The notes beneath the pieces are model-generated. The model searched no databases, had not been told where the DNA came from, and saw only the letters and a list, made by a program, of their open reading frames with translations. Below, in pieces: positions 1 to 64,000 of a stretch of 64,000 nt of DNA. The DNA lies in the NCBI RefSeq assembly GCF_030063205.1, contig NZ_JASISQ010000005.1, positions 124,001-188,000 on the forward strand. Direction: 5' to 3'. Each line of letters begins with the position of its first letter. The first letter of the stretch is position 1. This DNA is from Arthrobacter antibioticus (GTDB lineage Bacteria; Actinomycetota; Actinomycetes; Actinomycetales; Micrococcaceae). A program made the translations under genes and the position numbers.

Positions 1-411
1 GCGCTCCACATGTTCGGTCTCGTAGAAGAACTCGTAGGGGAAGCCCAGTGGGTCCTCAACGCGGACGGAGTCGCCAATGCCCTTGGTGAAGCCGTCCTTG
101 CGGCGCTCGGTGCGGCAGCCCATCTCCTTGTAATAGGTTTCGGCGGCGTCTACCTCGGCAGGGGACTTCACCCGGTAGGCGAAAGCGGCGACGGCGGCGA
201 GGGGGCCCTTGCGCAACACCAGGTTGTGGTGGATGAACTCCTCCAGGGAGCGCAAGTAGATGGTGTTCTCGTCTTCTTCAGTGACGTGCAGACCCAGCAC
301 GTCCACGTAGAACTCGCGGGACTTGGCCAGGTCGGTGACCACGAGTTCCATGTAAGCGCAGCGGACAATATCCGGTGCCGGGGCGGTGGGGGTTGGGACA
401 AAGTTGGTCAT
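1..411 (-). CDS. hpaD: Homoprotocatechuate 2,3-dioxygenase (HpaD), C-terminus cut by window edge
   Basis: An extradiol ring-cleaving dioxygenase that opens 3,4-dihydroxyphenylacetate to 5-carboxymethyl-2-hydroxymuconic semialdehyde in the cytosol. The 137 visible residues start MTNFVPTP and hold the first vicinal-oxygen-chelate repeat (YMELVVTDLAKSREFYVDVL). The stretch matches, as I recall it, the Brevibacterium fuscum Fe enzyme and the Arthrobacter globiformis Mn enzyme almost residue for residue. The metal ligands lie in the missing C-terminal part. A GAGGAG ribosome site precedes the ATG at 411. It is the last visible gene of the operon, 55 bp after hpaE, whose product uses the ring-cleavage product. 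Confidence 0.95.
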   Translation of the reverse strand, partial: MTNFVPTPTAPAPDIVRCAYMELVVTDLAKSREFYVDVLGLHVTEEDENTIYLRSLEEFIHHNLVLRKGPLAAVAAFAYRVKSPAEVDAAETYYKEMGCRTERRKDGFTKGIGDSVRVEDPLGFPYEFFYETEHVER

Positions 412-466
412 GATTTACTCCTCGTTGAGTGGGGGATGCCTGATGCGAGATGCTGGTGGGAGGTGC

Positions 467-1972
467 TTATTCGCTGGCGGAGGCACCGAATTTTGGGGTG
501 TGGACAGCACCGAGCGTGATGTGCACGGCCTGCTGATCGGTGTAGAAGTCGATGGAGCGGAAGCCGCCCTCATGACCCAATCCTGATGCCTTGACCCCGC
601 CGAACGGGGTACGCAGATCACGCACGTTGTGACTGTTCAGCCAGACCATGCCGGCCTCGACGTTCTGGGCGAAGTTGTGGGCACGGGTCAGGTTCTGCGT
701 CCAAATGTAGGCGGCGAGCCCGTACTTGACGCCGTTGGCCAACTCCAGGGCCTCTTCGTCGGTGTCGAAGGGGGTGATGGCGACAACGGGGCCGAAGATT
801 TCCTCCTGGAAGATCCGTGCCTCGGGTTTCACATCGGCAAAGACGGTGGGGGCCACGTAGTTGCCGTGCTCCAGCCCCTCTGGGCGCCCGCCGCCAGCCA
901 GCAGTCGGCCCTCTGACTTGCCAATGTCAACGTAAGACATGACCTTGTTGTAGTGCTCGGGGTGGACCAGGGCGCCCACCTCGGTCTTGGGGTCGTGCGG
1001 GTCACCGACCACGATGTTCTTGGCACGTGCGGCGTATTTTTCACAGAATTCGTCGTAGATGGAACGCTCCACCAGAATGCGTGAGCCAGCCGTGCAGCGC
1101 TCGCCGTTAAGGGAGAAAACGCCGAACAGTGCGGAGTCGATCGCGGCGTCGAAGTCAGCGTCGGCAAACACCACGCACGGGCTCTTGCCGCCCAGTTCCA
1201 TGGACAGGCCTTTCAAGTTCGTGGCGGCGTTGCGGAAGATGGTTTGGCCGGTGGTGGTTTCGCCGGTGAAGGAGATCAGCGGGACGTCGGGGTGCTTGAC
1301 GAGTGCGTCTCCTGCTTCTTCGCCGAGGCCGTTGACCAGGTTGAACACACCCTGGGGGAGTCCGGCTTCGTCGAAGATTCCGGCCCACAGTGAGGCGGAG
1401 AGCGGGGTGAACTCAGCCGGCTTGAGCACCACGGTGCAACCGGAAGCCAGTGAGGGGGCCAGCTTCCAGGATTCGAGCATGAACGGCGTGTTCCAGGGGG
1501 TGATGAGCCCGGCAACACCGATCGGCTTGCGGTTCACATAGTTGATCTGGGAGCCGGGGACCTTCATGGCGTCGTCGAACTGGGCCACGATCAAGTCGGC
1601 AAAGAAGCGGAAGTTCTCTGCGGCGCGCATGGCCTGGCCGCGTGCCTGGGTGATGGGCAGGCCGGAGTCAAAGCTCTCCAGCTCGGCCAAACGAGCTTCC
1701 TGGGCTTCCACGGCGTCGGCGATCTTGTTCAGGATGCGTGAACGCTCGCGCGGCTTCATGCGCGGCCACGGCCCGTCGTTGAAGGCCCTGGTTGCGGCGG
1801 CCACGGCCAGGTCGATGTCTTCCTTCTGGCCAGCGGCAGCGGTGGCGTAGTTGGTGTTCGAGACGGGGTTCAGGACGTCAAACGTTGCACCGTTGACGGA
1901 ATCGACGAACTTTCCGTCAATGTAGTGCTGAATGCGGGTGGGAAGGTTTTCCGGGACGTAGTGATCAGCCAT
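467..1972 (-). CDS. hpaE: 5-carboxymethyl-2-hydroxymuconate semialdehyde dehydrogenase
   Basis: NAD-dependent aldehyde dehydrogenase of 501 residues, the usual family length. It oxidises the HpaD product to 5-carboxymethyl-2-hydroxymuconate. Visible catalytic features are Asn161 in ITPWNTP, the general base Glu259 in LSMELGGKSP, and the nucleophile Cys293 in NGERCTAGS. It lies 17 bp after the GntR gene and 55 bp before hpaD on the same strand, so the operon order is FAH-RraA, GntR, hpaE, hpaD. The substrate assignment rests on the neighbouring hpaD; the ALDH family itself is beyond doubt. Confidence 0.93.
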   Translation of the reverse strand: MADHYVPENLPTRIQHYIDGKFVDSVNGATFDVLNPVSNTNYATAAAGQKEDIDLAVAAATRAFNDGPWPRMKPRERSRILNKIADAVEAQEARLAELESFDSGLPITQARGQAMRAAENFRFFADLIVAQFDDAMKVPGSQINYVNRKPIGVAGLITPWNTPFMLESWKLAPSLASGCTVVLKPAEFTPLSASLWAGIFDEAGLPQGVFNLVNGLGEEAGDALVKHPDVPLISFTGETTTGQTIFRNAATNLKGLSMELGGKSPCVVFADADFDAAIDSALFGVFSLNGERCTAGSRILVERSIYDEFCEKYAARAKNIVVGDPHDPKTEVGALVHPEHYNKVMSYVDIGKSEGRLLAGGGRPEGLEHGNYVAPTVFADVKPEARIFQEEIFGPVVAITPFDTDEEALELANGVKYGLAAYIWTQNLTRAHNFAQNVEAGMVWLNSHNVRDLRTPFGGVKASGLGHEGGFRSIDFYTDQQAVHITLGAVHTPKFGASASE

Positions 1973-1989
1973 TGAGTTGGTCCTTTTCT

Positions 1990-2670
1990 TCAGTGCTGGG
2001 TTAGGTGGTTGGTGCGCGCCAGGTAGGCGTCAAGAGTGGCGGTGCGGTGAGCGCGGGCGGCATGTTCGACGGCGTCGGGCCCGGCACCGCTTTCGATCAA
2101 AGACAGCAGTGCTTCATGTTCGGCCACGGACTGCTGTGCCCGGCCAGGGACGTAGCTGAACGTGGAGGAACGCAGCGCCTGCAGCCGGTTCCAGCCGCGG
2201 TGGACAAGGTCCAGGATGTGCGGGTTGGGGCAGTTCTCAAACAGGATGCTGTGGAAGTCCAGGTTCAGCGCCGTGAACAGAATCGGGTCGAAATCTGCTA
2301 AGCACTCGCGCATTTTTGTGTTCACTGCGCGGGCACGGGCAATGTCAGCTGCTGAGATCATGGGCGCGGAAAGTGCCGTGGCGGCGCCTTCTACAATGCT
2401 CAGGGTCTGCATGGTGTACAGGTATTCCGTGGGGTCTATCCCTGCCACCGTGGCGCCAATGTTGCGTTCAAACGTGATGTAACTTTCCGCCTCCAGCCGG
2501 CGGATGGCTTCGCGGACGGGGACCACGGAGAATCCCAGATCGCTGGCGAGCTTGGCCAGCACCAGCCGGTAGCCGGGGGTGTATTTCCCGGCCAGGATCT
2601 TGTCCTTGATGGCAGCGTAGGCCTGCTCGGACTTGCTGCCGGCAGGTGCGCCGACTGACGCGGTGATCAC
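1990..2670 (-). CDS. GntR-family (FadR/FCD type) regulator of the hpa operon
   Basis: A 226-residue regulator with an N-terminal winged helix (about residues 12-75) and an all-helical FCD ligand domain (about 85-215). The FCD domain shows metal-site-like His residues in LDFHSILFEN, VAEHEALL and AARAHRTA. I place the start at a GTG whose bases overlap the stop of the upstream gene (GTGA, 2667-2670). A longer reading to 2727 would overlap that gene by 61 bp. Being inside the operon it probably represses its own transcript, and a perfect GT/AC-core palindrome upstream of the first gene is a candidate operator. The effector is likely a pathway aromatic or ring-cleavage product (inference). Confidence 0.9.
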   Translation of the reverse strand: MITASVGAPAGSKSEQAYAAIKDKILAGKYTPGYRLVLAKLASDLGFSVVPVREAIRRLEAESYITFERNIGATVAGIDPTEYLYTMQTLSIVEGAATALSAPMISAADIARARAVNTKMRECLADFDPILFTALNLDFHSILFENCPNPHILDLVHRGWNRLQALRSSTFSYVPGRAQQSVAEHEALLSLIESGAGPDAVEHAARAHRTATLDAYLARTNHLTQH

Positions 2671-4139
2671 GGCTGTGCAGCCGGATTGGGGTGCGTGGTG
2701 GCCCACTCGGAGAACTTTGCTCGCCAAGCGGCATTCATCGGGTACAGGCCCTCCACGCTGTTGCCTTCGGCGACCATTTGCGCGATGAACGTTTCCTCGT
2801 GTTCCTGGACGATGGCGTCATCGGCGACTTCTTGTGCCAACGACGGCGGGATCACCAGCACGCCGTCCGAGTCCCCGACAATGATGTCGCCGGGCTGGAC
2901 CGTGGCGCCGCCGCAGGAGATGGTCAGATCGGTGTCCCACGGAATGTGTTTGCGGCCCAAAACGGCGGGGTGTGCTCCGGTGAAGAACGTGGGCATCTCC
3001 AGTGCTGCCACGGCGTCAACGTCGCGGACGCCGCCGTCGGTCACGATCGCCACGGCTCCGTTGATCTGTGCACGCAGGGCCAGGATGTCCCCGACGGTGC
3101 CCGTGCCGGGCTCGCCCCGGGCTTCCATGACGAGCACGTCGCCGTCGTTCAAGGTGTTAATGATGCGCTTTTGGGCGTTGTAGCCGCCGCCGTGTGACTT
3201 GAACAAGTCCTCACGGTTGGGCACGTAACGCAGGGTGCGGGCCATGCCGGCGATGCGCAGTTCGGGGCGGGTGGACTTCAACCCGTCGATGCTGACGTTG
3301 TTCAGCCCGCGCTTGCGCAGCTGGGCGCTGAGGGTGGCGGTACCAACGCTTGTCAGCTTGCGCTTGAGTTCGGCGCTGAGGCCCTTCGGTGCCAAACCGG
3401 CCGCTTCGGGGGAACCCCAAGCGTCCGCGCGGTCGGCATCGGTGGTCTTGGGGCCGTTGCCGAAGTCTGCCATCTCGATGGTGCCTTGGGCGACGGTGGT
3501 GCTCAAGTGTCCCGTGGACAGCCCTGCCTCCGGGGCGTCCACCTCGACCTCGATCACGTCGCCAGGGCCAGCAACGGAGGATCCCGCCGGGGTGCCGGTG
3601 AGAATCACATCGCCGGGCTCCAGCGTCATGAGCTGGGACAGGTCCGCCACGATCTGGCTGAAGGAGAAGATCAATCCTGCGGTGGTGTCATCCTGGACAA
3701 GTTCGCCATTGACCCAGGTGCGCACGCGCAGGGCGGCCGGATTGAGCCCTGCTGCCGGAATGAGGCCCGGGCCGAACGGGGTGAACCCGTCTCCTGACTT
3801 GGAACGGACGTTGGAGCCCTTGTCCGCGTACTTGAGGTCGTAAACGCCAAGATCGTTGCTGGCCGTGATGTGGCTGACGTGGGACCAAGCGTCTTCGAGG
3901 CTGACGCGGCGTGCCGCCGTGCCGATGACGAGGGCGATCTCGCCCTCGTAGGCGAGCAGTTCGCAGCCTGCCGGGCGCTCGATGTGCGAGCCGCTGAGGC
4001 TCAGCGACGAGGATGCCTTCAGGAAGTAGGACGGTTTGGCGGGGGTGCGCCCGCGCTGGTCGGCCCGCGACTTGTAGGCAAGGTGGACGGCGATGACCTT
4101 GCCGGCCTGCTTGAGCGTGTCTGCGGTGACTTGTTCCAC
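2667..4139 (-). CDS. Fused fumarylacetoacetate-hydrolase-type and RraA/aldolase-type enzyme
   Basis: A 490-residue two-domain protein. Residues ~15-225 are an FAH-superfamily domain (metal-binding EGE at 65-67, NDLGVYDLKY near 95-104, LTGTPAG at 180-186), as in the HpaG isomerase/decarboxylase of homoprotocatechuate degradation. Residues ~255-470 are an RraA/HMG-aldolase domain with TDGGVRDVD holding the Arg372-Asp373 pair that is catalytic in 4-hydroxy-4-methyl-2-oxoglutarate aldolases. E. coli HpaG is instead two tandem FAH domains. Here one polypeptide could do the decarboxylation/isomerisation and a pyruvate-aldol cleavage; the second role is inference. It is the first gene of the operon, and its stop overlaps the GntR start. 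Confidence 0.87.
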   Translation of the reverse strand: MEQVTADTLKQAGKVIAVHLAYKSRADQRGRTPAKPSYFLKASSSLSLSGSHIERPAGCELLAYEGEIALVIGTAARRVSLEDAWSHVSHITASNDLGVYDLKYADKGSNVRSKSGDGFTPFGPGLIPAAGLNPAALRVRTWVNGELVQDDTTAGLIFSFSQIVADLSQLMTLEPGDVILTGTPAGSSVAGPGDVIEVEVDAPEAGLSTGHLSTTVAQGTIEMADFGNGPKTTDADRADAWGSPEAAGLAPKGLSAELKRKLTSVGTATLSAQLRKRGLNNVSIDGLKSTRPELRIAGMARTLRYVPNREDLFKSHGGGYNAQKRIINTLNDGDVLVMEARGEPGTGTVGDILALRAQINGAVAIVTDGGVRDVDAVAALEMPTFFTGAHPAVLGRKHIPWDTDLTISCGGATVQPGDIIVGDSDGVLVIPPSLAQEVADDAIVQEHEETFIAQMVAEGNSVEGLYPMNAAWRAKFSEWATTHPNPAAQP

Positions 4140-4334
4140 GAAACTCTCCTGGGATCTGTTGCGGGGACGATCTTTCCGGCCCGCATATCAAGTACGAAAT
4201 CGTATACGATCAGCGTAATCGTGTTATCCCGATCACGTCAAGGGGTGGTGGGAAACTATTTAGCCAAGAGTGTGCGTCACAGGGCACGTTGCCCTTGGTT
4301 GGAATGGCAGCAGCGCTTGCGGCAGGTTGGGGGA
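4140..4334 (-). promoter_or_regulatory. hpa operon promoter region with a 12-bp palindrome
   Basis: The leader upstream of the FAH-RraA gene contains a perfect palindrome ATCGTATACGAT at 4199-4210, about 60 bp before the start codon. GT...AC dyads of this kind are typical operators of FadR-type GntR regulators, and such a regulator is encoded as the operon's second gene. The IclR gene ends 26 bp beyond at 4335, so it could be transcribed into this region. No -10/-35 was assigned with confidence. Confidence 0.6.
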
Positions 4335-5084
4335 CTACTGCAGTTGCGCTTCGATGGCCCGTGCGCTGGCAGCCAACCGCGCACCAACAGTGGCCTGATT
4401 GCTGTCAGTTCCCAGAAAAACCACGCAGATGGAGGCGGGCATGCCACCGGGAATACGGATGGGTGCGGCGATCGCGGAGACTCCCGGGAGCACTTCGTCA
4501 TGGCTGGTGGCATACCCGGCCGTGCGGGCGGCGCGTGCTTCTGGCCGGTATGGCAGACCTGGTGCCAGACGCGCCCAGGCGTCCTCGCTGATGGCCGACT
4601 GAATAGCGATGCCTGGTGCACCCGAGCTGAAGGAATGGCGCGTGCCAGGGCGCTGGGCCAACGTGGCGCCGGAGCGCCTAGGCTCCACTGTCAGCAGCGT
4701 GACGGAATCACGGTGGTCCCACACTGCTATGAAGGCCGTCATGGACAGTTCATTGGCCAGCTCCGTCAGTTCCGGAAGGGCAGCAGTTTGCAGGTCGCGG
4801 GAAACGCCGCGGGCAAGGGCGGCCAGTCCGGGGCCGGCCTGGACGCGGCCGGCATCATCCCGAGTGAGCAGTGCGTGATCTTCAAGCGTGCGCAGGATGC
4901 GGTAGGCGACGGAGCGGTGCACGCCCAAGGCGGCGGAGAGCTCGGCAATGGTCATGGGGGCGGGGGCTGCGGCCAGGATTTCCAGGGCACGGATGCCGCG
5001 GGACAGGGTTTGCGAATGGGCAGGTGCCTTCTCCGTGGAACCCTCAACTGCGTCTGTGCTCACGTCATCATCCTTTTCAGTCAC
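4335..5084 (-). CDS. IclR-family transcriptional regulator
   Basis: A 249-residue protein with an N-terminal winged helix (about 25-85, QTLSRGIRALEILAAAP then VHRSVAYRILRTLE) and a C-terminal IclR effector-binding domain. IclR proteins commonly control aromatic-acid catabolism. It lies on the same strand between the MFS carrier and the hpa operon, and could govern either. The 25 N-terminal residues are acidic and poorly conserved, so the exact start is uncertain. Confidence 0.9.
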   Translation of the reverse strand: MTEKDDDVSTDAVEGSTEKAPAHSQTLSRGIRALEILAAAPAPMTIAELSAALGVHRSVAYRILRTLEDHALLTRDDAGRVQAGPGLAALARGVSRDLQTAALPELTELANELSMTAFIAVWDHRDSVTLLTVEPRRSGATLAQRPGTRHSFSSGAPGIAIQSAISEDAWARLAPGLPYRPEARAARTAGYATSHDEVLPGVSAIAAPIRIPGGMPASICVVFLGTDSNQATVGARLAASARAIEAQLQ

Positions 5085-5160
5085 CGCCGAAACAGCCGTT
5101 CCTTATTTGGGACGGAAGTTCAATTATAGAACTTCCTGCAAGGCTTCTTGAATCAGCAAA

Positions 5161-5204
5161 ACGGACGACGGCGACACCTACGCAAGGTGGGTGCCGCCGT
5201 CGTT
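5161..5204 (-). terminator. Probable terminator of the MFS carrier gene
   Basis: Inverted arms ACGACGGCG (5165-5173) and CGCCGTCGT (5195-5203), with a second pairing CACCT/AGGTG inside. On the minus strand the stem is followed by CCGTTTT. It lies about 40 bp past the MFS stop at 5242 and before the IclR start at 5084. Confidence 0.6.
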
Positions 5205-5241
5205 CTACTTTCACGGGAGAGTGTTTCGCTCTCGAAGGGAG

Positions 5242-6633
5242 TCAGGCCTGCGCGCTGGCTGCGCCCACTGCCGGCTGACGCTTGTCGAAGATGGTGGCAC
5301 CAACTTCCTGCTCCGCCTGGTTGGTGATGCTCAGGTTGATCCCGGGACGGTCCTTGAGCATGATCACCGCCGCTAGGCCAAGAAGCGTCATCAGCAGCAG
5401 GTAGGCGGAAATGGCCAGGCTGGTGCCGGTGGCTTGCAGAAGCGCTTGGGCGATCATGGGGGCAAAGGCGCCGCCAATAATGGCCCCGATCGCGTAGGAG
5501 ATTGAAACGCCGGAGAAGCGCACAGATGCCGGGAAGATCTCGCTGTACCAGGCTGCTTGCGGGCCGTAGGTCAGGCCCAGGCCGAACGTGAACAGGAACA
5601 AGGCAAGGAACAACGCCCAGAGTTCACCGGTATTGATGAGCAGGAACAGCGGGAAGACAGTTAGTGCCTGGGCTGTGAAGCCGATCAGGTAGGTGTTTTT
5701 GCGCCCTATCTTGTCAGCCATGCCGCCGGCCAGTGCGGTGAAGATGAGCCAAGTGGCCGCCGCGAAGGTCATGGCGAGCAGCACGGGTGTCTTCTCCAGT
5801 CCCACGTTGCCGTCCGGGTTTGTGGCGTAACTGGGAATGAAACCACCGGTCGCCATGTAGCCGGAGGCGTTGTTGCCGGCGAAGATCAACGCTGCCAAGA
5901 TCACCAGGCGCCAGTGCTTGCGGAAGAGTTCCACGATGGGCACCTTGGGCTGCTGCTTCTTTTCGGCGATTTCCAGGAACACCGGGCTTTCCTCCACTGC
6001 GCGGCGCACAAAGTAGCCCACTCCGATCAGCACAACACTGAGTAGGAACGGCACGCGCCAACCCCACTGAATGAAGGCGTCGCCCGGGGCAATCACACCG
6101 GTCATCAAGGCCATGACACCTGAAGCCATGAGCAGACCCAGCGGTACGCCGAGCTGAGGGAAGGAACCTGCCCGCCCGCGCTTGTCGCTAGGGGCGTGCT
6201 CGACGGCCATCAAAACTGCGCCTCCCCATTCCCCGCCAGCGGAGACGCCCTGCAGGATGCGAAGGATCAGCAGCAGTATGGGTGCCAGCACGCCAGCCGT
6301 CGCATAGGTGGGCAGCAGGCCGATCAGCGTGGTGCAACCGCCCATCAGCAGCAGCGTCAGCACCAGCATGGCCCGGCGGCCAATCCTGTCGCCATAGTGG
6401 CCTGCCAGGAAGGCGCCGAGTGGGCGGAACAAGAAGCTGATTCCTACCGAGGCGAAGGAGAGCAGCAGGCCGATCTGGGGTCCGGCGGGCTCGAAGAATA
6501 GGTGCGCAAACACCAGGCCGGCGGCTGTGGCGTAGATAAAGTAGTCGTACCACTCGACGGTGGTGCCGATAAGGGTAGCCATAGCCACGCGACGCTGCGT
6601 GCGTCGCGTGTCAACGACGGAAGGGATGCTCAT
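5242..6633 (-). CDS. MFS carrier of the metabolite:H+ symporter type
   Basis: A 463-residue, roughly 12-helix major facilitator. The N-terminal TTVEWYDYFIYATAAG and the loop motif GDRIGRRAML mark the metabolite:proton symporter branch (ShiA/ProP/KgtP-like); a second loop motif is GGMADKIGRKN. ATG at 6633 is chosen because AAGGAC lies just upstream; a TTG-initiated frame reaches 6747 but its extra 38 residues look non-coding. Position between aromatic catabolism genes and a divergent LysR regulator suggests uptake of an aromatic or other carboxylic acid (inference). Confidence 0.88.
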   Translation of the reverse strand: MSIPSVVDTRRTQRRVAMATLIGTTVEWYDYFIYATAAGLVFAHLFFEPAGPQIGLLLSFASVGISFLFRPLGAFLAGHYGDRIGRRAMLVLTLLLMGGCTTLIGLLPTYATAGVLAPILLLILRILQGVSAGGEWGGAVLMAVEHAPSDKRGRAGSFPQLGVPLGLLMASGVMALMTGVIAPGDAFIQWGWRVPFLLSVVLIGVGYFVRRAVEESPVFLEIAEKKQQPKVPIVELFRKHWRLVILAALIFAGNNASGYMATGGFIPSYATNPDGNVGLEKTPVLLAMTFAAATWLIFTALAGGMADKIGRKNTYLIGFTAQALTVFPLFLLINTGELWALFLALFLFTFGLGLTYGPQAAWYSEIFPASVRFSGVSISYAIGAIIGGAFAPMIAQALLQATGTSLAISAYLLLMTLLGLAAVIMLKDRPGINLSITNQAEQEVGATIFDKRQPAVGAASAQA

Positions 6634-6786
6634 GGGTTCGTGTCCTTGACTTTGCTCCGGGGGAACTGTTCGACCCTGGCTGAGGCAGTGATGCGGCAAC
6701 GTGGCGGAATCAGTCTGGATGTAACTAGTGTCACACTTCTTCAACAATGAGTAAACTTATAAAAATAGCAATACATATTCGGTTTT
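6634..6786. promoter_or_regulatory. Divergent MFS/LysR control region
   Basis: The 153 bp between divergent genes becomes AT-rich next to the LysR start. It holds inverted arms ATAAAA (6759-6764) and TTTTAT (6783-6788), the second overlapping the LysR ATG. LysR proteins usually autorepress and activate the divergent gene from such a region. Confidence 0.5.
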
Positions 6787-7737
6787 ATGAAAGAAGTTGC
6801 TTTGGTTAAGTTCACTTTCCGCCAGTTGGAGCTATTTGTGGCCCTCTCAGACTTCCCTACACTGAGCGAGGCGGCAGTGTCCCTGCACTTCTCGGAATCA
6901 GCACTTTCCCAGGCCATCACACGGTTGGAAAGCTCCGTGGGTGAGCAATTGTGCATCCGCCGCAAGTCCCGCGGGCTGCAACTGACTCCGGCAGGGGAGC
7001 ACTTTGCGGTTCGGGCAAGGGGATTGCTGAAGGACGCAGGGGATCTGTTGGTGGAGATGAGCGGAGAAACAGGTGAACTTAAGGGACCGGTGAAATTGGG
7101 CTGCTTTGCCAGTTTTGCCGCTAGCGTACTGCCAGCCATCCTGGATGGTTTTCCCAAGCTCCATCCAGGGGTCACGGTGGAGGTGGTGGTGGGCACACAC
7201 GACGAGTTGCTGCCGGCGCTGGAGAGCGGCCGGATGGACCTAGCCATTGTCTACGACATGGAGCTGCCACCTGGTTTTCAGCGGCGGATCATCTATGAGA
7301 CCGAGCTGCAGGCGGTGCTGCCAATGGACCATCCGCTGGCAGGGCAAGGATCCGTGGACTTGGCTGAACTGGTAGCGGAGCCCCTGATCATGTACGACTC
7401 CAGCCCCAGCACAGCGAATACTCACCGGGCCTTCGCGGAACGTGGGCTGCGACCCACCATCGTGGCGCATATGCCGCAGGTCATCCTGGTTCAGGCGCTG
7501 GTGGCCCGTGGCCTGGGATATTCACTGCTGATGTCGCGACCAAACTGCGCCCCGGTCAGCTTGGAAGGGCTCCCCATGGCTATCCGCCCCTTGTCACCGC
7601 CGAGCAGCCAGACGAGCATGGCGGGCATTTGGCCAGAAGACTTCCGACTGAGCCCCAGGGCAAAGGCCCTGCTCGATTTCGCCATTGAAACGTTCGGAGC
7701 AGCGGGGCCGATTGCCGCCCAGACTCCAACAGGCTGA
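6787..7737 (+). CDS. LysR-family transcriptional regulator
   Basis: A 316-residue LysR protein: N-terminal helix-turn-helix (FTFRQLELFVAL through SESALSQAITRLE, about residues 8-65) and a periplasmic-binding-like effector domain from about residue 95. ATG at 6787 has no clear ribosome site. A TTG at 6802, 5-6 bp after an AAGAAG, would start the protein at the usual distance from the helix-turn-helix and may be the real start. It is divergent from the MFS carrier, its likely target. Confidence 0.92.
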   Translation: MKEVALVKFTFRQLELFVALSDFPTLSEAAVSLHFSESALSQAITRLESSVGEQLCIRRKSRGLQLTPAGEHFAVRARGLLKDAGDLLVEMSGETGELKGPVKLGCFASFAASVLPAILDGFPKLHPGVTVEVVVGTHDELLPALESGRMDLAIVYDMELPPGFQRRIIYETELQAVLPMDHPLAGQGSVDLAELVAEPLIMYDSSPSTANTHRAFAERGLRPTIVAHMPQVILVQALVARGLGYSLLMSRPNCAPVSLEGLPMAIRPLSPPSSQTSMAGIWPEDFRLSPRAKALLDFAIETFGAAGPIAAQTPTG

Positions 7738-7775
7738 CGGTGCTAGGCTCCAGTCAGAAAAGGGTTGGAGGGGCA

Positions 7776-8270
7776 ATGCGGATGCTGCGGATGACCGACT
7801 GGTGGGACAAGTTCTTTGCCATTGGCATTATCCTCAAAGGCCTTGACGGCGTCCTTGAACTTCTAGGTGGCTCTCTCCTACTGTTCATTGCACCAGCGAA
7901 AATCCATGACATTGCCGTCCTTATTACCCAGCCTGAACTATCCGAGGACCCCAACGATTTTCTGGCCAACCACATCCTGCGCGGAGCCTTAGGGCTCAGC
8001 GACCATGTGGTCCTATTTACCGCACTTTACTTGCTGGTCCATGGCCTCGTGAAGGTGGTACTCGTGCTGGCACTGCTGATGAACAAGCTGTGGGCGTACC
8101 CCTGGATGATCGCAGTTCTGGTGGTTTTCATCCTTTACCAGCTCTACCAATTGACGCTGACACCGTCGGTGGGGCTGGTTGCGCTGACAGTGTTCGATAT
8201 CCTGATCGTTGTGCTGACAGGCCATGAATACGGACGGCACCGACGACGAAAGCTGGAGGGACAGACGTGA
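7776..8270 (+). CDS. DUF2127-type membrane protein
   Basis: A 164-residue membrane protein with about four hydrophobic segments and the DUF2127-like opening WWDKFFAIGIILKGLDGVLE. Its function is not known. ATG at 7776 follows a GGAGG with correct spacing; a longer GTG reading from 7740 is less likely. Its stop overlaps the start of the reductase gene (GTGA), so the two are translationally coupled. Confidence 0.75.
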   Translation: MRMLRMTDWWDKFFAIGIILKGLDGVLELLGGSLLLFIAPAKIHDIAVLITQPELSEDPNDFLANHILRGALGLSDHVVLFTALYLLVHGLVKVVLVLALLMNKLWAYPWMIAVLVVFILYQLYQLTLTPSVGLVALTVFDILIVVLTGHEYGRHRRRKLEGQT

Positions 8271-9193
8271 AAATTCTTGTTGTGGGAGCCGGTGCCACAG
8301 GCGGGTACTTTGGTGCCTGTCTTGCCCGGGCAGGGCGTGACGTGAGTTTTTTGGTGCGCGAAAAACGGGCCGAATTTTTACAAGCACGTGGACTGCGTAT
8401 TGCTGACACGGGGCACGTGAGCCGGATCGAACCCAAACTCCTCACGGCGCAGACGCTGGATAAGACCTTCGACGTCGTCATTCTTACTGTCAAGGCGACG
8501 GGACTAAAGCAGGCCATTGCCGATATGGCCCCCGCAGTGGGAGCCCAGACGCTCATTATTCCTTTTCTGAACGGAATGGCGCACATGGATGCCCTCGGGG
8601 CAGCCTTTGGTACCGAAAAAGTGCTTGGCTCGGTCATTCACCTGGTCTCCACCATCAATAGCGATGGGGATATAGAAATCCTGAACCCACTGGCCCGGTG
8701 GACTGTTGGTGAGCAACGTGGAGAATTTACCTCCCGTATTCAGGCAGTTCTAGCCGAGATCTCTGTGTCTGGGTATGACTCACTAGCCGTGCCCAACGGC
8801 TTGAGTGCCATGTGGCACAAATGGGCCTTCATCACCGCAGCAGGCGTTGTGACGTGCTTGATGCGTGGGTCCGTGGGTGACATCGCCGCGGTTCAGGGCG
8901 GGGACGTATTCGTGGCCTCTGTCCTGGCGGAGGTTGCCGGCGTGTCCGCCGCCGCCGGATTCCCTGTGCCGGAAGAGGAGAACGCGAACTCATTAGCTTT
9001 CCTGACCCAGCCCGGCTCCACATTCACATCTTCGCTTTACCGCGACGTTACAGCAGGGCTGGCCCATGAAGGCGAACACATCATCGGTGACTTTGCCCGC
9101 AGAGCAGCCACCTACGAGGTAGCCACACCGCTGCTTGACCTAGCGCTAATGCAGCTGCGCGTTCACGATATAGCAGTGCTCCGCAAGGGCTGA
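8267..9193 (+). CDS. Ketopantoate reductase family (PanE/ApbA) dehydrogenase
   Basis: A 308-residue NADPH-binding reductase. The Rossmann motif GAGATGG is at residues 7-13, and the helical C-terminal domain begins with the conserved MWHKWAF lysine segment. The family reduces 2-dehydropantoate to pantoate in coenzyme A synthesis, but many paralogues act on other 2-keto acids; pairing with a DUF2127 gene gives no pantothenate context. GTG start overlaps the previous stop. Confidence 0.85.
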   Translation: MKILVVGAGATGGYFGACLARAGRDVSFLVREKRAEFLQARGLRIADTGHVSRIEPKLLTAQTLDKTFDVVILTVKATGLKQAIADMAPAVGAQTLIIPFLNGMAHMDALGAAFGTEKVLGSVIHLVSTINSDGDIEILNPLARWTVGEQRGEFTSRIQAVLAEISVSGYDSLAVPNGLSAMWHKWAFITAAGVVTCLMRGSVGDIAAVQGGDVFVASVLAEVAGVSAAAGFPVPEEENANSLAFLTQPGSTFTSSLYRDVTAGLAHEGEHIIGDFARRAATYEVATPLLDLALMQLRVHDIAVLRKG

Positions 9194-9204
9194 GCAGCTA
9201 ACAA

Positions 9205-10512
9205 CTATCGGGTGTGGGTAAGCAGTGTTGCCACATTGGTGTCAGCCCCTGGTCCAACCGCCTTGATATTGAAATCAGCATGGAGGACTTCAACCAGATC
9301 CGGCCGAAAAGCAGGCGGAACGCTGAGGTGCTCGCCAACTGTAACGAGGCCCTCAGCAGCCCAGCTTGCAACGTTTTTGGCCAAAATGAAAACCTCAGGA
9401 TCGGCGGTGTCAGGGGCTTCTAGGGCAGCGGCAAGGAACGCAGATTCAGGCTGTGAAACGGACGCGCACCGGGTAAGGAATGATGACATATCGATGTTCC
9501 AAGGCTCGTAGTAGCCGGGCTCGGACCCGGTCAGAGTTGAAATGAAAATGAAGCGGCTCAGCGCATCCCGGAACTCCTCAACCATGGGTTCAGGGGTGGC
9601 TAAATATTCCTTGGCGCGGGGGGAGAGTTTCACGCGCGCGGACTTGAACTGAATCAATCCGGAGCTGCTAAGCAGATGCCAATACAGTTTGAGCCTATTG
9701 ATGGTCTCTGCCTCAAGTTCGCCCTCTGACGCGGAGGAATGGAAGGCCGCCTCAAGAGTGCTGGCACCTGTGTGAACCAGTGTTGCAGCAGCTTCTGCAT
9801 GGTCCTTTTTTTGCAGTGAACCCTTGCCGGTGACTGCTCTACCATCCCCAACCCAAATGAGCAGGCACACCATGTTCTGCCACAGTGGCGAATCCGCCAC
9901 TGCCGCGCGCAAGAGTTCGGCGCTCAGCTCAGGAATATAAACGTCAAGGAACTCGCTAGCGGCCGGATCAAAGTCACTGTGGTCGGAGTCGGAGTCGGAG
10001 CCGGTTCCAGTGACGTCGTGGTTGGGCGCCAGAGCGTCCAGTTTCAGCTGCGCGTCAGGGTTCCAACCGGGCCAATCGGGTTGCTTGAGCACTTCCTGGA
10101 GCGCTGAAACATCCTGTAATGTCCCAGTCCAGAGCGAGGCTGCCAGTAAATAATCAACATAGTCACGGACACCGCTGCGCACCGCAAAGGTTGCCTGCGG
10201 ATTGACATCGGCGGAGACTTCCAGGACTTCCTGTACCGCCTCCGGAACAAGAGCCATTGCATTGGTCGCTGGCTCAAGCAGACGGTACATGTCGAAAAAG
10301 TCGTCAAGAATCATCAAGGCGATGTCTACGCTCTCTTCACTGCGCCCTTGGGCTTCAAGCCATAAAACGAACCCCGGGGACAGAGCCTCCATAGCCCGAT
10401 CCAGCCGTACGTCAGCTAGGGAAAGAACGTTTGCGCGTTCAGCAGCGTCAGCGGCAGCTTTGACAGGATTACCGAAACGGGACTTCTTGGTGATGGTTGG
10501 CTTCTTGGCCAC
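9205..10512 (-). CDS. Unrecognised 435-residue protein
   Basis: I do not recognise a family. The N-terminus is basic (KKPTITKKSRFGNP), followed by a largely helical, acidic protein with a Ser/Asp-rich linker near the middle (GTGSDSDSDHSDFDP) and a C-terminal part with SPRAKEYL and LTGSEPGYYEPWN. There is no signal peptide or membrane segment. GTG at 10512 has AAGGA five bases upstream. A second GTG at 10560 also has GAAAGG before it and would add 16 residues. Coding looks real: one long uninterrupted frame with normal composition. Confidence 0.75.
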   Translation of the reverse strand: MAKKPTITKKSRFGNPVKAAADAAERANVLSLADVRLDRAMEALSPGFVLWLEAQGRSEESVDIALMILDDFFDMYRLLEPATNAMALVPEAVQEVLEVSADVNPQATFAVRSGVRDYVDYLLAASLWTGTLQDVSALQEVLKQPDWPGWNPDAQLKLDALAPNHDVTGTGSDSDSDHSDFDPAASEFLDVYIPELSAELLRAAVADSPLWQNMVCLLIWVGDGRAVTGKGSLQKKDHAEAAATLVHTGASTLEAAFHSSASEGELEAETINRLKLYWHLLSSSGLIQFKSARVKLSPRAKEYLATPEPMVEEFRDALSRFIFISTLTGSEPGYYEPWNIDMSSFLTRCASVSQPESAFLAAALEAPDTADPEVFILAKNVASWAAEGLVTVGEHLSVPPAFRPDLVEVLHADFNIKAVGPGADTNVATLLTHTR

Positions 10513-10582
10513 AGGATTCCTTGCAGTGAGCGGGGCGGGATCCTTTAACCGTAGCCGCACCGAGCCTTTCTCACTTCACTGC

Positions 10583-10617
10583 GTGGACGCTCCTTGAACC
10601 GTGGAGGGAGCGTCCAC
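10583..10617 (-). terminator. Hairpin with ACGCTCC arms downstream of the oxidoreductase
   Basis: Perfect 11-bp arms GTGGACGCTCC (10583-10593) and GGAGCGTCCAC (10607-10617) with a 13-nt loop. It sits about 30 bp past the stop of the oxidoreductase gene and upstream of the unrecognised gene. There is no clear T-run, so it may be a structured repeat rather than a strong terminator. Confidence 0.55.
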
Positions 10618-10646
10618 CGCGTAGACAAAAAATGCAGCGAAATCTA

Positions 10647-11585
10647 CTAGTTAGTGAACTCTGTCAGAACAATTTTGCCGGCGCCGTGGCCGGACATACT
10701 TGATTCGAAGGCCTTGGCGGCTTCCTGCATGGGAAAAGTCTGTGCCACATCCACGCTGAGCTTCCCGTCCTGGACCAGCTGGCTGAGGCGTTTCAATTCC
10801 TGGGCATCAGGGCGAACCCAAATGTACTCGCCGCCGTGCTCAAGAACTGACCAGTCGGCAATGGAGGCGTGCTTACCGCCATGCTTGAGCAACGCAAGGG
10901 TGTCGGCAAGAACGCCGCCGTTGAAATCTGCCACGGCATTGACTCCGTCAGGAACCAGCGCGCGGACACGATCCGCCAGACCGTCCCCGTACTGAACAGG
11001 TTCGGCCCCCAACTCGCGCAGACGCTCATGGTTTTTGGCAGATGCCGTGGCGATGACCCGCACACCTGCCAAGCTTGCCAGCTGTATCGCGGTGCGGCCC
11101 ACGCTTCCCGAGCCGTTGTGGATCAGTAACGTCTGACCAGATTCCAGGCCCAAAACATCGAGAGTGCGCTGGGCAGTCAGACCTGTGAGAGGCAGTGCCG
11201 CTGCCTGTTCCCAAGAAAGTGATGCAGGCTTGTGCGCCACCATCACTGCCGGCAGGGCAACAAACTCCGCGAAGGTGCCACCCTGGACCGTGTCGCGGCG
11301 GCCATTTGAATAAACTTCCTCACCCACGTGAAACTCCGGAGTATCAAAGCCAACGGCCTCCACCACTCCGGCAACATCCCAGCCCGCCGTTACAGGGAAC
11401 GTAACGTCCATCATGGCATCGAGTCCGCCAGACATGACCTTCCAATCCACAGGATTCACCCCTGCGGCCTTGACCCGGATCAACACAGAGCCGGGGGAAA
11501 CCTTGGGTGTGGGCTGTTCAGTTTGCTCCAAAACCTCGATGCCACCGTATTGGGCGTAGGTCATAGCTTTCATTGATGAACTCAT
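10647..11585 (-). CDS. NADP-dependent quinone-oxidoreductase-like MDR protein
   Basis: A 312-residue medium-chain dehydrogenase/reductase without zinc-ligand cysteines: GroES-like N-terminal domain (AAGVNPVDWKV) and nucleotide-binding segment HNGSGSVGRTAIQLA. Such enzymes reduce quinones or enones with NADPH. ATG at 11585 follows AAAGGA; an upstream in-frame start at 11621 adds 12 unlikely residues. Confidence 0.85.
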   Translation of the reverse strand: MSSSMKAMTYAQYGGIEVLEQTEQPTPKVSPGSVLIRVKAAGVNPVDWKVMSGGLDAMMDVTFPVTAGWDVAGVVEAVGFDTPEFHVGEEVYSNGRRDTVQGGTFAEFVALPAVMVAHKPASLSWEQAAALPLTGLTAQRTLDVLGLESGQTLLIHNGSGSVGRTAIQLASLAGVRVIATASAKNHERLRELGAEPVQYGDGLADRVRALVPDGVNAVADFNGGVLADTLALLKHGGKHASIADWSVLEHGGEYIWVRPDAQELKRLSQLVQDGKLSVDVAQTFPMQEAAKAFESSMSGHGAGKIVLTEFTN

Positions 11586-11648
11586 GGTGCTGATTCCTTT
11601 CGTTGACTCCACCAGTTCCAACTATCAAAGCGATTGAAAGATTCCCTC

Positions 11649-11687
11649 TTCTCAGGGCACGTTCTCAGGGCACGTTCTCAGGGCACG
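11649..11687. repeat. Three tandem 13-bp repeats
   Basis: The unit TTCTCAGGGCACG occurs three times without change, followed by CTCCCCGCG. It lies between the oxidoreductase start (11585) and the end of the hydrolase gene (11720), in the untranslated stretch of both minus-strand genes. Confidence 0.9.
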
Positions 11688-11719
11688 CTCCCCGCGGCGC
11701 ACGGGTAAAGTGAGATGAA

Positions 11720-12895
11720 TTATAACTCGCCATCTGCACGTACTTTCCGTTCTGCCCGCTCGAGCCAGCGATTGTGCGCAACTGTATCCAAGGCTGCCTC
11801 CACCCAGCTACCCATGCCAGCGTAAGCCTGCGCACGGATCTTCGATGGCGAGAGAAACACATCATGGAACGCGCCTGTAATCCTGTGCAAGGTCACATTG
11901 GAGCCTAGGTCAAAGGCTCGCTTGGCGACGGCGTCAACGTTCAGTACAACGTCTGCCGCCAACGCGTTTGATGACCACTTTGGCTGCAGGTAGCTCTTAT
12001 CCGAGAGCATCACAAGCACAGGCACCCGCAGGCCCAAGCCGCGTGCCACCTGCGCTTGTCCTTGGAACACGGCGTTCAAAAATGAAGGTGCCAAAGGAAA
12101 CCCACGATCGGGGCGCCAGTCGGATTCATACTCCCACTCGCCGTCGTACTTTTTTGATACTGCTCGGGTATAGAAACCCGGGTCGACACCTGGCAACGGA
12201 ACAAGGGGGCGGAACCTTGCCCGGGCCTCGATGAGGGGTGCAACCATGGCTCTGCCTACTTCACTGGCCTGAAACTCAAGCCAAGGACTGTTAAGTACCA
12301 CGGCCGCCGCCGCGCCGGGGTGCCGAGCGGCCCACAGACTCAGTGTCAGCCCTCCCGTTGAATGACCCAGGAGAACTAGTGGACGTTCTTTGGATATTTC
12401 CTGAGTTTCTTCCACCCGCTCCCGGCCAACGAGCGCGTCAAAGGCGGCACTGAGTCGATGGCGAGCTTCGTTTAAAAAATCGAGTTCAAATGATTGCTGG
12501 TCTTGGGCTTGTGCATCGGTTGGCAAAGGCATCACCCCTTCGCTGACCCCGCTACGCCCCATGGCGTCCAGTGCGGAGGCAATGTCGGCGTCGTAATCGG
12601 TCAGTGAGGAGACTTGTCCGGGCACCATGCCAGGACGCAAACTACGGCCATAGTTGTGTAGGTCCAGGGCGTAGAAATTTGCGCCGGCTCGGTGCCAGAA
12701 CTCGGCCAGTTCATACTGGAAAAAATAATCTGACCAGCCGTGTACGTACAGAATGTCCGCCCCGGTAAGCGGCGAGGATGGCCACGCAGGCGCATCTGCC
12801 ACATACTTCACCAGCGTTGCCGGGGAACCCGAAGGCAGGTCCAGGGTGAGCTGTTGGAAATTCGGGCCAAGGACGTCCTGCTGCCAAGAGATCAT
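11720..12895 (-). CDS. Alpha/beta hydrolase (serine hydrolase)
   Basis: A 391-residue alpha/beta-fold hydrolase. HGW at 52-54 is the oxyanion-hole region, GHSTGG at 177-182 carries the nucleophile Ser179, and GAFHDVFLS near the C-terminus supplies the catalytic His. No signal peptide, so cytosolic; a lysophospholipase/monoacylglycerol-lipase type activity is plausible. It is divergent from the GNAT-like gene across 170 bp. Confidence 0.85.
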   Translation of the reverse strand: MISWQQDVLGPNFQQLTLDLPSGSPATLVKYVADAPAWPSSPLTGADILYVHGWSDYFFQYELAEFWHRAGANFYALDLHNYGRSLRPGMVPGQVSSLTDYDADIASALDAMGRSGVSEGVMPLPTDAQAQDQQSFELDFLNEARHRLSAAFDALVGRERVEETQEISKERPLVLLGHSTGGLTLSLWAARHPGAAAAVVLNSPWLEFQASEVGRAMVAPLIEARARFRPLVPLPGVDPGFYTRAVSKKYDGEWEYESDWRPDRGFPLAPSFLNAVFQGQAQVARGLGLRVPVLVMLSDKSYLQPKWSSNALAADVVLNVDAVAKRAFDLGSNVTLHRITGAFHDVFLSPSKIRAQAYAGMGSWVEAALDTVAHNRWLERAERKVRADGEL

Positions 12896-13067
12896 GGCAT
12901 GATGCTAGCGGGTGCAGCCGATCCGCGCTTGCCGCACTGCTTCTTGGCTGTGATTATCTGTGCCCCCTTGCATCTGTGCTTATGCTTGAGGGGCGCACTC
13001 GTGCGGCCAACTCCGGTGACCGTACGGTTCCGTGCGGGAGACTGGCACGCTGAAAAAGGGTGAGAAA

Positions 13068-13682
13068 ATGGCCATCTGGCAGGATACATTTCACGATTGG
13101 GCTCAAGCATGGGCCGCAGTGCAGGATCTAGAGTCCGTGGTGGAGGACGCAGTTCTCACCATAGGCACCCAGCACGCGATGGTTTGGCCAGGACCGGGCG
13201 GCTCTGCCCAGAGCGCACAAATGGACTCCGCATCTGAGCTGATTCTTGTGACAGAAGATCCGGCCGGAGCTACTCAATTCGCCCAATCCCAAGGGCTCCA
13301 TGCTGGGTCGCACCAGATTCTGCTCTGCGCACAGACAGACAGTCTTGACCTTGTGCCGCAACTACCACCTGATGGCAACCTCGCAGCTGCGCCAATGGAA
13401 AACTATGACCTGGTTGAGGTGGCCCTTTTTGACCGGCCCGTTGCCAGCGGCCGCCTCAGTCTTGGAGAAGACGTGGGGGTCCTGGCCCTGTTGGTAGTGG
13501 ATGAGCAAGCGCAGGAATTTGTTCACGTTTTTGAACAGGCCATGGTCGCCGGGCTCGGCGAAGAAGCCTTCACCCACGGCGTTGACACCCTCTACCTGAT
13601 TGCCAATGAAGAACAAGGAGAACGATTTTTATCCGTTGACGGGTGGACCAAGGCGGCGGAGATTCTCACTTTCACTAAATAG
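13068..13682 (+). CDS. GNAT-like protein of unknown substrate
   Basis: A 204-residue cytosolic protein. The last segment (DTLYLIANEEQGERFLS then GWTKAAEILTF) resembles the C-terminal strand-helix-strand of GNAT acetyltransferases, but I see no convincing acetyl-CoA loop (Q/RxxGxG/A). ATG at 13068 follows AAGGG; a frame start at 13032 lacks support. It could equally be a degenerate acetyltransferase used as a binding protein. Confidence 0.6.
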   Translation: MAIWQDTFHDWAQAWAAVQDLESVVEDAVLTIGTQHAMVWPGPGGSAQSAQMDSASELILVTEDPAGATQFAQSQGLHAGSHQILLCAQTDSLDLVPQLPPDGNLAAAPMENYDLVEVALFDRPVASGRLSLGEDVGVLALLVVDEQAQEFVHVFEQAMVAGLGEEAFTHGVDTLYLIANEEQGERFLSVDGWTKAAEILTFTK

Positions 13683-13862
13683 CTGCCCCGGGGTTCCCGC
13701 CGGAGCTGCACCGACTGTGTGCCGTACCCGTGGGGTTCGTGGCAGAATAGGGGATGGCCCGGGTGCAGACGGGCCCAGTGATAATACAGCCGGCCCGCAG
13801 ACGCTCCATTGACTATGCGGGTATGAGCGAACCACTTAGCTAAAGAAATTTGAGACTCTACT

Positions 13863-14588
13863 ATGTCCCCGCTGCAAAGCAATGCTTCGGCAACCCCTCT
13901 TAAGAATGGCGTGAGAGCCGCCCCCGCCTTTGCTTCCGTAGGGAGCCCCTATTTCGGTATTCTGCTGGCCTGCATGGCGGTGATCGTCATCCTCTCCAAC
14001 ATTGGCGCCTCCAAAGGGGTGCTCTTTGGCCCGATAGTGACCGACGGCGGCTTCTTCCTCTTTCCCTTTGCCTACATTTTGGGGGATGTGATCAGCGAAA
14101 TTTACGGGTTCAAGGTGGCGCGTAAAGCCATTTTAACTACGTTTGCACTCTCAGTTTTCGCATCCCTGTGTTACTGGGTGATCATTGCGTTACCTGGGTT
14201 TACTGACGACTACGGCGTCACTAAACAACACGCCTTAGAAGACGCTTTGGGCCCCGTCCCGCAAATAGTACTGGCGAGCCTACTGGCGTTTTTGGCCGGT
14301 CAAACCATCAACTCTTTCATCATGGTGCGCCTAAAAGCACGCCACGGTGAACGGAAACTGTGGGCCCGTCTCATGGGCTCCAGCGGAGTTGGCGAGTTCA
14401 TTGACACGTTGATCTTCTGCGCCATCGCCGCACCCGTGATTGGCATTGTGGGGGTTGGGATGTTTGCCAATTACGTACTTGTGGGCTTCCTTTACAAAGT
14501 CGGGGTGCAGTACGCCCTCATCCCTGTCACTACGATCTGCATCGGCTGGTTCAAGCGCCGAGAGCCGTCCTATTCGGTGGCCCTCTAA
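13863..14588 (+). CDS. yhhQ: YhhQ-type queuosine precursor transporter
   Basis: A 241-residue inner-membrane protein of the VUT/DUF165 family with about six helices and the family signature LGDVISEIYGFKVARK. YhhQ imports queuine-pathway bases (preQ1/preQ0, or queuine in some hosts). It converges on tgt, the tRNA base-exchange enzyme, 61 bp away, which supports the role. The ATG has only a weak ribosome site. I looked for a preQ1 riboswitch in the 180 bp upstream and saw none that I could support. Confidence 0.88.
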   Translation: MSPLQSNASATPLKNGVRAAPAFASVGSPYFGILLACMAVIVILSNIGASKGVLFGPIVTDGGFFLFPFAYILGDVISEIYGFKVARKAILTTFALSVFASLCYWVIIALPGFTDDYGVTKQHALEDALGPVPQIVLASLLAFLAGQTINSFIMVRLKARHGERKLWARLMGSSGVGEFIDTLIFCAIAAPVIGIVGVGMFANYVLVGFLYKVGVQYALIPVTTICIGWFKRREPSYSVAL

Positions 14589-14597
14589 GCAGGGCGC

Positions 14598-14647
14598 GCC
14601 CGACGCGGTGCGCCGCCATCTTTAAGGGCCCGACGGCGGTGCGCCGG
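14598..14647. repeat. Imperfect direct repeat between yhhQ and tgt
   Basis: Two similar 20-bp copies beginning GCCCGACG, at 14598-14617 and 14628-14647. The second holds a small GGCG-GTG-CGCC hairpin. They lie between convergent genes and may act as a weak two-way terminator. Confidence 0.45.
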
Positions 14648-14649
14648 CT

Positions 14650-16817
<2,168 letters not shown>

Positions 16818-16882
16818 GGAAGGTAATCTACGCGTGAAATTGAGGATCTGCTAGAGCTGAACGGAATAAGACAGACTCCGGC

Positions 16883-17422
16883 TTAGCGTCCAAGGCCTGC
16901 GTAGGAGATGGCCTGGCGCACAAGCGCGCCGCGGCCACCAAAAAATTCTGCCTGCACACCGGGGCTAAGGACTTCCTCGGGGGTCATCCACGTCAGCTCC
17001 AGCGCGTCTTGGCGCGGTTCACAGTCACCTGTCACAGGGATGACGTAGACCAGGGCAACAGCGTGCTGGCGTTCGTCGGTGAAACCTGTCTGCGACGGAG
17101 AAGGAAGGTATTCGGCCACCGTGAAGGGCACAGGGCTCACCGGGAGCTGTGGGAACGCTAACGGTCCCAGGTCCTTTTCAATGTGCCGGATCAAGGCCGC
17201 GCGAATAGTCTCGCGGTACAGCACCCGCCCGGATACCAGGGTGCGCACCATGGAACCCTGCTCGTCGGCCTGCAACAGCAAACCAATCTCGTTGACATAG
17301 CCCAGTGGATCGAGTCTGACAGGTACTGCCTCCACATAGACCATGGGGAGGCGGTTACGGGCTTCGTGCAGGTCCTCTTCGGAGAGCCAGCCGGAATACG
17401 GATCAGGTGTACGAACGCTCAT
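16883..17422 (-). CDS. DUF4916 / Nudix-like protein
   Basis: A 179-residue protein with an actinobacterial DUF4916 layout (GWLSEEDLHEARNRLPMVYV). The region VLYRETIRAALIRHIEKDLG sits where a Nudix box would be but lacks the full GX5EX7REUXEEXGU pattern, so hydrolase activity is doubtful. Cytosolic; no operon partner evident. Confidence 0.75.
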   Translation of the reverse strand: MSVRTPDPYSGWLSEEDLHEARNRLPMVYVEAVPVRLDPLGYVNEIGLLLQADEQGSMVRTLVSGRVLYRETIRAALIRHIEKDLGPLAFPQLPVSPVPFTVAEYLPSPSQTGFTDERQHAVALVYVIPVTGDCEPRQDALELTWMTPEEVLSPGVQAEFFGGRGALVRQAISYAGLGR

Positions 17423-17489
17423 ATCTAAGTTCTACCTCATCTTTACCTTGTGTGCTGCTTCCGCACACGCAAATCTCTAAGAATTGCCG

Positions 17490-18149
17490 TCACGAAGTGA
17501 TGGTGAGGGACACGCCGTCGGACATTGTTACGCACAGGGCGTCCCCATCAAGACCAACCGTCACCGCAACACCGGTCAACTTTTTGCCCAGCTCAGCCAG
17601 CCCGCCGTTGTACGTAAAACCAAGTTCGACGCCGGTGAGATCTCCCGCCGTCGTAGTTACCAAGCCTCCATTTTTCATACGAAACACGGCCCCGCCCCCG
17701 GTACTGTCACGCACGTGCTTTGCGCCAATGTTTGCCAAGACAGTATTGGCCATCTCAGGTTGCAAAGTGCGCCACACGGTCGCCACGGCTAGGCGCGCCT
17801 GTGGATGAGCCAGGCTGAGATCGTTTGAAGGATGTGCCAGAAAACTAAAACCATCCGGAGCCGTGACCCGGGCGGCTCCAGCGTCTGGGGCCAGTTCAGC
17901 GGTGGTTCCATCGGCCAGGGTGCGCTGAATGAAAATTTCTGCATCCCTTAACTCAAAACCCAAGTGCACGCTGGTCCCGGGGAGCGAATCGGCACAGGCT
18001 CGGCGCACTGCCACTTTGCCGTTGCCGGAGTCGAACACTTGCCAACCGCCGTCGTCCTGGGTTTGCACACAGTCCATACCAAGTGCCGTAAGGAGTGCTA
18101 CATATTCGTGAAAATAGTTTGTGTGGACAAGCGGACGGACACGCAGCAT
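17490..18149 (-). CDS. VOC (glyoxalase/bleomycin-resistance) fold protein
   Basis: A 219-residue protein with a vicinal-oxygen-chelate repeat at the N-terminus (RPLVHTNYFHEYVALLTALGMDC, later SVHLGFELRDAE) and a second, more divergent half. Usually dioxygenase, lyase or antibiotic-binding proteins; no substrate can be proposed from context. Confidence 0.65.
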   Translation of the reverse strand: MLRVRPLVHTNYFHEYVALLTALGMDCVQTQDDGGWQVFDSGNGKVAVRRACADSLPGTSVHLGFELRDAEIFIQRTLADGTTAELAPDAGAARVTAPDGFSFLAHPSNDLSLAHPQARLAVATVWRTLQPEMANTVLANIGAKHVRDSTGGGAVFRMKNGGLVTTTAGDLTGVELGFTYNGGLAELGKKLTGVAVTVGLDGDALCVTMSDGVSLTITS

Positions 18150-18220
18150 GAATTCTCCTAAAAGCAGTTGGCTCCCTAAAGTATCAACTGTTTAGCGAGC
18201 TCCAGGGTTACTGTTGGGGC

Positions 18221-18817
18221 ATGGATGAACTTCCCGAACTGCTCCTGCCCAATGCTGAGGCGTGGCGCGCGTGGCTCGCAGCAAACCACCTAACGAGTTC
18301 CGGGGTTCGTCTAGTACTGCACAAGAAGGGCGGCACCGTCACAGCGCTAGATTATGCTGATGCCCTAGATGTGGCCCTGTGCTTTGGGTGGATTGATGGG
18401 GTTATTGGAAAACGTGATGCCGGCAGTCACGTGCGGCGGTTCACGGCCAGAACCCGAAGCAGCAAGTGGTCCAAGATCAATACTGGACACCATGAGCGGC
18501 TTGTTAGTGAGGGACGGATGCAGCCAGCAGGGAAGGCTGCCGCCGACGCAGCAAAGGCCGATGGCCGCTGGGAAGCCGCCTATGCGGGCCAAAGCACCGC
18601 CGAAGTGCCCGATGATCTGGCCACAGCGATCGGTGCTAATCCACAAGCACAAGCCATGTTCGAGGTGCTCACAGCAGTTAATCGCTACGCGCTGATTCAC
18701 CGGGTTACCTCCGTTAAGACTCCTGCCGTTAGGGCTGCGAAAGTTGCTGGTTTTGTGCAGAAACTTCAGGCGGGTCAAACTCCGTATCCGCAGAAGCGTA
18801 AACCTCAAGAGCGCTAA
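18221..18817 (+). CDS. YdeI/OmdA-family protein
   Basis: A 198-residue cytosolic protein with the family hallmarks ALDVALCFGWIDGVIGKRD and FTARTRSSKWSKIN. Family members are linked to bacteriocin or peptide tolerance in some hosts; the biochemical role is unclear. Its end overlaps the convergent Lrp gene by 4 bp. Confidence 0.85.
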   Translation: MDELPELLLPNAEAWRAWLAANHLTSSGVRLVLHKKGGTVTALDYADALDVALCFGWIDGVIGKRDAGSHVRRFTARTRSSKWSKINTGHHERLVSEGRMQPAGKAAADAAKADGRWEAAYAGQSTAEVPDDLATAIGANPQAQAMFEVLTAVNRYALIHRVTSVKTPAVRAAKVAGFVQKLQAGQTPYPQKRKPQER

Positions 18818-19329
18818 CTATTGCCCAGCACTCCTACGCCATCGCGGGCCTCGAAGATTAACTGGGTCTCAGTTTGCCGCACTACCCGGTTGACCGTGAT
18901 GTGTTTGAGGACCATGTCGCGCAGAGCCTGTGGACTTTCAACAGCCACATGCAGGTGGAAGTCATCTTCCCCTGCGACATGGAAAGCTTGGATGACTCCT
19001 GGGACTTTGGTGAGCTTGGTGTAGAGCGTGTTGACGTGCTCAGCGTCGTGGCTTCCCAAACGCACCTTGATGATGGCCTGGATTGGAAACCCCAACATGG
19101 ACAGGTTCAGTGTGACGCGACTACCCAGGAGCGCCCCGGCATCACGCATCATACGCATGCGGTAAGCGCAGGTTGACTCGGCAAGACCAAGCCGGGAGGC
19201 AATAGCCTTATTCGTCAAAGTACTGTCCGCAACCAGGGCCCGCAAAATTGCCAAGTCTATGGGGTCGAGGCTGGCGAGGCGATCTGGCGGCAGTTGCGTT
19301 TTCGGCAATGTGGTCTCCGTTACATCCAT
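18814..19329 (-). CDS. Lrp/AsnC-family regulator
   Basis: A 171-residue Lrp-type protein: helix-turn-helix at about 20-75 (LDPIDLAILRALVADSTLTN then LAESTCAYRMRMMRDAG) and a C-terminal RAM ligand domain. It is divergent from a trans-sulfuration PLP enzyme with 92 bp between them, which suggests that it senses an amino acid and regulates that gene. Confidence 0.92.
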   Translation of the reverse strand: MDVTETTLPKTQLPPDRLASLDPIDLAILRALVADSTLTNKAIASRLGLAESTCAYRMRMMRDAGALLGSRVTLNLSMLGFPIQAIIKVRLGSHDAEHVNTLYTKLTKVPGVIQAFHVAGEDDFHLHVAVESPQALRDMVLKHITVNRVVRQTETQLIFEARDGVGVLGNS

Positions 19330-19355
19330 ACTTCTTGTTGAAAAACGCGGATTTA

Positions 19356-19370
19356 GCTAAGTTTATTAGC
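19356..19370. promoter_or_regulatory. Candidate Lrp operator
   Basis: Inverted repeat GCTAA-GTTTA-TTAGC in the AT-rich 92-bp divergent region, 26 bp upstream of the Lrp start codon and about 50 bp upstream of the PLP-enzyme start. Lrp/AsnC operators are AT-rich dyads of this size. Confidence 0.5.
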
Positions 19371-19421
19371 CATTCACCTAATTATCTAGCTATCTTTTGT
19401 TTATTCGTTCATTCTTGGGCT

Positions 19422-20684
19422 ATGACTACTGAACATCGCAGCAATGTGTCCATGAATCCTGACTCGGTGGCTGTGCATGGGGGTCGGGAGGATCTGCAGG
19501 AATTGGGCGTTCACGCCCTCCCCTTAGATTTATCCACCACCTACCCACTGCCGGATATTGAGCATGGAGGCGATTCCTACGAATCCATGGCGCTTGGCGG
19601 ACACCCTTTGCCCGAGGGAGGTGCGGTGTACGCCCGCCTATGGAACCCCACTGTTGCCCGGTTCGAATCTGGACTTGCGCAGATGGAAAAGGCTGAAGCC
19701 GCAGTTGCCTTTGCCTCGGGCATGGCAGCAATGACAGCCGCCATTCTGGCCGCTAAAGACAGCCCTAAGGTGACTGCGAATCCAACACTTCGCCCCCACG
19801 TGGTTGCCGTGCGCCCACTGTACGGTGGCACCGACCATCTCCTGGCTTCCGGATTGTTGGGCGTAGATGCCACGTTCTGTGCGGAAAATGACGTGGCCGG
19901 CGCCGTACGGGAGGAAACCGTCCTGATTGTGCTGGAAACACCTGCCAACCCGACTCTTGAGCTTGTTGATATTAGAAATATCGTGGCGCAAGCCGGGAGC
20001 GTTCCCGTCCTTGTCGATAACACCTTTGCCACGCCAGTGTTGCAAAATCCCATCACTCTTGGTGCTTCCATGTCGCTGCACAGCGCAACAAAATATATTG
20101 GTGGACATGGCGACGCAGTGGGTGGTGTCATTGCCTGTAGTGAGCAAACGGCCCAATCACTACGCCGTGTTCGGGCCATCACCGGGGCCATCTTGCATCC
20201 CCTGGGCGCTTACCTGCTGCACCGGGGACTTGCCACGCTTCCAGTCCGGATGCGTGGACAGCAGGAAAGTGCCTTCCGGATCGCCGAGTGGCTCCACAGC
20301 CATCCAGGCGTGGAGAAAGTCCATTACCCGGGTAACGATGGTGACCCGCTGGGCTTGTTGGAGCGCCAGATGCACGGAACCGGTGCCATGGTCTCGATCA
20401 GCCTGACCGGCGGTTTTGAGGCGGCCATGCGACTCACCTCGGGAGTGCGCATGTTCACGCATGCTGTCTCGCTGGGCGGCGTCGACTCCCTTATTCAGCA
20501 CCCGGCCGCGCTCACTCACAGGCCGGTTGCACCCGAGGCGCGTCCCTTGCCCAACCTGGTGCGTCTCTCTATTGGGCTCGAGTGCGTTGAGGACCTGATC
20601 AAGGATCTAGAGCAGGCACTGGCCCCGGTTTCCGCCGGCGGTGACCAGCGTGCTGATCACAAGGTTGGCGCAGCTATTCACTAG
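19422..20684 (+). CDS. Trans-sulfuration PLP enzyme (cystathionine gamma-synthase / methionine gamma-lyase type)
   Basis: A 420-residue Cys/Met-metabolism PLP enzyme. YARLWNPTV and FASGMAAMTA belong to the cofactor and substrate sites, and the Schiff-base Lys is in SATKYIGGHGD. The family includes synthases and lyases that cannot be told apart by eye; the divergent Lrp regulator favours an amino-acid-inducible catabolic lyase (inference). ATG at 19422 has a weak ribosome site, and a second ATG at 19452 is possible. The longer frame to 19248 would run through the Lrp gene. It overlaps the convergent GH76 gene by 11 bp. Confidence 0.88.
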   Translation: MTTEHRSNVSMNPDSVAVHGGREDLQELGVHALPLDLSTTYPLPDIEHGGDSYESMALGGHPLPEGGAVYARLWNPTVARFESGLAQMEKAEAAVAFASGMAAMTAAILAAKDSPKVTANPTLRPHVVAVRPLYGGTDHLLASGLLGVDATFCAENDVAGAVREETVLIVLETPANPTLELVDIRNIVAQAGSVPVLVDNTFATPVLQNPITLGASMSLHSATKYIGGHGDAVGGVIACSEQTAQSLRRVRAITGAILHPLGAYLLHRGLATLPVRMRGQQESAFRIAEWLHSHPGVEKVHYPGNDGDPLGLLERQMHGTGAMVSISLTGGFEAAMRLTSGVRMFTHAVSLGGVDSLIQHPAALTHRPVAPEARPLPNLVRLSIGLECVEDLIKDLEQALAPVSAGGDQRADHKVGAAIH

Positions 20685-21750
20685 CGGCAGCGGCTGAGAG
20701 TATGCTCCAGCGTTGGACTGCCGCGGAAAGCTGCAGAGGGGTCTGCCCACGAACTTTAGCCGCGGTCTCTTGGATAAGGTTCGACGCCGTTTCACGGGTC
20801 AGCGCCGGAAGCCTTTCCTCCCGCGCGGCAAGGGCCAGGTAGCGGCAGAGTATGCCGGTAAAGAGGCTGCCATCACCGCCTGGTTCCAGGCGCAGGCCCT
20901 GGCCCGGGGTGCTGAGCTGGTCTCGGATACAGTCAACCAGGTTTGCTGCCCGTGCCAAATGTTGTGGACGCCCAAGCTCCAAGAGGACAGCCAACACGGG
21001 ACCCTGGTTATAGGTGTAGATGGTGTGTTCAACGTCGCGACCAGTGGCGGAGGGGTGAATGCCGTCAACATACAGCCCTGTTACCGGATCAAAGAGCTCA
21101 TGGCGCAGCCAGTCAAGGATGGACTCGGCCAGGTCTTGCTCCCGCGCGCGGATAAAATGGAGGGCGGCGGGACCGTTGGCAGGCGTATTTTTGAAATCTC
21201 GCTTGCGGGACCAGTAAATGCCTCCGCCAAGGACTGTGTCGTGGGCGTTGTGAAGTTGCTTAGTCAGGGACTTTATTGCGTAAATAGCGAGCCGAGAAGG
21301 GCGGGCTGTCAGGCGCAGTGAGAGTTCGTTGAGCCGGTGCGCAGCGAGGGCCAACCACGCCATGTCGTCATAGAAATAGTTGGGGAAACGGCCGAAGTTT
21401 CTGATCATGATTCCGCGCAGCAATTGTTGCCCGCGGTGAAGTTCACCCTTGGCGGCAGCTCTGTTGCCAGCATTCAACGTCAAAAAACCGGTGTCAACAA
21501 TGGCGTCCAGATATTGTGCCTGCCACCAGTAGTGCCATTCGGACCATGGGGTTTGGCGTAGTAGACACGTGCTGGGTTTGAGGTGTGGGTCTTGCCTCGC
21601 TGCGGAGGTCAACGCGCCAATCCAGGTTCCGGGCAGGCCCATCAAAGGATGGCCGAAGCGTGCATTCACATCGGCTGCCGCGTGCGCTGCCAGTGCCGCC
21701 CATTCCCCAGGCAGGGGAAGCCCAGCGGCGTGGTTGAAGTTCCCTGTCAT
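20674..21750 (-). CDS. GH76-family protein, cytosolic
   Basis: A 358-residue (alpha/alpha)6-barrel protein with the family-76 catalytic Asp pair in FPNYFYDDMAWLALA and the conserved YTYNQGP. GH76 enzymes cleave alpha-1,6-mannan. There is no signal peptide, unlike fungal and many bacterial relatives, so the substrate must be intracellular or the activity different. The N-terminal 40 residues are weakly conserved. Confidence 0.8.
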   Translation of the reverse strand: MTGNFNHAAGLPLPGEWAALAAHAAADVNARFGHPLMGLPGTWIGALTSAARQDPHLKPSTCLLRQTPWSEWHYWWQAQYLDAIVDTGFLTLNAGNRAAAKGELHRGQQLLRGIMIRNFGRFPNYFYDDMAWLALAAHRLNELSLRLTARPSRLAIYAIKSLTKQLHNAHDTVLGGGIYWSRKRDFKNTPANGPAALHFIRAREQDLAESILDWLRHELFDPVTGLYVDGIHPSATGRDVEHTIYTYNQGPVLAVLLELGRPQHLARAANLVDCIRDQLSTPGQGLRLEPGGDGSLFTGILCRYLALAAREERLPALTRETASNLIQETAAKVRGQTPLQLSAAVQRWSILSAAAASE

Positions 21751-21784
21751 GGAACCAAGCGTACTGGCGCGGTACCGTCATCAA

Positions 21785-21829
21785 ACGCTCGCTCACTTCA
21801 GGTCGGCTTTTTTTGAACGCTCCTTCAGC
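21785..21829. repeat. 45-bp dispersed element, copy 1
   Basis: ACGCTCGCTCACT (21785-21797), an 18-bp spacer, then AACGCTCCTTCAGC (21816-21829). The same two blocks with the same 18-bp spacing recur at 43594-43638. It lies between the divergent GH76 and SDR genes. Confidence 0.75.
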
Positions 21830-21918
21830 TGTTCTGCGCCGAACAGCAGATTTCGGTTAGTATTCATTAACGCAACTTCCACGCCCGGTACCGGGTCAAA
21901 CCTCAACGAGGAGGAACC

Positions 21919-22698
21919 ATGGAAATTTCAAACAATGGCACCGTCGCACTGATTACAGGCGGTGCATCAGGTCTTGGCGCGGCAACGGCTAAGCGCCTAC
22001 ATGCTGCCGGGGCTGCCGTGGTACTTGTTGATCTGCCAAACTCAAGCGGCGCCGATCTGGCAGCAGAGCTTGGAGATCGAGCCATTTTTGTTCCCGCCGA
22101 TGTAACCCGCGAAGACCAGGTGCGCACAGCAGTTGCGGCCGCCGCGGAGCTGGGCACGCTGCGGATAGTGGTGAACTGCGCCGGTGTTGCCACTCCCGGG
22201 AAGGTTCTGGGACGGGACGGAGTGCTTCCGCTAGAGCAGTTCAGCCGAGTAGTGCAGATCAACCTGATTGGGACGTTTAACGTTGTCAGGCTTTGCGCCG
22301 AGGCCATGGCTGCGGCTGAACCGTTGGCCGGTGAATTTGGTCCCGAGCGCGGTGTCATCGTCAACACTGCCTCCGTCGCCGCATTTGACGGACAGATTGG
22401 CCAGCCTGCCTACGCCGCATCCAAGGGTGCCGTGGCAGCAATGACCCTGCCGTTGGCCCGCGAGCTGGCACGGTCATTGGTGCGCGTGGTGAGCATTGCG
22501 CCGGGTATTTTTGAAACGCCTATGCTGGCCGGCCTCCCGCAAGCCGCGCAGGATTCGCTGGGCCAGCAAGTCCCGCACCCTTCACGGTTGGGAAAACCCG
22601 CCGAATATGCGGCTCTCGTTGAGCACGTTGTTGCCAACGCCATGCTCAATGGTGAGACCATCAGGCTTGACGGCGCCATCCGGATGTCGCCGAAGTGA
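21919..22698 (+). CDS. Short-chain dehydrogenase (3-hydroxyacyl-CoA dehydrogenase II-like)
   Basis: A 259-residue SDR: GGASGLG cofactor motif at 14-20, NCAG, and the Ser...Tyr-x3-Lys catalytic set in [10 protein letters not shown] and PAYAASKGA. The sequence most resembles type-2 3-hydroxyacyl-CoA dehydrogenases (HSD10-like). AGGAGGAACC precedes the ATG. The next gene, an acyl-CoA dehydrogenase, overlaps its stop, consistent with a beta-oxidation-like pathway. Confidence 0.88.
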
Positions 22699-23900
22699 GC
22701 AAAATCCACAGCACGATTCCCGAAGCCGACTTTTACGATTTTGAAGCGCTGCTGAGCGCTGCAGAAAAGACAAAGTTGGCGCAGCTGCGCGAATTTCTCG
22801 CTAAAGAGGTTGCCCCTTACTGCATCGATTGGTGGAATGAGGCCGAGTTCCCGGCGCACATTTTGCCCAAGATCGCGGCACTGGATCTGGCCACGCCGGA
22901 CCGGCGCGGCTATAGCCATTTGTTCACCGGTTTGGTGGTGGCCGAAATGACGCGAGTGGACACTTCGCTGGCAACTTTTTTCCTTGTCCACCACGACCTA
23001 TTTGTGCAAGCGCTCATTGACTTCGGTTCCATGGAGCAAAGGGAGCGGCTGCTGCCAGATGCCCTCTCGTTGCGCAGCACCGGCGCTTTTGCGCTGACCG
23101 AACCGGATCACGGCAGCGACGTGGCCGGCGGAATGGCGACCACGGCTTCGCAAGTTACCGACGACGACGGCACGCACTGGGTGTTGAACGGCGCCAAGCG
23201 CTGGATTGGCAATGGGACGTTCTGCGACAGGATGCTGTTGTGGGCCAAAGAAACTGAAACAGGAAAAGTTCGTGGCTTCTTCTTGGACGCCACCGCACCA
23301 GGAGTTTCTCGGGTAAAGATCGAGAACAAGATTGCGCTACGAACAGTCCAAAACGCGCATATCACTTTGACTGATGTGCGGGTTGAGGAATGCGATCGTA
23401 TTTCTACTGTTGATTCCTTCGAAGACACCAACCGGCTGCTGCTGGGCTCACGCGTCTCAGTGGCATGGCAGGCGGTGGGACAGCAATTGGCCGCTTTTGA
23501 TGTTGCCCGAGCGTATGCCCTGGAGCGGGAACAGTTTGGCCGGCCCATTGCAGCGTTCCAGATGATCCAGTCACAATTAGTGACAATGCTGGGAAACGCC
23601 ACCTCGTCCATGGCAATGATGGTGCGTATTGCGGGGCTGCAAGACACGGCGGGGGCTACGGATGGACCCTTGCTTCCATCCATGGCACAAGTAGCGCTGG
23701 CAAAAGCGCACACCACGGCTGCTATGCGCGAAACCGTAGGGCTTGGCCGGTCAATACTGGGTGGCAACGGCATTGTCAGCGATTACGGTATGGCCAAGAT
23801 TTTCGCAGATGCCGAAGCGATTTACACCTACGAAGGTTCCCACGAGATCAACACGCTCATTGCCGGCCGCGCAATCACAGGGGTCTCGGCGATCGTCTAG
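22695..23900 (+). CDS. Acyl-CoA dehydrogenase (glutaryl-CoA dehydrogenase-like)
   Basis: A 401-residue FAD flavoprotein. [13 protein letters not shown] is the substrate/FAD motif, and the C-terminal [18 protein letters not shown] carries the catalytic Glu in the position seen in glutaryl-CoA dehydrogenases (YEGTHDIH...). It oxidises an acyl-CoA in the cytosol. GTG start overlaps the SDR stop by 4 bp. Confidence 0.88.
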
Positions 23901-23976
23901 GGCTGCAACCCCACCTGCCATCGAGTGCCGCCCGCTGTTGGAGCGGGCGAAGATTTTCCATGAAAGAAGGAACGCC

Positions 23977-25662
23977 ATGAGCACCACTGTGAACGCAGCC
24001 TCCACCCCCGCCGCAAGCGTCTCCACAGCAGTGGCCGACGTCATCGCAGAGCGGACAGGGCACCTCTTTGGGCTGTTGGGAAACGGAAACGCCCACCTGA
24101 TCAGCCACCTCACCTCCGCGGGGTTTCCCTTCACCTCTGCCCGTCATGAGGCTGCCACGGTGGCGATGGCGGACTCCTACCACCGTGCCACCGGCAAGGT
24201 GGGTGCCGCGACAACAACGTACGGGGCCGGGTTCACCAACGCCTACACCGCTCTCGCAGAAGCACGGCTGGCCCGCATCCCGTTGGTGTTGGTGACCGGA
24301 GATGCCCCCACAACAGGGCGAAGGGCCTTCGACGTGGACCAGAGCGCGGCATCCGCTGCCGTGGGGGTGACAACGCTGGTGGCCGGACCGGAGAACGCCG
24401 CAGCAATGACGCACAGGGCATTCGATCTGGCAATACAGAGCGTGCAGCCGGTGGTACTGGCTATTCCTTATGACCTCGCCACGGCGCAGCTGAGCGAACA
24501 GGTCACCCTGGCGTCGCTTCCTGAGAAGGCGGCCTGGACCGCTGGCGCTGCTGAACTCGATGAGGTGGCCGCGTTGTTGCGCGGCGCCAAACGACCCCTT
24601 GTCCTGGCCGGGCGGGGCGTGTTGCTGGCTGGTGCGCAGGCGCCGCTTCGTGAACTGGGGGACCGGCTCGGAGCCCTGTTCATGACCTCAGTCATGGCCA
24701 CCAACATCATCGATTCCGCGTGGAACCTCGGCATCGCCGGAGGCTTCACCCGCGACCACCGGCTGGAACTGGCCCAGCAAGCTGATGTGGTGCTGGTGGT
24801 GGGGGCATCACTGAACGCCTTCCAGTCCCGCTACGGCACTTTATTGGCTTCTGCCACCACGGTCATCCGTATCGACAACGAACCAGAGTCCGGGATGGTC
24901 CATGCGCAGGTGACCGATTACTTGCGGGCAGACCTTGAGCCAGCCTTGAGTGCCCTCGTCGAGCGCTTGCCGGTTGTGGAAGAATCCAGCGGCTGGCGCT
25001 CGCAGGTGCCGGAGGTTGCCACCGAGTCCTTCCGTTCTGCTGCACCGGTGGAGAACCCGGCCGAGTTCGGCGTCGACGGCCGCCTGAACCCCCGAGCGGT
25101 TGTCGCTGCCCTCGAGGACATCCTGCCCACGGAGCGCTCGCTGGTCATGGACGGGGGCCATTTCATCGGCTGGGCCCCGATGTACCTCTCCGTACCGGAC
25201 CCGCAGGCCATGATCCTGGTGGGCACTGCCTTTCAGTCCATTGGGCTCGGCTTCGGTTCCGCGGCGGGAGTCTCCGCAGCCCGCCCGGACCGCACCACCG
25301 TTTTTGTCACCGGTGATGGCGGCGGACTCATGGGATTGGCAGACTTCGAAACTTTCCTCCGCGTAACCCGCCGAGGCGTGATCGTGGTGTTGAACGACGC
25401 CGCCTACGGCGCCGAGCTGCATCAATACGCGTCCAAAGGCCTTGACCCTGCCGCGATGCTCATCGATGAAGTCGACTTCGCCGCCGTGGGGCGCGCGTTC
25501 GGAGCCGAAGGAGCCAAGATCGGCACACTGGCTGAGCTTGAAGTCCTTCGTGAATGGTTGGACACGCATGATGAAGGGGTGTTCGTCCTAGATGTGTCCA
25601 TCTCGCAAAAGATCGTGGCCGAATTCATGAGCGCATCGATCAACGCTGGCAAAAAGTCCTAA
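23977..25662 (+). CDS. Thiamine-diphosphate enzyme (acetolactate-synthase-like)
   Basis: A 561-residue ThDP enzyme with three domains. The catalytic Glu is in SARHEAATVAMA, and the cofactor motif runs from GDGGG (VTGDGGG) to the Asn in VVLNDAAYG. Related enzymes are acetolactate synthases, benzoylformate and indolepyruvate decarboxylases, and oxalyl/2-hydroxyacyl-CoA lyases. The SDR and acyl-CoA dehydrogenase upstream make a C-C lyase or ligase in a degradative route plausible. ATG at 23977 follows AAGAAGG; the frame open to 23743 lies inside the previous gene. Confidence 0.85.
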   Translation: MSTTVNAASTPAASVSTAVADVIAERTGHLFGLLGNGNAHLISHLTSAGFPFTSARHEAATVAMADSYHRATGKVGAATTTYGAGFTNAYTALAEARLARIPLVLVTGDAPTTGRRAFDVDQSAASAAVGVTTLVAGPENAAAMTHRAFDLAIQSVQPVVLAIPYDLATAQLSEQVTLASLPEKAAWTAGAAELDEVAALLRGAKRPLVLAGRGVLLAGAQAPLRELGDRLGALFMTSVMATNIIDSAWNLGIAGGFTRDHRLELAQQADVVLVVGASLNAFQSRYGTLLASATTVIRIDNEPESGMVHAQVTDYLRADLEPALSALVERLPVVEESSGWRSQVPEVATESFRSAAPVENPAEFGVDGRLNPRAVVAALEDILPTERSLVMDGGHFIGWAPMYLSVPDPQAMILVGTAFQSIGLGFGSAAGVSAARPDRTTVFVTGDGGGLMGLADFETFLRVTRRGVIVVLNDAAYGAELHQYASKGLDPAAMLIDEVDFAAVGRAFGAEGAKIGTLAELEVLREWLDTHDEGVFVLDVSISQKIVAEFMSASINAGKKS

Positions 25663-25799
25663 GGTCACAGCTTCGTGGGAGGAAGATGGAGACATGTATG
25701 AGCCCCATCAATTGAAGGGGTCGGCTACGGGCAAGTTTCAAGACAGCAGGAGTGCCGCGACGACCAAGAGCCATCAAATCCGAGCCGACGGCGTGAGAG

Positions 25800-26606
25800 T
25801 TATTTCCGCGGGTTGCGCTCTCCGGCTTCGATTGCCACCGGCAAAGTGTTCCCGGCTGAGGGCGAGGGGCACGTACCAAAGTCGCTAAAAGCACTGGGGT
25901 AGTTGATGGCACGGTTGAAATCCACCACAACCGTGCCGTCAGGACGCGGCTTGGTCAGTTCAACTCTGCGCCACGGCGCTGTTGAAACGTTGTTGCTGGC
26001 ATCGTGAAAGTTCACCAGAAGAGAGCCAAGATCACCTTCCTCGGCCGCCAAACTATACCGGCTGCCGCCCAATTCAAAGCAGACGTCCCCCACCAGCACT
26101 GCCTGTCCGGGGACTTGCGGGTTGGCCGTTTTGATAGTTTCACCCCGGGGCTGGGCGTAGCGCTCGAAGTTGCCGCTGAGAACAAAGTCATGGTTGTAAT
26201 CAAACACCGGGACGCCGGTGAAGTTTTGCATCAAGGGTGCCTGCGAGTCGCGGGTTCGGATCATATAACGGTTGGCGCGCATACCCAGTTCAACAACCAC
26301 GGTTCCGGCAGCAACCCACATCACTGATTGCTCGTCAACTAGTTCAACCGTGATGGTGCCAACCACTGGCTCTCCGCTTTTCGCCAGCGTAAGGTGATCG
26401 TCCGCGCTGGCGGTCAGTGACGCCGTCGTGCCTGAATAACTCCACAGGCCGGGTACGCCCAAGAGCGGGGAGGGAACCTGGGGAAGCCACTGTAGCGAGG
26501 TGAGCGTGAGCCAGCCGTGCTGCACGGCGAGCGAGTTGTCGCGGCCGGTGCGGAAGCGTTCCCACCGCTGGGTAAGGCGATCGAGTTCTGCGGTGTTTAT
26601 ACTCAT
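25800..26606 (-). CDS. DUF1684-family protein
   Basis: A 268-residue protein ending in the family signature DFNRAINYPSAFSDFGTCP followed by NTLPVAIEAGE. Structure-unknown role; cytosolic. ATG at 26606 follows TAGGAGCGCC; the frame continues to 26690 without a better start. The 137 bp between it and the ThDP gene show nothing notable. Confidence 0.85.
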   Translation of the reverse strand: MSINTAELDRLTQRWERFRTGRDNSLAVQHGWLTLTSLQWLPQVPSPLLGVPGLWSYSGTTASLTASADDHLTLAKSGEPVVGTITVELVDEQSVMWVAAGTVVVELGMRANRYMIRTRDSQAPLMQNFTGVPVFDYNHDFVLSGNFERYAQPRGETIKTANPQVPGQAVLVGDVCFELGGSRYSLAAEEGDLGSLLVNFHDASNNVSTAPWRRVELTKPRPDGTVVVDFNRAINYPSAFSDFGTCPSPSAGNTLPVAIEAGERNPRK

Positions 26607-26711
26607 GGCGCTCCTATCGAAACAGTGTGGGTTCTCCACTCTAGGCACAACGACTGCGCCGGCAGCGATATTCCGGCGGCACGGGGGCATCCGGGGTGAA
26701 AGAATGGGGCC

Positions 26712-27290
26712 ATGGCAACAGATTCAACGAACCCCACAGACTCAACGAACGCTTCGTTGAACAAGGACATGACACGTTTTCCGCTCGGTGCCGCCACCGC
26801 GTTGGAGGATGAGCGCACGCAGCTAACGTTGGTGCGGCACTATCAGGTTGCCCCTGAGGTACTGTGGTCCATGTTCACGGACCCGGAGAAAACCATTATG
26901 TGGTGGGCGAAGGTTCGGGGCAGTATCAAAACCGGTTCATCCTTTGATTTGAAATGGCTCAATGTCAAAGATGAAGGACACGGCATTGAGACCGACTGGT
27001 GGTACGGGCGCGTTATTGAAGCTGATGAGCCGCGAGTACTTGAAATCTCCAATTCCATGCACGGGCGTATCCGGCTGGAGCTGACTGACACCGAGCAGGG
27101 CACGCAGCTGGTGTTTAGCAATGCTGTGGAAGTTCCCGTTGAAATAGCGTTGATGTCGCTGGCCGGCTGGCACGTCCACCTTGACCATCTGCAGGAAGCA
27201 CTGGATGGCAAAAGTATTCACTGGCAGCACTGGTGGGATGACTTTTACCCGTGCTGGGAACGCGTTCACGCCCTATACACCGCAGTCTGA
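26712..27290 (+). CDS. SRPBCC (AHSA1-like) protein
   Basis: A 192-residue protein with the AHSA1/START pattern (VRHYQVAPEVLWSMFTDPEKT, later LAGWHVHLDHLQEAL). A Thr/Asn/Ser-rich 20-residue N-terminal tail precedes the fold. Ligand unknown. Confidence 0.8.
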   Translation: MATDSTNPTDSTNASLNKDMTRFPLGAATALEDERTQLTLVRHYQVAPEVLWSMFTDPEKTIMWWAKVRGSIKTGSSFDLKWLNVKDEGHGIETDWWYGRVIEADEPRVLEISNSMHGRIRLELTDTEQGTQLVFSNAVEVPVEIALMSLAGWHVHLDHLQEALDGKSIHWQHWWDDFYPCWERVHALYTAV

Positions 27291-27450
27291 GCGCGCAGAG
27301 TCTCTGTCGCGCAGATCCTCACTATCTGAGACAGACTGGCATCGTTCAACGAACCCCACGTAGTATCCAAGCGGCCCTATTCTTGGGTCCCAACGTATTC
27401 AACGCCGCATACGAGCACCCCAGAATCATAGACCGTAAGGACGCTGACTC

Positions 27451-30270
27451 ATGAGCTCAGATTTGCAACCAAACCCGCAGGGCACCGCACAGGGTGCCGA
27501 GCCGGACACTGACCTTCGCCGCGATGTCCGCCGCGTGAGCACTTTGCTGGGTGAATCCCTGGTTCGCCAGCATGGCCCCGAACTGTTGGCGATGGTGGAG
27601 CAGGTTCGCCTGCTGACAAAGGAATCCAAAGAGGCTGCGCGTGGGGAATCCGGCACGGGCCCCTGGAGCGCAAACGACGTCGCGGAGCAGGTCCGTGAGG
27701 TCCTCTCCTCCCTACCGCTGGAGCAGGCAACAGACCTGGTTCGGGCCTTTGCGTTTTACTTCCACCTGGCCAACGCTGCGGAGCAGGTTCACCGTGTTCG
27801 GAGTCTGCGCAGCCGTAGCGAAAAGGACGGCTGGCTGGCCAAGGCCGTCACCGAAATTGCTGAAAAAGCGGGTGCCGAAACGCTGCAGAAGGTTGTCAAC
27901 GAACTGGACGTGCGGCCCATCTTCACCGCCCACCCCACGGAAGCATCGCGGCGTTCAGTGCTGGATAAGATCCGCAAGCTCTCTGACATCCTTGCCACCG
28001 AATCAGAAGAAGGCAGCACAGCCCGTGCCCGCCAGGACCGTAAACTGGCCGAAATCATCGACCAAATGTGGCAGACGGATGAGTTGCGGAAAGTTCGCCC
28101 CACCCCTATGGATGAGGCCCGCAACGCCATTTACTACCTGCGCAATATTCTCACTGACGCCATGCCGGAGGTGCTGACCGAGCTCAGCGACTTGTTGGGA
28201 GAGCACGGAGTTGCACTGCCCGTGGACGCCGCCCCACTGCGTTTCGGTTCGTGGATTGGTGGCGACCGCGATGGCAACCCCAATGTCACTCCGGAGGTGA
28301 CACGCGAGGTTTTGGTGTTGCAGAACCAGAACGCGGTGAAAATCTCGCTGGTGCTCATCGATGAGCTGTTGAGCGTTCTCTCCAACTCAAGCGCCCTCTA
28401 TGGCGCCGATGCGGCGCTGACCGATTCGATCGCTGTGGATTTGGCGAACCTGCCCCATATTGATCCGCGCGTCCTAGAGCTCAATGCGGATGAGCCGTAC
28501 CGTCTGAAACTCACCTGCATCAAGGCCAAACTGCACAACACGCAAAAGCGTGTGGCCGCTGACGCCTACCATGAGCCCGGCCGCGACTATAGCGCCACTT
28601 CGGAACTCATCGCGGATTTGGAGCTGCTGGAAGTTTCGCTGCGCAATAACTCTGCAGCTTTGGTGGCGGACGGGGCACTGGCTTCAGTGCGCCGGGCCAT
28701 TGCCTCCTTCGGTTTGCACTTGGCAACCTTGGATATCCGTGAGCATGCCGACTACCACCACGACGCCGTCGGCCAGCTCATTGACAGGGTTGGTGAGCTA
28801 AACAAGCCCTACGCAGAGTTTGATCGTGCCGAGCGTATGGCGGTTCTGAGCCGCGAACTTGCCAGTCAGCGTCCGCTTTCAGGGCACCCGATTAAGCTCG
28901 ACGGCGCGGCAAACGGAACCTACGACGTCTTCCGTGTTGTGCGGCGGGCCTTGCGCACGTACGGCCCCGACGTCATTGAAACGTACATTATCTCCATGAC
29001 TCGCGGCGCTGACGACGTGTTGGCCCCCGCGGTACTGGCTCGCGAAGCCGGGTTGGTCCAGCTCACCGGCGAAAACCGTTACGCCAAAATTGGTTTCGCA
29101 CCGCTGTTGGAAACGGTGGATGAGCTGCGCGCATCTGCTGAAATTGTGGACCAGCTGCTCTCCGATCCGGCGTACCGCGAACTTGTTCGCCTGCGCGGGG
29201 ACGTCCAGGAGATCATGCTTGGATACTCAGATTCCAACAAGGAATCCGGCGTGCTGACTTCACAGTGGGAGATCCACAAGACTCAGCGCAAACTCCGCGA
29301 CGTAGCGCTCAAGCACGGCGTGAACGTGCGCATGTTCCACGGCCGTGGCGGCTCCGTTGGCCGCGGTGGCGGACCCACCTATGACGCCATCATGGCCCAG
29401 CCCAATGGCGTCCTTGAAGGCGCCATCAAGTTCACCGAGCAGGGCGAGGTCATCTCCGATAAGTACTCCCTGCCCGAACTTGCCCGGGAAAACCTGGAAC
29501 TTTCCCTGGCTGCTGTCATGCAGGGCTCCGCCTTGCACCAGGCACCGCGTCACTCAGAGGATGATCTGGGCCGCTTCGGAGACATTATGGAAGTCATGTC
29601 CGACGCCGCTTTTGGTACCTACCGCACATTGATTGACCACGAGGACCTGCCGGCCTACTTTCTGGCGTCCACCCCGGTGGAGCAACTCGGAAGTTTGAAC
29701 ATTGGTTCACGGCCGTCCAAACGCCCGGATTCCGGGTCCGGGCTTGGAGGCCTGCGCGCCATCCCGTGGGTATTTGGGTGGACTCAGTCACGTCAGATTG
29801 TGCCGGGTTGGTTCGGTGTTGGCTCGGGTCTGCGCGCAGCACGTGAAGCTGGCCGCGGTGCTGAGCTGAAGGAAATGCTGGATCACTGGCACTTCTTCTC
29901 CTCCACTATCTCCAATGTGGAAATGACGCTGGCCAAGACGGATATGGACATTGCCGCGCACTACGTTCGCACCCTTGTACCTGTTCCGCTGCAGCACCTC
30001 TTTGCCACCATCCGCGCCGAGTTTGACCTCACTGTCGCGGAGCTACAGCTGCTGACAGGGGAGACTGAGCTGCTGGACAACCAGCCCCTGCTCAAACGTT
30101 CACTAAATGTCCGCGATCAGTATCTTGACCCCATCTCCTATCTCCAAGTTGAGCTGCTGCGCCGCGTCCGTGAGGCGGATATTACCAAGTCTGATGTGGA
30201 TGAGCGTCTACAGCGAGCCATGCTGATCACCATCAACGGTGTGGCTGCCGGCTTGCGTAACACCGGCTAA
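27451..30270 (+). CDS. ppc: Phosphoenolpyruvate carboxylase
   Basis: Carboxylates PEP to oxaloacetate to refill the citric acid cycle. At 939 residues it is full length. Catalytic His161 is in [12 protein letters not shown]. The second signature [10 protein letters not shown] and the glycine-rich [14 protein letters not shown] are intact, and the C-terminus ends in the family's RNTG. It is single-gene, with a 160-bp leader and a strong terminator 17 bp after the stop. Confidence 0.97.
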
Positions 30271-30287
30271 ACAACGCTCCCCTATGG

Positions 30288-30355
30288 AAAAAGCCGCCGT
30301 TTGCGGATTAAGCCACCCGGCGCCGGGTGGCTTAATCCGCAAACGGCGGCTTTTT
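30288..30355 (+). terminator. Gapless 68-bp palindromic terminator after ppc
   Basis: A perfect 34+34-bp palindrome with no loop: AAAAAGCCGCCG at the left end and CGGCGGCTTTTT at the right, meeting at GGC|GCC. A-run and T-run ends make it bidirectional on paper. It shares 29 of 34 arm positions with the element after upp (50576-50645). Confidence 0.92.
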
Positions 30356-30386
30356 TGGTGTGGGCGGCTTCGTTTAGGCTGGTTAG

Positions 30387-30692
30387 ATGCCTTCATTTCG
30401 TGCCACCATCCAAATTACCGGCCTGCGTCCCGGTCACGATCCTAAAGAAGTTATGGATGTGGCTGTTGCTGCGGTTGGTTCCGCCCACGTTGTTGAGGCC
30501 AACCAGCTGGACATTGTGGCCGGGGTGCCGCGCATTACCGTTCGTTTCATGGTTGAGGCCAGCGAGTACGACGCCGAGAACCAGTTTGCGCGCAACGCTG
30601 CGGTATCGATGGCGCATGGTGTGAATACGGTGGCCACCACGGGTGTTTTGCGCACCTTCCGCCGCTCCACAGGCAAGTGGCTTGCGCTCTAG
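30387..30692 (+). CDS. Small hypothetical protein
   Basis: A 101-residue cytosolic protein (RATIQITGLRPG, ending FRRSTGKWLAL) with alternating hydrophobic strands. I do not recognise the family. ATG at 30387 has only a poor ribosome site. The frame is uninterrupted and lies between the ppc terminator and the Asp23 cluster; its amphipathic pattern argues for real coding. Confidence 0.6.
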   Translation: MPSFRATIQITGLRPGHDPKEVMDVAVAAVGSAHVVEANQLDIVAGVPRITVRFMVEASEYDAENQFARNAAVSMAHGVNTVATTGVLRTFRRSTGKWLAL

Positions 30693-30709
30693 GAAGCCGG
30701 AAAAACAAG

Positions 30710-30725
30710 TGTGATGTGAATCACA
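30710..30725. promoter_or_regulatory. Perfect CRP/FNR-type binding site
   Basis: TGTGA-TGTGAA-TCACA, a full match to the CRP/GlxR consensus TGTGA-N6-TCACA. It is centred about 116 bp upstream of the first Asp23 gene and 18 bp after the small hypothetical gene ends. Confidence 0.65.
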
Positions 30726-30833
30726 TGGATTTAACCGTGAGGATTCTCCCGCTCGATACGCCTTATCTGTGTAGGCGCCAAAATGGTGCTGAGCTTGAAG
30801 ATGTATCTAAGCAGAACTTCGGGAGTGATTATT

Positions 30834-31322
30834 TTGACTACTCAGCCTCAGATTAAGAACCCAGCAACAGGTACCCCCGCACCGGGCAAACAGTCGGTCA
30901 CCAGCCGTGGCACCACCACGGTGGCTGACGGTGTTGTCGCCAAAGTTGCCGGTATTGCTGCACAGGACATTCCGGGTGTTTACGCACTCGGTGGCGGAGC
31001 CGCACGTGCACTGGGCAGCCTCCGCGAAGCTGTGGGTCAGAAGGATTTGACCCAGGGCGTGAGCGTTGAAGTTGGCCAGACACAGGTGGCGGTTGATATT
31101 ACTCTTGTTGTGGAGTACCCGCACCCACTTCAAAAGGTTGCCGACGACGTCCGTGACGCCATCTACGCCGCAGTGGAAGACGTGGTAGGTATGGAGGTGA
31201 CCGAGGTTAACGTCTCCATCACCGATATCCACATCGCTTCGGAAGAAAATGACGAGAAGACCGTCGCGGCCGCACGCCACGATGAGAGCCAGACTGGGCC
31301 GCGAGAAGCCCGCGTCTCATGA
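30834..31322 (+). CDS. Asp23/Gls24 envelope stress protein A
   Basis: A 162-residue Asp23/Gls24 protein (TTVADGVVAKVAGIAAQDIPGVYAL, VVEYPHPLQKVADDVRDAIYAAVEDVVGM, ending VTEVNVSITDIH). Such proteins associate with membrane anchors and support cell-envelope homeostasis. I choose TTG at 30834 because GGGAG lies 8 bases upstream and the protein then begins TTQPQIKNP; a frame start at 30783 is less likely. First gene of the cluster; its stop overlaps the next start (ATGA). Confidence 0.88.
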   Translation: MTTQPQIKNPATGTPAPGKQSVTSRGTTTVADGVVAKVAGIAAQDIPGVYALGGGAARALGSLREAVGQKDLTQGVSVEVGQTQVAVDITLVVEYPHPLQKVADDVRDAIYAAVEDVVGMEVTEVNVSITDIHIASEENDEKTVAAARHDESQTGPREARVS

Positions 31323-31510
31323 GCGCCACCGTGGCCGGCACGGCCATAGCCGCTACGTTGGCCATTACGGCCCTTGTTTTTGGATTCTGGGCCATGCTGT
31401 TGGTGGCCCTGTTCATGGCGGTTGGTGCGCTCATCGGCAGAAGTGTTGACGGCAGGCTGGATCTGCGCAGCGTTTTTGACGCTCTCCGCGGCAAGCGCAC
31501 CTCATCATGA
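31319..31510 (+). CDS. Small DUF2273-like membrane protein
   Basis: 63 residues with two closely spaced membrane helices (about 4-24 and 26-41) and a basic, cytosolic tail RSVFDALRGKRTSS. Small membrane proteins of this kind accompany Asp23/Gls24 genes and probably anchor them. Overlaps both neighbours by ATGA. Confidence 0.75.
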   Translation: MSATVAGTAIAATLAITALVFGFWAMLLVALFMAVGALIGRSVDGRLDLRSVFDALRGKRTSS

Positions 31511-31941
31511 GTACCGGCACGCGGGGGGCTGATCTGGAAGCACACCGGCAGCACCAGCCAAATATGCGTGCCGGGTACACCAACATTTCAGCCAACACGA
31601 TGCACCAGCTAGTGGCAGCGATCGCCGCCGACGCCCTCAATGTCCCGGCACGGGATATCAGCGCCAAAATCCACGATGAGCAGGGACAAGTAAGCGTCTC
31701 GCTGGCCGTGCCTTTGGTACTGCGCGCCCAAGGGCAGGATTTCTACCTGGACTCACCAAGTGATGATGTGCGCATGAACTTGGAGTCCGACGGCGGCACT
31801 GTGTTTGAGCGTGCAGCTGCAGTCAGGGACGTTGTGAGAAAACGCCTCCACGCTCTGGCTGGAACAACCGTTGGCCGAGTGGACATCCGGTTCACCGGGA
31901 TTCATGACGGGAAACCAATAACCACAGGGAGGGTCCAATGA
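31507..31941 (+). CDS. Asp23/Gls24 family protein B
   Basis: A 144-residue, diverged Asp23-type protein: NTMHQLVAAIAADALNVPARDISAKI at the start, a middle strand segment VSLAVPLVL, and the typical RDVVRKRLHALAGTTVGRVDIRFTGIH-type end (Asp23 C-terminal helix then strand). Together with protein A it gives two different cytosolic Asp23 subunits. ATGA overlaps on both sides. Confidence 0.78.
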   Translation: MSTGTRGADLEAHRQHQPNMRAGYTNISANTMHQLVAAIAADALNVPARDISAKIHDEQGQVSVSLAVPLVLRAQGQDFYLDSPSDDVRMNLESDGGTVFERAAAVRDVVRKRLHALAGTTVGRVDIRFTGIHDGKPITTGRVQ

Positions 31942-32552
31942 GAAACATGCAGGCAACTGAGCCGCGAGTAATCAAAAGACTCAATCTGCGCGAAACCCGG
32001 TCCAGCCGGGCAGCCTTGTCCATCATCGTAGCCGTCGCCCTGTTGCTGGCGGTGATATGGCTGGCCATTGAACTGCTGCTCGCGTTGACGGCGAACACAG
32101 CTCTGCTGATTTCCCCTTCCGAGCTGGCTGAGCGTACGGCATCAGTGGCAACAGCCACAATCCCTGAGGCGCTCATCGCGATCGGTGCAGGCATGGTGTT
32201 GGTGGGGCTTGCTATTGTGGCAGCGGCACTCTTGCCTGGTACGAAGCCGCGGCACATTATGGAGAGTTCACGTGCAGCAGTGGTGGTTGAGCATGAAGTG
32301 CTGGCCGCAGCCGTATCGCGTACTGCACGCACAGTTGCCCGCCTGACACCTGAACAGGTAGCGACAAGTGTGAGCCGAAAGCGCATCGAGGTTTCATTGC
32401 ATCCAAGCACCGGTCTGAGTGTAGATACGGATGCTGTTCAAGAAGCCGTGGAACGCGAGGTAGCTGCTTACGGATTGCATAATCCTGTTGCTATCACTGT
32501 CAAACCCGGGCATAAGCAGACGTCCGGTACTAAGCAGGAGGTGGGCATATGA
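31938..32552 (+). CDS. DUF6286-type membrane protein
   Basis: 204 residues with two membrane helices (about 27-50 and 78-102) and a cytosolic C-terminal domain with long helices (SRTARTVARLTPEQVATSVSR). Actinobacterial DUF6286 proteins occur in Asp23 clusters next to AmaP-like genes. Overlaps both neighbours by ATGA. Confidence 0.75.
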   Translation: MRNMQATEPRVIKRLNLRETRSSRAALSIIVAVALLLAVIWLAIELLLALTANTALLISPSELAERTASVATATIPEALIAIGAGMVLVGLAIVAAALLPGTKPRHIMESSRAAVVVEHEVLAAAVSRTARTVARLTPEQVATSVSRKRIEVSLHPSTGLSVDTDAVQEAVEREVAAYGLHNPVAITVKPGHKQTSGTKQEVGI

Positions 32553-33160
32553 ACAGCACCAACCGTGGGCTGAACCGCACAATATTGGCCATTTTTGGTT
32601 TGATATTAGCTGGCGCGGGAACCCTCGCAATACTGGCTGGAGTCAGCAGGGGATTCGCCCAAAGCTTGACTTCGGCCGGGACTAACCTCTGGAGCCGCAT
32701 CCAGGAACGGCTGGATGCGGCCCGGATTTCAGGGGCAGAGATCAGTTGGTGGACTATCGCTGTGCTGGTCCTGCTCATTGTGGTTGCAGTGCTGTTAGTG
32801 AGCTGGCTTGCCTCACAAGGCACTGGCCGCAGCAATGAGCTGGCCAAGGCGGAAAGCCCGACCGGAAATACCACAGTAGATATTGCTGTTGCCGCTCAAG
32901 CGATCAAGGCGGCACTGGCAGAAAACAACCAGATCCTCGCCAGTTCGGTGCAATCCTGGAAAACCAGAGGTATCGGCAGTGATACTGGGCTGAAAATAGT
33001 GCTCCAAGCCCGGAAAGGTGCCTCTCCGGCTGAGGTGCGCGCCGCCGTGGAACATCTAGTGGTGGGCTTGGATGAACTGTTGGGAATTCAATTGCCTGTG
33101 CTGATCCGCATCAAAGCAGGCACACGTAGCAAATTTGCCCGTACAGAACGCGTGGCATGA
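32549..33160 (+). CDS. AmaP-like alkaline-shock membrane anchor
   Basis: 203 residues: one N-terminal membrane helix (10-33), an amphipathic segment, a second membrane helix (about 67-90), then a cytosolic domain ending VGLDELLGIQLPVLIRIK. This two-helix hairpin followed by a soluble domain is the AmaP arrangement that holds Asp23 at the membrane in Staphylococcus. Last member of the ATGA-coupled block that begins at 30834. Confidence 0.72.
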   Translation: MNSTNRGLNRTILAIFGLILAGAGTLAILAGVSRGFAQSLTSAGTNLWSRIQERLDAARISGAEISWWTIAVLVLLIVVAVLLVSWLASQGTGRSNELAKAESPTGNTTVDIAVAAQAIKAALAENNQILASSVQSWKTRGIGSDTGLKIVLQARKGASPAEVRAAVEHLVVGLDELLGIQLPVLIRIKAGTRSKFARTERVA

Positions 33161-33196
33161 GAAAAAACAACAACGAAACCTAACGAAAGAGAAAAC

Positions 33197-33391
33197 ATGG
33201 GACTGGGCGATAAAATCAGTAATAGCGCCGAAAAGGGGCTTGGCTCCGTAAAAGAGCAAGCAGGCAAGCTGTTGGATAACCAGAAACTTGAGCATGAAGG
33301 CCGTGCAGACCAAGTAAGCGCCGAAGCCAAACAGGCCGGGGAAAAGGTCAAAGACGCCGCCACGGAGTTCAAAAACGGTCTCAACAAGTAG
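33197..33391 (+). CDS. CsbD-family stress protein
   Basis: 64 residues, hydrophilic and Lys/Glu-rich (GLGSVKEQAGKLLDNQKLEHEG, later AGEKVKDAATEFK). CsbD proteins are general-stress regulon members in Bacillus and many actinobacteria. AACGAAAGAGAAAAC precedes the ATG. It sits 36 bp after the AmaP-like gene. Confidence 0.88.
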   Translation: MGLGDKISNSAEKGLGSVKEQAGKLLDNQKLEHEGRADQVSAEAKQAGEKVKDAATEFKNGLNK

Positions 33392-33439
33392 TCTAATCAT
33401 CTGCATTACAAGCATTCGCACTTAATATAAGGGGTACAT

Positions 33440-33697
33440 ATGGGTTTCTTCGGATTTATTATTCTTGGTTTGATCGTCGGCGCAATCGTTAAGGCAGTCA
33501 TGCCTGGCAAAGTCGGAGGCGGCTGGATCACAAGCATCATTTTGGGAGTGGTTGGCGCCATCGTTGGTGGCTGGCTCGGATCGCTTATTTTCAATGTTGA
33601 CCTCGGCACGTTCTTCAATATTAAGACGTGGCTGTTGTCCATTGGTGGTGGCCTGGTTGTTGCCGCAATCTACGGCGCCATCCGCGGCCGTAAGTAG
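33440..33697 (+). CDS. GlsB/YeaQ/YmgE-type small membrane protein
   Basis: 85 residues with three Gly-rich membrane helices (GLIVGAIVKAVMPGKVGGGW then SIILGVVGAIVGGWLG). The family ('transglycosylase-associated') is stress-induced and small; its job is not known. AAGGGG precedes the ATG. It belongs to the envelope-stress block. Confidence 0.9.
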   Translation: MGFFGFIILGLIVGAIVKAVMPGKVGGGWITSIILGVVGAIVGGWLGSLIFNVDLGTFFNIKTWLLSIGGGLVVAAIYGAIRGRK

Positions 33698-33725
33698 CCT
33701 CAGGTAGCTTACAAATAGTTTCAAG

Positions 33726-33766
33726 TTTCGCGGGCAGCTAACGCATAGCGTTAGCTGCCCGCGAAA
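33726..33766. repeat. Perfect 19-bp inverted repeat with ATA loop
   Basis: Arms TTTCGCGGGCAGCTAACGC and its exact complement, loop ATA (33745-33747). It lies between the GlsB-like gene and the sigma-factor gene. Neither strand has a T-run after the stem, so it is not a standard intrinsic terminator; it could pause transcription or bind a regulator. Confidence 0.85.
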
Positions 33767-33805
33767 ACGTATAGGCTCACAGCCAAGCACCTTGGACGGC
33801 TGGAA

Positions 33806-34396
33806 ATGATGAAAGGGCCCAAGACGGTGAAACGACTGCAGGAAATGGCGCACGCACTTGCTGATGCCCCCGATGATTTTTTGGCAGAGCGTTCCGGTGA
33901 CGGTGATGTTGCTGCCTTTGAGGCGCTGGCCCATAGACATGCCCCACTGATGCGAGCATACGCCCGGCGTCTAACCCGAACCTATGACGATGCCGACGAC
34001 GTTGTACAAGAAGCGCTCATCACAGCATGGAAAGATATCCGGGACCTCAAGGATCCGGCGTCAGTAAAAGCGTGGATGATGCGGATAGTGGCCCACCGTG
34101 CTGTCGATTCTGGCAGGCGGCGTAAAGTACATGGCAACTTGGATGAGCAGGGGCACGCGGCAGATAAAAAACCCACGCCGGAGCAAGCCGCGTTGGCTGG
34201 GTCCGCGCGTCTTGCATTGAATCAGGCGCTTGCCCGTCTACCGGAAGAACAGCGACGATGCTGGGTCTTGAAGGAAATCGGTGGTCAATCATATGAGGAA
34301 ATTGCCGAGACGCTGGGTATCAGCGCAACCAGCGTGCGCGGCCGGTTGGCCAGAGCACGAACAACGCTTGTGAAGGACATGGAGGACTGGCGATGA
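33806..34396 (+). CDS. ECF-type RNA polymerase sigma factor
   Basis: A 196-residue sigma-70 family protein: region 2 with YDDADDVVQEALITAWKDI (about 55-85) and region 4 with LPEEQRRCWVLKEIGGQSYEE and GISATSVRGRLARART (about 135-185). It directs polymerase to stress promoters. Start could be either of two adjacent ATGs (33806, 33809). Its stop overlaps the anti-sigma start (ATGA), the usual arrangement of an ECF pair. By position it should control the Asp23 genes upstream (inference). Confidence 0.93.
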   Translation: MMKGPKTVKRLQEMAHALADAPDDFLAERSGDGDVAAFEALAHRHAPLMRAYARRLTRTYDDADDVVQEALITAWKDIRDLKDPASVKAWMMRIVAHRAVDSGRRRKVHGNLDEQGHAADKKPTPEQAALAGSARLALNQALARLPEEQRRCWVLKEIGGQSYEEIAETLGISATSVRGRLARARTTLVKDMEDWR

Positions 34397-34986
34397 ACCC
34401 AACGCGAGATTGCGATCGGCGCATCGAAGACCTCAGCGACTACCTCGACACGGGTGTTTGCGCTGATGCCGAACATATTGAGCACTGCCCACAATGCCAG
34501 GCAAGACTTGCAGGACTGAGAAGCCTCAGGTCTGTAGCCATGGATCTCATGGACGACGACGCGGCGTCAGCAGCAGCCGATGACACCATCTGGCTTGATG
34601 GCATTCTGGCCAACCTGAGGCTAGAAACGAGCGCGGGGCGCTCAATCCCGATTGCTGGCGGTCCTTTAGACCAGCTGACAGAATCCGAGGGTGCTGTCAT
34701 TGCAATGGTCCGCTCCGTGGGTGACTCTGTGGGCGGGGTGTTGATTGGTCGCTGCCGGATAGATGGCGACGCCGAGACCGTCGGAGCACCCATTGAATTT
34801 CACATAGGTGTTTCAGCGAGGTACGGGTACCCGTTGCCGTCGCTTGCCGAGAAATTGCGGGAGGCAGTGTTCGCAGAACTGCTAGCTGAAACGGAGCTGA
34901 ATGTGGTGGCTGTGCACGTGACGTTCACTGATGTGCGGCCGAGATTTCAGACTGCTGGCGATGCGGATAGGAAAGAACAGCCATGA
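34393..34986 (+). CDS. Zinc-finger anti-sigma domain fused to an Asp23-like domain
   Basis: A 197-residue two-part protein. The N-terminus has the ZAS anti-sigma signature His-x3-Cys-x2-Cys in EHIEHCPQCQARL (about 30-40) and is followed by a short helix. The C-terminal ~100 residues (GAVIAMVRSVGDSVGG, SLAEKLREAVFAELLAETEL, then VAVHVTFTDV) follow the Asp23/Gls24 strand-helix-strand pattern. No membrane helix is visible. It would hold the ECF sigma factor and could bind Asp23 proteins directly. Coupled to the sigma gene and to the next gene by ATGA. Confidence 0.75.
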   Translation: MNPTRDCDRRIEDLSDYLDTGVCADAEHIEHCPQCQARLAGLRSLRSVAMDLMDDDAASAAADDTIWLDGILANLRLETSAGRSIPIAGGPLDQLTESEGAVIAMVRSVGDSVGGVLIGRCRIDGDAETVGAPIEFHIGVSARYGYPLPSLAEKLREAVFAELLAETELNVVAVHVTFTDVRPRFQTAGDADRKEQP

Positions 34987-35348
34987 GCCTTGAAGATGAT
35001 GTTCACCAGCGGGTCTTGGACATGGATGGCGTTGCTGTTGTCTATGCAGTGGATCCGACGTGGCGAACAGCGGTGAAAACGTTGGGTGGACTCCTATTAC
35101 CCGCGGAAACTGCTGCGGCGACGACCTTCGTGGCGTGCTCCGAGACCGCTGACCCTGGCAGCGAAGGCATGAGACCGGTCCTGACAGCGCCGGTCCTGAC
35201 AGTGAAGGTGCGTGTAGGCACCGATGGGTCTGTGCCGGCACCGCAGTTGGCTCGCAGTGTTGCTACTGGGATTCGCACATTTGTAGCCCCGCGTAGGCCA
35301 GATTTTGAGGTTCGGGTACTTGTTCAGATCGCCGCAATCGGAGTCTAG
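34983..35348 (+). CDS. Small Asp23-like protein at the cluster end
   Basis: 121 residues, no membrane helix. The C-terminal half (LTVKVRVGTDGSVPAPQLARS, then FEVRVLVQIAAI) resembles the closing strand-helix-strand of Asp23. It contains an in-frame 15-bp duplication (ccggtcctgacag repeated at 35175 and 35190) giving PVLTA-PVLTV. Starts in the anti-sigma stop (ATGA). Family membership is a guess from pattern and position. Confidence 0.55.
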   Translation: MSLEDDVHQRVLDMDGVAVVYAVDPTWRTAVKTLGGLLLPAETAAATTFVACSETADPGSEGMRPVLTAPVLTVKVRVGTDGSVPAPQLARSVATGIRTFVAPRRPDFEVRVLVQIAAIGV

Positions 35349-35355
35349 CCACCGC

Positions 35356-36288
35356 TTAGTTGTGACCTGGAAACGCTGAAAGTTCCAGTTTAGAGGAGTA
35401 GCTCACTGCCTCACGAGTCAGCGGGTCAGTAAAGGAAATACTGCGCGCTAGTAGCTGCAGTGGTTTAGTGAAATCATCCGGTGCCTGCTCGTGCAGGATT
35501 GGGTAAAACGAATCGTTCAAGATTCCTAGGCCCTGGGAGGCCATGTGCACGCGCAGTTGATGGGTTTTTCCTGTGTGCGGGTTCAGATCGTAGAGCCCTA
35601 GGTGGTCACCGGTTGTCTGGTCCGTACGGCTGTCCAACAACCCGATCCGGGTTTCAGCGTTGGGCTCACCTTCGATTTCTTGAGCCAACAAATACGTGCG
35701 CGATTTAATCATGTGACTCCGCACCACTAAGGGCAGCTCCAGATCGTCGCGGACCGGTGCCACGGCGCGGTACGTTTTTTGTATCTGACGTCTTTCAAAT
35801 AATGTTTGGTATTTTCCACGCGTGTCAGGGTTAGCTGAAAATAACAACACCCCGGCAGTCATCCTGTCCAAGCGGTGCATGGGCACCAGTTCCGGTAGGT
35901 CAAGGAATACGCGCAGGCGGACAAGGGCCGACTCCTGAACGTACATGCCGCCAGGTGTGGTGGGCAGAAAATGAGGCTTGTCCACAACCACAAGGTTTTC
36001 ATCCTGATGCAGGACTGAGAGTTCCACGGGTAGCCGTTTTTCCACCGGCAGTTCGCGGTAGTACCAAATGAACATGTGCTGGTCCAACGGGGTCGCGGGT
36101 GTGAGGATTTCCCCACCCAACGCCATAACTTCGCCGCGTTCAAATCTACTGACGATGCCGGCAGGGTCCACATGCCCGAATTTGTCCAGCACAAATTCCA
36201 TGGCTGTTTTCCAGGGCCCCTCAGCGGGCACTCGCACGCGGGTCGCGTTGACGCCATTGCGTACCGGGAGCGGAGATTTCATCACCAT
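35356..36288 (-). CDS. RluA-family pseudouridine synthase
   Basis: A 310-residue RNA pseudouridine synthase. The catalytic Asp is in MHRLDRMTAGVLL and the later motif HTGKTHQLRVHMAS is intact. It modifies rRNA or tRNA; the target cannot be named from sequence. Two nearby ATGs (36288, 36282) are possible starts. Convergent with the Asp23 cluster, 7 bp apart. Confidence 0.9.
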   Translation of the reverse strand: MVMKSPLPVRNGVNATRVRVPAEGPWKTAMEFVLDKFGHVDPAGIVSRFERGEVMALGGEILTPATPLDQHMFIWYYRELPVEKRLPVELSVLHQDENLVVVDKPHFLPTTPGGMYVQESALVRLRVFLDLPELVPMHRLDRMTAGVLLFSANPDTRGKYQTLFERRQIQKTYRAVAPVRDDLELPLVVRSHMIKSRTYLLAQEIEGEPNAETRIGLLDSRTDQTTGDHLGLYDLNPHTGKTHQLRVHMASQGLGILNDSFYPILHEQAPDDFTKPLQLLARSISFTDPLTREAVSYSSKLELSAFPGHN

Positions 36289-36348
36289 TCAAGAGTACCG
36301 AGGGATCGGCGGCGTGCAGACCACCGCCGCGGTCACGCTGGGTAAACC

Positions 36349-37179
36349 CTAACCGTGGGTACTCGCCGGCGGACCTCCTTGGCAGTGCGGGCACCAATAG
36401 ATATCCCGAGCGCCGTGGGTTGGAAAGAGAGGATCGGCGAGGGTGGCATAGCGGATAAGGCTCCCGCACCGCTTGCATGGTTTTCCGGCCAGCCCGTACA
36501 CCCACGCAGCCGCCTCGCCGCGCGCAGGCCCACCTGTGGTTGACCGGGAGGACCTGTCCTTATTAGCCTCAAGCAAGCGTTTGGCGAGGTCTACCATGCG
36601 AGGCAACCCTGCCACTTCGCCGATGGGCATGGCAGGGTGTACCCCACCTAAGAAGCACAAATCGTTGCGATAAACGTTGCCAATCCCGGCAAGGTTCCGT
36701 TGGTCAAGTAGCGCCAGCCCCACGGCTCGGCCTGGATCGGCACGTAGTCGCTGCAAGGCTTGGGCGGCATCCCAATCGGGGCCCAACAAGTCTGGGCCAA
36801 GATGTCCCACGACGTCCAAAACTTGCGCCGCGGCCACCACTTCCAGCGTTCCCAAGGAGAATCCCACAGCCGTGACTAATTGGGTTTGCAGAACCACCCG
36901 TGCAGTGAAGGCAGGGCGTCGCCAGCGTGATGCCCGGCCCGGGGTGGCACGTGGATAAATGTCCCAATGCCCTTCCATGGAAAGATGCGAATGGATGACG
37001 TGCGGGCCCACGTACATCAAAAGGTGCTTGCCGCGCGACTGAACCGCGGTGACAGTCAGGCCGGTGAAATCCAACGTTGCAAACGCAGGGACTCTGAAAT
37101 CGCAAGAGGCAAGCTCCTGGCCCTGAAGCACTGCGCGCAGATCGCGGGCCTGACGCCAGACCGTGTCTCCCTCAGGCAC
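36349..37179 (-). CDS. Fpg/Nei-family DNA glycosylase (Nei2-like)
   Basis: Base-excision repair glycosylase/AP lyase of 276 residues. The protein must begin at the GTG so that Pro2-Glu3 (PEGDTVWR) is exposed as nucleophile. The helix-two-turn-helix NLAGIGNVYRNDLCFLGG and a C-terminal zinc finger (Cys-x2-Cys in CKRCG, Cys-x2-Cys in WCPHCQ) are present. It overlaps the lhr stop by 8 bp, so repair glycosylase and helicase are co-transcribed. Confidence 0.92.
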   Translation of the reverse strand: MPEGDTVWRQARDLRAVLQGQELASCDFRVPAFATLDFTGLTVTAVQSRGKHLLMYVGPHVIHSHLSMEGHWDIYPRATPGRASRWRRPAFTARVVLQTQLVTAVGFSLGTLEVVAAAQVLDVVGHLGPDLLGPDWDAAQALQRLRADPGRAVGLALLDQRNLAGIGNVYRNDLCFLGGVHPAMPIGEVAGLPRMVDLAKRLLEANKDRSSRSTTGGPARGEAAAWVYGLAGKPCKRCGSLIRYATLADPLFPTHGARDIYWCPHCQGGPPASTHG

Positions 37180-40100
37180 GGATCCGCACTCCACGCGGGG
37201 AGCTATATGCCCCGGACTCTAATAAGGAATGGGCCAGCGCAGTGCCAAGAATGTCGCCACCATTGACTTTTTCAATGGCCATTTTATCAATTGCGCCACG
37301 CTTAACCACCTGTACCAGTGCTTTGGCGGCCAAGGCAATGGCAGAATCATCTTCACTAAAGCACAGCAACGTACGCCCACCGCGTTCCACGTAGAGGATC
37401 AAGGCACCATCAACCAGAACCACTAAAGCACCAGCCTTGCGCCCCGGCCGATGCCCAGAATCCAAAGGTGGCCATGGCAGCGCTGCGCCGTAGGGGTTGG
37501 CGGGGTCGGTGGCCGCCAGAGCCAGGGCCGTAGGAGCCTTCACCGCCAAAGCGGCGTCCTCGCTAAAGGTGCGCAAGCGATCAACTGTGGCTGAGACCGC
37601 AAATTGTGCGGCACCCAGATGCTCAATGAAGTAGCCGCGGCGGCACTTGCCGCTTTCTTCCAATCGAGCCAACACCTTGTACATGAGCCCGAACCCACCA
37701 GGGATTCCAACGTTCATGACGGAGCCCCGCGTGATGACCCCGTACCTATCCAGAAATAATTCGGCCAAGGCGTGGCTGCGCAGTGTGGCCTGCGTGGTGG
37801 AGGTGGCATCTTCTGCACTGGATGCACCTGATAACAAGCTCCAACGCCCAGCTCCCACGGGAGGCGCCCCGCGTTGCGAGCTGAGGCTCCGGCCCGGCAA
37901 ACGGCCATAGCGCCCGGCGCGTGCCGGACGCAGCCGTGACGGGGGCGTTTTTTGTTTGTGTGCCGTGTGTCCACCGGCCAGTAACGCTCGGATGGGCGAA
38001 AATGTATCGTTGCTGACCCTCCCGGCCCAGAGTAGTTCCCATAAAGCGTTGGTCAGCTCGGAATCGGAGGGAGGATGATCGGGGCCCTCAGCTGTCATCT
38101 CACGCAACTGGTGAAAGAAATACGCACCGCCATTGCCTAACGCGGCCAGGACACGTTCCTGGAACTCGGTTGCGGTGAAATCAGTGGATGGTTGCAGCGT
38201 CAGATCGGCTGAGTCCGCAATGTGCAAGCTGAGCCAACCATCGTTTGACCCCAGTGCCCCGGACCCGGAAACCACCACTTCCCCCGTTGCCATAAGCTCA
38301 TCCAGCATGGCAGGGGAGTAGTTGGCCACCCGGGAAGCCAATACCAGTGGTTCCCATGCGGATGCGGGAATCGGCACACCCGCCAACTGATCCACCACCG
38401 TCAATACACCATCCAAGCCGCGCAGCGCCGTTGAGCTGGATGCGGCTGTAACGTGCTGCCACGCGGGCAGGAAGCGGCCAAACGTAGCGGCATCAACCGG
38501 TTCTACCTCAGCACGCAGTGCCGCCAGCGAGCGGCTGCGCAATTGGCGCAGCACCTGAACGTCGCACCACTCCGAAGCACCGTTTTCGGCGCGTTGAGGC
38601 AAAAATTCGCCCTCTGTCACACGTCTGTCTGCGGAGAGCCGAGCTAACCCTGAAAGGACCACGGCCACTCCGAGCCCCAACCTGGCAGCAGCCTCGGGTG
38701 CCGTGAATGGGCCGTGGGTGCGTGCATAGCGTCCCAATAAGTCACCGAGTGGATCGGCCACCGGTTCAATAAAGGCAAGCGGGACACCCATGGGCAGCGG
38801 AATTCCCAGCGCGTCGCGCAGGCGCGCGGCGTCCTCAATGGCTGCGAAGCGTGGCTCACCAGCCATATTGACTTGCAGTGCCCGGTTGGCGCCAGCCAAT
38901 GTGCTTAGAAACGCACCCACCTGGACCAGATGCGATTCAACCCCATGTTCAGGGGAGCCAACAACTGCGGGCGGGTCAGCGGCGTCCTCCGTTACCAAGG
39001 AGGGCTCCGGCCCCGAGGGATCCGCGCTGACCGTGGGTACCAGACGGGCGGCAACTTCTGCCACTGTGAGAGGGCCCAGCAAACGCAACAGGTCAGCAAC
39101 CCCCTCGATCCCGCGCGCGCGGCGATCGGGAGCGAGGCGCTGTAGCTGGGCCTCGGTAGTGGCGATGACATCGGGATCCAGCAGCTCGCGCAGTTCGGCC
39201 CGGCCCAACAGCTCATCCAGAAGCGCCGGGTCCAAGGACAGCGCGGCTGCCCGGCGTTCAGCCAGCGGGGAGTCCCCTTCATACAGGAAGCTCGCCACAT
39301 AGCCAAAGAGCAGCGAACGGGCAAATGGGGAGGGCTCGCTGGTGGTGGTTTCCACAATGCGCAGCTCGCGGCGCTCAATCGATGCGGCAATCTCCTTCAA
39401 CGCGGGCAGATCGTAGACGTCCTGCAAGCATTCGCGCACCGTTTCCAACACGATGGGGAATGTGGGGTATTTCCGGGCCACATCCAACAGCTGAGCCGAG
39501 CGCTGGCGCTGCTGCCACAAGGGGGATCGTTTACCGGGATTCTGGCGCGGCAACAACAACGCGCGGGCGGCGCATTCGCGAAAACGGCTCGCAAACAGTG
39601 CTGAGCCGCCCACCTCTGCTGTCACAATGCCGTCAAGTTCAGCTGGGTCGAAGAGGAACAAATCAGCGCCCGGAGGTTCGTCATCCATGAGCGGAACGCG
39701 CAGCACAATACCGTCATCGGAGGCCATGGCCGAGCCGTCCAGCCCATAGCGTTCATGCAGACGGGCTGCCACGGCTAGTGCCCACGGTGCATGCACAGGC
39801 ATGCCAAAGGGGCTGTGGAGCACCACGCGCCAATCGCCGAGTTCATCATGGAAGCGTTCCACCATGAGTGTTTTGTCATCCGGGACTTGCGTGGTGGAGG
39901 CTTTCTGGTCATCCAAATAGCTGAGCAGGTTGTTAGCTGCCCACTGATCAAGTCCGGTGGCCGCACACCGGGCAAGTGCTTTCTTGCGGGGAGCTGCGCT
40001 GACTTCGCGAATGAAGGCGCCCAGTGCCCGCCCCAAATCTACGGGACGGCCAAGGGAATCGCCCTTCCAGAAGGGCAGCTTGCCCGGTTGGCCAAACGCG

Positions 40101-42022
40101 GGAGAGACCAACACCCTGTCAAAGGTGATGTCCTCAATTTTCCAGCTCGTGGCGCCCAGAGCAAACACATCCCCCACCCTGGATTCGTACACCATCTCCT
40201 CATCCAGTTCGCCCACGCGGCGCCCACCCTTATTGGCGCCACCTGATTCCTCAGAACCAATGATGAACACGCCAAATAGGCCGCGGTCAGGAATGGTACC
40301 CCCGGATATTACCGCCAGACGTTGTGCACCTGGCCGGCCCACAATGGTTCCGGCCGCGCGGTCCCAAATGATGCGCGGGCGTAGCTCAGCAAACTCATCT
40401 GAGGGGTAGCGCCCCGCCAACAAGTCCAAGGTGGCCTCAAAAGCCGAACGTGGCAGTGCCAAAAAGGGTGCACTGCGGCGGACAGTCTCAAACCACTCAT
40501 CCACATCCACAGCTTCCAGGGCGGTAGCGGCCACAGTTTGTTGGGCCAGAATGTCCAGCGGGTTGGCCGGGATGGACAGTGGCTCAATTTTGTTAGCCAG
40601 CATCCGTTCTACTGTCACGGCGGAGTGCAGCAGATCGGCGCGGTGTTTAGGGAACAGCAGCCCCTGCGATATTTCTCCCACCTGGTGCCCGGCACGGCCC
40701 ACTCGTTGGAGTCCATTAGCCACAGATGGCGGTGACTCCACCTGAATTACCAAGTCCACGGCACCCATATCGATGCCCAATTCCAGACTTGATGTGGCCA
40801 CCACGGCGCGCAGCCGCCCAGATTTAAGATCATCCTCGATCAGCGCCCGTTGCTCTTTGGACACCGAACCGTGGTGCGCCTTAGCCAGCACCGGCGGCGC
40901 CCCCGCCACGGCTCCGGCCTGCGCCATCATCTCGGCGGGGAGCCTTGCCGGGGACTCCGCTTTCCGCCAGGCGTGCGCTGAGGAGGGTTCGACGTCGGAC
41001 ACCTCACCGTCCGCCGTCTGCGCAACTTTCAGTGCGGCGGCAGCGTCGAGGGCCGCCAGTTCTGATCGTTCGGCGTATATCTCGTTGAGACGGCCCGTGA
41101 GCCGCTCAGCTAATCGGCGGGAGTTGGCGAAGATTATGGTGGACTTCTTCGCCAACACGGCGTCCACGATCTTTTCCTCAACATGGGGCCAAATCGAGGC
41201 GTTGGGTGCCAGACCGGAGGCAGGGCCACGCTCGTTGGTGGAGGCCAGTGCGGGAAGTTCGGTCATGTCCGCGACCGGCACGGTCACAGTTAGATCCCAG
41301 TTTTTGGTGCTGGGCGGAGCCACTATTTCAACCGGGGCATTGCCGCCCAGGAAACGGGCCACCGTTGAATGCGGCTCAACTGTTGCTGACAGACCAATGC
41401 GTTGAGCGGGGGTTTTCAATAGCGCATCAAGACGTTCCAGGGAGAGCGCCAAATGCGCTCCACGTTTGGTTCCGGCCACCGCATGGACCTCGTCAATGAT
41501 GACTGTGTGCACATCCGTGAGAGATTCTCGCGCCTTGGAGGTCAGCATCAGATACAGGGATTCCGGGGTGGTGATCAAGATATCTGGTGGATGGCTGAGC
41601 AGGCGGCGCCGTTCATTGGTGGGGGTATCTCCGGAACGCACACCCACGCTGACCTGCGGGGTCGCCAGACCGAGCTGGGCAGCTGTTTGTGTGATGCCGA
41701 TCAGGGGTGCCCGGAGGTTTCGTTCCACGTCCACACCCAGAGCCTTGAGCGGGGAAATGTAAAGCACCCGGGTGCCTATTTTTTTACTTGTATTTTTTTC
41801 GGGGCCGGCCGCTGTTGAAGTTTCCTGTGGGGGATCTGTTTTTGCGATGAGCCCATCGAGTGCCCAGAGGAAGGCGGCCAGTGTTTTTCCGGAACCTGTG
41901 GGTGCAACCACCAAGGAGTGGGCTCCGCCAGCAATCGCGGCCCAAGCACCCACTTGAGACGGCGTGGGGGAACCAAACGCGCCAAGGAACCACTCGCGGG
42001 TGGGGGCGGCGAATTGTTTCAT
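37172..42022 (-). CDS. lhr: Lhr-type large ATP-dependent helicase
   Basis: A DEAD/H superfamily-2 helicase of 1616 residues, comparable to mycobacterial Lhr (about 1500), a 3'-5' translocase in DNA repair. Walker A PTGSGKT at 41-47, DEVH box in VIIDEVHAV, motif V/VI in VGRAGHQVG, a winged-helix and Lhr-core region, then a long C-terminal extension. ATG at 42022 starts the protein MKQFAAPTREWF, matching relatives; starts at 42067 (ATG) and 42112 (TTG) stay open. It is followed by the Nei2 gene in the same operon. Confidence 0.93.
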   Translation of the reverse strand: MKQFAAPTREWFLGAFGSPTPSQVGAWAAIAGGAHSLVVAPTGSGKTLAAFLWALDGLIAKTDPPQETSTAAGPEKNTSKKIGTRVLYISPLKALGVDVERNLRAPLIGITQTAAQLGLATPQVSVGVRSGDTPTNERRRLLSHPPDILITTPESLYLMLTSKARESLTDVHTVIIDEVHAVAGTKRGAHLALSLERLDALLKTPAQRIGLSATVEPHSTVARFLGGNAPVEIVAPPSTKNWDLTVTVPVADMTELPALASTNERGPASGLAPNASIWPHVEEKIVDAVLAKKSTIIFANSRRLAERLTGRLNEIYAERSELAALDAAAALKVAQTADGEVSDVEPSSAHAWRKAESPARLPAEMMAQAGAVAGAPPVLAKAHHGSVSKEQRALIEDDLKSGRLRAVVATSSLELGIDMGAVDLVIQVESPPSVANGLQRVGRAGHQVGEISQGLLFPKHRADLLHSAVTVERMLANKIEPLSIPANPLDILAQQTVAATALEAVDVDEWFETVRRSAPFLALPRSAFEATLDLLAGRYPSDEFAELRPRIIWDRAAGTIVGRPGAQRLAVISGGTIPDRGLFGVFIIGSEESGGANKGGRRVGELDEEMVYESRVGDVFALGATSWKIEDITFDRVLVSPAFGQPGKLPFWKGDSLGRPVDLGRALGAFIREVSAAPRKKALARCAATGLDQWAANNLLSYLDDQKASTTQVPDDKTLMVERFHDELGDWRVVLHSPFGMPVHAPWALAVAARLHERYGLDGSAMASDDGIVLRVPLMDDEPPGADLFLFDPAELDGIVTAEVGGSALFASRFRECAARALLLPRQNPGKRSPLWQQRQRSAQLLDVARKYPTFPIVLETVRECLQDVYDLPALKEIAASIERRELRIVETTTSEPSPFARSLLFGYVASFLYEGDSPLAERRAAALSLDPALLDELLGRAELRELLDPDVIATTEAQLQRLAPDRRARGIEGVADLLRLLGPLTVAEVAARLVPTVSADPSGPEPSLVTEDAADPPAVVGSPEHGVESHLVQVGAFLSTLAGANRALQVNMAGEPRFAAIEDAARLRDALGIPLPMGVPLAFIEPVADPLGDLLGRYARTHGPFTAPEAAARLGLGVAVVLSGLARLSADRRVTEGEFLPQRAENGASEWCDVQVLRQLRSRSLAALRAEVEPVDAATFGRFLPAWQHVTAASSSTALRGLDGVLTVVDQLAGVPIPASAWEPLVLASRVANYSPAMLDELMATGEVVVSGSGALGSNDGWLSLHIADSADLTLQPSTDFTATEFQERVLAALGNGGAYFFHQLREMTAEGPDHPPSDSELTNALWELLWAGRVSNDTFSPIRALLAGGHTAHKQKTPPSRLRPARAGRYGRLPGRSLSSQRGAPPVGAGRWSLLSGASSAEDATSTTQATLRSHALAELFLDRYGVITRGSVMNVGIPGGFGLMYKVLARLEESGKCRRGYFIEHLGAAQFAVSATVDRLRTFSEDAALAVKAPTALALAATDPANPYGAALPWPPLDSGHRPGRKAGALVVLVDGALILYVERGGRTLLCFSEDDSAIALAAKALVQVVKRGAIDKMAIEKVNGGDILGTALAHSLLESGAYSSPRGVRIRA

Positions 42023-42240
42023 GGCAGCTGCTGGCGTTGTTCCTTGCACGGCTCCATCATGCCGCATCCCACTGACATTATGGCGAAGTGGTGAGGGCGA
42101 CACCGTTTCCAATGCGTCAGTGTCAGCATCAGGCGGTAATCTATCGGTAGGAGCGGCAAGGGTTGTCGAGGCCTATTCGGTAGAGAACATATGGCCGGAG
42201 GGTTCTCCTGAAACATGGGATCGTTTGGGGGCCGGGGGTA

Positions 42241-42810
42241 GTGCAGACACGGCACATTGGGAATAACTGGGCGCCACTGCTTGGTTTGGCATTCGTCTTC
42301 TTAGCAGGTGGTGCCATCAGCATGGTGGCCGAACGCGGCAATGGTGCAGATGCGCGCTTTTTCGTCGTGGCATTCCTGGTTGTCGGCGGGTTAAGTGCCC
42401 TCTGGCTGTGGCGAAACCCCTCGTGGTGGCTTGCCCCACGAAACCACTACTTTTATCTGGCCGGTGGCACAGGCGCAGGTATCCTTCTCAGTGCTCTCAT
42501 ACCGTTCCTCAACGGCGCCGGACCGTGGCTGGTGGTAGGAGCTGCTCTCATTGTGTACGGCAAATTTGAGCGGCTGCGTCTACTTGTGACTGTTGGTGCC
42601 GCGGTGACCCTGGCCGGATTTCTGACAGCAGTGATTCACGCCGACGTGTGGGGTGGGGCCATGCACCTGTTGACCACCGGGGTGCTGGTGCTCGCCGCCA
42701 ACAGGTTACATGTGCTCCGTCACGGCCAGCGGCGACAGGCCCAAGATAGCGACCCCGGGTTCATCGGCTCCTTTGAAGAGTTTGACCGCGACGAGGCGCT
42801 GAAGCCGTAA
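42241..42810 (+). CDS. Hypothetical membrane protein
   Basis: 189 residues with five or six hydrophobic helices (PLLGLAFVFLAGGAIS, FVVAFLVVGGLSALWLW, LAGGTGAGILLSALIPF and on) and an acidic cytosolic tail DSDPGFIGSFEEFDRDEALKP. Family not recognised. GTG start at 42241. It is divergent from lhr across about 220 bp. Confidence 0.7.
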   Translation: MQTRHIGNNWAPLLGLAFVFLAGGAISMVAERGNGADARFFVVAFLVVGGLSALWLWRNPSWWLAPRNHYFYLAGGTGAGILLSALIPFLNGAGPWLVVGAALIVYGKFERLRLLVTVGAAVTLAGFLTAVIHADVWGGAMHLLTTGVLVLAANRLHVLRHGQRRQAQDSDPGFIGSFEEFDRDEALKP

Positions 42811-42845
42811 CACGCCAGCCCCAATAGTGAGCCTGTGTCTGCTAC

Positions 42846-43526
42846 CTAGGGCTGGAACGCCCCGATTCTCAGGAGCTTGATGCCTGCATTGGTGCAGGCT
42901 GTCAATGGGTGTGGGATCTCTAAACTATCCGTGGCGCTGGGTGGGTAGACAAGAATTGCCTCAGCCTGCACCCTCTGACAATTTTGGTAGTTGCCTGCCT
43001 GCGTATAGCGCAGCACCGCGGCTGAACTTTGTCCCGGTGCCAAGGTGATGGGACCGTTGGAGGGGGCCGCCGGATCACGCTCCGCAGGAGCCCCGACGTA
43101 GTCTATGGTGCCCGCCGGGACCATGGAGACCCCCGGGTAGCCATCGAGGATGCAGCTTGTCGTGGAGCTGTTTGTCACTATCAGCTTCATGAAAATACTG
43201 CCTGCTGCCCCGCCGCCGGAATCATCCAGCGCACCTTTCAAGGATGCGGCTGTGCACAGGGCCTGAGCGTTGGGCGGTGGGGTCGGGGCCGCTGACGTTG
43301 GGGTTGGCAGTGCGCTAGGCGTGGTCACAGCCGATGTTGGGCTCTGCGGGGACGAAGAGGACGAAGGGGCCGAGGTGCTGCTTGAGCTGCTGGCGCCAGC
43401 GGTGGGCGCCGTGGACTCCTGCGGGGAACATGCGGCCAACGATGCTCCCAGACCTACGATGGCCGCCAGTGCGAACATCTGTCCTAGGCGGGGTAGTTTG
43501 GCCGGGGTTCGCTGCGCAGTATTCAT
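42846..43526 (-). CDS. DUF4232 lipoprotein
   Basis: A 226-residue secreted lipoprotein: signal peptide with lipobox LAACS (Cys about 33), a Ser/Thr/Pro linker of about 55 residues, then a DUF4232 beta domain with four Cys (CTAASL, SCILDGYPGV, NCQRV, TACTNAG). Surface-anchored; ligand unknown. Same strand as the copper-related genes but 211 bp after YcnI, so possibly separate. Confidence 0.85.
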   Translation of the reverse strand: MNTAQRTPAKLPRLGQMFALAAIVGLGASLAACSPQESTAPTAGASSSSSTSAPSSSSSPQSPTSAVTTPSALPTPTSAAPTPPPNAQALCTAASLKGALDDSGGGAAGSIFMKLIVTNSSTTSCILDGYPGVSMVPAGTIDYVGAPAERDPAAPSNGPITLAPGQSSAAVLRYTQAGNYQNCQRVQAEAILVYPPSATDSLEIPHPLTACTNAGIKLLRIGAFQP

Positions 43527-43593
43527 GAGTCCACTTTTACGCCCATTGTTTCCTGAGTCAACTAACCCCGCCGTCAGAACTCCCCCAACCTCA

Positions 43594-43638
43594 ACGCTCG
43601 CTCACTACATGCTGTGTTTTCGGCAACGCTCCTTCAGC
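43594..43638. repeat. 45-bp dispersed element, copy 2
   Basis: Same two blocks, ACGCTCGCTCACT (43594-43606) and AACGCTCCTTCAGC (43625-43638), with the same 18-bp spacing as at 21785-21829. Overlaps the left arm of the CAG-loop hairpin. Confidence 0.75.
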
Positions 43639-43674
43639 AGCAGCAGCAGCAGCAGCAGTGAGGGAGCGTTGCCG
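43621..43674. repeat. Hairpin with a CAG trinucleotide run in its loop
   Basis: Arms CGGCAACGCTCC (43621-43632) and GGAGCGTTGCCG (43663-43674) are exact complements. The loop is mostly seven consecutive CAG units from 43635. It lies 64 bp beyond the YcnI stop (43738), between YcnI and the lipoprotein, and may terminate the YcnI transcript, though no T-run follows. Confidence 0.85.
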
Positions 43675-43737
43675 GTTCAAAGCACGCTAAAAGCTAAGCG
43701 GCCCGCAGGCCCGCAGGCCCGCACGCTCAGGAAACGG

Positions 43738-44433
43738 TTATGCCTTGCGGGTGGTACGCAGGAATGCCAAGCCACCCAGAATCAACCCAGCCAGGCCGGC
43801 GCCCAAGCCTAGCCATGCCGGCCAGGAGGATCCGGCGTCGTTCGCTTCAGTCATCTGTGCCGCATCAGCCTGGACGCCGTGCCCATCGCCCGCAACAGCT
43901 GCCGTAACGGTCACTTCCGGGGCAGGGGAATCCACGGAGTCATGATCGGCGCCCGCTGCAGGAATTTCCTTCCAGTCGGTCTGCCCTTTCTCGCACTTCT
44001 GCAGGGTGGGGAAATGCAGAGTGGTTCCAACGGTTTCGGGCAATTTTAGGGACAGCGTGAAGGTGTCGCGCTCGTGGTCTATCAACGGGGTCTTGGCCGT
44101 GTAGGTGATGGACCCGGTGCGCTCGCTGACCTTGCTGCCATTGGGCAACGTGATCGGGGTGTCCAACTTTTGCATGGATTTACTGATGGTCCAGTTGGGG
44201 TTCACGGTGGGGGTGGCATCGGTGAGCTCCTCCGGCAGGCTGATGGTGATTGCCGTGGTGGGTGAGCCGTCGCAACCGTGGCCTACAGCGAAAGTGACCA
44301 GCGAGTATGCCCCGGCCGCTGTCTCGGAGGGGGTGGCGGAGACGTGCGCGGACGCGGCACCCAAGCCGAGCATCATCATTCCGGCGGTGGCGCCTAGGGC
44401 AACGGTGGACTTGAGGGTACGGGAAAAACGCAT
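43738..44433 (-). CDS. YcnI-family copper-binding protein (DUF1775)
   Basis: 231 residues: signal peptide ending ASA, immediately followed by the mature N-terminal His (HVSATPSE), the copper-coordinating residue in YcnI. The beta-sandwich domain (WTISKSMQKLDTPITL, TLQKCEKGQTDW) is followed by a C-terminal membrane helix (WLGLGAGLAGLILGGLAFL) and an arginine tail. It is the last gene of the run that starts with the response regulator. Confidence 0.9.
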   Translation of the reverse strand: MRFSRTLKSTVALGATAGMMMLGLGAASAHVSATPSETAAGAYSLVTFAVGHGCDGSPTTAITISLPEELTDATPTVNPNWTISKSMQKLDTPITLPNGSKVSERTGSITYTAKTPLIDHERDTFTLSLKLPETVGTTLHFPTLQKCEKGQTDWKEIPAAGADHDSVDSPAPEVTVTAAVAGDGHGVQADAAQMTEANDAGSSWPAWLGLGAGLAGLILGGLAFLRTTRKA

Positions 44434-44466
44434 GGTGAAACCTTTCGAACGCGCAGAAGCGCAAAT

Positions 44467-45168
44467 TTACAGGAGATGGCCACCCCGCAATGAACTCGAA
44501 GGGTGGGAAGCGAAAAGTGCCACGGACGCAGGCGGGCCGCGTTGCGTATCAGGGGGAACGTTTCGCCAGGGAAGGCGCGGCAGCATGCGCGGGACAATAG
44601 TTGGGCGCGCAGTCTGTACGGGTAAATCCAGGACGACGTCGGCACGCCGGTACAGCGGTCGCAACCAGTTTGCGAGGGACCAAAGGACGGTCTCGCCGTA
44701 GGCAAGAATGAGGGCAGCAGCCAGTGTTGCGCCAACGTGTGCGGCCAGCATCCAGCCGGACATGTCCCCTGCATGACCGATCTGCTCGAGGCCCTGGGGA
44801 CTCAGCGGTGGCGCCTGGGGCATCATGGCAGCCGCGTGCTCCTGCGCAGACATTCCATGGTGGCTCATGGCGTGCGACTCAGCTGAGCCACTTCCGGCAG
44901 CGGTGCCCGGCTTGAAGCTGTGGGAAAGTGTTTCAAACCCCTGGTGCAAGACAATTTGGCTACTGGCCAGCAAAGCAATCATGGCAAGGGGCGTTAGTCG
45001 AAATTTAGTGGCCACAGTTGAGCAGAGGATATGCAGCGCCAAAATAGCGGCCAGGACCGCCGGCCCTGGCAGTGCGCCACCGGCTACGATATGAGCGCCA
45101 GCAGCTAACCCGAACACGGTGGCACCCACCACAGTGGTTCGCAGCAATCTGAAAGGAGAGTGCGTCAC
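44467..45168 (-). CDS. Met/His-rich membrane protein near YcnI
   Basis: 233 residues with about five membrane helices. An extracytoplasmic loop is rich in Met and His (SHAMSHHGMSAQEHAAAMMP), a composition typical of copper(I)-binding loops. It lies 33 bp upstream of the YcnI gene and 27 bp after the kinase gene, in the same run. I do not recognise a named family; a copper-uptake or chaperone partner of YcnI is an inference. Confidence 0.75.
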   Translation of the reverse strand: MTHSPFRLLRTTVVGATVFGLAAGAHIVAGGALPGPAVLAAILALHILCSTVATKFRLTPLAMIALLASSQIVLHQGFETLSHSFKPGTAAGSGSAESHAMSHHGMSAQEHAAAMMPQAPPLSPQGLEQIGHAGDMSGWMLAAHVGATLAAALILAYGETVLWSLANWLRPLYRRADVVLDLPVQTARPTIVPRMLPRLPWRNVPPDTQRGPPASVALFASHPSSSLRGGHLL

Positions 45169-45195
45169 ACTGCTCCTTTCGATTGGCTAACTGTC

Positions 45196-46737
45196 CTAGC
45201 TTATAGAAGAAAAGCTTTGATTGACCACCGGGGGCGTGATCGGTGGGAGCCGCACAGTAAATACCGTGTTATTAGGGACGCTGGAAACCTCCACTGTCCC
45301 GCGGTGAGCGCGCAAAATGGCCTGCACAATACTCAAACCCAACCCGGTGCTGCCCGTTGTGCCCGTGCGTGCCTTGTCAGCCCGCGAAAACCTGTCAAAG
45401 ATGATCTTTTGAAATGCCGGATCGATACCGGGGCCGTTATCACTGACCTCTAGCAGGGCGCAACCGTGCGGATCCCGGGACAGAGAGGTGTGAACGGCCG
45501 TTCCTGGCGGAGTGTGTTTGGCGGCGTTGGAGAGCAGATTCAGCAGGACCTGGCGCAGTTCGGTGTCCCCGCCCATGACTTCCATCGGCTCATTGGGCAC
45601 GGCAATGCTCCAGTGGTGGCTGGGGGTGGAGACTTGAACGTCACGCACGGCCTCCATGACAAGGGGGCTCAAATTGACAGTGGTGGGGACGCCCATGGTT
45701 TTTGTGGGGGTGCCCATACCGTTGGTTGACTGTTGCGCCTCATCCAGCCGGGCAAGCGTTAGCAGGTCCTCCACGAGACGGCTCATTCGCACCGACTGGT
45801 CCTGCACCCGGCCCAACGCTGTTTGTCCCTCCGCACTGAGGGGTTCGGTCATTGACAATAGCTCCGCATAGCCGCGGATTGCCGTCAACGGTGTGCGTAA
45901 TTCATGGCTGGCATCAGCCACAAATCTCCGGAGTTTCGTTTCACTGCGCTGCCGTGCCTCCAAGGCGTTGGACACATTCTCAAGCATGGCGTTAAACGCA
46001 TTTCCCACATTGCCCACTTCAGTGCCGGGGTGGGCAGCCGTATCGGGAACCCTAGGGCCCAAGGCAACCTCTCCGGCGTCGAGCCTTAGCGTTGAAATTT
46101 TCGTGGCAGTTTCCGAAAGCTGACCCAGTGGGCGCATGTTGCGGCGGATGATGACGGTTCCAGCCCACCCCAGCGCCATGAGCCCGGCCACGGACACAAG
46201 CACAATCGAGAGCACCAGCGTGGACAGGGTTTGCTCGGTGGCGGCCAGAGGCAGGCCCGTGATGAGGATGTCGCCATTGGGGATTGCCTGGGCTTGCAGC
46301 CGGTATTCCCCGATGGACAGGGTGCGGCTGCTGAAATCGCCGTTGGTTGAGAGCTCGGCGAGAATGTTGGCGTCGGCATTTGTCAGCTGCTGCCGCGTGC
46401 CTGAGCTGGAGAGAATTCCGGCATAATGTACGACGCCGTTGCTCAAGACCGCGCTCACCTGACCGGCGCTGGTGGCACGGGCATTCAGCGGATCAGGCAG
46501 TGCCCCGCTGGTGCTTGAGCTTGTATAAAAGGCGGTTGTGCGGACGGCCGCCTGCGTCAGGGTGGAGTCCAACTGGCTGTTTACTGTCATGCTCAGGGCT
46601 GCATAACTGACCATGCCAACCAGAACACAAATGACAGTCAGCAGTCCCATCATGACAGCCACTAGACGGGTACTTAGGCGCCAGGAGGCAGGCTGGAGGA
46701 GCCATTTGGCCTTGGTGGGTGCGTTTTCTAAGGACAT
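45196..46737 (-). CDS. Two-component sensor histidine kinase
   Basis: A 513-residue membrane kinase of the TrcS/MprB style: membrane helices near 24-47 and 175-198 bracket an extracytoplasmic sensor of ~125 residues, then HAMP, the HisKA H-box FVADASHELRTPLTAIRGY, and HATPase motifs NLLSNAAKH, DNGPGID and GSTGLGLSIV. Overlaps the response-regulator stop by 10 bp. The downstream copper-binding genes suggest a metal or envelope signal. Confidence 0.94.
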   Translation of the reverse strand: MSLENAPTKAKWLLQPASWRLSTRLVAVMMGLLTVICVLVGMVSYAALSMTVNSQLDSTLTQAAVRTTAFYTSSSTSGALPDPLNARATSAGQVSAVLSNGVVHYAGILSSSGTRQQLTNADANILAELSTNGDFSSRTLSIGEYRLQAQAIPNGDILITGLPLAATEQTLSTLVLSIVLVSVAGLMALGWAGTVIIRRNMRPLGQLSETATKISTLRLDAGEVALGPRVPDTAAHPGTEVGNVGNAFNAMLENVSNALEARQRSETKLRRFVADASHELRTPLTAIRGYAELLSMTEPLSAEGQTALGRVQDQSVRMSRLVEDLLTLARLDEAQQSTNGMGTPTKTMGVPTTVNLSPLVMEAVRDVQVSTPSHHWSIAVPNEPMEVMGGDTELRQVLLNLLSNAAKHTPPGTAVHTSLSRDPHGCALLEVSDNGPGIDPAFQKIIFDRFSRADKARTGTTGSTGLGLSIVQAILRAHRGTVEVSSVPNNTVFTVRLPPITPPVVNQSFSSIS

Positions 46738-47453
46738 GGCTTGATCACATAGCCGGAACCCCTGACAGTGTGGATCATGGGTTCGTGATTGACGTCGATC
46801 TTCTTGCGCAGGTAGGAAATATAAAGCTCAACAATGTTGCTTTGGCCGCCAAAATCGTAGTTCCACACGCGGTCAAGGATGCGTGCCTTACTTAGAACAT
46901 GGCGTGGGTTTTCCATCAGGAACTTCAGCAGCTCAAATTCGGTGGTTGTCACGGCGATGTCCACGCCGGCACGTTGCACAGCTTTAGTGTCCTTGTTAAG
47001 GGTCAAGTCGCCCACCGTCAGTAGTGCGAATTGCGGGGCTGTGATGCCGGATCGTTGGACAATCCTGTGTAGCCGGAGCAGAACTTCTTTCATACTGAAG
47101 GGCTTGCTGACATAGTCGTCGCCACCGGCCGCCAGACCGGTCAATTTATCGGCAACTCCGTCTTTTGCGGTCAGGAAAAGTGCCGGTATCTCGGGGTAGA
47201 TGGTGCGAATTCTTTTCAGCAGTTCAACCCCATCCATGCCGGGCATCATGACATCAAGAACCAGCACGTCGGGAAAAAATTCCCGGGCAATCTTCAGCGC
47301 CTCAAAGCCGTCGTGTGCAGTGGCCACGTCCCAGCCCGTGATTTCCAGACCGCGGCGCATGAGATCGGCCAGCTCGGGTTCGTCATCTACAACGAGGGCA
47401 CGGATAGGTTCGCCATCGGCCCGGATGAGCTTGGGCGGAGTTGAAAGTTCCAT
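46728..47453 (-). CDS. OmpR-family response regulator
   Basis: 241 residues: receiver domain with phospho-acceptor Asp in VLVLDVMMPGMDG, Lys in YVSKPFSMKE, and a C-terminal winged helix (TTTEFELLKFLMEN through HTVRGSGYVIKP). TrcR/PrrA-like. ATG at 47453 follows GAGGATAGGG; a GTG at 47471 would add six residues. First gene of the run with kinase, membrane protein and YcnI. Confidence 0.93.
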   Translation of the reverse strand: MELSTPPKLIRADGEPIRALVVDDEPELADLMRRGLEITGWDVATAHDGFEALKIAREFFPDVLVLDVMMPGMDGVELLKRIRTIYPEIPALFLTAKDGVADKLTGLAAGGDDYVSKPFSMKEVLLRLHRIVQRSGITAPQFALLTVGDLTLNKDTKAVQRAGVDIAVTTTEFELLKFLMENPRHVLSKARILDRVWNYDFGGQSNIVELYISYLRKKIDVNHEPMIHTVRGSGYVIKPCP

Positions 47454-47617
47454 GACCCTATCCTCTGGCACGCAACCCGATGTTCACTGGGTGGTACCCG
47501 AGTGTTCCCTGTATTGCTGGTCTGTTTCTCCTTGGCGAGTCGGAAATAGGAGCGCCGCGGTGCTGCCCCTATGCCAATGACGGGTTAGCGGCCAATGACC
47601 CTGTCCTCAGGCAAAAC

Positions 47618-47658
47618 AAAACCCCTGCTGCTCTTATAAAAAGGGAAGCAGGGGTTTT
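47618..47658 (-). terminator. Terminator after tRNA-Ser
   Basis: Arms AAAACCCCTGCT (47618-47629) and AGCAGGGGTTTT (47647-47658). On the minus strand the stem ends in GGGGTTTTGTTTTG. It is 7 bp from the tRNA 3' end. Confidence 0.85.
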
Positions 47659-47664
47659 GCCAAA

Positions 47665-47754
47665 TGGCGGTGACGGTGGGATTTGAACCCACGTTAGGCT
47701 CTCACCTAAACAACATTTCGAGTGTTGCACCTTCGGCCGCTCGGACACGTCACC
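47665..47754 (-). tRNA. tRNA-Ser (anticodon CGA)
   Basis: Reads UCG codons. On the minus strand the acceptor arms are GGTGACG and CGTCACC, discriminator G, and CCA is encoded (TGG at 47665-47667). The anticodon stem-loop is CAACACT-CGA-AATGTTG-type with the CGA triplet in place. A long variable arm (GTTTAGGTGAGAGCCTAACG) and the T-loop GGTTCAAATCC fit a class II tRNA. Confidence 0.95.
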
Positions 47755-47835
47755 AACGCGTCAACCTTACCGGCACATGGCCCAACAACAAAAATGGAAC
47801 TGCCGGTGTGGGTGCACATGGTGCAAGATGGGCCT

Positions 47836-49004
47836 ATGGACAGTGCAGCGCTGGGTGCCTGGAGCTGGCGCAAACAAGGCCTCGACGGTTCACTTGCAGG
47901 AAGTAGTCCCGCGACGGTTCTTACACACGCAGGGTGGGCCCGGTCCGTGGGCGGGGCCAATCCCTACCTGAGCCTGTTCGCCCGCGCGGGCATCCGCCGC
48001 GAACACGTGGATGCAGACGTCGCTGCCTTGAACATTCTTGAACTTCCCACAGCGCGCGGCTGTACCTATGTACTGGGTGCGCAGGACTTTGCCTGGGCGT
48101 TGACGCTGGGCCAAGGGGCAGCAGAGGCGACGCTGAAGGTCTTGGACAAGCTCGACGTCGCACGCGCGGAAGTCCACGCGCTGGAGACGCAAACCCTCCG
48201 GTTGCTACAGAACGCCGGTGTTCCGCTGGAGCCCCAGCAACTCAAAGCGCAGCTCGGCGAAGCCGTGCGTAATTTGGGTGAACAGGGTAAGAAGAAGGGC
48301 GTCTCAACAACGCTGCCCACAGTGCTGGGTCTGTTACAGGCCGACGGTCGAATCCGCCGGGTCCCTGTCAACGGGCGGCTTGACCAGCAGCGCTATGCCT
48401 ACGCAGGACTCCCCGGAACAAGTCCGGGCCAAGCTGCTGAAAAAATATCTGGGCTGGACCGGTGGGGCAACTTTGAAGCAGCCCCAGTGGTTCACAGGCT
48501 TCACCGTTGCCCAGACTAAGGTTGCGCTCGCAGACGCCGGCGCTGAGGAAGCACATGGTCTGTGGATGGTGGCCGCAGATGTTGACGCCGCAGCTGATTT
48601 GCCGGTCCCGGAGCAGGAACAAATCCAGCTGCTGGCAGGGACCGAGGAATTGTTCCTGCTGCGCCGCAACGCAGCGGATAATTTTGCGCAAGAAGATCGC
48701 GGACGGAAACTGCTCCGCACAACACTGGCCCTCCAGGCAGACCTAACCGATCATCCGATTGTGGACCGAGGGCGAATCATTGGTCTATGGCAGTATGATC
48801 CGGGCAAGGTATGATCCAGGCACGGAACGCATTGAGCACTGGCTCTTTGGCGCCCCTATACAAGTGGTACTGCGAAGAATCCAAGAGGTTGAGGCGTTCA
48901 TTCGCGAAGATCTGGGCGATTTCCGTTCCTTCAGCCTCGACTCGCCCACCAGCAGACAAAAGCGGATTGACGCGCTCAACGCCGTGGAAGAGGGTTGCCC
49001 ATGA
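47836..49004 (+). pseudogene. Winged-helix (HTH_42-type) DNA-binding protein broken by two frameshifts
   Basis: The conserved product is split over three frames. The first runs to about 48405 (GWSWRKQGL-type start, NGRLDQQRYAYA). The second runs from about 48405 (SPEQVRAKLLKKYLGWTGGA) to 48812 (DRGRIIGLWQYDPG). The third, to 49004, carries the usual C-terminus (EHWLFGAPIQVVLRRIQ, FSLDSPTSRQKRI). The first shift is a +1 near 48400-48410. The second is a 16-bp tandem duplication (48794-48809 and 48810-48825). Undoing both restores one frame. Such proteins are ~380-residue winged-helix regulators or nucleases-associated proteins. Confidence 0.85.
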
Positions 49005-49480
49005 TGCAGAAACTAATAGCGTTTCTCACGGTCTCTGCCGTCCTCTTGCTGGGGGCAGGGTGTTCACCAGACCACCCTTGGCAAAGTGACTCGCAGCCCT
49101 GCATGCCACCGTCGTTGTCCCTGAGCACGGACACGGCCAGCCCCGGCGATCCCGTCACCATCTCCGCGGATGATGCAACCTGTAATCCCCAATACGGCGA
49201 AGGTGCACAGGTGAAGGTTGAGGTTTTTGACAGCGTAGGGAACTTGGTTTTGGACCGTAAAGTTCCCATGAACGACGCCGGCGGGTTCACTTATCGCTTT
49301 GAAGTGCCGGATTCTGCCGTCCCCGGCACTTGGCTTGTTTCGGCAGTTCCGCATGACCTGGACTGGTGTGATGACACCCTGAATGAGCGGGTGGGAAACT
49401 ATCGGTGTCCGCTGAAAAAGTCCTTCAACAGAGCTGCACACTCGTCCTCACGCACCCCGGGGAACACTTCAACCCAGTGA
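49001..49480 (+). CDS. Small lipoprotein
   Basis: A 159-residue lipoprotein: MMQKLIAFLTVSAVLLLGAGCS with lipobox GAGC, then a mature domain with paired Cys (SDSQPCMP, DATCNPQ, DWCDD, YRCPL), a beta-sandwich-like pattern (VKVEVFDSVGNLVLDRKV). Family not recognised. ATG overlaps the stop of the broken gene upstream (ATGA), so it was once coupled to it. Its 3' end overlaps tadA by 82 bp on the opposite strand, so the last 27 residues may be affected. Confidence 0.7.
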   Translation: MMQKLIAFLTVSAVLLLGAGCSPDHPWQSDSQPCMPPSLSLSTDTASPGDPVTISADDATCNPQYGEGAQVKVEVFDSVGNLVLDRKVPMNDAGGFTYRFEVPDSAVPGTWLVSAVPHDLDWCDDTLNERVGNYRCPLKKSFNRAAHSSSRTPGNTSTQ

Positions 49481-49893
49481 TTTAGGCGACGTTCGCGTAA
49501 CACGTCGAACACGGATCCTGCTGCGCCAGCCTTTTCATCCCAGGCACCAAAAACCACCCGGGGCACCCTGGCCAACACAATCGCCCCAGCACACATGGCG
49601 CATGGCTCCAAGGTGACCACCAAGGTGCAATTGGCCAGCCGCCACGACCCCAATTTCGCCGCAGCTTCGCGGATTGCGAGCACCTCGGCGTGTGCTGTGG
49701 GGTCCCCGTGTGCTTCACGTTCGTTGCGCCCCACACCCAGGATCTCGCCGTCGGGCCCCAAGACGACAGCACCTATCGGCACATCCGCTGTCTTCAAAGC
49801 CAGCCGTGCTTGGACAAGGGCAAGGTCCATCCAATGGGCATGCAAAGCCGTGGTGGATATCTCGATTGGGTGAGGTTTCGCTGTGTTGGGCAC
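49399..49893 (-). CDS. tadA: tRNA adenosine(34) deaminase
   Basis: Deaminates A34 to inosine in tRNA-Arg(ACG). Zinc motifs: TAHAEVLAI (His and catalytic Glu) and LEPCAMCAGA (two Cys). GTG start at 49893 gives 164 residues. An internal ATG at 49830 would give a 143-residue protein and leave more room for the divergent upp promoter; the WMDLALVQA segment around it is still conserved-looking, so I keep the longer form. Confidence 0.93.
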   Translation of the reverse strand: MPNTAKPHPIEISTTALHAHWMDLALVQARLALKTADVPIGAVVLGPDGEILGVGRNEREAHGDPTAHAEVLAIREAAAKLGSWRLANCTLVVTLEPCAMCAGAIVLARVPRVVFGAWDEKAGAAGSVFDVLRERRLNHWVEVFPGVREDECAALLKDFFSGHR

Positions 49894-49915
49894 GGCTCAA
49901 TGGTAGCTTTTATTC

Positions 49916-50554
49916 ATGCGCGTACTGGTTGCGGATCATCCGCTTATTGCCCACAAGTTGACGGTCCTTCGAGACAAGAACACTCCGTCACCCGTTTTTC
50001 GTCAGCTCACCGAGGAATTGGTGACCCTGCTGGCCTACGAAGCCACTCGGGGAGTGCGGGTGGAGCCGGTCAATATTGAGACGCCTGTAACCTCCACAGT
50101 TGGCATTGGTTTGGCCAAGCCAACGCCCCTTGTTGTACCAATTCTGCGTGCCGGTCTTGGCATGCTTGAGGGCATGACCCGCCTGCTGCCCACAGCCGAA
50201 GTGGGCTTCTTGGGCATGGCGCGCAATGAGGAAACACTCGAGGCCATCACGTACGCCGAACGCCTCCCCGAAGACCTCACCGGTCGTCAGGTCTACGTTC
50301 TTGATCCGATGTTGGCCACCGGCGGCACCCTGATCGAGGCCTTCAAGTTCCTCTTTGACCGTGGAGCTGCGGACATCACCTGCATCTGCTTGCTCGCCGC
50401 ACCCGAAGGACTGGCTAAGTTGGAAGCCGCCCATGGCGGCCGCGACAACGTCCACGTAGTTTTGGCTTCGATTGACGAAGGCCTTGACGAAAATTCATAC
50501 ATTGTGCCCGGTCTTGGCGACGCCGGTGACCGTCTCTACGGAGTCGTGGATTAG
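49916..50554 (+). CDS. upp: Uracil phosphoribosyltransferase
   Basis: Salvages uracil to UMP with PRPP. 212 residues, full length; the PRPP loop is [15 protein letters not shown] (near 130-144) and the uracil-binding tail [15 protein letters not shown] is present. Divergent from tadA with only 22 bp between annotated starts. A gapless palindromic terminator follows 22 bp after the stop. Confidence 0.97.
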
Positions 50555-50575
50555 TCCACATTCCTGCTCCGGATG

Positions 50576-50645
50576 AAAAAAGCCGCCGGTTGCGGTTTAG
50601 GCCACCGCGCGCGCGGTGGCCGAAACCGCAACCGGCGGCTTTTTT
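50576..50645 (+). terminator. Gapless 70-bp palindromic terminator after upp
   Basis: 35+35-bp arms with a single mismatch and no loop: AAAAAAGCCGCCGG at the left, CCGGCGGCTTTTTT at the right, meeting in GCGC|GCGC. It is a homologue of the element at 30288-30355, with compensating changes between arms. Also faces the convergent transglycosylase gene. Confidence 0.92.
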
Positions 50646-50673
50646 CGTGTGGGGGTCTGGAAACGACTGAAGC

Positions 50674-51384
50674 CTAGTACCAGCCCACTGCGTTTGAGTG
50701 TCCCCATGCGGCACACGGGGACCCGTAGCGCGCTTGGATGTAGCCAAGTCCCCAACGGATCTGGGTTTGGTAGTTACTGGCCCAGTCGCTGCCGGTGCTG
50801 TCCATTTTATTTGCCGGCAACGACTGTGCGATGCCGTAGGCGCCACTGGAAGCGTTTTCCGCGGATGTCAGCCAACTTGATTCGCGTTCCCAGAGTTGGG
50901 TCAGGCAGCTCATCTGATCGGCACCCCAGCCGAAGGAGCCCAGCTGACCTGAAGCGTAAGACTGGGCGGCTGCGGGGTCATCCACCGGGGCAGGAGCCGC
51001 TGTTGGCGAGGCCGCCGGCTCCTTCTCCGCCTTCCCTGTTGCCTCTGTCTTAACGTCATTGGCTTGGGCCTTAAGCGCGGCTCCGGATGGAGTTGCGGAA
51101 GTGCTTGAGCTGATGTTCAGGTCTGAGAAACTGATGGCTGCATCCAGCGGGGCAGAAACCGATGGTGCTGGCGTGGAGTTGCTTGCTGATGAAACTACAC
51201 CGGCCAGGTTCTGTCCACCAGGCGTTGCTGCTCCCACTTGTTGGGCGACGGCGCCACCGGCCAAGACCGCGCCAAGAACAGCCACAGCAGCCATGTATTT
51301 GGCTGTGGCGCTCACCGCGGAAACCGCGGAAACTGGGCGCTTTGATTCGGCGCGGCGACGGCCGCGCTGCGGTGCAGCAGACAT
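50674..51384 (-). CDS. Secreted lytic-transglycosylase-like (SLT) protein
   Basis: 236 residues: basic N-terminus and membrane/signal helix (about 28-48), an Ala/Ser/Pro-rich linker of ~90 residues, and a C-terminal lysozyme-fold domain with catalytic Glu in WERESSWLTSAEN, GAYGIAQSLPANKM, and the actinobacterial QIRWGLGYIQARYG. It would cut peptidoglycan outside the cell. It is preceded by a c-di-AMP riboswitch, a known arrangement for actinobacterial wall hydrolases. Confidence 0.9.
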   Translation of the reverse strand: MSAAPQRGRRRAESKRPVSAVSAVSATAKYMAAVAVLGAVLAGGAVAQQVGAATPGGQNLAGVVSSASNSTPAPSVSAPLDAAISFSDLNISSSTSATPSGAALKAQANDVKTEATGKAEKEPAASPTAAPAPVDDPAAAQSYASGQLGSFGWGADQMSCLTQLWERESSWLTSAENASSGAYGIAQSLPANKMDSTGSDWASNYQTQIRWGLGYIQARYGSPCAAWGHSNAVGWY

Positions 51385-51789
51385 GTTGGAGCCTCTCTAC
51401 GCCTGCGAGGTGAGCTGTCGGGAACGGACTAGAGAATCCGGCCGCGCAGTGCCCAGACGCAAATTTTCAATGCTGCTAGCACCGCGCTGGCTTAACCCCA
51501 AGGGCTGCCATATGGGTAAGGGCCCGAAAAAATTGGGTTCCCCGTCTCTGCCATTGATTAGTGGAGGGAAATGGGCGGCGGCAGAGCTCGGCGAACCGTC
51601 CATCAGTGCCAAGAGCCAAAGTCGGCTCGGCGGGCACTTTAGTGAGCGTAACGGAAACGAGACGCTAGTGTCACATTTTGGTAACGACCATTGTATTAGG
51701 GTGAGCAATTCGTCATTTACTTAGCAATGCTAACGATCTATGCTTAAGGCAGGTATTACTTACTCTTTTCTTTAGGCAGTTGAACATCA
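51385..51789. other. 405-bp divergent spacer between SLT gene and MarR gene
   Basis: Contains the riboswitch (51392-51586) and, beyond it, about 200 bp of AT-richer sequence that must hold the two divergent promoters. I see no gene in it and no confident -35/-10 pair. Confidence 0.6.
51392..51586 (-). promoter_or_regulatory. c-di-AMP (ydaO/yuaA-type) riboswitch
   Basis: Read on the minus strand, this leader has the ydaO landmarks in order: paired CTCTGCC/GGCAGAG, then GGGGAACCCAAT, then CCTTGGGGTTAAG, a variable stem, CCGACAGCTCACCTCGCAGGCG, and closing GAGAGG. These match the class as I know it from Bacillus ydaO. GAGAGG ends 7 bases before the ATG and can also serve as ribosome-binding site, suggesting translational control. 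c-di-AMP riboswitches usually turn genes off when ligand is bound. Confidence 0.88.
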
Positions 51790-52320
51790 ATGACAGGACC
51801 AATCACAACAAGATCGACAACAAAAAGTTTGCCCCCGGGCGCTGATGTGCCCAGTATCTCGGGGGAAGCGGGGATGCCCGGGTACGCGCCATATGAATGG
51901 CGGGGCATCGGTGCAGGGCCGCTGGCTGCCGAACTGCGGGTCGCCGTCATGCGGACCTCAAGGCGATTGCGGGCGGAGGCAGCCTCGGAGGAAATTAGCC
52001 CCGGACAGTACTCGGTTCTCGCCGCAGTCATGGGTGGCGCCCAGACGGTGGGACAGCTTGCCGCTGCGGAGCAGATTCAGGCCCCTTCGATGACGCGGAT
52101 CGTCAATGCGTTAACCGCGGCCGAATTTGTGAGCCGACAAGAAAATCCGTTGGACAAGCGGCAAGTGTTGGTGAAGATCACTGATTCAGGTTCCACGGCC
52201 TTGCTACGTGCACGCTCCAAGCGGACGGCCTGGTTGGCTCAGCGAGTAGCTGCCCTGACCGCCCAGGAACGACAGACATTGCATGAGGCGGCACTGATTC
52301 TTCAGGAGATGAGCGCATAG
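51790..52320 (+). CDS. MarR-family regulator
   Basis: A 176-residue MarR-type winged-helix dimer: ISPGQYSVLAAV, helix-turn-helix AAEQIQAPSMTRIVNALTAA and wing NPLDKRQVLVKITDSG. A 40-residue N-terminal tail precedes the fold. Its stop directly abuts the next ATG (TAGATG), so it is co-transcribed with an MFS exporter and probably represses the pair. Confidence 0.92.
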   Translation: MTGPITTRSTTKSLPPGADVPSISGEAGMPGYAPYEWRGIGAGPLAAELRVAVMRTSRRLRAEAASEEISPGQYSVLAAVMGGAQTVGQLAAAEQIQAPSMTRIVNALTAAEFVSRQENPLDKRQVLVKITDSGSTALLRARSKRTAWLAQRVAALTAQERQTLHEAALILQEMSA

Positions 52321-53595
52321 ATGAGTTCGATGTTTCGAGCGCTCAAAGTTTTCAATTACCGGCTCTGGGTCACGGGTGCACTTGTTTCCAACATTGGAAC
52401 GTGGATGCAGCGCGTGGCCCAGGACTGGTTGGTGCTGACGATTCTGACCAATAACTCTGGAACTGCCGCAGGGATCACAACCGGTCTTCAGTTCCTTCCC
52501 ATCGTCTTTTTAGGCCCCTATGCGGGGCTGCTGGGTGACAGGGTCAACAAACGTAAGCTGCTGCTGATCACCCAAACAGGCATGGGTGTGTGTGCTTTTT
52601 TGTTGGGTATATTAGTTGTCACGAACACCGTGGAACTCTGGCACGTGTATGTTCTGGCCCTCTTACTGGGTGTGGCCAGCGCCTTTGACGCACCGTCACG
52701 GCAAGCATTCGTTTCTGAGGTGGTCGCTAAAGAGGACGTGCCCAACGCCGTCGCACTTAATAGCGCTTCCTTCAACTTGGCCCGCCTTGCCGGCCCTGGC
52801 GTAGCGGGACTTGTTATTGCCCTTGTGGGGACGGGCCCGGCCTTCCTGATTAATGGTGCCAGCTTCGTAGCAGTGATTTTTTCGCTGTGGAGAATGCGCA
52901 CCAACGAACTAGTTCCGCCAACCCGCCTACCCCGCGCCAAAGGGCAGATTCGCGAGGGGCTGGCGTATATTCGCCAACGCCCCGATCTAATGATGATCAT
53001 GGTGCTGGTGTTTATGGTGGGCACGTTCGGGATGAACTTCCAGATCATCAATGCACTGATGGCCACCACGGTGTTCGACTTGGGGCCGGGGGAGTATGGG
53101 CTACTGGGGTCCGTGATGGCCGTAGGGACGCTTGCCGCGGCTCTGCTGGCTGCGCGGCGCAGGACCATGCGGATGCTTTACATTGTGGGCGGCGCGCTGG
53201 CCTTCGGGGTGACTGTGGGTGTGTCAGCGCTCATGCCGAGCTTCTTCCTGTATGCCGTGGCTCTGGTGTTTGTGGGATTGACGTCGTTGACGTTTATGAA
53301 TGCGTGCAACACCACTGTTCAACTAAGCACGGATTCGGTCATGCGCGGACGAGTCCTTGCCGTGTACATGGTGGTGCTGCAAGGGGGGACGCCCATTGGA
53401 GCCCCTCTAGTGGGCTGGATTGCCACAGAGTTCGGAGTCCGGTGGTCGCTAGGTATGGCGGCAGTGGTTGCTGTTCTTTCGGGTCTTATCGCTTTGATCA
53501 TGATGAACAGGCGCAACAGCATCCGGCTGCGTGATCAGGTCAAGGCGCTTCGTCCGTCCTTCATGGTGCGCGGTCTGCGCCGCTCGGCACGTTAA
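52321..53595 (+). CDS. MFS exporter
   Basis: A 424-residue, about 12-helix major facilitator of the enterobactin-exporter-like (MFS_3) group: SNIGTWMQRVAQDWLVL, GLLGDRVNKRKLLL, and VASAFDAPSRQAFVSEVV. Expected to export a drug or metabolite; the MarR gene fused to its 5' side fits a drug-inducible efflux pair. Confidence 0.88.
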   Translation: MSSMFRALKVFNYRLWVTGALVSNIGTWMQRVAQDWLVLTILTNNSGTAAGITTGLQFLPIVFLGPYAGLLGDRVNKRKLLLITQTGMGVCAFLLGILVVTNTVELWHVYVLALLLGVASAFDAPSRQAFVSEVVAKEDVPNAVALNSASFNLARLAGPGVAGLVIALVGTGPAFLINGASFVAVIFSLWRMRTNELVPPTRLPRAKGQIREGLAYIRQRPDLMMIMVLVFMVGTFGMNFQIINALMATTVFDLGPGEYGLLGSVMAVGTLAAALLAARRRTMRMLYIVGGALAFGVTVGVSALMPSFFLYAVALVFVGLTSLTFMNACNTTVQLSTDSVMRGRVLAVYMVVLQGGTPIGAPLVGWIATEFGVRWSLGMAAVVAVLSGLIALIMMNRRNSIRLRDQVKALRPSFMVRGLRRSAR

Positions 53596-54260
53596 TTGCC
53601 CACAACGGACGCTCCCTCAGCGGCACCCTTAAGGAGCGTAGGGGGTGATGAAGTGAACGACTGTTGACTATGCGGTGAATAATTCGCCGCAAAGTTTGAC
53701 AGATTGCCGGACATCTTGGGGAACTTGCTGAACCCAGTCCAAAAGGACCATTCCGCACTGCTGAACACATCCAATATAAAACGCGTTTTTGCAGAATTTA
53801 AAACACGAAAATATACTTTTCGCATACTTATGTTCGTCAAAAGTTGCTATTTTTCATTCGAATGAGAGGAAATCGACAGTGTTGCGTTCATCACAATGCT
53901 CTTCGGCATCTCATATTATGGACATTTAGGGCCTATGTTACTTGCAAGTTTGCTTTGTTACGTAGGACACTGGCAGGTGTGAACACCCATTCAGAGACTT
54001 GTGCAGCCGCTGCAACGCTCCGCCTTGGAGCGACAGGACGGTTTCTGTGTGGTTGTCGAATGCAGGCTTAACCCACCACCCTGGACGCCGCGCAATCTAG
54101 ACAGCAACGTAGAGACAGCAATGTAGATACAGCAAAAAGTGGCAGTTACCAGTCTTGGCTCATGAGCCCGCCCTCAGGACAGGGCAGCGAAGGTTCTGGA
54201 TCCTCAGAACCAATGGAAGCATTCGCGCCGTTGAGTACGGCCCTACACATAGGTAGTTCA
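53596..54260. other. 665-bp AT-richer gap without a supported gene
   Basis: Holds: a hairpin ACGCTCC (53609-53615)/GGAGCGT (53633-53639) just after the MFS gene; a distinctly AT-rich stretch around 53770-53870; a hairpin CGCTCC (54016-54021)/GGAGCG (54027-54032); and near-repeats of AGACAGCAA-type 14-mers at 54099-54135. A 75-residue Cys-rich frame (53844-54071) looks spurious. The regulator frame is open from 54162, but I place its start at 54261. Confidence 0.6.
54099..54135. repeat. Near-tandem 14-bp repeats
   Basis: AGACAGCAACGTAG (54099-54112), AGACAGCAATGTAG (54113-54126) and a partial ATACAGCAA (54127-54135), upstream of the receiver-less regulator gene. They could be regulator half-sites in direct repeat, as OmpR-type proteins prefer. 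Confidence 0.7.
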
Positions 54261-55109
54261 ATGTCAGTAGCATCCGGATACGTCCACATCTCCGTACGAA
54301 ATGCCGCTAAAGCGGTAGCCCGCAATTCCGGACCCGCCACAACGGCCCGTCCCACGAATCTAGAACATCCCGGTTATGCGAACAGCTACCGGTCCGAGAC
54401 CAGCGCGTCACCGGCGCGTCTCCACGCTGTTCCCGGGATGGACAGCAACCCCATGACTGCGCCCACCGCCGTCATTGCAGGGGCAAGTGCGGATAAACTC
54501 CGCGGAGTCAGCCCGGATAATGTAGCCCGCGGATTCGTTCTTTACGTGGGAGTTGACGAGGATACGGCAGCAGCAGCCGGAACGTCCTTGGCCAAGCTTG
54601 CCCAAGACATCCGCGCATACGCCCAAAGCATTGTCCCACAAGCCCAGAGCTACGCAGCGGTGGCCATTGCGCCGTCGGATGCTGTTGGAACCGCACTGGA
54701 TGTTGTGCGTTCAACATTCGGGGACCCCACTGTGGCCTCCCGCCAACGCCAAGAAGCAATCAGGATTCCCGCCGCCGAACAACGGCCCACCGGAGTGCTG
54801 ATTGACCTGGCTCGCCGTGAAGTCCACCTTGACGGCGAGACACTGAATTTGACGTTCAAAGAATTTGAATTGCTCAACTATTTGGTTGAAAACGGGACCC
54901 GTACAGTAGGCCGCGACGAGCTCCTCGGCGGTCTGTGGAGCAACGCCGACGAGGTCCCCAACGAGCGCACCATTGACGTTCACATCCGCCGACTGCGTTC
55001 CAAATTGGGACGGCTGGCAAACACGGTCCGCACGGTCCGAGGCGAAGGCTACCGCTTCTACGAGCACCCCGAAGTGGTTGTCTGGGCCGCCCCGGAATAC
55101 TCGATCTAG
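54261..55109 (+). CDS. OmpR-type winged-helix regulator lacking a receiver domain
   Basis: 282 residues. The C-terminal ~100 residues are a Trans_reg_C winged helix (LTFKEFELLNYLVENGTRT, NERTIDVHIRRLRSKLG, TVRTVRGEGYRFY). The N-terminal ~170 residues have no phospho-acceptor receiver; they show ARGFVLYVGVDEDTAAAAGTSL and AIAPSDAVGTALDVV, not a recognised domain. ATG at 54261 (MSVASGYVHISV) has AGGTAG upstream; the frame opens at 54162. A stand-alone regulator, not phosphorylated in the usual way. Confidence 0.8.
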   Translation: MSVASGYVHISVRNAAKAVARNSGPATTARPTNLEHPGYANSYRSETSASPARLHAVPGMDSNPMTAPTAVIAGASADKLRGVSPDNVARGFVLYVGVDEDTAAAAGTSLAKLAQDIRAYAQSIVPQAQSYAAVAIAPSDAVGTALDVVRSTFGDPTVASRQRQEAIRIPAAEQRPTGVLIDLARREVHLDGETLNLTFKEFELLNYLVENGTRTVGRDELLGGLWSNADEVPNERTIDVHIRRLRSKLGRLANTVRTVRGEGYRFYEHPEVVVWAAPEYSI

Positions 55110-55146
55110 CGTACCGGCGCTCTCTTGCGCCGCGGGATTTTGGAGA

Positions 55147-55181
55147 TACGACGGCGGTTCCCCAGACTAGGGCCGTCGTCG
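55147..55181 (+). terminator. Hairpin after the winged-helix regulator
   Basis: Arms ACGACGGC (55148-55155) and GCCGTCGT (55172-55179), extended by a central CCCC/GGG pairing. It lies 38 bp beyond the stop; the following bases are only weakly T-rich. Confidence 0.5.
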
Positions 55182-55211
55182 TACTTCCTTAAGAGTCACT
55201 AAACTGTGGGG

Positions 55212-55733
55212 ATGAGCGAACACCACATTAAACGGCTGATCCTGATGCGCCATGCGAAGGCGGCATTCCCGCTCGGTGTGGAGGATCATGACAGGCCACT
55301 GGCACAGCGTGGCCACACTGAAGCACCATTGGCGGGTAAATGGCTCGTTGACCATGAGGTGGAACCGGATTTTATCCTGTGTTCCTCGGCTCTGCGCACT
55401 AGACAGACCTGCACGTGGGTATGCCAGCAACTAGGCGATAAGGCCCCAACGCCTAAGTTGGAGAGCGGACTTTACGCTGCCGGAGCCACGCAGATGCTCT
55501 CTGTTATCAACCACGTCCCGGAAACCGTGAAGACTCTCATGGTGATCAGCCACATGCCAGGTATCCAATCGCTGGCCCTGCGGTTGGCTTCGCGTGAATC
55601 AGACCAGGACGCGTACATGGACCTGGCCTCCGGGTTTCCCACCAGCGCTTTCGCCGTTTTTGAACAGGCGGGGGACTGGGCCACCCTAGATGGGCAGGAC
55701 GCTCTGCTGAAAAACTTTGTGGTGCCCCGGTAG
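55212..55733 (+). CDS. sixA: SixA-type phosphohistidine phosphatase
   Basis: 173 residues of the histidine-phosphatase superfamily: N-terminal RHG motif LILMRHAKAAFP with catalytic His, Arg in LCSSALRTRQTC, and second His in MVISHMPGIQSL. It removes phosphate from phosphohistidine domains or small substrates. ATG at 55212 is used rather than a GTG at 55206. Convergent with the YhgE gene. Confidence 0.88.
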   Translation: MSEHHIKRLILMRHAKAAFPLGVEDHDRPLAQRGHTEAPLAGKWLVDHEVEPDFILCSSALRTRQTCTWVCQQLGDKAPTPKLESGLYAAGATQMLSVINHVPETVKTLMVISHMPGIQSLALRLASRESDQDAYMDLASGFPTSAFAVFEQAGDWATLDGQDALLKNFVVPR

Positions 55734-55754
55734 ATCTGGATTGCCCGGGCTGGA

Positions 55755-57791
55755 TCAGGCCTCGATTTCTGGCATGAGAGTCTTCAAGGTCCATGTCTTC
55801 TTTTTATGTACTGCTGCCCAAGCAAAGAAGAACCCGAGCGCCATGTAGCCCAGCAGCCCCAGAGTTATTGGCACAAGAGGGGCCAGCTCCGCACCGTAAA
55901 TCAGATGCCGCATCCCCTCCACCACGTGACCCATGGGCAGAATCTGATGCATGATGTGCAGTGGCTCGGGGGTGGTCTGCCACGGGAAAGTACCCCCGGA
56001 TGAGACCAGCTGGAGCACCAACAGGATCAGCACAACAAATTTACCTGGGGTGCCCAACAACGCCACAATGCCCTGAATCAGCGCTGTAAATGCCAGTGAC
56101 GCCAACAGTAACAACCCCAATGTCAGCCAAGGATGACTGGGCGCCAGGCCCAAACCAAAGTACACCACGGCATAAAGCAGCAGCGCCTGCACCGTGGCGA
56201 CAGTGGCAAACGGTAACCAGCCGCCCACGGCAATCTTCCACGATGGGGCGTTGGATGCCAACGCCCGCACCGTTAGCGGCCGCATGACCTGCACCAACAT
56301 GAACGCCCCAATCCACAAGGCCAGAACCAGGAAGAACGGGGCAAGCCCGGCTCCGTAGTTGGCCGCTTGGGCTTGGGAAACCGAGTTAACCCGGATGGGA
56401 TCGGTAATAACCCCTGCCGCATTTTCCTTCTCCTTGTCATTGGGATCCGGCACCGAACCGGCCCCGTTTCGCAATTGGGTGGATAACTCCGATGCCCCTG
56501 CCGCCAGTTTGCTGGAACCGGCGGCCAGGTCCTCTGCACCTGTGTCAAGCTTTTTTGCCCCTGCAGCCAGTTGCGCGGCGCCGTCCTGGGCCGAGAGCTG
56601 TCCTTGAGCCAAAGTGGTTGCACCACTGGAAAGCTTCCCCGCGCCGCCATGGGCCTGACCAATGGCGGCGGACAGGGCAGGTGTGGCCCCGGCCAACTTC
56701 GCTGCCCCGTCGGCAACAGCCGAAGAACCGTCAGCCAATTTTTGGATGTCGGCGGCATCGGTCGTGAGTTGCTTTTTCAGATCCGTGACCGAGGTGCTCG
56801 TGGCGGAGGATTCCAGGGCAGTACGGAGCTTCGCTGCCTGTTCCTTGGTGAGCACACCGTCGGCGACTGCCTGAGCGAGCTTGTCATTGATGGCCGCGGT
56901 GGCGGCGTCATCGAGCTTTTCCGCTGTTCCGATGGCACTTTGCACTTTAGTGTTTAATGCTGTGTTCCCCTCGGAAACGGCCGCTGCGCCGGCGGATAGC
57001 TTCTGTGTATCTGCCGGCAGGTTTGAGGTTTTAGTTTCTAGTTCCCCAAGCCCTTTATCCAGGGCTGCGGCCCCGGTCTGAAGTTCCGTAGTGCCAGCCA
57101 CCAGCTTTTTCTGCCCGGCTACTAAGCCGTTGGCGCCGGCGAGTAGCTCTGCGGTGCCAGTTTTAAGCGTGGCCACTGCCTTGTCCAACGTGGCGGCGCC
57201 CTCGGCCAGCTGTTGGGCGCCATCTGCAGCCTTTACCAGCTGAGAATGGATGGTGCCATAACCGGTCAGCAATGAATTGGCGGTCTGTTCGCCCACCTGC
57301 TGCGCAACTGAGGCATGAACCTGCGTGGCTACCTTGTCCACGATGGATGTCAGCAGGTAATTATTGGCATCATTGGTGGTCACACTCATGATGGCCTGAG
57401 TGGCCGAATCAAAGTTCTCCGGAGACACGAGGTTGGCTGAAAAGTCCTGTGGAATTGTCAAAGCAAACGCAAACTCCCCACTCTTCACCCCGTCATTGGC
57501 TTCCTGTGGGCTAGAAACAAGCTGCCAGTTGAATTTATGACCCTCAACTAAGTTCTTCGCCACGTCTTGGCCAACATGGAGTTCCTTGCCATCCTTGCTG
57601 ACGGCTCCCTCATCCTGAACCACGACGGCGGCCTTGAGTTGGTCGAGGTTGCCGTACGGGTCCCAATTCGCATAGAGATACACGGCACCGTAGAGAAGCG
57701 GAACCATCACCATTGCCACAATGGTGAGCTTTGGCAGGATTCCACCGGTCATGCGCTTGAGTTCGGATAGTGCCAATCGGAAGACTGTCAT
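55755..57791 (-). CDS. YhgE/Pip-type ABC-2-like membrane protein
   Basis: 678 residues: an N-terminal membrane helix (about 18-37), a ~470-residue extracytoplasmic region with long heptad-like repeats (LSAGAAAVSEGNTAL, KLAAGASELSTQL), and about six C-terminal helices. YhgE/Pip proteins are ABC-2-type permease relatives, including a phage-infection receptor. ATG at 57791 follows GGATGGGG and overlaps the stop of the ATPase-like gene (ATGA); the frame continues to 57992 in the neighbour. Confidence 0.9.
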   Translation of the reverse strand: MTVFRLALSELKRMTGGILPKLTIVAMVMVPLLYGAVYLYANWDPYGNLDQLKAAVVVQDEGAVSKDGKELHVGQDVAKNLVEGHKFNWQLVSSPQEANDGVKSGEFAFALTIPQDFSANLVSPENFDSATQAIMSVTTNDANNYLLTSIVDKVATQVHASVAQQVGEQTANSLLTGYGTIHSQLVKAADGAQQLAEGAATLDKAVATLKTGTAELLAGANGLVAGQKKLVAGTTELQTGAAALDKGLGELETKTSNLPADTQKLSAGAAAVSEGNTALNTKVQSAIGTAEKLDDAATAAINDKLAQAVADGVLTKEQAAKLRTALESSATSTSVTDLKKQLTTDAADIQKLADGSSAVADGAAKLAGATPALSAAIGQAHGGAGKLSSGATTLAQGQLSAQDGAAQLAAGAKKLDTGAEDLAAGSSKLAAGASELSTQLRNGAGSVPDPNDKEKENAAGVITDPIRVNSVSQAQAANYGAGLAPFFLVLALWIGAFMLVQVMRPLTVRALASNAPSWKIAVGGWLPFATVATVQALLLYAVVYFGLGLAPSHPWLTLGLLLLASLAFTALIQGIVALLGTPGKFVVLILLVLQLVSSGGTFPWQTTPEPLHIMHQILPMGHVVEGMRHLIYGAELAPLVPITLGLLGYMALGFFFAWAAVHKKKTWTLKTLMPEIEA

Positions 57792-58612
57792 TTTTCCCCA
57801 TCCTCTTCCTTGAATTCTTCTCCAACGGGTGCTGTTTGTAACTGTGCTGGTGCTGGGCTCGCTTCCGCTACGGGGCTGTCCTCCACCGCGGGGCTGTCCT
57901 CCACCGCTGTGTTGTTCTCCGCTATGGGGTTGTCCTCGGGCGGGGGTGGAGGGGCCAGGGCATTTCCGGCAACTTCCGTGGCCCCGCACCATTCCGCCGG
58001 GATGCGGCTCACTACGGCCACTACAATCAATGGGCGAGGATTATCGCCTTCATCATTGACTGTGTGGGGGCCCAGCGATCCCGCAGCCAGCCGTTCCAAG
58101 AGGGGCAACCAATTTTCGGCTTCCGCTGTGTGGCGGTCAGGGGAGTCCACCACCATCAGGTCCACCTCACGATTGGCCAACGCCAATTCAAGTTGCAGGT
58201 GCAGCAAACGGACCGAGTGAACTTCTTCAACCCACATTTTTGAAATATCCCGGAAGCCGTTTTTCACCAGCCACTCTGTTGGACGGGTTCGGTCACGGAA
58301 TTTCAGCGGCACTAGCGCCAAATCCTCGGCTGCCAGGGACCGGACGGTGAGGTGATGTTCGGGTGCGTTGATATCTGGTGCGTCCACGATGGCGCTGCGA
58401 CGGCGCAGAGCGGCCAAGGAACCGTCGTGGCCCAGAACCACAGATCCGGTGGTGGGCTTCATCCGCCCCGTTAACGCCAGAGCCAGTGCTGTGCGCCTCT
58501 CCGGCCCGTCAGCCTGGACCAGCAAGACCTCACCCCGATGTGCTTCCAAGGTTGTGGCCGGAAGTAGTACGTGCCTTCTGCCGTTGATGTGTAACTTCTT
58601 GGTAGTGAGCAT
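57788..58612 (-). CDS. Degenerate ABC-type ATPase-like protein
   Basis: 274 residues with the outline of an ABC nucleotide-binding domain but dead motifs. The P-loop reads GPERRTALALALTG (no GK-S/T), Walker B ends VVDSPDR (no catalytic Glu), and the LSGGQ site is SVRLLHLQLELALA. The last ~60 residues are Pro- and acidic-rich (PPPPPEDNPIAENN, AVEDSP repeats). ATG at 58612 follows AAAGGAAC. It is coupled to the YhgE/Pip gene by ATGA, so it probably acts as a non-hydrolysing partner. Confidence 0.75.
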   Translation of the reverse strand: MLTTKKLHINGRRHVLLPATTLEAHRGEVLLVQADGPERRTALALALTGRMKPTTGSVVLGHDGSLAALRRRSAIVDAPDINAPEHHLTVRSLAAEDLALVPLKFRDRTRPTEWLVKNGFRDISKMWVEEVHSVRLLHLQLELALANREVDLMVVDSPDRHTAEAENWLPLLERLAAGSLGPHTVNDEGDNPRPLIVVAVVSRIPAEWCGATEVAGNALAPPPPPEDNPIAENNTAVEDSPAVEDSPVAEASPAPAQLQTAPVGEEFKEEDGEK

Positions 58613-58743
58613 GCGAAAGTTCCTTTGGCAGCGAGGTGAGAGTGACAAAAATATCAGCACCAAACCGTCCGCGCAAAGTACGGATCTGTTCTCCCTTACT
58701 CTGCCATGGGATCAACCACAGCGGCACCTCAAGGGAGCGAGCA

Positions 58744-58785
58744 AAGGCCCCCTCCGCCGTCGAACAGGACGTCAGAAGGGGCCTA
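58744..58785 (-). terminator. Terminator of the nan gene run
   Basis: Arms AGGCCCC (58745-58751) and GGGGCCT (58778-58784). On the minus strand the stem ends in GGGGGCCTTTGC, 14 bp past the nanE stop at 58798. Confidence 0.65.
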
Positions 58786-58797
58786 GGAAGTGAGAGT

Positions 58798-59484
58798 CTA
58801 GTGTTCCAACGCCGCCTTGAACCAGCTGGTGATGGTTGTGGGGTGCGTGATGGCAGTACCAACAACCACCGCGAATGCGCCAGCATCCATAGCTGCGCGG
58901 GCTTGGGCGGGCGAGTGGATGCGGCCCTCAGCGATCAGGGGCCTGCCCAGCTGTGCGGCGGCAATAGCAGCGATGAGTTCGAGGTCCGGGCCATCCGTCT
59001 TGGCACGTTCGCCGGAATAACCCGCCAATGTGGTGCCGATCAGGTCAGCTCCGGACTCGACAGCCGCAACAACGTCATCAAAAGAACCACAATCGGCCAT
59101 GACCAGGGCGTTGGAATCGGCGTGGATCCCGGCGATAGTCTCTGCCAAGGTGAGCCCATCCGGACGCGGACGGCGGGTGCCATCAATGGCAACGATGTGG
59201 GCCCCTGCATTGGCACAGGCCAGGGCGTGGCGCAGCGTTGGGGTGATAAAAACGCCCTCATGGCCGTCCTTCCACAACCCAATGATGGGAACCTCAACGG
59301 CTGCGCGGGCAAACTGGATGTCCGCAATACCCTGGACCCGGATAGCGGCCGCTCCGCCGGTAACCGCCGACGCCGCCACCTGGGCCATGGTGCGTGGGTC
59401 ACGCATGGGTTCGCCGGGGTAGGCCTGTGCAGAAACAACAAGCTGCCCGGCGAGCCCAGAAAGATCGGTTAATTTAAGCGTCAC
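58798..59484 (-). CDS. nanE: N-acetylmannosamine-6-phosphate 2-epimerase
   Basis: A 228-residue TIM-barrel epimerase converting ManNAc-6-P to GlcNAc-6-P. Motifs: AAIRVQGIADI, IGLWKDGHEGVFITPT, GTRRPRPDG and the C-terminal GAFAVVVGTAITHP, all of the NanE family. GTG start at 59484 follows AGGAG by 5 bases. It is preceded by nanK (28 bp), giving the enzyme order lyase, kinase, epimerase. Confidence 0.94.
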   Translation of the reverse strand: MTLKLTDLSGLAGQLVVSAQAYPGEPMRDPRTMAQVAASAVTGGAAAIRVQGIADIQFARAAVEVPIIGLWKDGHEGVFITPTLRHALACANAGAHIVAIDGTRRPRPDGLTLAETIAGIHADSNALVMADCGSFDDVVAAVESGADLIGTTLAGYSGERAKTDGPDLELIAAIAAAQLGRPLIAEGRIHSPAQARAAMDAGAFAVVVGTAITHPTTITSWFKAALEH

Positions 59485-59512
59485 TGTGACTCCTGTGAAT
59501 GGATGGAACTAT

Positions 59513-60445
59513 CTAACGGGTGAGAACAAGAGAAGCTGCGCCGATAATTGCCCCTGCAGTGCCCAGGGATGCTTTGCGCACCGAAACGTGAGCCAGGGGA
59601 GCGAGTAATTCCGCACGCAGGGCGCACTCCATGCCCTGCCACCAAAGATCGCCCGCATCGGCTAGACCACCAGAGATCACCACGGTGGCAGGGTCAAGGA
59701 TGTTAATCAAACCACCAACCGCTTGACCGGCGGCAGTGGCGGCCACGGCGATGACCTGCAAGGCAAGTTCGTCACCGGCCCGGGCGCAGACAAACACCGC
59801 TTTTGTGTCTTTCAGTTCCGTGCTGCCACCTGCACGCAGGTAAGCGCTGTGGATGGCAGGCCCGGAAGCGATCGCCTCCACATGGCCACGATGGCCGCAG
59901 GAACATGGCAGCTCGATGCCGTTATGGACGGCCAGCGGCGAGGCAAAGTGGCCCATGTGACCGCCAACAAAATGATGACCCAGCAAAGGCTGTCCATTCA
60001 CCACAAAGCTGCCGCCCACACCCGTGCCAAACGCCACTATTAAAGCTGTGGGTTCCCCAGATCCGGCGCCATACAGAGCCTCGCCCAGTGCGTGGGCGTG
60101 GACATCATTGACAACGGCGCAAGGCAGTCCCAACCGTTCGGTCAGACCGGCAGTGATGGCAGTACCTGCCCAGCCTGCAATGGCATCGGTGGCTGAAATG
60201 ACGGTGCCTTTGGTGGCGTTGATGACGCCGGCTGAGCCAACACCCACAGCATCGATGCTGATTCCGGCGGCGGTGGCCCGGACTACAAGGGAACGGACCA
60301 ACAGTGCGGTGGAATCAAGAATGGCTGTGCCGCCCTGGCGATTGAGAGTGGGGATCTGATCGGTGAATAGCACCGAGCCGTCCTCGCCAACCACCCCGGC
60401 TGCCGTTTTGGTCCCGCCCAGGTCAACGCCAATTACGTACCGCAT
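59513..60445 (-). CDS. nanK: ROK-family kinase (N-acetylmannosamine kinase)
   Basis: 310 residues. The phosphate-binding motif GVDLGGTKTA is at the N-terminus, and the zinc-binding ROK motif is CSCGHRGHVEA, where the last Cys of the usual CxCGxxGCxE is His. It phosphorylates ManNAc in the pathway set by nanE and the lyase; other hexosamine kinases have the same fold. ATG at 60445 follows AAGGAATATGC; the longer frame to 60502 is unlikely. Confidence 0.9.
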   Translation of the reverse strand: MRYVIGVDLGGTKTAAGVVGEDGSVLFTDQIPTLNRQGGTAILDSTALLVRSLVVRATAAGISIDAVGVGSAGVINATKGTVISATDAIAGWAGTAITAGLTERLGLPCAVVNDVHAHALGEALYGAGSGEPTALIVAFGTGVGGSFVVNGQPLLGHHFVGGHMGHFASPLAVHNGIELPCSCGHRGHVEAIASGPAIHSAYLRAGGSTELKDTKAVFVCARAGDELALQVIAVAATAAGQAVGGLINILDPATVVISGGLADAGDLWWQGMECALRAELLAPLAHVSVRKASLGTAGAIIGAASLVLTR

Positions 60446-60477
60446 GCATATTCCTTCAAATTTTAGCCAAAAACGAA

Positions 60478-60561
60478 CGCTCCCCAACCTGGTTGGGCCC
60501 ACGCTCGCGAGGGGCTCACACCCGCGAGGGGCTCACACCCGAGGTACGAGGTTGGGGAGCG
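60478..60561. repeat. Large hairpin containing two 17-bp direct repeats
   Basis: Exact 13-bp arms CGCTCCCCAACCT (60478-60490) and AGGTTGGGGAGCG (60549-60561). In the loop are two perfect copies of GCGAGGGGCTCACACCC (60507-60523, 60524-60540) and a small CCCAACC/GGTTGGG dyad. It separates the lyase gene from nanK. Confidence 0.85.
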
Positions 60562-60569
60562 GGTGGGGA

Positions 60570-61499
60570 CTAGATCAAGCCGGTGCGCTCAAGGATAACC
60601 TTGATCGCGGCCGTCTCGTCCTCGTCCAGGGAGAGCATGGGGGCGCTCATGACGTTGGTTTTGATAACACCCATCAGCATCAGCGCAGTCTTGAATGCGC
60701 CCAAACCTGCAGCGTTTCCGGAAACGCGGCCAGCCTTTGGAGTGTAGACAATGTTGAAGATATCCGCGATGCTGTCCTGCTGCGCAGCAACACCGGCCCA
60801 GTCGCCAGCAACGCTGAGATCGTACAGGCGGCGGTAAGCGGCGGGTGCCACGTTACCCAAGCCCGGCACAATGCCCTGTGCCCCACCCAGCAGCGCACCA
60901 TCAACAACAACTTCGTGGCCGGTGAAGATGTCAAAGTTGGGGATGTCGCGGGCAGCGATGAGCAGCTGGCGGAAGGAAACATCGTCACCTGAGGAGTCCT
61001 TGACACCAGCAATGACACCTTCGCGTCCCAGCTCAACGAGGAGGTCAGTGGGCATCTTGAAGTGTGTGCGCACAGGGACGTCGTAGGCGAAAACGGGGAC
61101 GTCAACACTGGCGGCGATCGCACGGAAGTGGCGGCCGTTCTCTTCAGCATTGCTGATGGCGTAGTACTGGCTGGTTGCCACGAGGCCATCGGCACCCAAA
61201 GAAACCATACGAGCGCTTTCTTCAATGACACGGTTGGTTGTCTGCTCCACGGCGCCCACCAACAGCGGTACTTGACCGGCGTTAACGCCGGCAATAGTGG
61301 TCAAAACAGTATCGCGTTCGGTGTTGGTCATGTGGGTGACCTCCCCGGAAGAACCGTTGACAAACAGACCGGATACGCCGCCGTCGAGCAGGTGACGGGT
61401 GAGGTTCTCTAGCGAGGGGACGTCAATGGCGCCATCAGCTGTGCGGGGGGTGCAGACGGGCGGGATGACACCCTGGAAACGGGTTGCGACGGTAGTCAC
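60570..61499 (-). CDS. nanA: DHDPS/NAL-family lyase, probably N-acetylneuraminate lyase
   Basis: A 309-residue class I aldolase. Schiff-base Lys167 is in AGVKDSSGD, Tyr139 in FAYDVP, and the carboxylate-binding loop is NGSSGE (48-53). The family includes dihydrodipicolinate synthases; nanE and nanK next door favour sialic-acid cleavage to ManNAc and pyruvate. GTG at 61499 follows GGAG by 8 bases; the longer frame (to 61694) is inside the ABC gene. Confidence 0.82.
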   Translation of the reverse strand: MTTVATRFQGVIPPVCTPRTADGAIDVPSLENLTRHLLDGGVSGLFVNGSSGEVTHMTNTERDTVLTTIAGVNAGQVPLLVGAVEQTTNRVIEESARMVSLGADGLVATSQYYAISNAEENGRHFRAIAASVDVPVFAYDVPVRTHFKMPTDLLVELGREGVIAGVKDSSGDDVSFRQLLIAARDIPNFDIFTGHEVVVDGALLGGAQGIVPGLGNVAPAAYRRLYDLSVAGDWAGVAAQQDSIADIFNIVYTPKAGRVSGNAAGLGAFKTALMLMGVIKTNVMSAPMLSLDEDETAAIKVILERTGLI

Positions 61500-61536
61500 G
61501 TGAATTGCTCCAAAATTGTATTGATTATAGGGAAAA

Positions 61537-62364
61537 TTAGATGTGCAGAAGTGACGGCGCAGCGCCGAGAAGCTTCTTCGTGTAATCGTTGGTGGGATGA
61601 TCGAAAATCTGCTCAGCTGCGCCTTGCTCCACGATCTTGCCGAAGTACATGACGCAGATACGGTCTGAGACGTAGCGGACCGTCTGGATGTCATGGCTAA
61701 TGAAAACCATGCCCAGGTTCAGTTCCTTCTTCAGATCCGAGAGCAGATTCAATACCTGGGCGCGGACGGAAACATCCAGCGCAGAAGTGGGTTCATCGGC
61801 CACGATGATGTCCGGACCCAGTGCCAGTGCGCGAGCGATCGCTACGCGCTGGCGCTGGCCGCCGGAAACCTGCGACGGCGTGACCTCGGCTGCCGATTGC
61901 GGCAAGCCCACCAGCGATAACAGCTCACGGATTTTGGCCAGGCGCGATGCACCATTGCCAATACCGTGAACAGCCAGCGGATCAAGAAGAATATCCTGGA
62001 TGGTCATGCGTGGGTTCAGTGCTGTGGATGGGTCTTGGAAGACCACGGACACGGAACGACCAAAATCCTTGCGCATGGCTGCATTGCGTTTAATGGCAGG
62101 CTTTCCGCGGAACAACACCTGCCCGGATGTGGGAGGCTGCAAGCCAACCAGCACCGATGCAAGAGTTGACTTCCCGCAACCGGACTCGCCCACAATACCC
62201 ACAGTTTCACCACGGCTGATGCTGAAGTCCACACCATCAACGGCCCTGACATAGCTAGGGTGGAACAGCCCGCCGGAACGGGTCCGGTGGTGGACGTGCA
62301 AGTCCTTGAGCTCAATCACTGGAGCGTGTGCCCCGATGGCTTCCCCTGTTGTGTGCTTGCTCAT
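61537..62364 (-). CDS. Peptide/oligosaccharide ABC transporter ATPase (OppF-like)
   Basis: 275 residues: Walker A GESGCGKST, signature VSGGQRQRVAIARAL, Walker B IIVADEPTSALD, His switch FISHD, and the Opp-type C-terminal extension (HPTNDYTKKLLGAAPSL). ATG at 62364 overlaps the previous stop by ATGA. With the nan enzymes downstream, it may import sialic acid or a sialylated glycan (inference). Confidence 0.93.
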   Translation of the reverse strand: MSKHTTGEAIGAHAPVIELKDLHVHHRTRSGGLFHPSYVRAVDGVDFSISRGETVGIVGESGCGKSTLASVLVGLQPPTSGQVLFRGKPAIKRNAAMRKDFGRSVSVVFQDPSTALNPRMTIQDILLDPLAVHGIGNGASRLAKIRELLSLVGLPQSAAEVTPSQVSGGQRQRVAIARALALGPDIIVADEPTSALDVSVRAQVLNLLSDLKKELNLGMVFISHDIQTVRYVSDRICVMYFGKIVEQGAAEQIFDHPTNDYTKKLLGAAPSLLHI

Positions 62365-64000
62365 GAGGCACCTTCCGTTTCTGCCCCGGCGGAAACGCTC
62401 CGGGCATCTTCGTGCTTGTGGCTGGCCCAAAAATGGTCAGTTGTCACACCGTCACGGGTGATGGGAACAAAAGCCAACTTCTGGGACGGATCAGCGTCTG
62501 GGCGCTGGGAACGGCCGGCAAACCGGTCCCCGGTAGCGAACTCACGAGGTGAGGGAACTGTGCCGGGGATCTGGTGCAGGCGGACGGCGTCGGACTCGAT
62601 GGAGAGTACCGCGCCCAGGAGGCCACGAGTGTATTCGTGGGTGGGATGTGCCAGCAGTTCAGAAGCCTGCGCGGATTCCACCACCTGGCCGGCGTACATG
62701 ACGGTGATCTTGTGTGCCAAGGAGGCCACCAAGGCCAGATCGTGGCTGACAAAGACCATGGCGAAACCAAGCTGTTCGCGCAGTTCGTTGAGCAGATCAA
62801 CAACCTGTTTTTGCACTGTGACGTCCAAGGCTGTGGTGGGCTCATCGGCAACCACAATCTTCGGTGAGCGGGACAAAGCCATCGCGATCAATACGCGCTG
62901 ACGCTGGCCGCCGGAAAGTTCGTGCGGGTAGCTCCTGAGCGTACGTACCGGATCCAGCTTGACCATTTCAAGCAACTCCGCAGGAGTCTTGCGACCGTTG
63001 CGGCGGGTGAGCTGTAACATCTGGTCCTTGATCAGCATCGACGGGTTCAGGGAGCTCAGCGCATCCTGGTAAACCATGGCGATTTGTTCGCCACGCAGAC
63101 CTTCATAGGCTTTGTTGGAGGCCGCCTTGGTGACTGGATCCAGAAGTTCCAAACCATCGAATGTGATGGAACCGGTAACCTCGGCAGTCTTGGGCAACAA
63201 GCCCATGACGGCCAGGGAGGTGATGGACTTGCCACACCCCGATTCACCGACCAAGCCCATCGTTTCTCCTTCACGGACAGTGAACGAGACGTTCTCCACA
63301 ATGGCGGTAGCGTCATAGCGGCCGGGGAAGCGGATGGAGAGGTTCTTCACTTCCAGGATCACGCGTGCTTCCGGGCCTACCTGCGGGAGGCGATCCGAGC
63401 GTGAAATCTCCACGGCTTGGAGTTGGCGCAGCTCCTTATCCAGCGCAGCAAACGGGTCCTCGATCGCAGCACGGGCTGTGGCATCGGCCTTAGCCAAGGC
63501 AACAGCGGCGGCTGCCGAACCGTCGTCGTCCTTCACCGGAGCAGCCTTCTTGATACGCGGGTTGACCATGGCATCAGTGAGGCCTTCGGCCAGAATATTC
63601 AAGGCCAGCACCGTCAGCAGGATCACCAGGCCGGCAAAGGTGGTTGCCCACCATCCGCCCGAAAGCACTAGGTTACGCCCGTAGGAGATGACGTTGCCCC
63701 AGGAGGGATCGGGGTCCTGAATACCGGCGCCCAAGAAGGACAGGGAGGCTTCCAAAATGATCGCGTCAGCCACCATGACTGTAGCGAAGACCAGCACGGG
63801 AGCCGCCGTGTTGCGCACAATGTGCTTGAGCATGATGTGTGTGCGACCGGCACCAATGACACGCTCTGCACGCACGTAATCCTCGCCATACTGCGCAAGG
63901 ACGTTGGCGCGGACCACACGGGCAATCTGCGGGGTGTAAATGATGGCGATGGCAATGATAATTGTTGGTACCGAGTTGCCAAAAGCTGTCAGTAGTACGG
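62361..64000 (-). CDS. Fused ABC permease-ATPase (DppC-DppD-like), 5' end beyond window
   Basis: The visible part (about 546 codons, continuing past the edge) is an OppC/DppC-type permease with the EAA-like loop SLSFLGAGIQDPDPSWGN, joined by an Ala/Asp-rich linker to a full ATPase (GLVGESGCGKS, ELSGGQRQRVLIAMAL, VVADEPTTALD, FVSHD). Permease and ATPase thus form one polypeptide with OppF-like protein as the second ATPase. Such fusions are known in Micrococcaceae. Gene starts outside this window. Confidence 0.92.
   Translation of the reverse strand, partial: VLLTAFGNSVPTIIIAIAIIYTPQIARVVRANVLAQYGEDYVRAERVIGAGRTHIMLKHIVRNTAAPVLVFATVMVADAIILEASLSFLGAGIQDPDPSWGNVISYGRNLVLSGGWWATTFAGLVILLTVLALNILAEGLTDAMVNPRIKKAAPVKDDDGSAAAAVALAKADATARAAIEDPFAALDKELRQLQAVEISRSDRLPQVGPEARVILEVKNLSIRFPGRYDATAIVENVSFTVREGETMGLVGESGCGKSITSLAVMGLLPKTAEVTGSITFDGLELLDPVTKAASNKAYEGLRGEQIAMVYQDALSSLNPSMLIKDQMLQLTRRNGRKTPAELLEMVKLDPVRTLRSYPHELSGGQRQRVLIAMALSRSPKIVVADEPTTALDVTVQKQVVDLLNELREQLGFAMVFVSHDLALVASLAHKITVMYAGQVVESAQASELLAHPTHEYTRGLLGAVLSIESDAVRLHQIPGTVPSPREFATGDRFAGRSQRPDADPSQKLAFVPITRDGVTTDHFWASHKHEDARSVSAGAETEGAS

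Follow-up and report, generated by a model that had tools for sequence, protein, structure and literature searches.

The ten plus-strand genes at positions 30834–35348 of the window, i.e., of the 64,000-nt stretch of DNA from the soil bacterium Arthrobacter antibioticus analysed here (contig NZ_JASISQ010000005.1, positions 124,001 to 188,000), comprise an Asp23 envelope operon, a gene for an ECF sigma factor, an overlapping gene for a soluble anti-sigma candidate, and a last gene for a protein with a predicted Asp23 fold. Judged from the sequence, the balance tips slightly towards an operon that encodes a second Asp23 membrane scaffold, inducible and controlled by its own sigma/anti-sigma switch, the putative input of which would be the Asp23 domain of the anti-sigma candidate.

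Organization of the Locus

The initial annotation had described a ten-gene Asp23 system here, and every one of its ORFs, designated g1–g10 below, was found at the position given. The statement that all of them are joined by tight ATGA couplings was too strong: six exact ATGA overlaps are present (g1/g2, g2/g3, g3/g4, g4/g5, g8/g9, and g9/g10), but gaps of 36, 48, and 108 nt precede g6, g7, and g8, respectively. The comparisons below refer to 13 loci of the genus and to a distant set of 38 near-full-length relatives of g9 from 394 genomes of the class.

The first gene, g1 (30834–31322), has a TTG start, its start region is kept in the alignment of the 13 genus loci, and its product is a canonical member of the Asp23 family (PF03780, E 1.2e-25, 90.4 bits against a curated cut-off of 28). 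It is followed by g2 (31319–31510), encoding a small DUF2273 membrane protein (PF10031, 37 bits, cut-off 25.4), and by g3 (31507–31941), encoding a second, divergent Asp23-like protein whose C-terminus matches the g1 profile over 38 columns (hhalign probability 80.6%) and which has a counterpart in 12 of the 13 genus loci. The two further membrane proteins reported previously, those of g4 (31938–32552) and g5 (32549–33160), gave matches to DUF6286 (PF19803, 29.7 bits) and AmaP (NCBIfam NF033218, 22.5 bits) that lie under the respective cut-offs of 35 and 55, and can only be called DUF6286-like and AmaP-like. No Asp23-like ends are claimed for either, since profile comparison with g1 gave no match. 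CsbD, encoded by g6 (33197–33391; PF05532, 53.7 bits, cut-off 40), and the GlsB/transglycosylase-associated membrane protein encoded by g7 (33440–33697; PF04226, 27.2 bits, cut-off 25.3) are accessory; g6 is variably present, with counterparts in 7 of the 13 genus and 10 of the 38 distant loci, and g7 has counterparts in 11 and 3 of them, respectively.

Asp23 proteins are widespread, and at least one was present in 29 of the 31 genomes surveyed. The Arthrobacter genome itself carries a paralogous operon in which genes for Asp23, DUF2273, g3-like, DUF6286-like, and AmaP-like proteins follow in the same order; it differs from the operon described here in lacking the ECF gene, the g9-type fusion gene, and the promoter motif. 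Sequence searches of the PDB with g1 and with the g9 family alignment A1 yielded no Asp23 relative.

A conserved hairpin with a 19-bp perfect stem lies between the GlsB and ECF genes (33726–33766, plus strand). Two-sided changes were found at 8 of the 11 counted pairs over 12 genus sequences, a value reached by none of 500 shuffles. It is possibly an attenuator limiting read-through into the sigma/anti-sigma genes.

The ECF Sigma Factor and Its Predicted Promoter

The 196-residue product of g8 (33806–34396) is an ECF sigma factor, with sigma2 and sigma4 regions matching PF04542 (Sigma70_r2) and PF08281 (Sigma70_r4_2) above the cut-offs. An ECF gene immediately precedes the fusion gene in every one of the 38 distant loci (37 recognized by script, one established separately), as it does in the 13 loci of the genus and in a genome from beyond the class (locus L182). 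A canonical Asp23 gene is found within 6 kb in 33 of the 38; in the other five it is missing from the stretch fetched. The ECF gene next to a ZAS–Asp23 fusion, as described in the initial annotation, was supported, and the lack of conserved sigma, fusion, and Asp23 synteny, named there as grounds for abandoning the idea, was not observed. Chance synteny was rejected in view of the pair being kept in all 38 relatives. On a named Microbacterium plasmid the pair is present and the operon is absent from the 7.5 kb seen. A search of the phylum (E ≤ 1e-6) gave near-full-length matches in at least 9 of 396 genomes, the Arthrobacter genome included; among the matches listed, one of the genomes with a near-full-length match (G684) lies outside the class, and most of the other matches span the Asp23 part only. 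Nine loci were obtained by scanning genome contigs with one pattern.

The predicted ECF promoter (30736–30765, plus strand) consists of the −35 element CGTGAGGA, a 15-nt gap, and the −10 element CGCCTTA. Across 22 genomes of the genus its strict form was located 11 times, always upstream of the Asp23/ECF operon, while the reversed pattern has no match in these 22; the strict form is absent from the 7 genus genomes without the system and from 4 of the 15 with it. In 22 control Asp23 operons without the ECF/fusion pair neither the strict nor the core form was found, and the loose form matched in two. Beyond the 13 genus loci, the 39 ECF-linked loci with a canonical Asp23 gene gave 10 strict, 14 core, and 24 loose matches to patterns drawn after part of these loci had been viewed, and four additional ECF-linked loci gave no strict and two loose matches. 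Among Streptomyces-type loci the loose form was found in 5 of 9 ECF-linked versus 0 of 15 ECF-less ones, two of the latter being also among the 22 controls. Since the strict motif precedes only this operon in the genus genomes and is absent from the pair-less Asp23 operons, g8 probably drives its own operon, in line with the earlier proposal. The −35 motif, GTGACGA, differs from the AAC given as usual for ECF factors in PMC8103513.

No sigma-70-type promoter was found between 30270 and 35400. A CRP/FNR-type palindrome, TGTGA-N6-TCACA (30710–30725), detected by regular expression and alignment, is centred about 18 bp upstream of the −35 element; the pattern TG[TA]GA-N6-TCAC is present in 12 of the 13 genus loci, in none of the 22 pair-less Asp23 operons, and in 4 of 36 distant ECF-linked loci.

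The Anti-Sigma Candidate and the Last Small Protein

The product of g9 (34393–34986), the soluble anti-sigma candidate, is predicted to be composed of a helical class I (ZAS) domain (residues 1–80) and an Asp23 domain (residues 84–182). The former contains the Hx3Cx2C motif with an upstream Cys/His ligand, and the gene adjoins the ECF gene with an ATGA overlap, both as in class I. Helices are predicted at residues 11–20, 26–31, 33–56, and 64–80; the fourth is a low-confidence prediction, with pLDDT about 50 over residues 51–80. According to PMC7406223, class I anti-sigma factors have four N-terminal helices, the fourth being separate. The ligands C7, H28, C32, and C35 are invariant in the 16 rows of alignment A1, and all four are present in 27 of the 38 distant relatives. 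The remaining 11 retain the ECF linkage and the Asp23 domain; they all belong to one family (f19), and the losses may represent one event. In five more ECF-adjacent relatives no zinc motif was found.

The initial annotation had proposed that the C-terminal part of this protein follows the Asp23 fold, and the family as a whole bears this out. In g9 itself residues 134–182 match PF03780 with 23.1 bits (E 1e-4), under the curated cut-off of 28, which is exceeded by 6 of the 13 genus members; at E ≤ 0.01, 34 of the 45 members of the family alignment match, that of the window included (best 9.4e-16). Profile–profile comparison with g1 gave a probability of 95.8%, rising to 98.2% with 45 sequences, so that a fold unrelated to Asp23, which would have spoken against the proposal, was not encountered. 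A spurious Asp23 match was rejected on the same two grounds. Searched against the PDB, the family profile weakly matches the anti-sigma factors 3hug_B (E 0.021), RsiW (0.055), and DdvA (0.17), as well as unrelated entries such as SecE2 and zinc fingers; 3hug_B, labelled only "probable conserved membrane protein", is presumably RslA.

In 15 ECF-less loci the Asp23 part of g9 persists in a protein without the ZAS motif, divergent from the Asp23 operon. A second stretch in the same protein, present in 13 of them, can be called Asp23-like and not specifically g10, because the g10 model also matches canonical Asp23 at similar scores.

The description of g10 (34983–35348) as a last small Asp23-like protein holds for its predicted fold, for which the PDB match is to the domain type also matched by the Asp23 domain of g9, and for its counterparts elsewhere, which match Asp23-type profiles or, in Streptomyces sp. 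KN37, are annotated as Asp23/Gls24. It does not hold for the sequence of g10 itself: no Pfam match was obtained at E ≤ 1, which leaves it outside PF03780, and its profile has no significant match to g1 (4%) or g9 (12%). In 28 of the 38 distant loci the start of a g10-like gene is no more than 11 nt from the g9 stop; in the other 10 none lies beside g9, and the ECF factor and the fusion are kept.

Proposed Mechanism and Alternatives

In the preferred reading, g8 would transcribe the operon from 30736–30765, and g9 would be its anti-sigma factor, both roles being well supported by the sequences compared; helices 1–3 and helix 4 of g9 would clamp the sigma factor. The Asp23 domain of g9, which begins about three residues past helix 4 in the model, would act as the input by binding partners of the Asp23 type, which could be g10, the scaffold of g1 and g3, or both, the scaffold presumably being held at the membrane by the AmaP-like, DUF6286-like, and DUF2273 proteins. 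Disturbance or shortage of the scaffold would change the contact of g9 with its partner, and helix 4 would release the sigma factor, inducing the operon until enough scaffold is rebuilt, i.e., negative feedback. The initial annotation had suggested that the anti-sigma factor may sense an Asp23 lattice through domain exchange, loss of Asp23 from the membrane then freeing the sigma factor; this can be taken only as a hypothesis. Zinc would mainly hold the fold of g9. The cell may in this way monitor the condition of its scaffold and rebuild it as needed. A more far-reaching version, to be regarded as rather doubtful, is assembly-coupled transcription, in which the Asp23 polymer would have the anti-sigma factor as one of its subunits, in modified form, and entry of this subunit into, or expulsion from, the anchored scaffold would directly set sigma activity across actinomycetes, with g10 as an adaptor where present. 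Its logic would be that of a scaffold checkpoint, comparable to FlgM in flagellum building.

An ordinary redox switch, in which the N-terminal domain lets go of the sigma factor on being oxidised or losing zinc, and the Asp23 domain is only a handle for dimerisation or localisation, would agree with the invariant ligands of alignment A1, with the 27 distant relatives carrying all four, and with the oxidative-stress response normal for soluble ZAS domains according to PMC8999054. It nevertheless seems unlikely: 11 of the 38 relatives have lost ligands while keeping the ECF linkage and the Asp23 domain, the five additional relatives lack the motif, and for groups mixing zinc and non-zinc members PMC7406223 suggests a structural role of zinc. 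Because of the missing ligands, zinc redox sensing was rejected as the shared trigger, and the Asp23 domain of g9, rather than zinc, is the likelier input.

That domain could have an input other than the scaffold. If g10 were a dedicated anti-anti-sigma or co-anti-sigma factor pairing with it, the g1 scaffold would be only the output and not sensed, as might be suggested by the position of g10-like genes directly after g9 in 28 of 38 loci, by the predicted fold common to both partners, and by the second Asp23-like stretch in 13 of the 15 ECF-less proteins. This stretch is not specifically g10, for which reason the likelihood given to such a partner switch was lowered somewhat, and 10 of the 38 loci do without g10 beside g9; we consider it about as improbable as the redox switch. 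Sensing of a small ligand or metal is more improbable still. It is brought to mind by the structures nearest to the predicted fold in the PDB list, the C-terminal domains of cation diffusion facilitators (MamM CTD, Z 9.2), but identity in the best row is 18%, the similarity is of fold only and is taken to reflect a common alpha/beta arrangement and not a function, and the most constant residues counted in the domain are arginines, R107 (44 of 45) and R156 (45 of 45).

Relation to Known Systems

The S. aureus asp23-amaP operon is under SigB control and, to our knowledge, has no linked sigma/anti-sigma pair. It resembles the operon described here in combining Asp23 with its AmaP anchor; Asp23 forms polymers that are anchored by AmaP, and the response to cell-wall stress is induced when either of the two is deleted (PMC6954212). 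The same 2020 paper calls the molecular function of Asp23 still unclear.

The initial annotation knew of no described case of such an anti-sigma factor, which was incorrect: the groups ECF286 and ECF292 of the classification by Casas-Pastor et al. 2021, as cited in a 2022 review (PMC8999054), were already predicted to use Asp23-family anti-sigma factors, the model protein of ECF286 coming from Streptomyces rimosus. The present locus agrees with this description in having an ECF gene beside a gene for a soluble Asp23-family protein predicted as anti-sigma factor. The Streptomyces sp. KN37 locus has the same architecture as found here. Where the review treats these groups, the prediction comes without the domain make-up, promoter, or sensing model given here; what is added comprises the domain make-up, promoter evidence, zinc-site loss, and ECF-less variants. 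Experimental studies of an ECF/Asp23-domain anti-sigma pair did not turn up in full-text searches of the open-licence literature. ChrR, with a ZAS and a cupin-like domain (PMC8999054), shares with g9 the N-terminal ZAS followed by a separate C-terminal domain; in g9, unlike ChrR-type proteins, the sensor position is taken by an Asp23 domain, the kind of unit from which the operon's own product is built.

Counting against the preferred reading, in S. venezuelae an Asp23/Gls24 gene, not necessarily an ECF-linked one, falls rather than rises after ethanol shock (PMC9769785). With a sigma factor that has an Asp23 domain in its brake and an Asp23 operon as its main predicted target, promoter activity would be a ready reporter of scaffold state; ECF286/ECF292-type systems also gain a defined arrangement of domains, a promoter candidate, and an input open to experiment.

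The operon and its surroundings

Ten plus-strand genes at 30834–35348 lie between a phosphoenolpyruvate carboxylase (PEPC) gene followed by an ORF of 101 aa and a convergent pseudouridine synthase gene. Profile searches identified their products, in the order g1 to g10, as Asp23, DUF2273, a divergent Asp23-like protein, a DUF6286-like and an AmaP-like protein, CsbD, GlsB, an ECF sigma factor, a fusion protein of 197 aa (34393–34986) and a last protein of 121 aa, which bears out the initial annotation of a ten-gene Asp23 operon with its own ECF sigma factor. A strong bidirectional terminator-like hairpin (30298–30345) is located 3' of the PEPC gene, and, of the 12 other genus loci retrieved, 11 carry the ORF (30387–30692) at 80–93% identity. 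The same genome has a second Asp23 operon, devoid of the ECF and fusion genes (locus L028, contig G000:C14, 6722–9102); a copy of this kind was seen in 15/15 genus genomes whose corresponding stretch was retrieved.

Conservation of the ECF–fusion pair

At E ≤ 0.001 the fusion was matched in 17 of 58 relatives: 15 of the 22 genus genomes (own included; the remaining seven gave no match at this threshold), G022 of the same family, and G046, where only the N-terminus is matched. The 15 genus genomes comprise 13 with orthologues and two, G004 and G019, with a divergent arrangement. Twelve orthologous loci besides the window were fetched; all of them keep the pseudouridine synthase flank, and 11 keep the PEPC and 101-aa ORF flanks. 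Within the 13 genus loci, the window counted, g3 was recovered in 12, CsbD in seven, GlsB in 11, and the other genes in all. Arthrobacter sp. ERGS1:01 carries the operon, together with the neighbouring ppc gene, on a 754-kb replicon that its record lists as a plasmid (NZ_CP012477.1).

A search of 394 class genomes matched the fusion in 119 (E ≤ 0.001), many by the Asp23 part only; 38 near-full-length matches were fetched as distant loci, with 6 kb on each side where the contig allows. The survey of relatives for fusions beside ECF genes, proposed with the initial annotation, placed an ECF gene directly upstream of the fusion gene in 38/38. Taking the start codon nearest to the ECF stop, the two genes overlap by 4 nt in 27, 10 nt in nine and 1 nt in one of 37 scripted loci; the linkage in L107, outside this tally, was seen separately. 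The fetched stretches of the 38 loci contain genes for canonical Asp23 (33), DUF2273 (30), DUF6286-like (32), AmaP-like (31), CsbD (10) and GlsB (3), counts that may include cross-matches among the mutually related Asp23, DUF6286 and AmaP profiles. In 28/38 the start of a g10-like gene is no more than 11 nt from the fusion stop.

Eight of nine named loci found by a pattern scan to carry the fusion belong to Arthrobacter. Named examples of the pair are Streptomyces sp. KN37, Arthrobacter sp. ERGS1:01 and Microbacterium proteolyticum, in whose records the fusion gene is annotated "Asp23/Gls24 family envelope stress response protein"; in M. proteolyticum the pair is there and the operon is absent from the 7.5 kb examined. 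A record titled Sporosarcina beigongshangi strain REN13 has an Arthrobacter-type operon with a 70% identical fusion, and is probably a mislabelled assembly.

Architecture of the fusion protein

Within residues 1–80 the fusion holds C7, H28, C32 and C35, invariant in all 16 rows of the fusion alignment. An AlphaFold2 model built from a 10-sequence alignment (mean pLDDT 71, only ~50 over residues 51–80) predicts helices at 11–20, 26–31, 33–56 and 64–80. Weak PDB matches of the 45-member fusion profile include the anti-sigma chains RsiW (E 0.055) and DdvA (E 0.17), as well as 3hug_B (E 0.021), labelled only "probable conserved membrane protein" and presumably RslA; unrelated chains, SecE2 and zinc-finger chains, appear in the same list.

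Judged by sequence comparison, residues 84–182 are an Asp23 domain. The Pfam Asp23 score of the window fusion is below the cut-off, which 6/13 genus members pass; 34/45 family members match at E ≤ 0.01 and the profile–profile probability is 98.2%, so that the Asp23 fold initially assigned to the anti-sigma C-terminus is upheld. The nearest folds in the PDB list to the predicted domain are MamM-type C-terminal domains (Z 9.2, 2.3 Å, 80 residues; Foldseek E 8.6e-4). Since g10, predicted separately (pLDDT 74.8), also resembles domains of this type (ZnT3, Z 9.9; MamM, Z 9.8), the predicted folds suggest a tie between g10 and the fusion's Asp23 domain; none was given by sequence, either in Pfam or in profile comparison with g1 and with the fusion.

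All four zinc ligands are present in 27/38 distant loci. The 11 loci without the full set all belong to one family, tentatively Microbacteriaceae on the strength of plasmid matches in Microbacterium and Frigoribacterium, and a regex did not find the motif in five further ECF-adjacent relatives (L137, L170–L173). Zinc chemistry is unlikely as the common signal, because loci without the full ligand set still have the ECF linkage and the Asp23 domain.

Fifteen loci of a single genus, probably Streptomyces (L123, L124, L156–L168), were chosen because their fusion match was without the N-terminus. The protein divergent from the Asp23 operon there retains the fusion's linker and Asp23 domain; the ZAS motif occurs in 0/15 of these proteins, and an ECF gene directly adjoins in 0/15 loci, L168 having an ECF-like ORF ~500 nt off, tail to tail. 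In 13/15 loci the same protein has a second Asp23-like stretch by the g10 model, which also matches canonical Asp23 at similar scores. ECF and ZAS were either lost together or never gained. On either view the ZAS part goes with the ECF factor, and the Asp23 part with the Asp23 operon.

Predicted promoter and upstream sites

In the 13 genus loci g1 is preceded by a CGTGASGA-like block and, after a gap, a CGCCTTA-like block, with a CRP-type palindrome 5' of them. The strict pattern CGTGASGA-N14-16-CGYCTTA gives 11 matches in the 22 genus genomes, each before an Asp23/ECF operon, and its reverse none; the strict pattern is missing from G004, G005, G015 and G019, four of the 15 system-bearing genomes. 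Outside the 13, strict, core and loose regexes match 9, 13 and 23 of 36 ECF-linked loci (shuffled means 0.06, 0.26 and 2.2, the last with a maximum of 7), or 10, 14 and 24 of 39 with three loci added, and four more distant ECF-linked loci give strict 0 and loose 2. Because the regexes were designed with part of the distant set already in view, none of these distant tallies is blind.

Cleaner evidence comes from the genus scan and the ECF-less sets. Among 22 pair-free Asp23 operons (15 genus paralogues, L136, four from other genera of the family, two Streptomyces-type) strict and core matches are 0/22, and loose matches number two, L154 and L136, against 0.8 expected. L136 is perhaps not a clean control, as its other side holds a weak match to sigma (67 bits). 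With its divergent gene weakly matching the ECF profile and its loose promoter match, the L136 operon (G005:C3) is possibly another sigma-linked variant. The loose motif occurs in 5/9 ECF-linked versus 0/15 ECF-less Streptomyces-type loci, L123 and L124 being counted both here and among the 22 controls. The CRP/FNR-type palindrome (30710–30725), found before the operon promoter in 12/13 genus loci, 0/22 controls and 4/36 distant loci, suggests a second layer of operon control.

Proposed regulation

Gene coupling, domain make-up and a putative autoregulatory promoter are well supported at the sequence level. The fusion would inhibit the sigma factor, with its Asp23 domain as the input and g10 as a possible adaptor, and the scaffold would feed back negatively on sigma. 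The AlphaFold2 model places the start of the Asp23 domain about three residues past helix 4, where confidence is low; a partner bound at this point could thus peel the helix off sigma2. A scaffold sensor is plausible by analogy with Staphylococcus aureus, in which, according to PMC6954212, Asp23 polymerises, AmaP holds it, and deleting the gene for either one triggers the cell-wall stress response. A possible counter-indication is an Asp23/Gls24 gene of Streptomyces venezuelae that is down after ethanol shock (PMC9769785).

The pairing had initially been thought undescribed; that view does not hold, as an ECF factor paired with a soluble Asp23-family anti-sigma is already predicted, as ECF286 and ECF292, in PMC8999054. 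The ZAS part of such fusions may also be described in the source work behind these groups. Searches of an open-licence literature collection listed no experimental study of such a pair.

A conserved, covarying hairpin with a perfect 19-bp stem and no T-run (33726–33766) separates GlsB from the ECF gene, and a conserved -10-like TAGGCT (33772–33777) lies 3' of it. Across 12 genus sequences, from which the structure itself was derived, two-sided variation is seen at 8 of 11 counted pairs, a figure that 0/500 shuffles reached, and 93.2% of cells are paired. As a possible attenuator, the hairpin may keep sigma and anti-sigma levels under those of the structural proteins.
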